IMG/VR virus record: IMGVR_UViG_3300028800_000246 | Location: 1-31,159 of that record | Direction: 5' to 3' (one strand) | Length of the DNA stretch: 31,159 nt | From: a virus | Part shown: piece by piece, positions 1 to 31,159 of the stretch | Layout: every line of letters starts with the position of its first letter | How positions within the stretch are numbered: the first letter of the stretch is position 1 | Translations under genes and position numbers: made by a program | The notes under the pieces: generated by a model | What the model was told of the DNA's origin: nothing | The model's database searches: none | The model's input: the letters and a program-made list of their open reading frames with translations, nothing else

Positions 1-220
1 TGGCGTTATAGATTTCTACGACATCTCCGACCTTCGCCGACGAGGGTAGAATTACCTCGCCATCCCCCTCCTCAGCACTCGTCGTAATCAGCGCTATTAT
101 CACGCCGCTATAATAGGGAATGGCGACCGGGGAAGCGCTGGTGGCGACGCTCACAACGGTAATGCCAGAGAGATTGAAAACTACTGTTGGACTGCCACCG
201 GGATTAACAACGGTCGTCAT
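1..220 (-). CDS. Partial small structural-type protein (C-terminus off the left edge)
   Basis: Seventy-three codons can be read from an ATG before the window ends. The start is backed by an AGGG Shine-Dalgarno-like sequence about 10 bases upstream. The visible part is rich in Val, Thr and Ser, has no charged N-terminal segment, and ends in a stretch of the type ILPSSAKVGDVVEIYNA, which resembles beta-rich virion surface or decoration proteins. It is the last gene visible in the late operon, 12 bases after the preceding 397-residue protein. No family is recognised; a structural role is inferred only from position and composition. Confidence 0.6.
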   Translation of the reverse strand, partial: MTTVVNPGGSPTVVFNLSGITVVSVATSASPVAIPYYSGVIIALITTSAEEGDGEVILPSSAKVGDVVEIYNA

Positions 221-232
221 CGGTCATTTTCC

Positions 233-1426
233 CTAAAATGATGCAAATTGCGGCACGCCATAGAGTCCAGCAGCAGACCCCAAATTAGGAGCAAGCGGCG
301 TCTGAGTAGTAAGAAAGCGGAGAGTCCCATTGGCTGCCGTGACCAACGCAAAAGTCCCGCGAACATCGCCGGTCGCTCCGGTGGCCGTGGTTAGAACCGC
401 AGCCGTGTAGCCGGTATTCGCGGCGATCAACGCATTGTTCGACATGATCGTCACGTCGTATTCAGCCGCCGCCTGCCAGTTGTCAGACCGGATCGGAAAG
501 CCGATGATTCCTGTCGTGCCGACCGAATAACTGCCGGTGCCGTCCGTCACGGACGGCGTGACGCTAGAGACGTATTTGAACGCCTTCTTGCCGTTCGTGG
601 TCGTCGCCGACGTTCCCGACAGAGTGATGACCTCCGTCACAGGATAGTTGTAAACATCAAGACCGTTGACCGTGAATGTCTGCACGACTTGGGACGTAGT
701 GGACGTGATGCTCACGGCGCGCGAGATCATATCGCCCGGATTAAACGCCTGCACCGTGCCGGCAGAGCCGAACGGACTGGTCAGATAGGACCCGGTGTAG
801 ATGCCCGTAACGGTATCGCCCGATGCCGTCGCAGTCGCAGTCGCGCTAAGCGTGTAAGTGCCGATCAACCCCCCGCCCGTGCCACCGCCATTCGGCGACC
901 ATCCGACAATGGACACGCCAGTCGGAAGATTTCCCGCAGTCGTGGCATCCGTCAGCACCATGCCGGCGCAGAGCTGATTGTAACAATGCCCCCCACCCGC
1001 ACCGACCGCCGTAACGGTCATGATCTTGCTGCCGGAAACGAGATTCACCGTCACCGAAGCAACCTGCGGATCGAGCTTCAAGAGGTTCTTGACCAGCGCG
1101 CCGGTATCGGCACGCGGCACAGAAACGCCGACAACCAGACCGTCCACAGTGGACGACGCTAAGGTCATCGGCGTGCCGGCAACCGTATGCGCAGCCCCCG
1201 CAATGATCGTGGCGCTCAACGTCATCGGAATGGCGTTGATTGTCGTAATGCGGCTGACGCCGTTCCAGCCTGCGTTCAACGCACCGAAATTCTGGCCCGG
1301 ATTGTACTGATAGAACGGTCGCGGATCGGCGAGCAAAAGTCCCTGCCCGATAAGAGCGGGACCTTGCTCTGGATTTGTTTGGTCCCACCCGCTGGCGAGT
1401 GGGCCTGCATTGGCAGTGATGGACAT
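233..1426 (-). CDS. Putative virion structural protein, Gly/Ser/Thr-rich
   Basis: The 397-residue product is dominated by Thr, Ser, Gly, Ala and Val, with alternating short hydrophobic stretches (for example TYTLSATATATASGD) as expected for an all-beta fibre or head-surface protein. No catalytic motif, signal peptide or membrane helix is visible. The ATG has a GAGGG ribosome-binding sequence about 10 bases upstream. It lies downstream of the major capsid gene and a small endonuclease-like fragment, in the same operon. Position and composition suggest a head-associated or fibre protein; I do not recognise the family. Confidence 0.75.
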   Translation of the reverse strand: MSITANAGPLASGWDQTNPEQGPALIGQGLLLADPRPFYQYNPGQNFGALNAGWNGVSRITTINAIPMTLSATIIAGAAHTVAGTPMTLASSTVDGLVVGVSVPRADTGALVKNLLKLDPQVASVTVNLVSGSKIMTVTAVGAGGGHCYNQLCAGMVLTDATTAGNLPTGVSIVGWSPNGGGTGGGLIGTYTLSATATATASGDTVTGIYTGSYLTSPFGSAGTVQAFNPGDMISRAVSITSTTSQVVQTFTVNGLDVYNYPVTEVITLSGTSATTTNGKKAFKYVSSVTPSVTDGTGSYSVGTTGIIGFPIRSDNWQAAAEYDVTIMSNNALIAANTGYTAAVLTTATGATGDVRGTFALVTAANGTLRFLTTQTPLAPNLGSAAGLYGVPQFASF

Positions 1427-1439
1427 CTAGTCGGCCCTC

Positions 1440-1589
1440 TCAGGACACATTTTTCAGCGCCTTCCGATGGAAATCGATGTAATCCGCCGCAGCCCGCAAT
1501 CGCTCCGCATCGTCACCAGCATGACCGAGCATGTGGTTACAGGCGTTACACAGAAGCTGGCAGCTGTCTCTTTTTATGCTTCTACTCAT
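1440..1589 (-). CDS. Endonuclease VII-like (HNH / His-Me finger) C-terminal fragment, 49 aa
   Basis: The ATG follows the capsid stop codon directly (TAGATG), so translation could continue from it. Residues 12-40 contain LLCNACNHMLGHAGDDAERL followed by RAAADYI. This matches the last part of the recombination endonuclease VII family, where a pattern like GLLCxxCNxxLGxxxDxxxxLxxAxxYL carries the second zinc Cys pair and the end of the His-Me finger. The N-terminal half, with the first Cys pair and catalytic histidine, is absent; family members are usually about 100-150 residues. It is probably the remnant of a free-standing HNH gene that inserted between structural genes, or a very small functional protein. 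The similarity is judged by eye. Confidence 0.65.
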   Translation of the reverse strand: MSRSIKRDSCQLLCNACNHMLGHAGDDAERLRAAADYIDFHRKALKNVS

Positions 1590-2504
1590 CTAACTCGTTG
1601 GAAATGAACCCCAAATAGCCCGAAAATCTTGATAGCTAAAACTCCAGCGCTCATATCCCTTCACCAAAAGATTATCCGTGTAAAAATCCACGAACATATC
1701 CATCTCGAACGGGATACGTTGCAGGTACGTGAGCCCCTGCGTGTTGGTCAGCAGGAACCAAGCAAAGTTGCTGGTGAGGTAGTCATTGACCATGTGGCCT
1801 TCGGGAAGGCCGCCGGCAGTCGAGAGAATCGCGTTCACGTCGTTGTCGGCAGTACCCGGACGAAGCTCGGTCTTGACCAGACGAATGGCCACCGGCTCAA
1901 GGGTCGGATTAACAACGAGCTTGCGGGCGCGGCCCTGGATTTTTAGACCAGCGTTATCACGCCAAGTCTGCCGGATCGTGGTCATCGCGGAAAGCAGCGA
2001 AGACTCGTTCAGATCGGCAGGGACGCTCGGGATGTTGGCGATGGTAGAGCCATCGATAGGATGGGCTGCTGAGAAAAGAGCCTGCCCGTCTCCGCCGACA
2101 TTGGCGTCATACGTGGTGCCAAGATTGAGGATCGAGGCGCCCTGAATTTCCTTGTACTGCACGAAGGAGAATTGCAGGCCCAGATTTGAGGGCTGGAATT
2201 GCGCCTTGTACAGATTGTCGTCAATCGCCTTGCGGGTGATCGCGTAACCGAGAGCAACTTCGATGTGCTCTTGGTTGTAGGTGTAGCGCTGGCCCGCGTT
2301 ATTGTCGAAATACGTGCCGCCGCCTTCATTCTTGAGGCGAGGCAGGCCGAGATAGCGCATCGAGGTGACGCGCTCCAGGGCCATGTTCGATTTTCCGACT
2401 GCGAAAATCTTGTCGTATTGCAGCGGAATTTCTTTGTATTTGCCTTCGACAGCGCGAAGGCCGGGGAACAGCTCGTCTTTGATTTGTGCGGTATTGATGG
2501 CCAT
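1590..2504 (-). CDS. Major capsid protein (HK97-fold, Mu gpT-like size)
   Basis: A 304-residue protein of the size of Mu-like major head subunits. Features seen: a mid-protein segment of the type ALFSAAHPIDGSTIANIP, common in this class of capsid proteins; a following helix (SSLLSAMTTIRQTWRDNAG); then RKLVVNPTLEPVAIRLVKTE, matching the conserved strand-turn-helix of the P-domain; and a C-terminal aromatic-rich end (GYERWSFSYQDFRAIWG). The start has a GGGGAG ribosome-binding sequence 8 bases upstream. It follows the decoration-type gene and lies in the same transcript as the scaffold upstream. No maturation-protease gene was seen in the window, in keeping with a separate scaffold. Assignment rests on motifs, length and synteny. 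Confidence 0.85.
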   Translation of the reverse strand: MAINTAQIKDELFPGLRAVEGKYKEIPLQYDKIFAVGKSNMALERVTSMRYLGLPRLKNEGGGTYFDNNAGQRYTYNQEHIEVALGYAITRKAIDDNLYKAQFQPSNLGLQFSFVQYKEIQGASILNLGTTYDANVGGDGQALFSAAHPIDGSTIANIPSVPADLNESSLLSAMTTIRQTWRDNAGLKIQGRARKLVVNPTLEPVAIRLVKTELRPGTADNDVNAILSTAGGLPEGHMVNDYLTSNFAWFLLTNTQGLTYLQRIPFEMDMFVDFYTDNLLVKGYERWSFSYQDFRAIWGSFPTS

Positions 2505-2516
2505 TTGTTGCTCCCC

Positions 2517-3110
2517 TTAGCTGACGCTAGTCAGGCCGGCGCGGAAGATTTCGTTATTGAACGTCACGAGCACGTTGTTGTACGCGGTCGTGATGTCCGT
2601 ACCGGGAGCTCCGGGCGGATCAGTAACGAAGCCGACAACGGTGAAGGGAAGCGTTGCAGTGTTGGCCGGGCTTTGAACAAACATGCCCGACTGGCCGGTC
2701 GTGGTGTTCCCAGTACCCACCGCCAATTGAATGTTGAGATTGAGTGACGTGAGGCCGATGGCAGTGCCGCCGGCCTGGACCATGAAGACCGCCTGCGGGT
2801 CATCGATCACAAGCGCGCTAACATCGCCGTTAGCGTCCGATCCGGGCCAGTATCGGCTCCAGACTGTATGACCCTGCGAGAGGGACAGATACCTACAACC
2901 CCAGAAGATGCCGGCGAGAGCTACCGTGCTTGCCGTGGCCTGCGTGATGTAGCCGGTGACTGAACTGGTGACGGGGACCACTGCGTCGCCCGTGTAAATC
3001 GGGGTCGTATTGGTGGACGCGATTAGACGCCTGGAAAGACGGAAATTGGGCGTAGAGCCGCCAACCGTACCCTCCGGCGAGAAGCCGAAAGGACTTTGTA
3101 CGTTCGCCAT
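2517..3110 (-). CDS. Putative head decoration / stabilisation protein
   Basis: Starting at ATG gives MANVQSPFGFSPEGTVGGST, a typical opening for proteins coded just upstream of phage major capsids. The reading frame extends three codons further to a GTG, but the ATG has a GGAG site 8 bases upstream and is preferred. The 197-residue product is beta-rich with many Thr, Gly and Val, and alternating segments such as GDAVVPVTSSVTGYITQA. There are no enzymatic motifs. It is the first gene after the internal late promoter and is 12 bases ahead of the capsid gene. Function is inferred from location and composition. Confidence 0.7.
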   Translation of the reverse strand: MANVQSPFGFSPEGTVGGSTPNFRLSRRLIASTNTTPIYTGDAVVPVTSSVTGYITQATASTVALAGIFWGCRYLSLSQGHTVWSRYWPGSDANGDVSALVIDDPQAVFMVQAGGTAIGLTSLNLNIQLAVGTGNTTTGQSGMFVQSPANTATLPFTVVGFVTDPPGAPGTDITTAYNNVLVTFNNEIFRAGLTSVS

Positions 3111-3241
3111 GAATAACACTCCGAAGAGTGCAGTCCATTTCGCGAGCGCCGCGGTATGACTGGCTGGTTTCGAGAGCCCGAACAGCGCGTCCGGGCGGTC
3201 AATGTGATTCGAGCAGCGCGCTCAAAAATCACCTAGTCGAG

Positions 3242-3272
3242 ACTTTTAAGGCAAAGCCTTAAAGTTTGTCAA
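3242..3272 (-). promoter_or_regulatory. Late promoter with palindromic operator in its spacer
   Basis: On the minus strand a perfect TTGACA -35 (3272-3267) is followed after 17 bases by TTAAAA (3249-3244), three of six to consensus. The spacer and -10 region hold a palindrome, TTTAAGGC-N3-GCCTTAAA (3245-3263, extended by AC/GT with one bulge). The expected start near 3237 would leave a leader of about 125 bases before the decoration-type gene. The palindrome could be an operator or an RNA hairpin; there is no strong U-run, so a terminator is less likely. Confidence 0.55.
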
Positions 3273-3297
3273 GGGGGTTGCGGAGAATTTTTGCGGA

Positions 3298-3888
3298 CTA
3301 CTCGCTCTGCGGAATAGGCCGCTCAAAAGTCCGCTTGGCAACGTTAAGCCCAGCCTTAGCAAGCCCCGGATCGTCACGGGTCGCCGTATTGGGCGGCGCC
3401 TCCCGCAGCATCGCTTCCGAATTACGCAATTGATCGATAGCCTCTCGCTTGTCGTCCGCGTTCTTGCGATCAACAAGGATTTTGGGCAACTCCATCAGCA
3501 CAAGGCCCTTTTTCTCGATGGCGCCTTCCCAGCCAATGGGCATCATCTCGGGATGACGGCTTGCCGGGACCTCGCGCCAGCCTGACCGTTTCAGGCTGAC
3601 CATGTAATGCGGGTCTTCCTTGCCTGCGACGCTCTGACGCCGCCACTGATAGGACCAGCCAGCGGGGATGATGTTCGGATCGATGTAGAATTCATCGGTC
3701 TGATAGACGGAATCGCCAAGGCTATCGATGATTTCCTGTGCGCGCAGCTCGGCTTCGCGAATACTGTCGCGGGCATCGTCTGCGCGAACGTCGGCGCGGA
3801 CATCGGCGCGCAAGGAGTCCCGATATTCCTTGGTGCGCTTGTCGATTTTTGGTTCTTCGGGGCGAAGGCCCTCAATTGGCTGGTTCAT
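3298..3888 (-). CDS. Conserved-type phage protein of unknown function
   Basis: This 196-residue, highly charged protein begins with a helical N-terminus holding a short repeat (ADVRADVRAD, residues about 29-38). The middle part, IDPNIIPAGWSYQWRRQSV, and the segment RHPEMMPIGWEGAIEKKGLVLME are rich in Trp, Pro and Gly and look like a compact folded domain. The end is helical again. Its ATG overlaps the stop of the preceding 63-residue gene by four bases (ATGA). It sits between scaffold and decoration genes, so a morphogenesis role is plausible. I do not recognise a named domain. Confidence 0.7.
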   Translation of the reverse strand: MNQPIEGLRPEEPKIDKRTKEYRDSLRADVRADVRADDARDSIREAELRAQEIIDSLGDSVYQTDEFYIDPNIIPAGWSYQWRRQSVAGKEDPHYMVSLKRSGWREVPASRHPEMMPIGWEGAIEKKGLVLMELPKILVDRKNADDKREAIDQLRNSEAMLREAPPNTATRDDPGLAKAGLNVAKRTFERPIPQSE

Positions 3889-4076
3889 GGCTGATAATGT
3901 TCCTTCAGTGCGTTCAGTATGTCGCTCGCCCTAACCGGGATTTGCAAAGCGACTGAAATGCAAGGGTAGTGCCGCGTAAGCCATTCAGTGTCGTTAACAT
4001 CAGACTCATAGTCCAAGTCTGGCGCGCTTTCGTGGCCCCACGCGCGAATGTGATATGCTTTTGGGCGATCTGACAT
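3885..4076 (-). CDS. Small hypothetical protein (63 aa)
   Basis: A 63-residue acidic protein with no recognised domain. The ATG has an AGGGAG site 8 bases upstream, and the stop overlaps the next ATG by four bases, so the two are probably translationally coupled. It lies directly after the scaffold gene in the head-assembly operon. Confidence 0.65.
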   Translation of the reverse strand: MSDRPKAYHIRAWGHESAPDLDYESDVNDTEWLTRHYPCISVALQIPVRASDILNALKEHYQP

Positions 4077-4103
4077 GCTCGGCTCCCTACAATCAGAAAC
4101 TAT

Positions 4104-5036
4104 TTAAGCACGTCTAGCAATCTTGCCCTCGGCAATCAAATCCTGCTGGTTCTGGGCGTAAATCCGCAGCAATTCGTCGCGCGAAGCCTTCGGATAAAGC
4201 GGCGAAAGCGTTTCAATCGCGACTTTGACCTCACTCGGCTGCAACGTGATCGTGCCGGGCCGCTGTGCGCCGGGCGATTGCGGCACGTCGCGTCCGACCG
4301 GAGCGGAAACCGGCGCCCGTGTCTCTTCCCTGACCTGCCGTTCGACCTGCCGGCCCTGATTTAAGCCCAGCTTGCCGTTGATGAAGTCGAAATAGCTGTC
4401 GGAATCCGCTACATGACCTTCATCGATGGCGTCTTCATGCGCCCGCACCATCTGCCGATTGAGTTTTGGGTCGCGGGCGTATTCGGGATGGGATTTGACC
4501 CACGCCGCAGAGCGCGGAGAAAGGCTTGCAGCCAATCTATCGGCCGGATCATTGATCGGCTGGACCTTTTGAGGGGCTTTGGCCTCTTCCTCCAGGGCAA
4601 CCTTGCCGCGCTCGGCTTCGACAATTCTTGAACTGGCCATTGAAAGCCGTTCTTGCGCTTCGGCGGCCTTCTCATGATCGCCAGCGGTCATTGCGGCGAT
4701 CAAATCGCGCTTCGCCGCTTCCTTGTCCTTGGTCAGATTTTCAATGATCGTGCCGACATGATCCTTTTTGACTGTCGTCGTCTCGCGCTGGGCGTCCTCT
4801 GCGACCTTTAGCGCCTCAGCAATCCGGCGATCTTTCTCGGCAAGCCGCTCAGCGGACTCACGCTTGGCGCGGGCGACCTGCTCCTTGAGGCTTTCAATGC
4901 CTTCGTCGGCGGTGACGACCTTATCAGGCTTGGCTTCACCGTTTGGCTTCTTGTCGGTAAGCGCAACCTCGACAGGCTTTTCTTCCGCGACGACCAGCGG
5001 CACTTCAACGGGTTTTTCTACTGCGGCTTCGGTCAT
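4104..5036 (-). CDS. Putative head scaffolding protein
   Basis: The 310-residue product has the build of phage scaffolds. An acidic, Pro/Val/Glu-rich N-terminus (1-45) is followed by a long charged coiled-coil (about 45-155, with EQVARAKRESAERLAEKDRR and similar heptads), then a helical domain and a C-terminal helix ending in positively charged residues (LIAEGKIARRA), the usual capsid-binding end. No enzymatic motif is seen. It is upstream of the decoration and capsid genes, where scaffolds are normally coded. The ATG overlaps the stop of the previous gene by four bases. Confidence 0.75.
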   Translation of the reverse strand: MTEAAVEKPVEVPLVVAEEKPVEVALTDKKPNGEAKPDKVVTADEGIESLKEQVARAKRESAERLAEKDRRIAEALKVAEDAQRETTTVKKDHVGTIIENLTKDKEAAKRDLIAAMTAGDHEKAAEAQERLSMASSRIVEAERGKVALEEEAKAPQKVQPINDPADRLAASLSPRSAAWVKSHPEYARDPKLNRQMVRAHEDAIDEGHVADSDSYFDFINGKLGLNQGRQVERQVREETRAPVSAPVGRDVPQSPGAQRPGTITLQPSEVKVAIETLSPLYPKASRDELLRIYAQNQQDLIAEGKIARRA

Positions 5037-5287
5037 TGCAAAATTACCCTTGTCTGTGCGTCAACGCGCTCTTTCAACATACCGATTGATTCCGAGACGG
5101 CAGCCTGAATATTGGGATCGTCCGTCCAGATCGCATTGGTGCCGGATGTGAACGAGCCGTCATCTTCCAATTGAACGGCGGCGTAGCCCAAGCCAACAAC
5201 GCGGCCTGATCGCGCCATGTCGAGAAGATGCTTTAGACCTCGAATGAGATCGGATTGCTTTTGGCCGGTGATGGCGGGGTTGGTCAT
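5033..5287 (-). CDS. Small hypothetical protein (84 aa)
   Basis: The chosen ATG (MTNPAITGQK) overlaps the stop of the preceding gene by four bases, which favours it over a start four codons upstream. The protein has a helix, then the segment VVGLGYAAVQLEDDGSF, resembling a small alpha/beta domain, and ends with a further helix. Its own stop overlaps the scaffold ATG by four bases. Function is unknown; it is coupled to head-assembly genes. Confidence 0.65.
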   Translation of the reverse strand: MTNPAITGQKQSDLIRGLKHLLDMARSGRVVGLGYAAVQLEDDGSFTSGTNAIWTDDPNIQAAVSESIGMLKERVDAQTRVILQ

Positions 5288-5472
5288 TGCCACATCCACA
5301 AAGGCGTAAGCTCAAAGCCAAGGATTTTCATCACTCGTGCGGCACCCTCATTATCGAGGCCACACTCAGACATGATAAGTTCTTTCTGTCGGACGCGATC
5401 ATCGGTTGACCGCATGTCCGCAATGAGCCATCCCGGAATAAAAACGTAACGCCGATTTGTTTCGATATTCAT
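5284..5472 (-). CDS. Small hypothetical protein (62 aa)
   Basis: The ATG shares one base with the stop of the co-chaperonin-like gene (TGATG), so this start is preferred over a TTG one codon upstream. The product has a basic N-terminus, the central helix DDRVRQKELIMSECGLD and an aromatic C-terminus. No domain is recognised. Its stop overlaps the next gene by four bases. Confidence 0.6.
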   Translation of the reverse strand: MNIETNRRYVFIPGWLIADMRSTDDRVRQKELIMSECGLDNEGAARVMKILGFELTPLWMWQ

Positions 5473-5870
5473 CAAAACACCATATCGGGCGACGGAATCA
5501 CAAGCTCAACTTGGGTGTCTGACAGAAGGATGCAATGGCCGTCCTTGCTGCGAATGTCGAGCTTCATGCCGTTTGACGGGCGAAACACGATCCACTCCCC
5601 GACCTCTGGATTGAGGCCGTGGAATTTCACCTTGTCGTCGTCCTGAAAGGCCATTGGGCCTTTCTTCAAGATCAGCCCGGATTTGCCCTGATAAACGTCC
5701 TCTTGCCGGACTTGATCGGGAAGATGGATGCCGCTCTTAGTTTCCTTTGGCCGCATGTAGATCGCAACCAAGACCTTATTGAATGGCACAACAATCTCAC
5801 TCAGATCGCCGATCTTATCGAACAACTCTTCGACCGGATCAACAATGTGGCGCATTTCCATAAGCGGCAT
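5472..5870 (-). CDS. GroES-like co-chaperonin (Cpn10 family) candidate
   Basis: The protein has 132 residues, against about 95-110 for GroES. After a 30-residue helical extension it reads FNKVLVAIYMRPKETKSGIHLP, which follows the GroES start (a beta strand, then the mobile loop with the G-I-hydrophobic-L anchor that binds GroEL). Later come SGLILKKGP, VGEWIVFRPSNGMKLDI and a closing ILLSDTQVELVI, matching the order of Cpn10 strands. In the cell it would cap the host chaperonin during folding of capsid or other virion proteins; phage T4 gp31 is the known precedent. It lies among head-assembly genes. Match is by pattern only. Confidence 0.7.
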   Translation of the reverse strand: MPLMEMRHIVDPVEELFDKIGDLSEIVVPFNKVLVAIYMRPKETKSGIHLPDQVRQEDVYQGKSGLILKKGPMAFQDDDKVKFHGLNPEVGEWIVFRPSNGMKLDIRSKDGHCILLSDTQVELVIPSPDMVF

Positions 5871-5879
5871 GAAACTATC

Positions 5880-6125
5880 CTATGCTTCGTAGCTTTGTCG
5901 TTTGAGCTGGACAAGTTCAGGCTTTGTATCCGGGCGGCTCAAGACTTGTTCCAGTTCTCTCGCTTCTTTCAATGCGTGCTGCAAACCGCGAATAAAGCCG
6001 ACGCCCTGTCGGTACGACGCATAATCTGGCGCGACAGCAGAGATAAGATGTTCGCTCTGCTCGGCAATAGTTTTTTCAAGATTGTCGCACAAAGTTTGCG
6101 CGTAGCGGGATTGGAAGGCGTCCAT
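5880..6125 (-). CDS. Small helical hypothetical protein (81 aa)
   Basis: Predicted to be nearly all helix (for example CDNLEKTIAEQSEHLISAV and QHALKEARELEQVLSR). The ATG shares one base with the stop of the preceding gene. No family is recognised. It lies in the head-assembly operon, 9 bases ahead of the GroES-like gene. Confidence 0.6.
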   Translation of the reverse strand: MDAFQSRYAQTLCDNLEKTIAEQSEHLISAVAPDYASYRQGVGFIRGLQHALKEARELEQVLSRPDTKPELVQLKRQSYEA

Positions 6126-6394
6126 TAGCCCTTCGCCATGAAAGCATTAACCCGCCGCTCGAAATCGCCAGTTACCTTGTGCATCCCGCCGTTGATTTCA
6201 GGCACCGTATAGAGATCGGCGTAGCGCAATGAGTTCGGCCGCCGCATGTCGCAGATCGTGATCGCGTTACGCGCCCAACTGAAATCCAATACCGCATCAG
6301 GCTCGATCTCATGCAGCAATGGCGACCATTCCCGGATCAGATCGGCGGGTTCTTTCTGCTTTTCAGGAACGGGTTTCTTAGCGTGCGCGGGCAT
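6125..6394 (-). CDS. Small hypothetical protein (89 aa)
   Basis: A Lys/Pro-rich N-terminus (KKPVPEKQKEP) precedes a compact region with Trp, Arg and Asp. No known motif is seen. The stop overlaps the next ATG by one base. The neighbours are head-assembly genes. Confidence 0.6.
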   Translation of the reverse strand: MPAHAKKPVPEKQKEPADLIREWSPLLHEIEPDAVLDFSWARNAITICDMRRPNSLRYADLYTVPEINGGMHKVTGDFERRVNAFMAKG

Positions 6395-6396
6395 CG

Positions 6397-6594
6397 CTAC
6401 GGTCTTCGATGGCTTTTAGATTCTGTTGAGAAGGTAACTGGAACTGCGTGACCACTTTCAATATTAATATGCCAGAGTACTCCCGCTTGGTCCGCAACTA
6501 CTTGATATAAGTCGAAGCCGCCAATGATTTGACCGGAATCAAATATTGGACGTTCTACCATTTTTACAGGTGGATTTTCCTCGATGAGCGTCAT
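6397..6594 (-). CDS. Small hypothetical protein (65 aa)
   Basis: The ATG overlaps the stop of the low-complexity protein gene by four bases. The middle (PIFDSGQIIGGFDLYQVVAD, then GVLWHINIESGHAVPVTF) looks like a small beta-sheet domain. No family is recognised. Confidence 0.6.
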   Translation of the reverse strand: MTLIEENPPVKMVERPIFDSGQIIGGFDLYQVVADQAGVLWHINIESGHAVPVTFSTESKSHRRP

Positions 6595-7382
6595 TTGTTT
6601 GTCCCTTTTGCGTTCTTGCCGTATTCCCTGATCTTCTCTTGCCGCCCTTCCCCACTACCAGCGCCCGCTTCCATCTTCGGATAAGAAACCCGGCCGCCGG
6701 CCTTGCGACCCATGCCTGGAGGGGGCATGGGCACGCCGGGCGCGGCGCCGGAAGTTGGAGGCAGGGACGGAGGCATGGAAGGCGGTGGACGAATAGCGGT
6801 CGGCATCGGCCCAGAGGGCGGCGGCATTGGGCCTGCACCAGAGCCGGGCATCTTAGGGCCGCCGATGATGATGTTAACGGTCGTGCCCTTCTTGCCCTTT
6901 ACAGAGCCGCCACGGGCGCGGTTCACAGAGCCACCACGCTTCATAGGCCCATAAGCAAATCCGCTCGGTGCCGTAATTGGAGTATTGTACTGCTCATTCT
7001 GTTTTTGTAGAGACTGATTATAGGCCGGATTTAGTTGGCTTTGTTGGCTTTGTTGGCTGGCTTGATTTGCTTGAGCATCCGCGAGCCCTTGCACATAAGC
7101 CTGCTGGGCTTGATTGTTCAATTGACTACTCTGAGTACCCCCACCATCAGCGCGCCGTACACGTCCGCCACTCGCGCGCCCCTTGCGGTCCAGTCTCATC
7201 TTCGGCCTCTTGCCCTCGACCTTGCCGCCGCGCTTGCGCTTTCTGAGCGCAGCCGTGCCGTGATCGTCCTCGCGGGCCTCGGCGGATTCAGCATCCATCG
7301 TGCCAACGCGATTGTTTTCGGTCTTGATCGGCGCGTAATCGCCTTGCGTGCCGCGAAGTTGGGCCGCCATGGATTTCTTCAT
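6591..7382 (-). CDS. Low-complexity basic protein, Gly/Pro/Gln-rich
   Basis: This 263-residue protein has a basic N-terminal part (RKRKRGGKVEGKRPKMRLDR), a Gln/Ser/Asn-rich centre with SQQSQQSQ, a basic GGSVNRARGGSVKGKKG stretch and a Pro/Gly/Met-rich C-terminal half. It looks disordered rather than enzymatic, and could be a nucleic-acid-contacting or linking internal virion protein; that is inference. Ends overlap both neighbours by four bases. It lies two genes after the portal. Confidence 0.6.
   Translation of the reverse strand: MKKSMAAQLRGTQGDYAPIKTENNRVGTMDAESAEAREDDHGTAALRKRKRGGKVEGKRPKMRLDRKGRASGGRVRRADGGGTQSSQLNNQAQQAYVQGLADAQANQASQQSQQSQLNPAYNQSLQKQNEQYNTPITAPSGFAYGPMKRGGSVNRARGGSVKGKKGTTVNIIIGGPKMPGSGAGPMPPPSGPMPTAIRPPPSMPPSLPPTSGAAPGVPMPPPGMGRKAGGRVSYPKMEAGAGSGEGRQEKIREYGKNAKGTNK
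7033..7058. repeat. Short tandem repeat, 9-bp unit, coding for Ser-Gln-Gln
   Basis: About three copies of a TTGTTGGCT unit (plus-strand reading) lie inside the low-complexity gene and code for the SQQSQQSQ run. Such a tract is prone to slippage and changes length in steps of three residues. Confidence 0.6.
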
Positions 7383-7588
7383 TGCAAGGATGCCTCTTGT
7401 TGTCTCAAAGCCGTCGCCTGATACATGGCATAAGCCAACATCATCGTATGGTTTTCATGTGGTCTTAAATCAGCCGAACTCAGCACCAGATCATATGCGC
7501 CGTCCGCAAGGATAATGCCGATGGCCGATAGATTTGCTGCATCTGCATCGTTTGCCAGAGCTCGGAGCTTGTCGCCGATGGTGCTCAT
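7379..7588 (-). CDS. Small hypothetical protein (69 aa)
   Basis: A helical protein starting MSTIGDKLRALANDADAANL. Four-base ATGA overlaps link it to the portal gene before it and the low-complexity gene after it. No domain is recognised. Confidence 0.65.
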   Translation of the reverse strand: MSTIGDKLRALANDADAANLSAIGIILADGAYDLVLSSADLRPHENHTMMLAYAMYQATALRQQEASLQ

Positions 7589-9834
7589 TCCACTGGCTCC
7601 TTCGCCTGCTGTTCCGCCAACGCCTGCTGATTGGCGTGATCCTTGGCCTGCAAAGCATGATCTGAAACCAATCCCGTAGCATGGCGCTGGTTCTCGGCAT
7701 CAATCTTCATGGCTTGCAACGCAGCGTCGCCCTTGCGCCCTGCGTTTTCCTTCGCCGCATCAGCCTGCGCTTTGAACCGAACGTCAGCCGATTCCATCTG
7801 CTGGATTTTCAGATCGTTGTTGCTCTCTTGCGCCTTCGCCGCGATGTCTGCCGTAGCAGACTTGGCTTTGGTGTTGGCATCAATCAGGCTGGCGGTTGCT
7901 TTCTTGTCGGCGGCCTGCGCGCTCGTTAACGCGGCCTCCGCTTTCGGATCGGGCGGTGGCGCTTGATTCTGCGGCGGCTGCGTAAAGCCATCAGGATTAG
8001 TGATGCCAAGAGTGCGCAGAATATAATCCAGAACAACAGAGATTTGAAATAGCTCAGGATTGGCCTTCGTCATCTGATAAAGCGCTTGTGCGCGAAGAAT
8101 ACGTTGCACATTCGATGATGTATTCGGATCGGCCCGCGGAACGAGGTTGTAATCGTTCAGCGCCTTTGTGAGCTTTTCCTTATCCCAATTGCTATCGCGA
8201 TCCTGATTGAACCGCCAGAAATCCTCGGGATACTCCCGAAACAAATCGCGGATCAACTCAAACTCTTTCGACTGCGCCGTATGCAGCCGCTTGTGAACCG
8301 CGTCCGTAACTTTGATGGCCTGCTCGATCAGCGCAATCGTGGTGCCAACCGGAGCGTCTTGCCTGCCCTCGCCCACCGCCATGTCGGGAATGCCGGCAAG
8401 ACGTGACCCAGCTTCAACGACCTGCTGATAAAGCGCCGCGATTCCCGGCCCCGGCTCCTTGTAGGGCAGCGCCATGACGACCTTGCGAATGTCGCCATCC
8501 TGCGCCATCGAAACGTCAATGGGAGCAAACCCGCCAGGCGGCACGCTGATGTCCGTGGTGTTCTGTTTGTCAGAACCCTTGGCAACTAGGCCACCCGGAA
8601 AGTTACCGAAAATTCCTCCGTCAATCATGATCCGCAACAACGCCGTCGCTGCCGTCGTCGGATTGCCCGCTATCTGGATTAGACCAATGTCATAGAAGCC
8701 AAATCCAGGAACAAACGGATATTTGACGAACACCTCACGCGGGCGCTCCATTTCGTCGTCCTTGCGCCAGTTGCGGCGTATCTCAAGGATGGTGCGCGAG
8801 GTCTCTTCAATCGTAACCTTGTAGGGACGGGGCAGCCCGGTAATCTCACCACTTTCCTTGTGCTCGTCGCCCTCTAATGTGATTTGGCAGTAACACTCCC
8901 GAATAGTGTACGGGATGTCTTCCGGTCGATTGGAAACACGAACGCCGGTTATCTCTTCCTTTTCCTCGTCAACGCTGGTCGGAATTTTCGCAGTCGGCGT
9001 TGACAGTTCGACTTTGCGGTATGCCTTCAAGTGCTGCATACGCTTCATCGTCGTCTGACGCATACGCGACGTGAAGGTCACGCGATCAGCATTGGCCAGA
9101 TCAGTTGCCGCGTTCGACACGCACAGATCGGCCGCATCGACGGATTCAGAAACCGGCCTGCGACGGATCGGACACCGATAGACTTTCTTGAAACCACTCC
9201 CCCCAGCCGCAACCCACAACAGCATCCGTTCCGTGTCGGGAACGTATTCAGACGCCGTTCGGGTCAGATAATAATTAAAATCATCCTCCAGCAGATCGGC
9301 AAGTTCATCGCCTTCAATGGTATCACGGCTAAGTTTGTCTTCGACCTTGACCGGGCCGCCAGTCGGTAGCAGTTCGCCGCTGGCTGTGGCCTGGAATCTC
9401 AGACACGCTTCAAGCAATAGCGTATTGCGAGACCGGCTGGTGTTATCGACGCCGGCAGACGCGCCAGCCTGTGAACTAGATGGCTTTTCAATTTTGAGAG
9501 CGAGGAGTTTGATGCCTTCGGCCCGCTCATCCAGCCAGTCTTTGCGGGACCGCTCGTCTTCCTCGATGCCGCGCAACAGTTCATCGGCGAGCGTACCGAG
9601 ATAGCTGTCGTCCAGATGTTCCGCCAGATTCGCATTGAACTTGGCGTCATGAATGGGCGTCGGGTCTTGCGGGGCCGCGTTGAGATTGACCGATACTCGC
9701 CCATCCGGGAGGTCAACGACTACGCTGGAGGCGGGATTTGACCCGCCATCCAGCTTGATTGTCTCAGCCTCCGGCTCCGCGTCCTGTTCGGGCGCCGGTT
9801 CTCGATACGGAGCGAGCGAGATTAAACCGGCCAT
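7585..9834 (-). CDS. Portal protein (large, podovirus/P22-type length)
   Basis: A 749-residue protein, close to the roughly 700-750 residues of P22-type portals. The N-terminal 60 residues look disordered. Then come helical and mixed segments, including SRSRNTLLLEACLRFQA, a wing-type region (SNAATDLANADRVTF), PYTIRECYCQITLEGDEH, and an Ala/Gln/Lys-rich coiled C-terminal tail (about 640-749), as in portals with a helical barrel. It would form the dodecameric DNA gate at the capsid vertex where terminase docks. It follows the terminase genes by three small genes, typical late synteny. The ATG lies 6 bases after the 153-residue gene. Confidence 0.85.
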   Translation of the reverse strand: MAGLISLAPYREPAPEQDAEPEAETIKLDGGSNPASSVVVDLPDGRVSVNLNAAPQDPTPIHDAKFNANLAEHLDDSYLGTLADELLRGIEEDERSRKDWLDERAEGIKLLALKIEKPSSSQAGASAGVDNTSRSRNTLLLEACLRFQATASGELLPTGGPVKVEDKLSRDTIEGDELADLLEDDFNYYLTRTASEYVPDTERMLLWVAAGGSGFKKVYRCPIRRRPVSESVDAADLCVSNAATDLANADRVTFTSRMRQTTMKRMQHLKAYRKVELSTPTAKIPTSVDEEKEEITGVRVSNRPEDIPYTIRECYCQITLEGDEHKESGEITGLPRPYKVTIEETSRTILEIRRNWRKDDEMERPREVFVKYPFVPGFGFYDIGLIQIAGNPTTAATALLRIMIDGGIFGNFPGGLVAKGSDKQNTTDISVPPGGFAPIDVSMAQDGDIRKVVMALPYKEPGPGIAALYQQVVEAGSRLAGIPDMAVGEGRQDAPVGTTIALIEQAIKVTDAVHKRLHTAQSKEFELIRDLFREYPEDFWRFNQDRDSNWDKEKLTKALNDYNLVPRADPNTSSNVQRILRAQALYQMTKANPELFQISVVLDYILRTLGITNPDGFTQPPQNQAPPPDPKAEAALTSAQAADKKATASLIDANTKAKSATADIAAKAQESNNDLKIQQMESADVRFKAQADAAKENAGRKGDAALQAMKIDAENQRHATGLVSDHALQAKDHANQQALAEQQAKEPVE

Positions 9835-9840
9835 CTACGT

Positions 9841-10302
9841 TCAGGCAGTGTGCGCGTCTTCATGCGACCCGTTTGCAACGGGCGCAAATATGGGCCTATC
9901 GACGTGCGAAGGGTAAGTGGTTTCGTCGCGAGCCGTCTCTTTAACAATCGCCGGCGAAGCATCCAGCCGCAAACTGTACTCCGCGTCAGTCTCACCCGGA
10001 TCACGCAATACGGGCTGAACGCCGCGCTCTTGCGCCCATGCATCGTCCGCAGCTTTCTGTTCGTCAGTGATTGGCAGCGGCGGCAGGATGTAGCCGCGCG
10101 CCATTGCCGAATGAACGGCGTGCATGTCGCGGGCCAGCTTGATTTGCTCGTCAGTCAGGTCGGGGATCGTCTTGGGCGACTGGCGCAGCCGCGCGGAATA
10201 CGCGGTGTCGTTCTCGCCTGCGTTACGCAGTAGCGGCACGCGGCCCATTTTCTTGGCCAGCACGCGGTCTTTCTCGGCTTGGGTAGTGGTCTGGTCAACC
10301 AT
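9841..10302 (-). CDS. Hypothetical protein with an internal duplication (153 aa)
   Basis: Two similar blocks are visible: GRVPLLRNAGENDTAYSARL (about 20-39) and GVQPVLRDPGETDAEYSLRL (about 88-107), separated by a helical segment and each followed by a similar Ser-Pro / Ala-Ser-Pro turn. This suggests an internal gene duplication. The ATG has an AGGAG site 9 bases upstream. It lies just ahead of the portal gene. Function is unknown; a small tail- or head-completion role is only a guess from position. Confidence 0.65.
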   Translation of the reverse strand: MVDQTTTQAEKDRVLAKKMGRVPLLRNAGENDTAYSARLRQSPKTIPDLTDEQIKLARDMHAVHSAMARGYILPPLPITDEQKAADDAWAQERGVQPVLRDPGETDAEYSLRLDASPAIVKETARDETTYPSHVDRPIFAPVANGSHEDAHTA

Positions 10303-10367
10303 GGCGTAGGACTCCTGTTAGGGTTGGGGTCTACAACAACGCGCAGCCTCAAACTTTGTTCACAGGA

Positions 10368-10556
10368 TTAAGCAAGCCGGTAACGTTTCGTGCGCTCAAC
10401 GCACTTGCGGCCCTTTTTTGGTGCAGGAAGCGCTCGCCACAAACCTTCGCCAAACGCTTCCAATGCCCACAATACATCGGAGACTTTGGCTTTTGGATAT
10501 TTGTCCACCAACGCATTAAGATCGTCGTAAAGCTTCTGTTTGTATGTCTTCGCCAT
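10368..10556 (-). CDS. Small basic hypothetical protein (62 aa)
   Basis: A 62-residue product, helical in the first two thirds (YDDLNALVDKYPKAKVSDVL), with a very basic C-terminus containing KKGRKCVERTKRYR. An AGGG site precedes the ATG. No family is recognised; DNA or RNA contact is possible given the charge. Confidence 0.55.
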   Translation of the reverse strand: MAKTYKQKLYDDLNALVDKYPKAKVSDVLWALEAFGEGLWRALPAPKKGRKCVERTKRYRLA

Positions 10557-10560
10557 AGCG

Positions 10561-11112
10561 TTAGCCCTGATTAGTCAGTTGGTTCGCCACGTCTTCGATT
10601 GTTGAAGTCCCGGCTTCGATGTCCGCCTGAACTGCCGTAATCTTCTGCATCGCGCCAGTCAGGCGTTCCGCCGACTTGGCCTGCGCATCCAGCATGGCGT
10701 CAAACTGCGCTTCAACTTTGGTCAGCAAGGATTTCTGGCCTTCCGCAACGAGCTTGGCTTTTTCAGACAGGCGAGATGTCATAGGCTTACCCTTTGGGGC
10801 GAGTTGCATGGCCGCCACTGCAACATCAGTCTTGGCAGTCTCTTCCGGCATCCCAGATACAATCTCACTCGGTTGAACGGTAAAGCGCGTGCCCAGCACA
10901 GTGCGCGCGGTGCGTTGCTGCGCTTCCATGATCCAGGAGCCATCGGCGTTTTTAGAAACAGGCTTGGCCGCAAATCTATCGCCGCCCCAGATCACGGTCG
11001 CCATGCTCTGCCTTTCGAGCTTTCGCCGGAGGGCGAACATCTTCATGCCGTGGGCGATGAAGCGGACTTGCGCGGATGGCGGATAATGGCGAGTAGGACG
11101 GCCAACCGCCAT
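10561..11112 (-). CDS. Hypothetical protein with C-terminal coiled coil (183 aa)
   Basis: The ATG lies two bases after the terminase stop and has a GAGG site, so I use this start; an internal Met at residue 37 is possible. The N-terminal half is basic. The C-terminal half (about 110-180) is strongly helical (KSLLTKVEAQFDAMLDAQAK) and ends with a Gln/Asn-rich tail. No known domain is recognised. It lies between the terminase and portal genes. Confidence 0.6.
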   Translation of the reverse strand: MAVGRPTRHYPPSAQVRFIAHGMKMFALRRKLERQSMATVIWGGDRFAAKPVSKNADGSWIMEAQQRTARTVLGTRFTVQPSEIVSGMPEETAKTDVAVAAMQLAPKGKPMTSRLSEKAKLVAEGQKSLLTKVEAQFDAMLDAQAKSAERLTGAMQKITAVQADIEAGTSTIEDVANQLTNQG

Positions 11113-11114
11113 TA

Positions 11115-12806
11115 CTACGCCTCGTAATTCAGCCGCTTCGTTGGGGCCTTACCATACAACATATTTTCGATAGCAACGAACGACTCGTCCTGTCTTTGAG
11201 CTAGATTCATGCGCCTAAGATGGATGATCGCATTCGCTGTTGCGTCGAATAAATCGTCGTGAGCCCCCCGAGGAACCGACGCACATTCATCCTCGACTAG
11301 CTGTGCCCAATCTGTGTCTGGCCGCCAAATCAAACCATCGGCGAATAGATGGGAAATCATGTGCGCCCGCGCCGCCTTATCCATTCTCCCCGGATCATGC
11401 AGCGCAACTACCCAGCTCTCCCTAGAGAACAGCCGGCGCATTTCCTGTTCAACCGTAATGCCGTTCGCCTTGTTCTCGATGATGAGTTTATCGACATGAT
11501 GCTTTTTGCAGTCAGCCGCGATGTGCTCGACAACGCCCCACGATTGGCGCCGCCGCTCTTCGAACTCTAATTTTGTCTCGCCAGGTATCGGCTCAACGTC
11601 AGTGCCATGCAGCGTCAACCGCTTGTGCCAAGCCCATATCAGCATCAAACGCGGCGTGCCGAACTGCTCCGAATATCGCTGCTCTAACGAGGTCTCGACC
11701 CACACACCCCAAATCGTCAGAGCTGAATAGTCATTTTCCTTTTTCTCCGTAAATGCGCCGTCGAAGCTGGCCAACACAAACTCAAAATTCGGAAACATTC
11801 CAGGCTTAACGTCGTTGGCCTCTTGCGCTTCCCTGTTCCAGATGCGCCAATAATCTCGTTTGATGATGCCGCCGCCGCGCGGTTCGGGGCGCTGCTGATA
11901 TTGACCGGCATATAAAAACGACATTGAACGGAATGGCGTCAAAACATCAGCCGGATACCGTTCAGGCCACGCTAATTCGCCCTCTTCTTCGCGTGGATCA
12001 ATCCAGCCGATCTCTGTTTCGCACCGCCTGCTTTCCTCAAATTCCATCGGAATGCAGAGGTGAACGTATTCGGGATAATTCTCAATGATGCAGCCCGAAA
12101 CGTCGGCCTCATGAACGCGCTGCATGATAACAACAATAACGCCAGTCGCCAGATCGTTAAGGCGGTTTTGCATTGCTTCCCGAAACCATCTCACTGTTTC
12201 GGTGCGCACCGTTTCGGATTCGGCTTCCTTGACGTTATGCGGATCGTCTAAAAGAACGCGGTCGCCGCGCTCTCCGGTTCCAACGCCACCAACAGACGAA
12301 GCGAATTTCCATCCGGTCTTGTCTGATTGAACTTTCTCAGAACCAACCTTTACCAACTTAAAACGCGAGCCGTAAAGTTGTTTATACTTAAAAGAGAGCA
12401 GCAGATCGCGAAACTTTTCATTGTCGCGCGCCGTCAAATGGGCGGCATAAGAGAACGAAACGTAGCGCAGATGCGCGCCATAAACCGACCATTCCCACAC
12501 CGGCCAGAACACATTGACGATAAGCGACTTGGCAAAACCTGGAGGAACATTCAGTAGAAGCCGCGTAATCTCGCCGCGAGACACGGCTTCAAGGTGCTCG
12601 CAGATTGCTTGAATTGCCCAGCCGTCAACAAACTTGGTCTTAGGCTCCAGCACATCCCAAAAATATCGAACGAATTTAATTAAGCCGCCGCGCGCCGCAT
12701 GACCACCGCGCTCTTCACGCCACGCTTTTTCAGCCTGCACCATCTCCAGTGTCGGAACGCGACTCGGCGGAAAGGAGAAGCTGTTCAAGCTTTGTGAGTT
12801 CATCAT
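11115..12806 (-). CDS. terL: Terminase large subunit (TerL)
   Basis: A 563-residue ATPase-nuclease that packages DNA into the prohead through the portal. ATPase domain: Walker A-type NVPPGFAKS at about 86-94, Walker B with acidic pair RVLLDD at about 183-188, and an IVVIMQR coupling strand near 224-230. Nuclease domain (RNase H fold): D349 in LASFDGAF, E444 in KLIIENKANG, and D517-D518 in GAHDDLFDA. The order and spacing fit terminases of large-headed phages. The start is uncertain: the ATG used overlaps TerS by 77 bases, while Met-22 would reduce the overlap to 14. Confidence 0.93.
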   Translation of the reverse strand: MMNSQSLNSFSFPPSRVPTLEMVQAEKAWREERGGHAARGGLIKFVRYFWDVLEPKTKFVDGWAIQAICEHLEAVSRGEITRLLLNVPPGFAKSLIVNVFWPVWEWSVYGAHLRYVSFSYAAHLTARDNEKFRDLLLSFKYKQLYGSRFKLVKVGSEKVQSDKTGWKFASSVGGVGTGERGDRVLLDDPHNVKEAESETVRTETVRWFREAMQNRLNDLATGVIVVIMQRVHEADVSGCIIENYPEYVHLCIPMEFEESRRCETEIGWIDPREEEGELAWPERYPADVLTPFRSMSFLYAGQYQQRPEPRGGGIIKRDYWRIWNREAQEANDVKPGMFPNFEFVLASFDGAFTEKKENDYSALTIWGVWVETSLEQRYSEQFGTPRLMLIWAWHKRLTLHGTDVEPIPGETKLEFEERRRQSWGVVEHIAADCKKHHVDKLIIENKANGITVEQEMRRLFSRESWVVALHDPGRMDKAARAHMISHLFADGLIWRPDTDWAQLVEDECASVPRGAHDDLFDATANAIIHLRRMNLAQRQDESFVAIENMLYGKAPTKRLNYEA

Positions 12807-13083
12807 CGGTCAGCAATGAAAGCAAAATTGGGCCGCCGCCTTCGCCAGTAATCGCCTGCACCGGCTTACCGAGCCCGCGATCGAGCATCGCGACGGCGGC
12901 AGAGACGCGCGCTGCTTTGGGTGCTTTCTGGTCTCGATAGATTTCCCTGAGAACGTCCAGCGCTTCGGGGCAGCGCTCGCGCGCCAGGTCGCGAATGCGA
13001 AAATCTTCTTTCGAACGGCCACCGGGATTGCCGGATTTGCCTTTCTGAAATCGAACGCCGGGCGGCGGGCCTTTGGGGTTCAT
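12730..13083 (-). CDS. terS: Terminase small subunit candidate (DUF5681-like N-terminus)
   Basis: A 117-residue protein. Residues 12-25 (FQKGKSGNPGGRSK) match the short Lys/Gly motif at the start of DUF5681-type proteins, which are often coded just before phage TerL. A helical region follows (LDVLREIYRDQKAPKAARVSAAVAMLDRG, which would form the multimerisation helices), then an acidic Ser-rich tail. It would recognise packaging DNA and load TerL. Its 3' end overlaps TerL. Assignment rests on motif and synteny; TerS sequences vary greatly. Confidence 0.75.
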   Translation of the reverse strand: MNPKGPPPGVRFQKGKSGNPGGRSKEDFRIRDLARERCPEALDVLREIYRDQKAPKAARVSAAVAMLDRGLGKPVQAITGEGGGPILLSLLTDDELTKLEQLLLSAESRSDTGDGAG

Positions 13084-13171
13084 GGCGGTGCAATCAATTG
13101 AGAAAAGCTTCGCTATGGCCCGGCTTAATGCCGTTGGCCCGAACCTTCCCCAGCATTCCTTAATTCAGGCC

Positions 13172-13186
13172 CGCGCCAAGGGCGCG
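13172..13186 (-). other. Perfect hairpin in the leader before the terminase genes
   Basis: CGCGCC-AAG-GGCGCG makes a six-pair GC-only stem with a three-base loop, in the stretch between the candidate terminase promoter and terS. There is no following U-run, so it is not a simple terminator. It may be a pause site or RNA element; its link with the NusG-like protein coded just upstream is speculative. Confidence 0.4.
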
Positions 13187-13216
13187 TCGCCGAGGCCAAG
13201 TCCAATCGTCTGCCCG

Positions 13217-13245
13217 CTAAAGACTTATTTGCGCTGATTTGTCAA
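13217..13245 (-). promoter_or_regulatory. Candidate promoter for the terminase / late operon
   Basis: A perfect TTGACA (13245-13240) is followed after 17 bases by CTTTAG (13222-13217), a poor -10. The sequence around the -35 (CTTGACAAA) is shared with the internal late promoter at 3.27 kb. It would start about 130 bases ahead of terS. It rests mainly on the -35 element. Confidence 0.35.
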
Positions 13246-13252
13246 GTTAATT

Positions 13253-13414
13253 CTACCCAGCCTCAATCTTGCGGACCCAATCTTCCCACCTGCGAAAAAA
13301 CATCCAACCGCATTTCGTGCAGCGATGTCCAACCCAGCCAAAACCATTATGCGGCACACGCCAGCGCCAATGCGCGAAGCGGCACCATGCGCGCCGTATC
13401 CGAATCCAAAGCAT
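13253..13414 (-). CDS. Trp/Arg-rich mini-protein with a Cys pair (53 aa)
   Basis: The ATG shares one base with the stop of the NusG-like gene (TAATG), strong evidence for coupled translation. The 53-residue product has eight or nine Trp and many Arg. Near residues 28-36 it reads WVGHRCTKCGW, so the C-x2-C pair with nearby His could bind zinc, perhaps completed by Cys-11 and His-15. It ends in RRWEDWVRKIEAG. No family is recognised. Coupling suggests it works with, or regulates, the NusG-like factor, but that is inference. Confidence 0.65.
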   Translation of the reverse strand: MLWIRIRRAWCRFAHWRWRVPHNGFGWVGHRCTKCGWMFFRRWEDWVRKIEAG

Positions 13415-14001
13415 TAGGCTGCCTCCACTTCGCTCGCCGGCAACGGTATTGGCCGCTTCGCGCCGAAGAAAAACAACTCCACAATCAGCTTGCGGCCTTT
13501 CTCCACCGCCAGAATCCGACCATCCAAGCTAAGCCTAGGCACGCGAACCGCCTGCCCTACCTTGAACGGCAAGCCGTCCGCAGCAGCGATCGGCGAAGCG
13601 TTGAGCGCCGCTTCGATATGGCGGATTTGCGCAATGCCTTCGCGGCCCGCTTCCGGTATTTTGGCCAGCGCGTCGCGTCTGCCATTGCGCAGCACAGAAC
13701 TAAATCCAGGCATTCGATCCTCAAACAATTCCCAGTCCGGCTCCATCTCGACCGGCAGGAACAAATAACCCGGAATGACCGAGCGCCAGCGTTCCGCTTT
13801 GCGATGCCGGTTCAGCTTAACCTGCCCTTTGTAGCGCGGCCAATACGGCTCGTACTGCCGTCGTCTGAGCCAGATGCAAGCCTTGCGCTCCAAGCCAGAC
13901 GCGACCAGCATGGCGTACCAGAAGGCGGGCGCGGCTGGGCTGGTGCTAAAGTCAATTAGTCCACGCTCTGTCACCAAATTTTCCTCTAGAGTGGCGTGCA
14001 T
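13414..14001 (-). CDS. NusG-like (NGN + KOW) antitermination factor
   Basis: From the ATG with a GAGG site 6 bases upstream the protein has 195 residues; a TTG 48 bases further up is rejected. NGN domain at about 27-135: FWYAMLVASGLERKACIWL, then YEPYWPRYK and RSVIPGYLFLPVEM, the hallmark of the family where NusG and RfaH have W-Y-V...E-x-K...P-G-Y-L/I-F. A helical linker follows, then a KOW-like domain (about 145-192): KVGQAVRVPRLSLDGRILAVEK. Such factors bind RNA polymerase and promote elongation or couple to translation. It lies immediately upstream of the terminase genes, as a late-operon regulator might. Host NusG is about 180 residues, so this is a specialised paralogue. Confidence 0.8.
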   Translation of the reverse strand: MHATLEENLVTERGLIDFSTSPAAPAFWYAMLVASGLERKACIWLRRRQYEPYWPRYKGQVKLNRHRKAERWRSVIPGYLFLPVEMEPDWELFEDRMPGFSSVLRNGRRDALAKIPEAGREGIAQIRHIEAALNASPIAAADGLPFKVGQAVRVPRLSLDGRILAVEKGRKLIVELFFFGAKRPIPLPASEVEAA

Positions 14002-14020
14002 TCTTTCCCTCACTGAATTG

Positions 14021-14413
14021 CTAAACTCTATCTGCCAGCAGCGCGGCAAGCTTGGCTTTGTTCTCGGCAGAAAGATAAAAACCAGCTCCCCATTTAGTTT
14101 TTATTGCTATGTCAAACGGCTTTAGCTTCTTGCGCAAGAAACAAATATATTGCTCAAGTATTCTCGTTTCAGGTTGATCGCACTCAGGTCGCGCGCCGTG
14201 AGCCGAGATCATATAAAATTCATGAGTAAGAATTGGCTGCTTAACTAACAACTGACAAACAATTTCTTCGGCTGGTCTTAAATGCAAAGCGCGCAGCGGC
14301 CTAGTTGGTGGCTTGGCCCCAATCAACTCTTCCAGCTCCACAATGCGGTCGCGCAGCGCTTGGAGTTCGGTTGCGCTGGTTGCCTGCCGGACGTTCGCAG
14401 CTAAACTTGCCAC
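14021..14413 (-). CDS. Winged-helix DNA-binding protein with N-terminal coiled coil
   Basis: The GTG start lies one base after the preceding stop (TAG-G-GTG) and has a GGGGGAG site. Residues about 12-32 form a coiled coil (ATELQALRDRIVELEEL). Residues about 50-125 follow the OmpR/PhoB-type winged-helix pattern: the segment TRILEQYICFLRKKLKPFDI is the recognition-helix region and TKWGAGFYLS the wing. There is no receiver domain. It is probably a transcription regulator of late or middle genes, or a partner of the NusG-like protein coded next. Match is by pattern. Confidence 0.65.
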   Translation of the reverse strand: MASLAANVRQATSATELQALRDRIVELEELIGAKPPTRPLRALHLRPAEEIVCQLLVKQPILTHEFYMISAHGARPECDQPETRILEQYICFLRKKLKPFDIAIKTKWGAGFYLSAENKAKLAALLADRV

Positions 14414-14414
14414 C

Positions 14415-14600
14415 CTACTCCCCCCTTACCGTTCTCGACCAATTGCCCAGCTCATCGCGCGTCCAGGCAGAGACAACCATCCGAACGTCATCGGCGAAGG
14501 CAGGGCTGACCAATTCGCGCCTTTGCAGCGCTTCACGCCGTTCGGCCAGCCGACGGCGGCGGTCCAAGAGCCAACCTGGATCAGGTGGCGAGCCGACCAT
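14415..14600 (-). CDS. Small basic hypothetical protein (61 aa)
   Basis: An ATG sharing one base with the preceding stop (TGATG) gives a 61-residue start MVGSPPDPGW; a start six codons earlier is also open. The product contains a very basic helix (LLDRRRRLAERREALQRREL) and ends with DELGNWSRTVRGE. No domain is recognised. It is the gene just before the winged-helix protein in the same operon. Confidence 0.5.
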   Translation of the reverse strand: MVGSPPDPGWLLDRRRRLAERREALQRRELVSPAFADDVRMVVSAWTRDELGNWSRTVRGE

Positions 14601-14707
14601 CAGCGCCATTTTTGCCATCGCTCGCTAGCCCATGGCCCAGACCGCCAGAACGCGCCAGCCAGCGCGTAGCCGACCGCGCCCGCTAGGAGGTAGGCCAGCC
14701 AACTCAC
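14600..14707 (-). CDS. 35-aa membrane peptide
   Basis: The GTG overlaps the stop of the previous gene by four bases (GTGA). The product opens with a hydrophobic stretch, SWLAYLLAGAVGYALAGAFW, long enough for one membrane span, followed by a basic C-terminus (RSGPWASERWQKWR). A holin-like or regulatory membrane role is possible but cannot be told from sequence. Its stop overlaps the next ATG by one base. Confidence 0.55.
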   Translation of the reverse strand: MSWLAYLLAGAVGYALAGAFWRSGPWASERWQKWR

Positions 14708-14973
14708 AGCGCGCTCCCCAGCCGCGCGTGGCGGACAGCGGCCAGCTGGCGCCAGGCCTCTTGGACCACAGCCAGCGCGGCGCTCTGCTCAGCCTCGCCG
14801 GCTGTCTCCCAATCGCGCATGGCGCGGGTGTAGTCGGCTAGGGCTTGGGCGGTAGTGAGGGGTGGAGGGAGTGGGGGAGCGGGAAGCACCGCATCAGCGC
14901 GCCCGCACCAGCAAGCGCCGCTGCCCGTAGGCAGTCCGCAAACGCAGCTCAGTTGGTCGTTCGGTTCTGACAT
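14704..14973 (-). CDS. Cys-rich N-terminus hypothetical protein (89 aa)
   Basis: The ATG with AGGAGG 9 bases upstream is used; the frame is open further up, but that stretch is the non-coding region. The first 25 residues hold four Cys in LSCVCGLPTGSGACWCGR, which could bind zinc. A Pro-rich linker (LPAPPLPPPL) and a helical C-terminus follow. It is the first gene after the non-coding origin-like region and heads the late-regulatory cassette. No family is recognised. Confidence 0.65.
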   Translation of the reverse strand: MSEPNDQLSCVCGLPTGSGACWCGRADAVLPAPPLPPPLTTAQALADYTRAMRDWETAGEAEQSAALAVVQEAWRQLAAVRHARLGSAL

Positions 14974-15089
14974 CGCCGGGCCTCCTATTCCAGGGGTCCG
15001 GCGGACTCGGGTGCGCAAAGGGAACAAAACTGATTTGCGGCCGGAAGGCAAGAAGGAAAATTGCTTTGAGGGGCGAGAGAGTGAAAGGG

Positions 15090-15101
15090 AGGTTTTTGCG
15101 G
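15090..15101 (+). repeat. Isolated copy of the 12-bp repeat
   Basis: AGGTTTTTGCGG matches the repeats clustered at 15.25-15.35 kb, and the bases after it (AAAGTGCCC) resemble those after the first clustered copy (AAAAGCACCC), so a unit of about 24 bp may be duplicated. Confidence 0.55.
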
Positions 15102-15247
15102 AAAGTGCCCCTATAGAGAGAGAAAAAACAGGTATAAAGAGAGAACACATGAACGAAAAAGAGAGGGGACATACACCCTACCAGTAATAACTAGGAGAGA
15201 GAGAATTTTTTCTTTATTATATATATAAAACAACCACTTAGCTGCCG

Positions 15248-15355
15248 AGGTTTTTGCGGGAAAAGCACCCGTAAAAACCCCGCAAAAACCCGTAATAACC
15301 CAATTGGCTCAGGAGGTTTTTGAGGGTTTTTACGGGACCGATTTCCGCAATAACC
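15248..15355. repeat. Cluster of seven iteron-like repeats in both orientations
   Basis: Units: 15249-15260 (+), 15268-15279 (-), 15279-15290 (-), 15289-15300 (-), 15315-15326 (+), 15325-15336 (+), 15345-15355 (-). Consensus GGTTTTTRCGGG; some have an A in the T-run. Neighbouring units share bases. The copies facing each other can also form hairpins, for example the first with the second or third. They could be binding sites for a replication initiator or a regulator; a hairpin or terminator role is the main alternative. Confidence 0.65.
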
Positions 15356-15366
15356 CCCCTCGATTT

Positions 15367-17646
15367 CTAGGTATTAATTCTTGTAAAAATGTAGCTGACC
15401 TTCGGCCGACCTCCGGCAGGCCCTGCCTTTTCTTCAAGGGCTTTTAGGCTACCGCTATCGCTGAGCGAGCCGATGATGCCCTGAATATCCCGAGCGGAAA
15501 GCCGTCCATCGATCTTGCGATACAGGTCAGTTTTTGTGATGCCGCTCTTACCCGCTTCGCGAACCAAATTAAGCACCAACTTGGAATTGGCCTGATATTC
15601 ATTTTCCGCCATATGATTGCGGATACCTTCCATGAAGGTGCTCATCGACCAGTCAATAAGACTGGACGCAAACCGAACATCACCCGGCTGAATTTCGCAT
15701 TTGTACATATCTCGCCAATGCCTAGCGCAAGCCAATATCAGAGAAATACGCTTCACCATTTCAGCGGCTCGCGCCCAAATCTCAAAAATCGGATCGCTAT
15801 CCGATTTCAAAATCATATCGCGCGTCTTTAAACGGTATTCCGCCAAGAGAATTTCAGCTTCTGCCGCAGTCGGAACCACAAAAAGCGATGGAGTATGCTC
15901 GGGAAGAGTTGAAACCGTACTTTGTCTTTGGATACCGTCTTGAAACGTGTGAAGCGTGCGAATGGCATCAATTAATTGATGTGGTACGTTTTCCTCTGGC
16001 TTAGGGGTTTTATTTTCTGTCATTCGCTTAAATCGATGTAGAACGATAAAACGATTAAGAAACCCACCAGCAACTTGATCACTGCGTAATTGCTTATAAA
16101 AATTTACTGGTGTGGTAGCTCCGAGAAGCGTAAGACTTGGACGCTTAATGCAAATATCTCCGCGTGTAGTTACACCTTCTGGAGAAAAACTGCCTAGATT
16201 TTTACCCCACACAGTACAATAGTCATCAAGTAGTGATAATTCTTGCGTTGAAGCGTTACGGCCAATAAATTTGCGAAGTACTTTGCCAATTTCATCGATA
16301 ATTTGAATTTGCAGCGGCTTCTCTTGTAACGAAACGCCCAGCTTGGCCGAAGATGACACAGACGATTTTACTAAATGAGAGAGTCCAGCCCCTTCAAAAA
16401 TCTGTTTAATGGCCTCTTGTGGACGCTCCTTGCCGCTCGCCGTTGGCGCAATAGTCAGCCAATATAAGGCGGTTCCGGTACGCGGCGTCCCGGTATAGAT
16501 TTGCCTGCCAACAGCGGCACCAACAGCACACAGGGCCGCAGCTACCGAAAATAGACGGCAAGGAAACATAGCCGTCGACATAATCCAATCGGCAATGTCA
16601 TTGATTAATTCAGGACCATTAAGAAGATAATCTGGATAGTCATCTAGTGCTGTTGGTTCTGCGCCACTGATGATCTCTCCAGTGTCCGCATCAATAATAT
16701 CTTCGCCAAGGATATGGATTTGAATTGTTGGCGTCGGGTCATTATTGGGACCTCGGGGATACTTTTCCCCCACCCGCAAAGCCCTCGCCAGCGTCCCCTT
16801 CGGGCCAAGGGCTTTGTCTTTTGGACTCACACCCCATGACAGCACGGCTTGCTCAAGAGCGCTGTACGCCTCGCTAAAGGCCAAGCAGCGCCCTCCTACG
16901 AGGCGGCCGATTCTGTAGGCGGAAAGGTTTGCTTCTGTGTTTCTTTCGCCGGGCGAGCGGGCTGCCAATTGTGCCATTTCATCCGCAAGCGCTGCCGCCC
17001 CATATGCGGAGAGATCGGACGATGACTGAATACTGAAAATAATTGGCTTTGGAGGCGGCAACGCCGCTTTGGCGGACAACTTGATAAGCCACTCCGGCGC
17101 ATCGGCGATCGGGAGGGTATTGAGCCAACGATAAATGCCTTTGCCGGGCCGAACGGAAGGCGCAGCAATAACCATTCCGCCGTCGCCGCGCACATCAACA
17201 CCAGGCGCTAATTTTGAAGCCGAGTTTTCAATAAAAGTGCCGTCACTGGGATATTTGAAAAAACGATGCACCGACCCAGACGGGCTTTCAGCCATCAACG
17301 TGGCAGGCAACTCGCCGTGCTCCGCTTCAAGATTTTTTAGATTAGCAATACCATCGGCACTGTGACCTGCAGGCGTATCCGCCTCTAGAACAAAAATTCC
17401 GCTATCCTTGCCTGTCGCAATGCCAACATTAGCAGCAGGAAATTGTTTGTAATAAGCAACAATCTCGACTGGATCGGTAGTACATCCCCAACGATTGCCG
17501 TTGGTTTTTTCGCCAGAAACGCAGCCCATCTTTTCGCCGCTGGCGGGCGACGGAAATACAAACCAGCCACGGCTGGCGTAAGCCAGCGCGTGCTCGCAAA
17601 CATTCTTTTTGTTCCAAGGCCGGACAGTGGCCGCCATAAGAGACAT
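15367..17646 (-). CDS. Bifunctional primase-polymerase / helicase-type ATPase
   Basis: A 759-residue protein. N-terminal PrimPol domain (about 15-190): VGIATGKDSGIFVLEADT, SGSVHRFFKYP and GVDVRGDGGMVIAAPS follow the order of the bifunctional DNA primase/polymerase family. The first metal-binding Asp is replaced (E88-x-D90). A PGERN-type segment at about 232-252 resembles the primase C-terminal part. Then a P-loop ATPase of DUF3987 type: TIAPTASGKE (about 398-407) and IQIIDEIGK (about 447-455). A C-terminal winged helix (GKSGITKTDLYRKIDGRLSA) closes it. It should prime and unwind phage DNA. It lies beside the candidate origin. The ATG is 7 bases after the preceding stop and lacks a clear ribosome site. 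Confidence 0.82.
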   Translation of the reverse strand: MSLMAATVRPWNKKNVCEHALAYASRGWFVFPSPASGEKMGCVSGEKTNGNRWGCTTDPVEIVAYYKQFPAANVGIATGKDSGIFVLEADTPAGHSADGIANLKNLEAEHGELPATLMAESPSGSVHRFFKYPSDGTFIENSASKLAPGVDVRGDGGMVIAAPSVRPGKGIYRWLNTLPIADAPEWLIKLSAKAALPPPKPIIFSIQSSSDLSAYGAAALADEMAQLAARSPGERNTEANLSAYRIGRLVGGRCLAFSEAYSALEQAVLSWGVSPKDKALGPKGTLARALRVGEKYPRGPNNDPTPTIQIHILGEDIIDADTGEIISGAEPTALDDYPDYLLNGPELINDIADWIMSTAMFPCRLFSVAAALCAVGAAVGRQIYTGTPRTGTALYWLTIAPTASGKERPQEAIKQIFEGAGLSHLVKSSVSSSAKLGVSLQEKPLQIQIIDEIGKVLRKFIGRNASTQELSLLDDYCTVWGKNLGSFSPEGVTTRGDICIKRPSLTLLGATTPVNFYKQLRSDQVAGGFLNRFIVLHRFKRMTENKTPKPEENVPHQLIDAIRTLHTFQDGIQRQSTVSTLPEHTPSLFVVPTAAEAEILLAEYRLKTRDMILKSDSDPIFEIWARAAEMVKRISLILACARHWRDMYKCEIQPGDVRFASSLIDWSMSTFMEGIRNHMAENEYQANSKLVLNLVREAGKSGITKTDLYRKIDGRLSARDIQGIIGSLSDSGSLKALEEKAGPAGGRPKVSYIFTRINT

Positions 17647-17653
17647 CTTTTAA

Positions 17654-18259
17654 TTATAGGACTGGTTTTTTCCATTGAACCAAATTGCCCGCTTCGCGCC
17701 ACAGGCGCTCGATTACTGTCCAAGGAACGCATGGTATCTTGTGCGCGCGATGAATAATTTCGTTGTGATCTTTACCTAAACGGCTACCCCAATCCATGTA
17801 ACTGCCGCCAATATCAATTTTATCAGTATCGGTAAGCTTCAATAATGCGTCGTCTTTCACAATATCAAACAGACCAGTATCATCATTTTTAACCCTGTAA
17901 CAAATTGATCCTATGCAAGAAATTGTGCCGTCCGCAGCTTCATATGCGCCGCACGATTTAAGCTGTACTGGCATCAATCCTAAAATTAAAAACTCATAAT
18001 TGGTTGGTGCAACCAAGCATTTTGCTAGATCGCCAACTAACTCAACATTAAAAGGTTCTTCTCCAAAAACCAACGGCTTAATTTCGACAAGTAGCTTTTT
18101 TTCAATTAGAAAGTCTGGAATCCATCCATTCAAATCTAGGGGCTCATAATCCCATCGCCAATCGCACAGATCGAAGAACGCAGCCCAGCGCGCTTCGAGT
18201 CGCGAGCGGAATATAGTGCCGTTATAACGGGTTGGGATGGCTTTGATATTATAGTGCAT
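17654..18259 (-). CDS. PD-(D/E)XK-type nuclease-like protein (201 aa)
   Basis: The N-terminal 62 residues hold a typical nuclease core: RSRLEARWAAFFD (E22), then YEPLDLNGWIPDFLIEKK (D49) and LLVEIKP (E59, K61), giving E...PD...E-x-K. The rest is helical and mixed with no second motif. The family is common in phage replication blocks; resolvase or host DNA degradation is possible. The ATG has an AGAGGGG site. It lies just before the PrimPol gene. Confidence 0.72.
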   Translation of the reverse strand: MHYNIKAIPTRYNGTIFRSRLEARWAAFFDLCDWRWDYEPLDLNGWIPDFLIEKKLLVEIKPLVFGEEPFNVELVGDLAKCLVAPTNYEFLILGLMPVQLKSCGAYEAADGTISCIGSICYRVKNDDTGLFDIVKDDALLKLTDTDKIDIGGSYMDWGSRLGKDHNEIIHRAHKIPCVPWTVIERLWREAGNLVQWKKPVL

Positions 18260-18293
18260 TGTCCCCTCTTTTTATTAAGAGTGTGCCAGTCAC

Positions 18294-18665
18294 TCAGTAC
18301 GGCAACCCGCCAACCTCTATCTTCTGGCGCAAGAATTTTTCGTAACTAACAAGAAATACGCGCCATAGCTCTTCCCATTGCTCTGCGGAGAGTTTGGCCA
18401 AGTCGGTCTGGTGCTGAGAGTCCAAATAATCGCCAGCAGCGTTGGCGGCTTCCATCGCGGCGGCGTGCTCTAGCGTATCTAATTTTTCTAACGGCATTTT
18501 AACGACCTCATGCGCTAAGCGGTGACAGTCGGGGGAGTCGCAGAGCCAAAGAGGAGGAGCGGAGTAGCTAGAGAGATAGGCGAGCGCGACGGCGTGGCGC
18601 CGGCAGACTGTGCAGAGCGTGGGGAGAGCGGTAGAGAAGCGGGTGGCGAGAGTTGGGGCGGTCAT
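18294..18665 (-). CDS. Zinc-ribbon-like protein, DUF6511-like
   Basis: Two Cys groups are visible: PTLCTVCRRHAVALAY (about 16-31) and PLWLCDSPDCHRLAHEVV (about 38-55), giving C-x2-C and C-x4-C, likely binding zinc. The remainder is helical and acidic with Trp (SAEQWEELWRVFLVSYEKFL). This resembles small phage proteins with DUF6511; I recall it rather than search it. Function unknown. It follows the 76-residue gene by 5 bases. Confidence 0.6.
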   Translation of the reverse strand: MTAPTLATRFSTALPTLCTVCRRHAVALAYLSSYSAPPLWLCDSPDCHRLAHEVVKMPLEKLDTLEHAAAMEAANAAGDYLDSQHQTDLAKLSAEQWEELWRVFLVSYEKFLRQKIEVGGLPY

Positions 18666-18670
18666 TTATA

Positions 18671-18901
18671 TCAAAAACATATTTGGCGAGTAATCATCGC
18701 CGCATACTTGACAGACTGCCAACGTGTCATCGGCTCACCAAGTTGACGACTTAAATCAAGCGCGGACCAATATATACGCCAGAAATAAAGCCAAACTCTT
18801 GCGCATCCCTCTGGTTGATATTTTATCCAATTGATCAGTCCGGGTTCGCGCGGCCCGATCTCTGCAATAAAAAATCCCGATCCGTCCGGAAGCTCATGCA
18901 T
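18671..18901 (-). CDS. Small hypothetical protein (76 aa)
   Basis: The ATG has an AGGAG site 9 bases upstream. The product contains several aromatic residues (ARVWLYFWRIYWSALDL), which could be a short membrane-associated helix. No family is recognised. Confidence 0.6.
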   Translation of the reverse strand: MHELPDGSGFFIAEIGPREPGLINWIKYQPEGCARVWLYFWRIYWSALDLSRQLGEPMTRWQSVKYAAMITRQICF

Positions 18902-18924
18902 TTTCTTTTCTCCTATCTATCTAA

Positions 18925-19074
18925 TTATTTATCGCTGTACCCCACCAACCCCATCCACAAAATCCTAACCGGCCCCACGGCAAACAAACGCCGCCCCACT
19001 CTGCCCCATTGCCAGTTGAATGGCGTGAAGCCAATGCCGCAGCCGAGATGGCGGAAGCGGCGGGCGAAGGTCAT
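18925..19074 (-). CDS. Small basic protein, 49 aa
   Basis: The ATG overlaps the stop of the DUF551-like gene by four bases (ATGA). The product is basic and rich in Gly, Arg, Phe and Trp (MTFARRFRHLGCGIGFTPFN at its start) and its last third is hydrophobic (RLFAVGPVRILWMGLVGY), so it may touch a membrane. A stop is followed after 23 bases by the next start. Function unknown. Confidence 0.55.
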   Translation of the reverse strand: MTFARRFRHLGCGIGFTPFNWQWGRVGRRLFAVGPVRILWMGLVGYSDK

Positions 19075-19391
19075 GCGGCGGCCTCTGGCGGATCAGGAAG
19101 GCGTTGCCAATGTGTAGGCTCGCCGCCACCATGACCGAGATTGTCACAACTGAAAAAACGAAAGTTGATGTAACGAGCCACTGTAATTGTGCCGTTATTG
19201 ATCCGAGCGAGAAAATCTCCGCTACGCGGCGCACTTTCTATTGGATACCAACGTGTCGCTTCAGGTCCCCAACCGCATTCGAGCAGCGTTTCAATAATCC
19301 GTTCCGCATGGGGATCACAGCCACAAAACGGATGATTGCAATCTTGTGGAGGATCGGCGGTTCGCTGTGCTTTGCATTGCCATCCGCTCAC
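19071..19391 (-). CDS. DUF551-like protein (106 aa)
   Basis: The GTG overlaps the helicase stop by four bases (GTGA) and has a GGAG site 8 bases upstream; a TTG further up is less likely. A Cys-rich N-terminal part (PQDCNHPFCGCDPHA) is followed by a C-terminal region of DUF551 build: WYPIESAPRSGDFLARI, then a strand pair and a closing PTHWQRLPDPPEA. Function of the family is unknown; it is common in phage genomes. Confidence 0.65.
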   Translation of the reverse strand: MSGWQCKAQRTADPPQDCNHPFCGCDPHAERIIETLLECGWGPEATRWYPIESAPRSGDFLARINNGTITVARYINFRFFSCDNLGHGGGEPTHWQRLPDPPEAAA

Positions 19392-20992
19392 GCTGCCTTC
19401 TCCTCTTTCTCTTTGCTGAACTGCCAATTCACTACACTAAAGAACTTGCCGTCCGGCCTGATCTGAATAGAGGTCGGCTGCGCTAACTCTGCTACCCGCC
19501 GCAGCGCTTCGTCCGTGTCTCTCGGCACTACGCCGCCGCCGCAGCGACGCCACCAGGATTCGGCTTTCTGTCGGGCAAAGCCTTGATGAGAAAAGCAGAG
19601 CCAGCTTCGGTGAACTGAAAGGCCGCAGTCGTACTCCGCTCTGAGCGAAGGCGGACTACCCTCTTTTTCATGCCGGTAGTACCGCACGCTATCAACCGCG
19701 ACCCAAGCCGGAGCGCCCTTTGACAGAATGGCGGCGCTCGCCTCTGCGGTGGCTTCGTGTTTGGGAGTAGCGGCGCGTTCTGGCCACTCGTAACCGCAGG
19801 TCGGGCAACGGAGCGCGGCTAGCGCGACCAGCGTGGCACAGTGCGGACACTCCTTTGCGAGCGGCGAGCCATCACCAACACGCGGCTTAAATTCGCCAGT
19901 CTCAATCGTATCGACAGGTCCATGCCTGAGAATATTTCTGGCAAAATCGAGGATCAAACAATCTTGCTTTCCCTCTGCCTTTCTAGTCCCTCTTCCGCAA
20001 ATTTGGACGTAAAGGCCGGGGCTGAGTGTGGGTCGCAACATTGCGATCATGTCTGTTTGAGGCGCATCAAATCCTGTCGTAAGAACTTGTGCGTTAGTAA
20101 GGCATCGAAGCTGGCCAGATTTGAAAGCGGAGATTAGCCGATCGCGCTCACGCTTCGGTGTCTCGCCTGTTACGGCTTCGCAGCTAATGCCTTTGGCGCG
20201 AATTGCTTCCGCAACCTGATGAGCATGTTTGACGCCGCAACAAAATGCGAGCCAAGACTTGCGGTGTTCGCCAAACTGCGCAATCTCATTGACTGCGGCG
20301 GTAGTTATCCAATCCTTGTTAATCGCGATCTCAAGAGCGCCAGGCACAAACTCGCCACCACGTTTTGCGACGCCATTTGTGTCAAGCGCGGTTACGGTTG
20401 CTTTTGAAATCAGTGGTGACAGCCATCCATCTTCGATGCCTTCACCAATCCCGTATTTGAAAACTGTTTTATCAAACAATTTACCTTGACCTTGATCGAG
20501 CCGACCGGAATCAAGCCGATAAGCCGTGGCGCTGTAGCCGACAACGCGCATTTCATGCGGTGCGTCCAGCGTGGCGAGCAAGTGTCTATACATGCCTTCG
20601 CCGTCGTGCGGCATCAGGTGGCATTCATCAACCACGATCAGGTCACGCGGGCCAAGCCGGACGGCATGTTTGTAAACTGACTGAATCGAAGCGAAGAGAA
20701 TTTGCTGATGATAGTCGCGCCGACCAAGGCCAGCCGAATTGATGCCGACTGGAGCGTTAGGATAAAGCTGGAGCAGCGCCTTTAGATTTTGTGCAACCAA
20801 TTCCCTTACGTGAACCAGCATCAGCACACGCAAATCTGGGTAAGAGGTGATTAGCTGCCGCACTAAGTCGGCAATGATGACTGACTTGCCAAGGCCAGTT
20901 CCCATTTCGATTAGCGCGTTACCGCCGCCCTTGCTCCAATGCGTGAGCAGCGCGTCGTTGGCAGCGGATTGGTATGGCCGGAGAGTCAGCAT
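19388..20992 (-). CDS. Superfamily 2 DEAD/DEAH-type helicase
   Basis: 534 residues. Motif I GTGLGKS (31-37), motif Ia LMLVHVRELVAQ (about 58-69), motif II DECH (122-125), motif III SAT (154-156), motif V TTGFDAP and motif VI QICGRGTRK (about 335). A zinc ribbon follows (CPHC...CPTCGYEW). The order is typical of phage replication and repair helicases. It may open recombination or replication intermediates with the nuclease coded just upstream. The ATG shares one base with that gene's stop. Confidence 0.88.
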   Translation of the reverse strand: MLTLRPYQSAANDALLTHWSKGGGNALIEMGTGLGKSVIIADLVRQLITSYPDLRVLMLVHVRELVAQNLKALLQLYPNAPVGINSAGLGRRDYHQQILFASIQSVYKHAVRLGPRDLIVVDECHLMPHDGEGMYRHLLATLDAPHEMRVVGYSATAYRLDSGRLDQGQGKLFDKTVFKYGIGEGIEDGWLSPLISKATVTALDTNGVAKRGGEFVPGALEIAINKDWITTAAVNEIAQFGEHRKSWLAFCCGVKHAHQVAEAIRAKGISCEAVTGETPKRERDRLISAFKSGQLRCLTNAQVLTTGFDAPQTDMIAMLRPTLSPGLYVQICGRGTRKAEGKQDCLILDFARNILRHGPVDTIETGEFKPRVGDGSPLAKECPHCATLVALAALRCPTCGYEWPERAATPKHEATAEASAAILSKGAPAWVAVDSVRYYRHEKEGSPPSLRAEYDCGLSVHRSWLCFSHQGFARQKAESWWRRCGGGVVPRDTDEALRRVAELAQPTSIQIRPDGKFFSVVNWQFSKEKEEKAA

Positions 20993-21960
20993 TATTTAGT
21001 TGTCTTTCCATCCACCCAAGTCTCGCCGCTAGCCAAACGGTAAGTAACCGTCCGCGCCTCTGGATCAGCGTCGATCTGCTCTCCCGCTACTAAATCCGGC
21101 AGGAAAAGGTGGCTAGGGCAAGCGCGCTGCTGTTCGTCGTAGCTAAGCCCTCGCTGATGCAGCGTGCAAAACACGTTTGCGCCGGAGTCAAATCTTGCCG
21201 ACAAACAAGTCCGGCAATTTACCCTAGCAAAAGCCCCTTCATGACAGATACCTTTGTCCGGACACCAGCCGCACGCAAAGGCTCCCTTAGCTTTGGGGTC
21301 ATCCCAAAGTCGCGGCGGGACTTTGTCGGACGGAGCTAATCGCTCAATGCGAGCCTCTGCGGCAAGCGCGAACGTAGCGTTGAATTCAATCCGTTCGGCG
21401 TATCGCGCGTCATCGTTCTTATTGACGGCGAGATACAGACAGCGCGTCGCGCCATGCCTCAAACAATACAACTGACATTGCAGATAATGATCTGGTTTTG
21501 ACTTGGCGAGTCCTTCGCCCTTTGGCGGCTGATGTTTTAGCAGTTCCTTGAAACTCTTTTCGGAATGAGACTTACATTCCACAACATGAACGGTTTTCGG
21601 CGCTTCTGGAATGCCAGTCGCAAGCGCGTCTAGCTTACCGCGCAACCAGCCATTGGCTAATTCGACCGCAAACTGTTTACCTGTTGCTGGATCAACGCGC
21701 TGAACATCGCATCTGATCGCTTCCAAATCACCTAGCAAACGATCTTCCCAATATCGCCCGGTATCAAAGCGGCTTTGCTTTTGACCATCAACCTCTTGGC
21801 GTGGCGTGGCCCATCGAAGCGCGTACCAGATGGCGCGGTCGCATTCGTTTGCGGCTTCCGACATCGCGACGCCGCGATTGTCGCCGCCCCAACCGCGTGC
21901 TTTGATGGCGCGGTAAATGGCTTCGGCCGTGTGGTTGATTGGGAGTGGCAGTTCAGCCAT
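20992..21960 (-). CDS. PD-(D/E)XK nuclease with Cas4-type Cys cluster
   Basis: 322 residues. Likely metal-binding residues: E72 (GRYWEDRLL), D111 (RGKLDAL), E128 and K130 (HVVECKSHS), Q161 (HYLQCQLYC). One Cys near the start (C40, ANECDRA) and C230-x2-C233-x5-C239 (CGWCPDKGIC) make the four-Cys pattern that holds an iron-sulphur cluster in Cas4/AddB-like nucleases. It would process DNA ends in recombination. Overlaps the helicase by one base. No CRISPR array is seen nearby. Confidence 0.75.
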   Translation of the reverse strand: MAELPLPINHTAEAIYRAIKARGWGGDNRGVAMSEAANECDRAIWYALRWATPRQEVDGQKQSRFDTGRYWEDRLLGDLEAIRCDVQRVDPATGKQFAVELANGWLRGKLDALATGIPEAPKTVHVVECKSHSEKSFKELLKHQPPKGEGLAKSKPDHYLQCQLYCLRHGATRCLYLAVNKNDDARYAERIEFNATFALAAEARIERLAPSDKVPPRLWDDPKAKGAFACGWCPDKGICHEGAFARVNCRTCLSARFDSGANVFCTLHQRGLSYDEQQRACPSHLFLPDLVAGEQIDADPEARTVTYRLASGETWVDGKTTK

Positions 21961-22045
21961 TCTCTGCGCGCCTCCAGGGCACTAAGTCTTGGAAGGTGGA
22001 AGGGCGGCCGGGAGGGGCAGCAAACCAAACCCGGCCGCCCGGCTA

Positions 22046-22270
22046 CTAGGCTGCTTTCTTCTGGGCCGTAGCCTTCGCTTTCTTCGGCCCGCGCTTGGCC
22101 GGTGCAAACTCCTTGACCAGCGCGCGGAGATCGTCGCCGCTGATTGTCGCGGCGTCCGTTGTGGTGCCGTCTGGAGTAAGTACTTCGATCTGCAAACCGT
22201 CGCCGCTGGATTTGAACTCCAGGCGACCGTTTGCCTGCGTAGAAACGTAGGTCGATTTATTCAAGCTCAT
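22046..22270 (-). CDS. Small protein with basic Lys-rich tail (74 aa)
   Basis: The ATG has AGGAGG 6 bases upstream. The first 50 residues look beta-rich (GRLEFKSSGDGLQIEVLTP), followed by a helix and a Lys/Ala tail (KRGPKKAKATAQKKAA) of a type often seen in DNA-binding proteins. No family is recognised. Confidence 0.6.
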   Translation of the reverse strand: MSLNKSTYVSTQANGRLEFKSSGDGLQIEVLTPDGTTTDAATISGDDLRALVKEFAPAKRGPKKAKATAQKKAA

Positions 22271-22312
22271 TAAGTCCTCCTGTTTGGTTGGTTGGTAGTT
22301 CTGACTACTTTA

Positions 22313-22516
22313 CTAATCTGTGCGTTCGTATTCTCGGATAACGTTTCGCATTATGCCGAGTATTTCATTTGCTTCTTGCAAACGCGCACGCGCTTTTGCG
22401 CCTCCTCCTTTTTGCGTATTCAAACGAATACGAGTTTCAATGGCCGCTAAAAGACGCCGAGGCAAATCACGGTGAGGCAGAGAATTATCTGGCGCAAGCG
22501 GCTCTATTGCTGGCAT
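22313..22516 (-). CDS. Small basic helical protein (67 aa)
   Basis: The chosen ATG (MPAIEPLAPDNSLPHRD) lies 4 bases after the stop of the DUF669-like gene; the frame is open further up. The rest is basic and helical (RARLQEANEILGIMRNVIR). No family is recognised. Function unknown; it follows recombination genes. Confidence 0.55.
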   Translation of the reverse strand: MPAIEPLAPDNSLPHRDLPRRLLAAIETRIRLNTQKGGGAKARARLQEANEILGIMRNVIREYERTD

Positions 22517-22520
22517 CGCC

Positions 22521-23147
22521 CTACCCCGCCTTTTTCCAAGGCCGCGCGCCAGCGGCGGGCGCTGCATTAGAACGGGATGCAGCCGCTACATGGCGCTCGG
22601 TTTGGGTCGATGCTTGTCCCGTGCCCGTCGACTGGTTGCCCGCATTCGCCGCAGATAAAGGGCGTGCAGGTGCCTTCCCTGGCGGCGGCTGGCCGCCGCG
22701 CGCCTTGTAGCGCACGCGGTTCTGCGGCCCGTACTGGCCAGATTTGTCTTGCTGGATCGTCACGCGGCCGGTGAAGGGCTTGAAATGTAACTCGCGCGCC
22801 AAGTCTTCTGTTGTTCTAAGCGTGGCAGTAGAATTAACCGCCAAACAAAGATCGGCCAATTGGCGATGTCCGATCCGTTGTGCTTCTGGATTTTCATTCC
22901 GAAGATTGATCCGATCCCACACTTTACGATTTTGATGCGGGCCATCTATCACCTCTAAAGTGAGGATGAGTTGGCAATCGCATTGGTTTTCGGGACGACC
23001 ACTATTAAGTTGAGCCGTTCCATTTTTGGTCAGTTTAATTTCTGACTCTGTTGCTTGCATCATGTAATCACCCGCAGGAAGCGCGTCGAAGCTGCGATCA
23101 TCCTCGGGGACTGCATTCGGATCAAAGTCGATATCAAGTTCGGTCAT
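22521..23147 (-). CDS. DUF669-like, putative single-strand DNA-binding protein
   Basis: 208 residues. The opening (FDALPAGDYMMQATESEIKLTKNGTAQL) follows the DUF669 pattern (lPaGeY...E.K.tknG), then LTLEVIDGPHQNRKVWDRINLRN and a strand GRVTIQQDKSGQYGPQNRV. The tail is disordered, Pro/Ala/Ser-rich. The family is seen in phage recombination blocks and is thought to act like an SSB. It overlaps the preceding gene by four bases and lies one gene after the Sak4-like ATPase, in keeping with a shared role. Confidence 0.72.
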   Translation of the reverse strand: MTELDIDFDPNAVPEDDRSFDALPAGDYMMQATESEIKLTKNGTAQLNSGRPENQCDCQLILTLEVIDGPHQNRKVWDRINLRNENPEAQRIGHRQLADLCLAVNSTATLRTTEDLARELHFKPFTGRVTIQQDKSGQYGPQNRVRYKARGGQPPPGKAPARPLSAANAGNQSTGTGQASTQTERHVAAASRSNAAPAAGARPWKKAG

Positions 23148-23317
23148 TTGCTGGATTCCTTTTGCTTGTGCTCATCGAGCGTGAAGTCATAAACATTCCA
23201 GTAGACACGCGAGCCGCCGCAAAGCGTCGGCTGGCGTTTGCAAAATCTCTCTGCCGCGTCTTTTTCAGAGAAGATTGCTTCTGGAAAATCATTCCCCATG
23301 ACGACATAGATTTTCAT
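23144..23317 (-). CDS. Small hypothetical protein (57 aa)
   Basis: The ATG has an AGGG site and follows the ATPase gene by 9 bases; the stop overlaps the next ATG by four bases. The product starts MKIYVVMGNDFPEAIFSEK and looks like a small alpha/beta domain with two Cys. Function unknown. Confidence 0.65.
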   Translation of the reverse strand: MKIYVVMGNDFPEAIFSEKDAAERFCKRQPTLCGGSRVYWNVYDFTLDEHKQKESSK

Positions 23318-23326
23318 GACACAACC

Positions 23327-24178
23327 CTACGCCGCCTTGCGCTTGCCGTTGCCGGTTTTGTGTTCGGCGACAGCTTCTGGTTCTACTGGCTCTGGTGCAC
23401 TCGGCCGTTCTCCACCGGGCAGAAACGGCGCAAGCGCCGCAAAGCCTTTGCCGCGGTCGTACATAAGGCGCTCAGGAATATCGTAACGATTCCCGGCCGC
23501 GTAAGCAGGGCGCGAACTGGCGTGCATCCAAACAGTTCTGCCGCCATCGGCGCGAGCGCGGCTTTTATTAAAGCCTTGCTCTTCATTCTTGATCGCTACA
23601 TCGGATTTGAGCAACAGAACAACGTCAACCTCGCGCTTCAGGAGGTCGCGTGCTTTTTCGTGTAGATCGATTTCGTATCGCGAATAGGAAACGGTTTCTG
23701 GATCATCGAAACGTTCGATCTTGGAATGAGCAATCAAGATAACTGTCATTCCGCGATCACGGCGCAATGCCATGATACCTTCCATAAATTCCTGCCAAAC
23801 AGAAAGGGCGTACTGGTAGCCTTTTCCGTAGCCAAAGTCCTCAATTCTTGTTTTTTTGTTTCCCTTGTCGTCGCCGCGCTCACATGTCTCGGCATAGACT
23901 AAAGTTTGCAATGCCGTGGCGCTATCGACAACGACTGTTTTGAATTGGTGCTCTTCCTGATAGAGCGAAGCGATAGCGTCCATCACGTCTTGAAAGCTGA
24001 GAAGCTTGCCGAACGTATTCAATTCAAGCATCCCAGTTCCTTCCTCGATTTGCAGAAAGACGGATGCCGGAAATTCGTTCGCAAGTGTGCTCTTGCCGAT
24101 TTTTTCAGGACCGTAGATTAAAAAACGCGGCGCGTCCGCGCTCTTCACTCGTTTCAAGTCAGCCAAGCTAATTGCCAT
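23327..24178 (-). CDS. Sak4-like RecA-fold ATPase (AAA_24 type)
   Basis: 283 residues. Walker A GPEKIGKST (23-31), Walker B TVVVDS (81-86), then a QEFMEGIMALRRDRGMTVILIAHSK segment whose last part resembles the RecA-like motif 3. The C-terminus is Pro/Glu-rich with a basic end. The Sak4 family consists of single-strand annealing/recombinase ATPases of phages. It is followed by a DUF669 protein, a pairing known from such modules. The ATG has an AAGGAG site. Confidence 0.72.
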   Translation of the reverse strand: MAISLADLKRVKSADAPRFLIYGPEKIGKSTLANEFPASVFLQIEEGTGMLELNTFGKLLSFQDVMDAIASLYQEEHQFKTVVVDSATALQTLVYAETCERGDDKGNKKTRIEDFGYGKGYQYALSVWQEFMEGIMALRRDRGMTVILIAHSKIERFDDPETVSYSRYEIDLHEKARDLLKREVDVVLLLKSDVAIKNEEQGFNKSRARADGGRTVWMHASSRPAYAAGNRYDIPERLMYDRGKGFAALAPFLPGGERPSAPEPVEPEAVAEHKTGNGKRKAA

Positions 24179-24261
24179 CTCACTTACTCCTTCGATGGGC
24201 AGTCGTCTGGTTTGGGTTCAGGAAAGGAAAGAGCGACGATCTGCTATCCATCTTGACCGGG

Positions 24262-25284
24262 TTAAACCGGCGCTCTGACCTCACTGAGTTGTTCGATGCG
24301 ATTGAGTATCCAGCGCACAACAGGAACGGCCATAGAGTTGCCGAGCGATTTATAGCGCGGGCCGTCTGCTGCTGGTTTGTTGCGGTAGACGATTGCGGTG
24401 TAATCGTCGGGAAAGCCTTGAAGCCGCTCGCACTCGCGCGGTGTTAGGCGACGAACCGCCGAGCCGATTTGTGCACCAATTTCCTTCGATGTTCCGATGG
24501 TTGGCGAGATAACATCTGGATTCATGCTTTGTGTGATTGATGCCTTTGGTTGAAAAGCAATAACAGGCGGCACGCCAGCGTTAGCGTGCGATTTGTCGAA
24601 TGCGCCAGCGCGAAGCGTCGGGCATACCTCAATTAACCCGCCGTCACAGTCAAAGTCTGTTCCGAGTCCGCCGCCGCCTGTAGGGCGACTTGCAATTGTT
24701 GGGGCAATTCCTTGCCCCGCTTGGCGGCGCGGCGGATAATGCCCACGCAGGCTTTGCGGCTCAAAAAGTACCGCTGCGGGATATCGCCAGTCTCCAATAT
24801 GTCCGACAGCGAACACGCGCGCCCGCCGCTGCGCCACTCCGAAATACTGTGCGTCCAGCACTGTCCATGCGAGAGAATACCCGAGTTCATCCACTGTTCG
24901 CAGGAAAAGCCCGAACGCTGATCCGCCGTCAAGAGAGAGTAAGCCGGGTACGTTTTCAAACGTGAACCAGCGCGGTCTAAGCTGTCCAATAATTCCCAAG
25001 GCGACGAGGGCCAAGTTGCCGCGCGGATCATCCAAGCCGAGACGCTTTCCGGCGATTGAGAAGGACTGGCAGGGTGATCCGAAAACAATAACATTTGGTC
25101 GGCAGATTTCGGCCGCCTCTTTTGTGAAGCCATCAGCGCTCACGTCTCCCAAGTTTTGCGAGCGCGGATGACGCGCGGCCAGAACTGCGGAAGGAAATTT
25201 TTCAATCTCGGCACACCAGCGCCAATCCCAATGCGGCATAGCCGTTTCGGGCGCTCCGATGCCTGAGAACAGAGAGGCCGCCAT
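24262..25284 (-). CDS. C5 cytosine DNA methyltransferase (Dcm family)
   Basis: About 340 residues. Motif I SLFSGIGAPE (near 5-14), motif IV GSPCQSFSIAG with catalytic Cys near 72, motif VI ENV (near 111), motif VIII QRRARVFAVG, variable target region, motif IX RLTPRECERLQGFPDDY and motif X GNSMAVPVVRWI. All key motifs are present, so it is likely active. A GTG one codon upstream overlaps the VRR-NUC stop by one base; the ATG is used here. It would methylate phage DNA to avoid host restriction. Confidence 0.92.
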   Translation of the reverse strand: MAASLFSGIGAPETAMPHWDWRWCAEIEKFPSAVLAARHPRSQNLGDVSADGFTKEAAEICRPNVIVFGSPCQSFSIAGKRLGLDDPRGNLALVALGIIGQLRPRWFTFENVPGLLSLDGGSAFGLFLRTVDELGYSLAWTVLDAQYFGVAQRRARVFAVGHIGDWRYPAAVLFEPQSLRGHYPPRRQAGQGIAPTIASRPTGGGGLGTDFDCDGGLIEVCPTLRAGAFDKSHANAGVPPVIAFQPKASITQSMNPDVISPTIGTSKEIGAQIGSAVRRLTPRECERLQGFPDDYTAIVYRNKPAADGPRYKSLGNSMAVPVVRWILNRIEQLSEVRAPV

Positions 25285-25286
25285 CA

Positions 25287-25775
25287 CTACCGCCCTCCCC
25301 CATCCAGCAAATTAGGGGAGCGCGACGCGCGACCTGACGCGCTCCCCTTGCGCACCCGGCGTCCGCCGGTTGGGTTGGCCGAAGGTATAGAAACGCTGCC
25401 TACCGCCAAAAAACTGACGCCATTCCGGAACGCGCCGATGCCTTGCAGCACGCCCAAAGCCTGATCGAGGCCGAACGCAGAATGAAAGAAGCCGCCCGCG
25501 CGTTCCCAACTCTCTTTGAAGTCGAATTGGCGCGGCTTCAGCGTCCCAATCTCAGTTTTCAGTTCAACGGCGTGCGCCCTGGCATCAATAAGGAAAATCA
25601 AATCCGCGACGCCAGCGCGGAGGCCAGCGGCCTTCAATCGCGTGCCAACCTTCCAATTGCGCAATTCTCCGTTCGGAACTGAGAACCAGCAAATATCCGG
25701 CCGCGCATAGGCAGAAAGCAGTTTGATTACCTGCTCTTGCAACGCTTGTTCGGAGAGGGAAGCAGTGCGCTTCAT
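25287..25775 (-). CDS. VRR-NUC domain nuclease (162 aa)
   Basis: Core motifs: EQALQEQVIKLL (N-terminal helix with an acidic residue), VPNGELRNWKVGTRLKAAG, GVADLIFLI (D58), AVELKTEIGTLKPRQ (E71, K73, Q83), which is the VRR-NUC order of PD-(D/E)XK. The C-terminal 40 residues are low-complexity and basic. Likely acts on branched or nicked DNA during recombination. Its ATG overlaps the preceding stop by four bases; next to the methyltransferase gene. Confidence 0.82.
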   Translation of the reverse strand: MKRTASLSEQALQEQVIKLLSAYARPDICWFSVPNGELRNWKVGTRLKAAGLRAGVADLIFLIDARAHAVELKTEIGTLKPRQFDFKESWERAGGFFHSAFGLDQALGVLQGIGAFRNGVSFLAVGSVSIPSANPTGGRRVRKGSASGRASRSPNLLDGGGR

Positions 25776-25942
25776 TTTTTTTGTTCCTTAGCGCGCTCTG
25801 CCAATTCTTTTTTCAGCCAGTTGCGTGCCTGTAAAAGCGCGCGAATTTTAGCTTCGAGTTGTTTCAGATTGCAGACGCTACCTGAATCCTGAATGTACAC
25901 ATCCGGTTGGCCATCTGGTCGCAATGTGACCCCCATACTCAT
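25772..25942 (-). CDS. Small helical protein (56 aa)
   Basis: The ATG shares one base with the GcrA-like stop (TGATG), and the stop overlaps the VRR-NUC start by four bases. The N-terminal half is short-stranded (GVTLRPDGQPDVYIQDSG); the C-terminal half is a charged helix (LEAKIRALLQARNWLKKEL). Function unknown. Confidence 0.65.
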   Translation of the reverse strand: MSMGVTLRPDGQPDVYIQDSGSVCNLKQLEAKIRALLQARNWLKKELAERAKEQKK

Positions 25943-26565
25943 CACGCCACCCTCCGCGTGAAAATCAGCGACCCAACGCGCCGCGTGGCGCGCTCCGGTT
26001 CAGGCAGAACGGCGCCGCTGCCGTAACAGGAAACGCTCTGGTGATAGCTGCAATATGGGACGGAGGGAGCAGCAGCGGCGCCGCAGAAAAATTCTGGAGG
26101 ATCGTCGTAATTGCCTAACGGCCATTTGCATTGGCCGGGGGCCAGATCGGGGAATGTAGCTGGGCGCGCGTCTGGCGGTGGCAGATTGGCTCTGGGGATG
26201 CTGGCATCCAGCGGTATAAGTGGAACGATGCGCGGCGTGCGGGGGCGGGGAATCCGAATGCGGCGCTGGCTCAATTGGCGATGTAATTTTTCAAAGCCGT
26301 CATAGATTTGACGCTCTGATAGGCCCATTTTGTTGGCGGCTTGCGGAATGCGGTAGCCAGCAATGTCGAGTTGCTTAAGCTGCGCTAACCTAGCGGCAGT
26401 CCACACTGTTACGCGCGTTCCGCCGCGCTGCCAGCCTTCGCGGCGAATGACGCCAATCACGGCGCTACGGCTAACCGCACCTACCTCAGCCGCGATTTGC
26501 GAAGCCGAGTAGCCTTCTACCCACCGCCGCCGAACTAGCTCTTTTCGCTCTTCGGTCCAAGCCAT
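25942..26565 (-). CDS. GcrA-family transcription regulator with a second HTH-like segment
   Basis: 207 residues. The N-terminal 45 residues (WTEERKELVRRRWVEGYSAS, then QIAAEVGAVSRSAVIG) match the GcrA DNA-binding domain. The C-terminus (GQCKWPLGNYDD, FFCG, YCSYH) matches the family's Cys/His end. In Caulobacter GcrA binds sigma-70 RNA polymerase and DNA methylated at GANTC. Between them residues 54-98 (WTAARLAQLKQLDIAGYRI, then GLSERQIYDGFEKL) look like a second helix-turn-helix, which ordinary GcrA lacks. It probably redirects host polymerase to phage promoters; which ones is unknown. Confidence 0.8.
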   Translation of the reverse strand: MAWTEERKELVRRRWVEGYSASQIAAEVGAVSRSAVIGVIRREGWQRGGTRVTVWTAARLAQLKQLDIAGYRIPQAANKMGLSERQIYDGFEKLHRQLSQRRIRIPRPRTPRIVPLIPLDASIPRANLPPPDARPATFPDLAPGQCKWPLGNYDDPPEFFCGAAAAPSVPYCSYHQSVSCYGSGAVLPEPERATRRVGSLIFTRRVA

Positions 26566-27065
26566 TCCCCTATCCCCTCAGCCGCCTTTGGAGACGCCGC
26601 AGCTCTCGCCGCGCCGTCCACCATGCCCAAAGTGCTCGTAGTAACCGCATCGATTTGCCTCTGTAGCGCCCGAACTACGGCGCGCTCATTCTCAGCCGCT
26701 TGTTCAACACGCTCACAAATCTGCCGGTACGCTACGAGGATGTTCCAGCCGACAATCAAATTAGGTTGTTTGGCTTCAACGCTATTGCTGATAAACTTTC
26801 GCAGCCAAGACGCCGACGTGCCGACCGTCTGCGCTACGATTTCATAAGCCGCCATGCGCGATCCGGTTTGGCGCTCTTGGCGCTCAACCGCCGCAAATGC
26901 GGCATTCCGCGCTAATTTGAGAATTCGAACGGCTTCGCTGTTTGGCGAAAGCCGGTCACTAATTGTCCGACGCATTCCATTGCTCCGTGCTTGTATTGCC
27001 TTGCGACAAGCAACAGCGCGTCTTGCAGGACGCGGCACGGAGTAGTCTGGCGGACAGAAGGTCAT
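26535..27065 (-). CDS. Putative HTH regulator (176 aa)
   Basis: The ATG overlaps the preceding gene's stop by four bases. Residues about 70-95 (MAAYEIVAQTVGTSASWLRK) look like a helix-turn-helix, and the rest is helical. No family is recognised. Its 3' end overlaps the GcrA-like gene by 31 bases. It is second in the leftward operon. Confidence 0.6.
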   Translation of the reverse strand: MTFCPPDYSVPRPARRAVACRKAIQARSNGMRRTISDRLSPNSEAVRILKLARNAAFAAVERQERQTGSRMAAYEIVAQTVGTSASWLRKFISNSVEAKQPNLIVGWNILVAYRQICERVEQAAENERAVVRALQRQIDAVTTSTLGMVDGAARAAASPKAAEGIGEWLGPKSEKS

Positions 27066-27277
27066 GAGGCAGCTCGCTTTTGCCGCCGAAAAAGATCAGG
27101 ACGAAGCGCAGATGGAGAAATGCCGGTTTTTTCTGAAACAGCTAAAACCCGCTCAGCGGGGATATGCCCCTCTTCCCAACGTAAAATCGTTGATTTGTTT
27201 ACGCCGAAAAGAGCGCCAAGCTGCTCCAAGGTAAGGGGCGGATTGGCTCGTTCGCGAAATTCTCTAAGCGCGCTCAT
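27062..27277 (-). CDS. Cro-like XRE-family regulator (71 aa)
   Basis: Starting at MSALREFRERANPPLTLEQL, the HTH covers about 15-45 (LTLEQLGALFGVNKSTILRW), followed by a HIPAERVLAVSEKTGISPSA stretch common to Cro/YdaS-type proteins and ending LRPDLF. A TTG further up would be under the -35 element, so the ATG is used. There is no Shine-Dalgarno sequence and the promoter's expected start falls at the ATG, suggesting a leaderless transcript. It heads the leftward early operon. Confidence 0.75.
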   Translation of the reverse strand: MSALREFRERANPPLTLEQLGALFGVNKSTILRWEEGHIPAERVLAVSEKTGISPSALRPDLFRRQKRAAS

Positions 27278-27284
27278 GCAGAGG

Positions 27285-27313
27285 AGTGTTGCGTATTGCG
27301 CAACTTTTGTCAA
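27285..27313 (-). promoter_or_regulatory. Leftward early promoter (PL-like)
   Basis: TTGACA (27313-27308), 17-base spacer, AACACT (27290-27285). The spacer contains the operator 27288-27304. The expected start is at or next to the Cro-like ATG. Confidence 0.6.
27288..27304. promoter_or_regulatory. Operator O1, perfect 17-bp palindrome
   Basis: GTTGCG-TATTG-CGCAAC; six-base arms match exactly. It overlaps the spacer and -10 of the leftward promoter, where a repressor would block transcription. Confidence 0.65.
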
Positions 27314-27372
27314 TCCCCTTTGTTGCGAGTCGAGCTAACGACGAAAAGCGTAGCTCAATCTATGAGTTGCGC

Positions 27373-27702
27373 ATGGCGCGATTGGAAAAGCCAACCGTTC
27401 GATTGCACTACATTCCCGAATGGGCGTCGAAGCGTCGCCTAAAGCAGGCCGACATCGCGCGGGAAATCAACGCAGATAAGAGCAATGTGTCTCGCTGGTT
27501 CAATGGCGCGTTGCCAAGCGAAGATAATATCCTGCGACTCGCCGCACTGTTCGCCTGCGACGAACCGGCAGATTTATTCCGGCACCCCGATCATGATTGG
27601 ATGTGGGGGTTACTGCGGGGGCGCTCGCAAGAGGAGCAGCGGCGCATAAAGGAAACCATAGAAGCCACTATTCAGGCCGCATTTCCGCGCCGAGCCGCGT
27701 AA
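27373..27702 (+). CDS. CI-like repressor, XRE family (109 aa)
   Basis: An ATG (MARLEKPTVRLHYIPEW) is preferred over a GTG 87 bases upstream, which would put the N-terminus inside the operator. HTH at about 24-50: LKQADIAREINADKSNVSRW. The helical remainder (ILRLAALFACDEPADLF, then EEQRRIKETIEATIQ) may form dimers. It lies between two operator-bearing promoters. No own promoter was recognised. No Shine-Dalgarno sequence is clear. Confidence 0.72.
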   Translation: MARLEKPTVRLHYIPEWASKRRLKQADIAREINADKSNVSRWFNGALPSEDNILRLAALFACDEPADLFRHPDHDWMWGLLRGRSQEEQRRIKETIEATIQAAFPRRAA

Positions 27703-27718
27703 GCCATTGAACGGCTTA
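27700..27718 (+). terminator. Weak terminator-like hairpin after the repressor gene
   Basis: TAAGCC-ATTGAAC-GGCTTA, a perfect six-pair stem starting at the repressor stop, with a short T-rich stretch (AATTTTC) after a few bases. Efficiency is doubtful. Confidence 0.35.
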
Positions 27719-27741
27719 GGCTAATTTTCGCCGTTCATTTC

Positions 27742-27758
27742 GTTGCGTATTATGCAAC
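27742..27758. promoter_or_regulatory. Operator O2
   Basis: GTTGCG-TATTA-TGCAAC; one mismatch in the arms and 15 of 17 bases identical to O1. It lies just upstream of the rightward promoter's -35. Confidence 0.6.
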
Positions 27759-27765
27759 TTTTCTA

Positions 27766-27794
27766 TTGACGGCAGTTGCGTTATATGCAACTCT
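27766..27794 (+). promoter_or_regulatory. Rightward promoter (PR-like)
   Basis: TTGACG (27766-27771), 17-base spacer, AACTCT (27789-27794). Operator O3 begins at spacer base 4, exactly as O1 does in the leftward promoter. It would start near 27801, in the hairpin leader of the first accessory gene. Confidence 0.55.
27775..27791. promoter_or_regulatory. Operator O3
   Basis: GTTGCG-TTATA-TGCAAC, in the spacer and start of the -10 of the rightward promoter. Confidence 0.6.
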
Positions 27795-27795
27795 T

Positions 27796-27817
27796 GCTCT
27801 CAGTTGAACGGGAGAGC
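27796..27817 (+). repeat. Leader hairpin repeat, copy 1
   Basis: GCTCTC and GAGAGC flank a 10-base loop AGTTGAACGG, and the right arm holds the GGGAG ribosome-binding sequence of the 31-residue peptide. A second copy lies before the next gene. Confidence 0.6.
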
Positions 27818-27820
27818 GCC

Positions 27821-27916
27821 ATGACCAACATCCTTCGAAACATCTTTGAACTGAGCGTGACGTTGACCGTGATCGGCGCCGTCACTTGGCCGCTCTGGCT
27901 GCAAATCCTCGGCTGA
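27821..27916 (+). CDS. 31-aa membrane peptide
   Basis: An ATG with GGGAG 6 bases upstream. The product MTNILRNIFELSVTLTVIGA continues VTWPLWLQILG, with one hydrophobic span over about 10-30. First gene after the rightward promoter. Function unknown. Confidence 0.55.
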   Translation: MTNILRNIFELSVTLTVIGAVTWPLWLQILG

Positions 27917-27940
27917 GCGTAGGCCGCCTAACCCCATCCC

Positions 27941-27959
27941 CTCTCAGTTGAACGGAGAG
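27941..27959 (+). repeat. Leader hairpin repeat, copy 2
   Basis: CTCTC-AGTTGAACG-GAGAG; nearly identical to copy 1, again with the ribosome-binding sequence inside the right arm. Confidence 0.6.
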
Positions 27960-27963
27960 TGAC

Positions 27964-28137
27964 GTGAGCAACGATTGGAAGCTTCGCAAAATTCGGTTGC
28001 GCAACGCGGGCGATTGGAATGGCGAGAACGCCATGCGCGCCTACGTCGAAGGCGACCTTGATACTTACGCGCGCCTGATCTCACAAGCTGATCGTTTGTG
28101 GCTGGCGTCGGAAGCGATCCGCGTCAAGGCCGCCTAA
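27964..28137 (+). CDS. Small hypothetical protein (57 aa)
   Basis: A GTG start with GGAGAG 5 bases upstream, in the right arm of the hairpin. The product has a charged helical build (MSNDWKLRKIRLRNAGDWNG at its start) with three Trp. No family is recognised. Confidence 0.6.
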   Translation: MSNDWKLRKIRLRNAGDWNGENAMRAYVEGDLDTYARLISQADRLWLASEAIRVKAA

Positions 28138-28176
28138 CCACCAATTCCTGCCGATAGGACAATGAGGGACGGAAAG

Positions 28177-28383
28177 ATGAGTAACGATAGCGCCATCAAA
28201 GAAACAGCGCCGGAGTCGGTCAACGTTCCGCCCAATGCAATTCTATGGTGGCAACTATTTGCTTGGATGACTCAACACGGTTACGCGACCGGCCACGGCG
28301 ACACATTCACAGATATTCTCGATGAGCTGCGCGCGCAAATCCGCGCAGAAGCTTTCATGGAGCACGGAGCCGCATCATGCTAA
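28177..28383 (+). CDS. Small hypothetical protein (68 aa)
   Basis: The ATG of MSNDSAIK is preferred; an in-frame ATG 15 bases upstream has a weak AGGA. The product has the aromatic stretch ILWWQLFAWMTQHGYATGHG and a helical end. Stop overlaps the next start. Confidence 0.55.
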   Translation: MSNDSAIKETAPESVNVPPNAILWWQLFAWMTQHGYATGHGDTFTDILDELRAQIRAEAFMEHGAASC

Positions 28384-28550
28384 CCCGCAACCCCCACATC
28401 GCAGAGCCGCTTCGCTCAATAGTGAATGAGGTTAGCGCGAAGGTCGGGATGTTTCGCGATCACCGCTGCTGGAAATGCAATGACGGCGAAAAGTCGTGCG
28501 TCGCTGGGAATCCTCGCCAATGCGAATATCCGCACGCGCGGAATGATTAG
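28377..28550 (+). CDS. Cys-cluster mini-protein (57 aa)
   Basis: An ATG overlapping the previous stop by 7 bases. Residues 31-52 hold CWKCNDGEKSC, then CEYPHAR, giving C-x2-C-x6-C-x7-C, a likely zinc site. No family is recognised. Confidence 0.6.
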   Translation: MLTRNPHIAEPLRSIVNEVSAKVGMFRDHRCWKCNDGEKSCVAGNPRQCEYPHARND

Positions 28551-28560
28551 GAGCACGCCA

Positions 28561-28902
28561 ATGCCCAGCCCCAACCGCCTCGCCGCCTTCGACCGCTCTT
28601 TCTTCACGATCCTGTGCCGCGCCCACAACGGCGACATCTACAGCGCGGAGCGCACGCTAGGCGCCACGGATCGCGCCGCTGTCGTCAAGGACATTGCGGA
28701 CGGCCAAGTCGAGGATGTGCTGGCGGTACTGGAGTTCAATCCTGCGGAGGGCTGGAGCAAAGACGCTTCTGCCGACATCGCGCTAGACGTTCTTCGCTAC
28801 TGCCTTACCGAGGACGGCGAGATCGCGGGGATTTGCCTGGACTTTGTTGAAGATCAGCTCGGCTGCGGGACCGTCGCGGAAGCGATGCGAGAGGTGGCGT
28901 AG
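28561..28902 (+). CDS. Hypothetical acidic protein (113 aa)
   Basis: The ATG of MPSPNRLAAFDRSFF has AGGAG 8 bases upstream; the frame is open further up in the previous gene. The protein is helical and acidic, with YSAERTLGATDRAAVVKDIA and EDGEIAGICLDFVEDQLG. No family is recognised. Confidence 0.65.
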   Translation: MPSPNRLAAFDRSFFTILCRAHNGDIYSAERTLGATDRAAVVKDIADGQVEDVLAVLEFNPAEGWSKDASADIALDVLRYCLTEDGEIAGICLDFVEDQLGCGTVAEAMREVA

Positions 28903-28930
28903 GCGGCTCGCGGCAATAGCGGAGAGCACG

Positions 28931-29212
28931 ATGAGAAATCGTATCTACATTGGACATGGGTTGTCCCTCAATTTTACTCGCAAGGATGGTGAGACAATTC
29001 CGAGCGACGTGTGGGTACAGTTTTGGGGCGACGACGGTAAATCAGCCGCAATCAGCATCGCAGCCGCGGCAGAGCAAACGGGGCGCGTGATTGGCGCTGG
29101 CTTGCGGTCTTGGGCGAGCGATCGGATCAATGAGTATATGGCCGCGAAGATTGCCGAAGAAGATGCGCAAAGAGAGCGTGACGATAACGGACAGTTTGGA
29201 GTCGGAGCATGA
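28931..29212 (+). CDS. Hypothetical protein (93 aa)
   Basis: An ATG with GGAGAG upstream (MRNRIYIGHGLSLNF). Beta-type N-terminus, then a helix (SAAISIAAAAEQTGRVIGAG) and a charged C-terminal helix. No family recognised. Stop overlaps the next ATG by four bases. Confidence 0.65.
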   Translation: MRNRIYIGHGLSLNFTRKDGETIPSDVWVQFWGDDGKSAAISIAAAAEQTGRVIGAGLRSWASDRINEYMAAKIAEEDAQRERDDNGQFGVGA

Positions 29213-29325
29213 TCCACCAATCCGAAATCCGTCTGACGCGCGCAATCGAGATTGTCGCCTATCCAATCTGCGTTTTTCTTCTGTCCTACGGCGTTGTTTG
29301 CGCTTGGGCGTTTTGGGGGAGGTGA
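29209..29325 (+). CDS. 38-aa membrane peptide
   Basis: An ATG overlapping the preceding stop by four bases (ATGA). Residues about 13-36 (IEIVAYPICVFLLSYGVVCA) form one span. No family recognised. Confidence 0.55.
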   Translation: MIHQSEIRLTRAIEIVAYPICVFLLSYGVVCAWAFWGR

Positions 29326-29330
29326 GCGTC

Positions 29331-29507
29331 ATGGCAACACCTGAGCACGAATTTGGTCGCTACAAGGTTTGTAGTTGTGTCTGCGCCACAGATGCGAAGG
29401 CAGACATTGCGTACTTGCGCGACGCAATAGAGCGCGCAATTGCCAATCTCGATGACAACCACGCTCGGCGCGTTCTTATTCGCGCCCTATCGAAGATAAA
29501 GCCATGA
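29331..29507 (+). CDS. Small hypothetical protein (58 aa)
   Basis: An ATG with GGAGG upstream (MATPEHEFGRYKVCSCVCAT), with three Cys near the start followed by helices ending SKIKP. The stop overlaps the next ATG by four bases. No family recognised. Confidence 0.6.
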   Translation: MATPEHEFGRYKVCSCVCATDAKADIAYLRDAIERAIANLDDNHARRVLIRALSKIKP

Positions 29508-29716
29508 CCGCCGACCTGCTCCCCCTTCCACCCGCCCCAATGGCTAAGCGCCTCGATGCGGCCAATCGACTTTTACTAGAGCAAGCGATTGCGCTCGCCG
29601 CTGCGTACATGGCGCTACGCGACTTTGTGGAAGCGGCGGACAGCTTTGTTGAATGCGCCGAATACTGCGACCGAGCGCGCAAGGTAATGGTAATGATTGG
29701 AGGGGAGCGTGGTTGA
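29504..29716 (+). CDS. Small helical protein (70 aa)
   Basis: MTADLLPLPPAPMAKRLDAA then a long helical stretch with Cys residues. Four-base overlap with the preceding gene. No family recognised. Confidence 0.6.
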   Translation: MTADLLPLPPAPMAKRLDAANRLLLEQAIALAAAYMALRDFVEAADSFVECAEYCDRARKVMVMIGGERG

Positions 29717-29813
29717 TCTAGTTCTAGGCGGCGCCATCTGGATTTTGCTCAATGCACTGGTCGTTGTGTGGATCACGCCGCCGAAGGAACGGGTAGCAGT
29801 AACGTCTGCTTAG
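29709..29813 (+). CDS. 34-aa membrane peptide
   Basis: A GTG start inside the end of the preceding gene with a GGAGGGGA site directly ahead. VDLVLGGAIWILLNALVVVW is one span, followed by a short basic tail. Function unknown. Confidence 0.5.
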   Translation: MVDLVLGGAIWILLNALVVVWITPPKERVAVTSA

Positions 29814-29826
29814 CGGGAGATTTGCA

Positions 29827-30075
29827 GTGAAGATCAAGGTGCGGCGCGGTCAAGGCCGCGGATACATGACCGAGGAAGAAGCGCCCGAAGCGTTAGTCGT
29901 GATGCCGTGTCCGTTCTGCGGAGTCATACCGGAGCAAATGGGCAGCGGCGAAGGCCAGCGCGGTCTGATGATTCATTGCATCAGCGATGGATGTGTCAAC
30001 CCGCACGTCAGTTACTACGATCACGCTTCGGCAATTCGTGCCTGGAATCGCCGGGCACCGATAAAGACCGCTTAG
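29827..30075 (+). CDS. Lar-like restriction alleviation protein (82 aa)
   Basis: The GTG has a GGGAG site 8 bases upstream. Core: MPCPFCGVIP (C-x2-C), then IHCISDGCVN and an ending HASAIRAWNRR, which is the Lar family pattern (CPFCG...C...C...A...WNrR). In Rac prophage Lar eases host type I restriction; anti-restriction here is by analogy. Many phage members have unknown targets. Confidence 0.72.
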   Translation: MKIKVRRGQGRGYMTEEEAPEALVVMPCPFCGVIPEQMGSGEGQRGLMIHCISDGCVNPHVSYYDHASAIRAWNRRAPIKTA

Positions 30076-30090
30076 CGGAAGGAGAGAACC

Positions 30091-30429
30091 ATGTTTGTTG
30101 AGACGAAGAAGGAAGGCGAGCAACAGGCATCGCATTTTATCCCAAGCTTTGGTGACTTAATTGCGTGGCTGGAAACACAACGTCCCGACCAAGAATACGA
30201 TTGGAAGCGCGTGAAGGGATGTCTCATGTGTGCTTATTATGAAGCGCGTCAAGTAAGATGCGTCACCGGATGGGATAGGAATGATGGGCCGATTTTCAAT
30301 TATACGGACGCCTTCCCCGGCGATATTTGCGAACAGGTCAAAGCCTATCATGGCATATGCCGACCTGAACCCTGGACCTTCGGCGCCGCGCTGGAACGTG
30401 CTCGCGCGATAACTCCCACGTACCGCTAG
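30091..30429 (+). CDS. Hypothetical protein (112 aa)
   Basis: ATG with AAGGAG upstream. The product has four Cys, some possibly paired (CLMCAYYEARQVRC), and Trp-rich segments. No family recognised. The stop is within the first copy of the second leader repeat. Confidence 0.65.
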   Translation: MFVETKKEGEQQASHFIPSFGDLIAWLETQRPDQEYDWKRVKGCLMCAYYEARQVRCVTGWDRNDGPIFNYTDAFPGDICEQVKAYHGICRPEPWTFGAALERARAITPTYR

Positions 30430-30458
30430 ATCGAGCAAACAGCAAAGAAATCAAAGGG
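30422..30458 (+). repeat. Second leader repeat, copy 1
   Basis: ACCGCTAGATCGAGCAAAC followed by AGCAAAGAAATCAAAGGG. It holds the upstream stop codon TAG and ends in the AAGGG region ahead of the next gene. Confidence 0.55.
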
Positions 30459-30468
30459 CAAGTCAGTC

Positions 30469-30756
30469 ATGAGCGAGGGCGTCTATCGGGGCAAGAAAGG
30501 TTGGGTTTGTTCCCTGTGCAAGCAGGCGCGAGGGCCGACTGGAGACGACCCCTGTATTCCCGCGCTCCCTGGCGTCAAGTACGCCTGCTGTGGCCATGGA
30601 GGCGACGGTCACCACCTTGCCTACCTCTATTTCCAGAACGGAACACGCATCGGCATGATTGTGACTTCGGTCAGCTATGACGATGGACGGCCATCAATCC
30701 AGGTGCACGGCGACGCCATCAGAAAACAGGCCGGCATCTGCGCCGATGAACAGTGA
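30469..30756 (+). CDS. Small Cys-rich protein (95 aa)
   Basis: Cys groups WVCSLCKQARG and YACCGHGGDGHH may bind zinc, followed by beta-strands (AYLYFQNGTRIGMIVTSVSY). The class is frequent in phages; function unknown. The ATG follows leader repeat copy 1. Confidence 0.65.
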   Translation: MSEGVYRGKKGWVCSLCKQARGPTGDDPCIPALPGVKYACCGHGGDGHHLAYLYFQNGTRIGMIVTSVSYDDGRPSIQVHGDAIRKQAGICADEQ

Positions 30757-30765
30757 AAAGCCACC

Positions 30766-30804
30766 ACCGCTAGAGCGCCAAAACGCTCAAGGAAACAAGA
30801 GGGG
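30766..30804 (+). repeat. Second leader repeat, copy 2
   Basis: ACCGCTAGAGCGCCAAAAC then GCTCAAGGAAACAAGAGGGG; ends in the ribosome-binding region of the next gene. Confidence 0.55.
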
Positions 30805-30812
30805 AGTTAGGT

Positions 30813-31001
30813 ATGATGCGACGCTCACATTTAGGACTGCTTGCCGGCGCGGCTGCCGCGATGTCCCTTGGGCAAATCATGATCGCGCCGTCGCGGCCGT
30901 CCACCAAAGACGCGGCGCTCGATGCTGAAAAAACCGGACGGCAACGCAAGCGATGGCTTCAACGACAGGCGAGAAAACAGACGCGAAAATATCGCAAATA
31001 G
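30813..31001 (+). CDS. Small membrane/secreted basic protein (62 aa)
   Basis: An ATG with a GGGGAG site. The N-terminal 25 residues (RRSHLGLLAGAAAAMSLGQI) look like a signal peptide or membrane anchor, and the rest is very basic (RQRKRWLQRQARKQTRKYRK). Function unknown. Confidence 0.6.
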   Translation: MMRRSHLGLLAGAAAAMSLGQIMIAPSRPSTKDAALDAEKTGRQRKRWLQRQARKQTRKYRK

Positions 31002-31007
31002 CGCCCC

Positions 31008-31048
31008 ACCGCTAGAGCGATCAAACACCAACGAAATCAGAGGAGGAG
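31008..31048 (+). repeat. Second leader repeat, copy 3
   Basis: ACCGCTAGAGCGATCAAAC then ACCAACGAAATCAGAGGAGG; ends in a strong ribosome-binding sequence. Confidence 0.55.
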
Positions 31049-31054
31049 GAATGC

Positions 31055-31159
31055 ATGATAGACTTAGATCGCTATAACAATCTGCGACCAATAAACAACC
31101 CCGCACTTGAAGAGAAAACCGATGCTATTGCGAAATCGCATGGCTGTGATCGCGGGACT
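31055..31159 (+). CDS. Partial hypothetical protein (35 codons visible)
   Basis: The ATG has GGAGGAGGA 5 bases upstream. An earlier ATG in another frame quickly meets a stop. The visible part is MIDLDRYNNLRPINNPALEE followed by a helical stretch. It continues past the right edge. No family recognised. Confidence 0.6.
   Translation, partial: MIDLDRYNNLRPINNPALEEKTDAIAKSHGCDRGT

Follow-up and report, generated by a model that had tools for sequence, protein, structure and literature searches.

A probable lambda-type immunity region with GTTGC-N7-GCAAC operators at both outward promoters in a viral genome record and its relatives

The window, which is the whole stretch of DNA analysed here and comprises a 31,159-base IMG/VR virus record, very probably carries a lambda-type immunity region, the bistable lysis/lysogeny switch of a temperate phage. 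A CI-like repressor gene lies between two outward promoters, as stated in a preliminary description of the sequence, and a palindromic operator is situated within the spacer of each promoter. The lambda-like reading of that description is supported by 64 de-duplicated related loci (see below). No integrase was found in the 31-kb record, which may be partial. The features of the region are as follows, in order of position.

27062–27277, minus strand: Cro-like repressor gene (71 aa; HTH_3/HTH_31), first of the leftward operon, predicted to be leaderless
27285–27313, minus strand: leftward (cro) promoter, with TTGACA at 27313–27308, 3 bp, operator O1, and -10 AACACT at 27290–27285
27288–27304: operator O1 (OR1-like), GTTGCGTATTGCGCAAC, inside the cro promoter spacer; an exact site, and conserved
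27322–27339, plus strand: candidate degenerate operator O1' (OR2-like), GTTGCGAGTCGAGCTAAC, assigned by position only in the window
27338–27366, plus strand: predicted cI promoter, with a weak -35 ACGACG at 27338–27343, 17 bp, and -10 TATGAG at 27361–27366
27366–27382: candidate operator O2 (OR3-like), GTTGCGCATGGCGCGAT, overlapping the cI start codon, assigned by position only in the window
27373–27702, plus strand: CI-like repressor gene (109 aa; Pfam HTH_3/HTH_26), with a Cro/C1-type HTH and short C-terminal helices
27742–27758: operator O3 (OL2-like), GTTGCGTATTATGCAAC, 33 bp upstream of O4
27766–27794, plus strand: rightward promoter, with TTGACG, 3 bp, O4, and -10 AACTCT
27775–27791: operator O4 (OL1-like), GTTGCGTTATATGCAAC, inside the rightward promoter spacer
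27821–27916, plus strand: small 31-aa ORF that opens the rightward operon; Shine-Dalgarno-like sequence GGGAGAG

The exact palindromes GTTGCG-N5-YGCAAC of the preliminary description are present at 27288, 27742 and 27775, all flanking the CI-like gene, with the 27742 site being the third copy that had been placed upstream of the rightward promoter. These are the only exact GTTGC-N7-GCAAC sites in the window, where 0.06 are expected, and an order-1 Markov model gives ~1.6e-10 for three falling within 504 bp. Only the two outward promoters, at 27766(+) and 27313(-), show the complete TTGAC[AG]-N3-operator pattern, in agreement with the 3-bp spacing originally noted. In both promoters the final AAC of the palindrome is the beginning of the -10, although AACACT (leftward) and AACTCT (rightward) are poor -10 matches; the earlier AACNCT is accurate for the window, but the family consensus is AAC-TAT/TAA.

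Both proteins, whose lengths of 109 and 71 residues are as first reported, are identified as Cro/C1-type regulators by Pfam and PHROGs. Pfam finds no S24 peptidase domain in the 109-residue protein, and its AlphaFold model (pLDDT 86.7) shows two additional C-terminal helices besides the HTH domain; by predicted structure the phage repressor closest to the HTH is P22 c2 (1.6 Å over 58 columns), and a PDB sequence search with the CI-like profile gave no match. A profile of the Cro-like homologues matches the solved Cro proteins 3bd1 and 8co2. The leftward operon also encodes a GcrA-like cell-cycle regulator (25942–26565, minus strand; Pfam GcrA, E 2.8e-23) and a C5 cytosine DNA methyltransferase (24262–25287, minus strand), and a GcrA-like gene is likewise present near the switch of Pseudanabaena phage Pam5.

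Searching with tblastn and the CI-like protein identifies homologues in Pam5, Rhizobium phage PPF1 and two Microcystis phage records, in each of which a divergent small HTH gene adjoins the CI homologue. With an alignment of four sequences, 63 loci are recovered from viruses and 14 from bacterial genomes, giving 64 loci with a median pairwise CI identity of 48% after removal of near-duplicates; the relatives share ancestry. Alignments were needed to find them: a single-sequence genome scan yielded no relatives, single-sequence searches of viral contigs yielded one false match for the CI-like protein (L001) and one distant relative for the Cro-like protein (L002), and a plasmid collection gave no match. 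Where the record title names an organism it is mostly one of the Rhizobiales, together with one metagenome bin labelled Phycisphaerales, and some relatives are inside bacterial contigs of Rhizobium, Shinella, Kaistia, Ancylobacter and others.

Absence of the sites from relatives had been named as grounds for abandoning the initial interpretation; the sites, the 3-bp spacing and the position on both arms recur across ~60 divergent loci. Nearly all loci have sites with at most one mismatch where these are expected, including upstream of cro, and exact sites number 118 inside the immunity regions of relatives versus 3 in 387 kb of flank. A DNA-only scan of viral contigs with TTGAC-N4-GTTGC-N7-GCAAC-N10-ATG, in which no protein information was used, gives 20 matches, 16 of them with a CI/Cro pair and several of these being new members. 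The likeness of left and right operators within a locus is unmatched among shuffled loci (0/20,000), which had suggested concerted evolution, but it only slightly exceeds that to the nearest relative (p=0.04), so that we place no weight on this reading; the likeness mostly reflects shared ancestry.

The leftward transcript had been proposed to start at the cro ATG, and the -10 would place the start 0–1 nt before it. This geometry recurs in the ~60 divergent loci and in the DNA-only scan: the cro ATG is 8–11 nt past the operator in 60 of 63 de-duplicated loci, so that the predicted start falls within ~2 bases of the ATG, and the TTG of the -35 begins exactly 9 nt before the cro-side operator in 53 of the 63 (10 nt in 7 more). 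Pairwise identity among relatives is 93% in the operator arms versus 31% in the linker between operator and ATG; spacing is thus kept here, not sequence. Three relatives (L014, L015 and L030) have a second operator abutting O1, 17 bp start to start, forming tandem sites at the cro promoter.

Between cI and cro only O1 is clear in the window, and the degenerate O2 and O1' would not be singled out by its sequence, although both are clearer in relatives. Candidate O2 has two mismatches, in its right half; in 24 of the 63 loci a site with 0–1 mismatch lies 76–78 bp from O1 and mostly contains the cI ATG, which itself is 82–87 nt after the start of O1 in 57 of 63. Candidate O1' is 34 bp from O1 and adjoins the weak -35 of the cI promoter. 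In most loci TTGC recurs at +34/35 and TAAC at +46 to +48 from O1, and the motif GTTGC-N6/7-GCTAACGAC in relatives starts 33–34 bp from O1, a spacing equal to that of the right-hand operator pair, and ends in the weak -35 (nnGAC). Its centre is near -43 from the cI start, and lambda OR2 lies at a similar distance from the PRM start; we infer that it is an OR2-like site. The cI promoter is predicted to start at the cI ATG. Upstream of this codon TA occurs at -13 to -11 in 51 of 59 loci (vs 6.4% of other ORF starts) and CGAC at -38 to -33 in 38 of 59, and cI therefore also looks leaderless, with a -10 overlapping the start-codon operator. The counterparts at 27366–27382 and 27322–27339 would probably complete a lambda-like plan of 3+2 sites. 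The region was at first called miniature, but probably is not, because the start-codon operator and the degenerate middle site bring the total to about five.

On the right, relatives have an operator pair 32–35 bp apart beyond cI in ~50 of 59, and in 49 of 59 a TTG that begins 9 nt ahead of the proximal operator. This recurrence on both arms supports the proposal that one repressor would control both from a spacer-embedded operator. The 31-residue product of the first rightward ORF has no family match. An inverted repeat, CTCTC(AGTTGAACGG)GAGAG, is present at 27796–27817 and 27941–27959, before the first two rightward genes, with its 3' arm being the Shine-Dalgarno sequence; judging by the -10 position its 5' arm may precede the transcription start. 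Among 58 relatives, 23 have a perfect stem of at least 6 bp no more than 45 nt from the right operator (7 expected), and the repeats in the window fold only modestly better than shuffled sequence (z of -1.6 and -0.3).

Some loci depart from the common pattern. In the outgroup L002 a palindrome GTACGC-N5-GCGTAC lies over the cI start codon, with TTGCGC 3 bases before it and the cro ATG 9 bases after; the arrangement of 3 bp, a 17-bp palindrome, 9 nt and ATG is thus retained with another palindrome, and the geometry outlives the operator sequence. Loci L069 and L070 share the recognition motif, cro-side operator and layout, but their CI has an S24 peptidase domain, so the family holds both cleavable-looking and uncleavable-looking repressors. 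In L092 and L105 the TTGAC-operator-ATG layout is shared by a different protein pair (a CI-side ORF of 283 aa and another of 100 aa), and a further exact site lies at a distance of 123 bp; these two loci may represent another type of switch built on the same operator.

The recognition helices bear on which proteins use these sites. Across loci that of CI is mostly DK[SG].VSRW and that of Cro [DNH]K[STAG]...RW or close variants, a likeness ([DN]K[SGA]...RW) that fits both proteins binding the same operator; in L002 both carry another motif, TRG.VS..ERG. Alternatively, the palindromes could be operators of one protein only, with the other using different or fewer sites. There is precedent in telomere phage PY54, where Cro binds OR3 alone and neither the cI nor the cro mRNA has a leader (PMC4488713), and half-site mismatches at O1 are uneven, 21 on the -35 side versus 5 on the -10 side. 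We regard this as unlikely, given that the CI and Cro helices are alike within the family and that both differ in L002, as does the palindrome.

A P2-type switch, in which the peptidase-less repressor and the opposing HTH protein would act as C and Cox, appears less probable still. The size of the repressor and its lack of a peptidase domain match those of P2 C. On the basis of predicted structures, the authors of the Pam5 genome paper compared the homologous gp52 and gp53 with C and Cox of P2 (PMC9382816). Against this, the profile of the opposing protein matches Cro-family structures with no Cox family match, CI and Cro share a recognition motif, palindromic sites are found on both arms, also beyond cI, and some relatives carry the S24 peptidase. 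That the palindromes lie by chance near ordinary promoters has a negligible probability: the weak -10 matches would suit it, nothing else does, and with 0.06 sites expected it is already refuted by conservation across ~60 loci.

In the lambda-type scheme that we favor, the 109-residue CI-like protein probably dimerizes via its short C-terminal helices and would bind GTTGC-N7-GCAAC. With O1 (inside the spacer of the cro promoter) and O3/O4 (at the rightward one) occupied, RNA polymerase would be kept off both lytic arms. The protein probably also sits on the degenerate O1', adjoining the weak -35 of its own promoter, and may activate cI. Cro would recognize the same sites and shut off cI via O2, the site lying over the -10 and start codon of cI, with cI and cro mRNAs both predicted to be leaderless. 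The sites, their spacing and conservation, the gene order, the similarity of the recognition helices and the absence of a peptidase domain from the repressor are seen by sequence and comparison, and from these we infer binding, dimerization, cooperativity, activation and promoter starts. Induction would occur without RecA-driven self-cleavage of the 109-residue repressor.

It is conceivable, and we suggest it only tentatively, that two opposing repressors made from leaderless mRNAs, with the cI start codon inside an operator, constitute a family-wide switch chassis in which the state of the translation machinery also influences the lysis/lysogeny choice, and in which SOS-cleavable and peptidase-less repressors can use the same operators; if true, the latter would separate immunity from mode of induction. 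One operator and one geometry offer a sequence-level definition of the immunity region for a large and little-studied set of temperate phages, many of them in Rhizobiales, which could make superinfection immunity and prophage switches predictable from sequence. The lambda-like plan is kept here with a small, uncleavable-looking repressor, and relatives with a peptidase-bearing repressor on the same operator offer a natural counterpart for asking what governs prophage induction. A literature search, with most subscription papers outside its range, found no description of a GTTGC-N7-GCAAC operator family.

Among known systems lambda is similar: its cI and cro diverge from an intervening operator cluster, a second cluster past cI serves the opposite arm, OR1 and OL1 are placed inside the spacers of PR and PL (geometry read from the lambda record), and the weak -35 of the cI promoter is beside a middle operator, which in the window is a candidate. 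A spacer-embedded operator on both arms is therefore a classical design and not unusual. The differences from lambda are the peptidase-less 109-residue repressor, the operator sequence and the predicted leaderless cro, which in lambda has a leader. In addition, the gap from -35 to operator is 4 bp in lambda and 3 bp here, lambda sites are 20–24 bp apart versus 33–34, a candidate operator here overlaps the cI start codon, and the second arm comes straight after cI, with no rex between them. P22 c2, the closest phage-repressor fold to the HTH of the window, has a C-terminal cleavage and dimerization domain that the window repressor does not. Another rhizobial phage, 16-3, has an operator-controlled immunity region served by its C repressor, with operators (ACAA-4/6 bp-TTGT) unlike those of the window.

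The nearest named counterparts are Pam5 gp52/gp53, PPF1 and Microcystis phages Mwe-JY25 and JY07, whose CI proteins are 47–52% identical and which have a homologous Cro and the same operators and layout as the window; O2 is missing in Pam5, and PPF1 and the Mwe phages have extra genes between cI and the right promoter. Pam5 gp52 and gp53 have been named lysogeny regulators, with no operators described in the accessible part of that paper (PMC9382816). In the telomere phage PY54 the cI and cro mRNAs are both leaderless, by RACE, and an operator lies upstream of cI (PMC4488713). Its operator is different and only one was found there, and host and proteins are unrelated at this level, but it shares with the window an operator upstream of cI and leaderless cI and cro, as predicted here.
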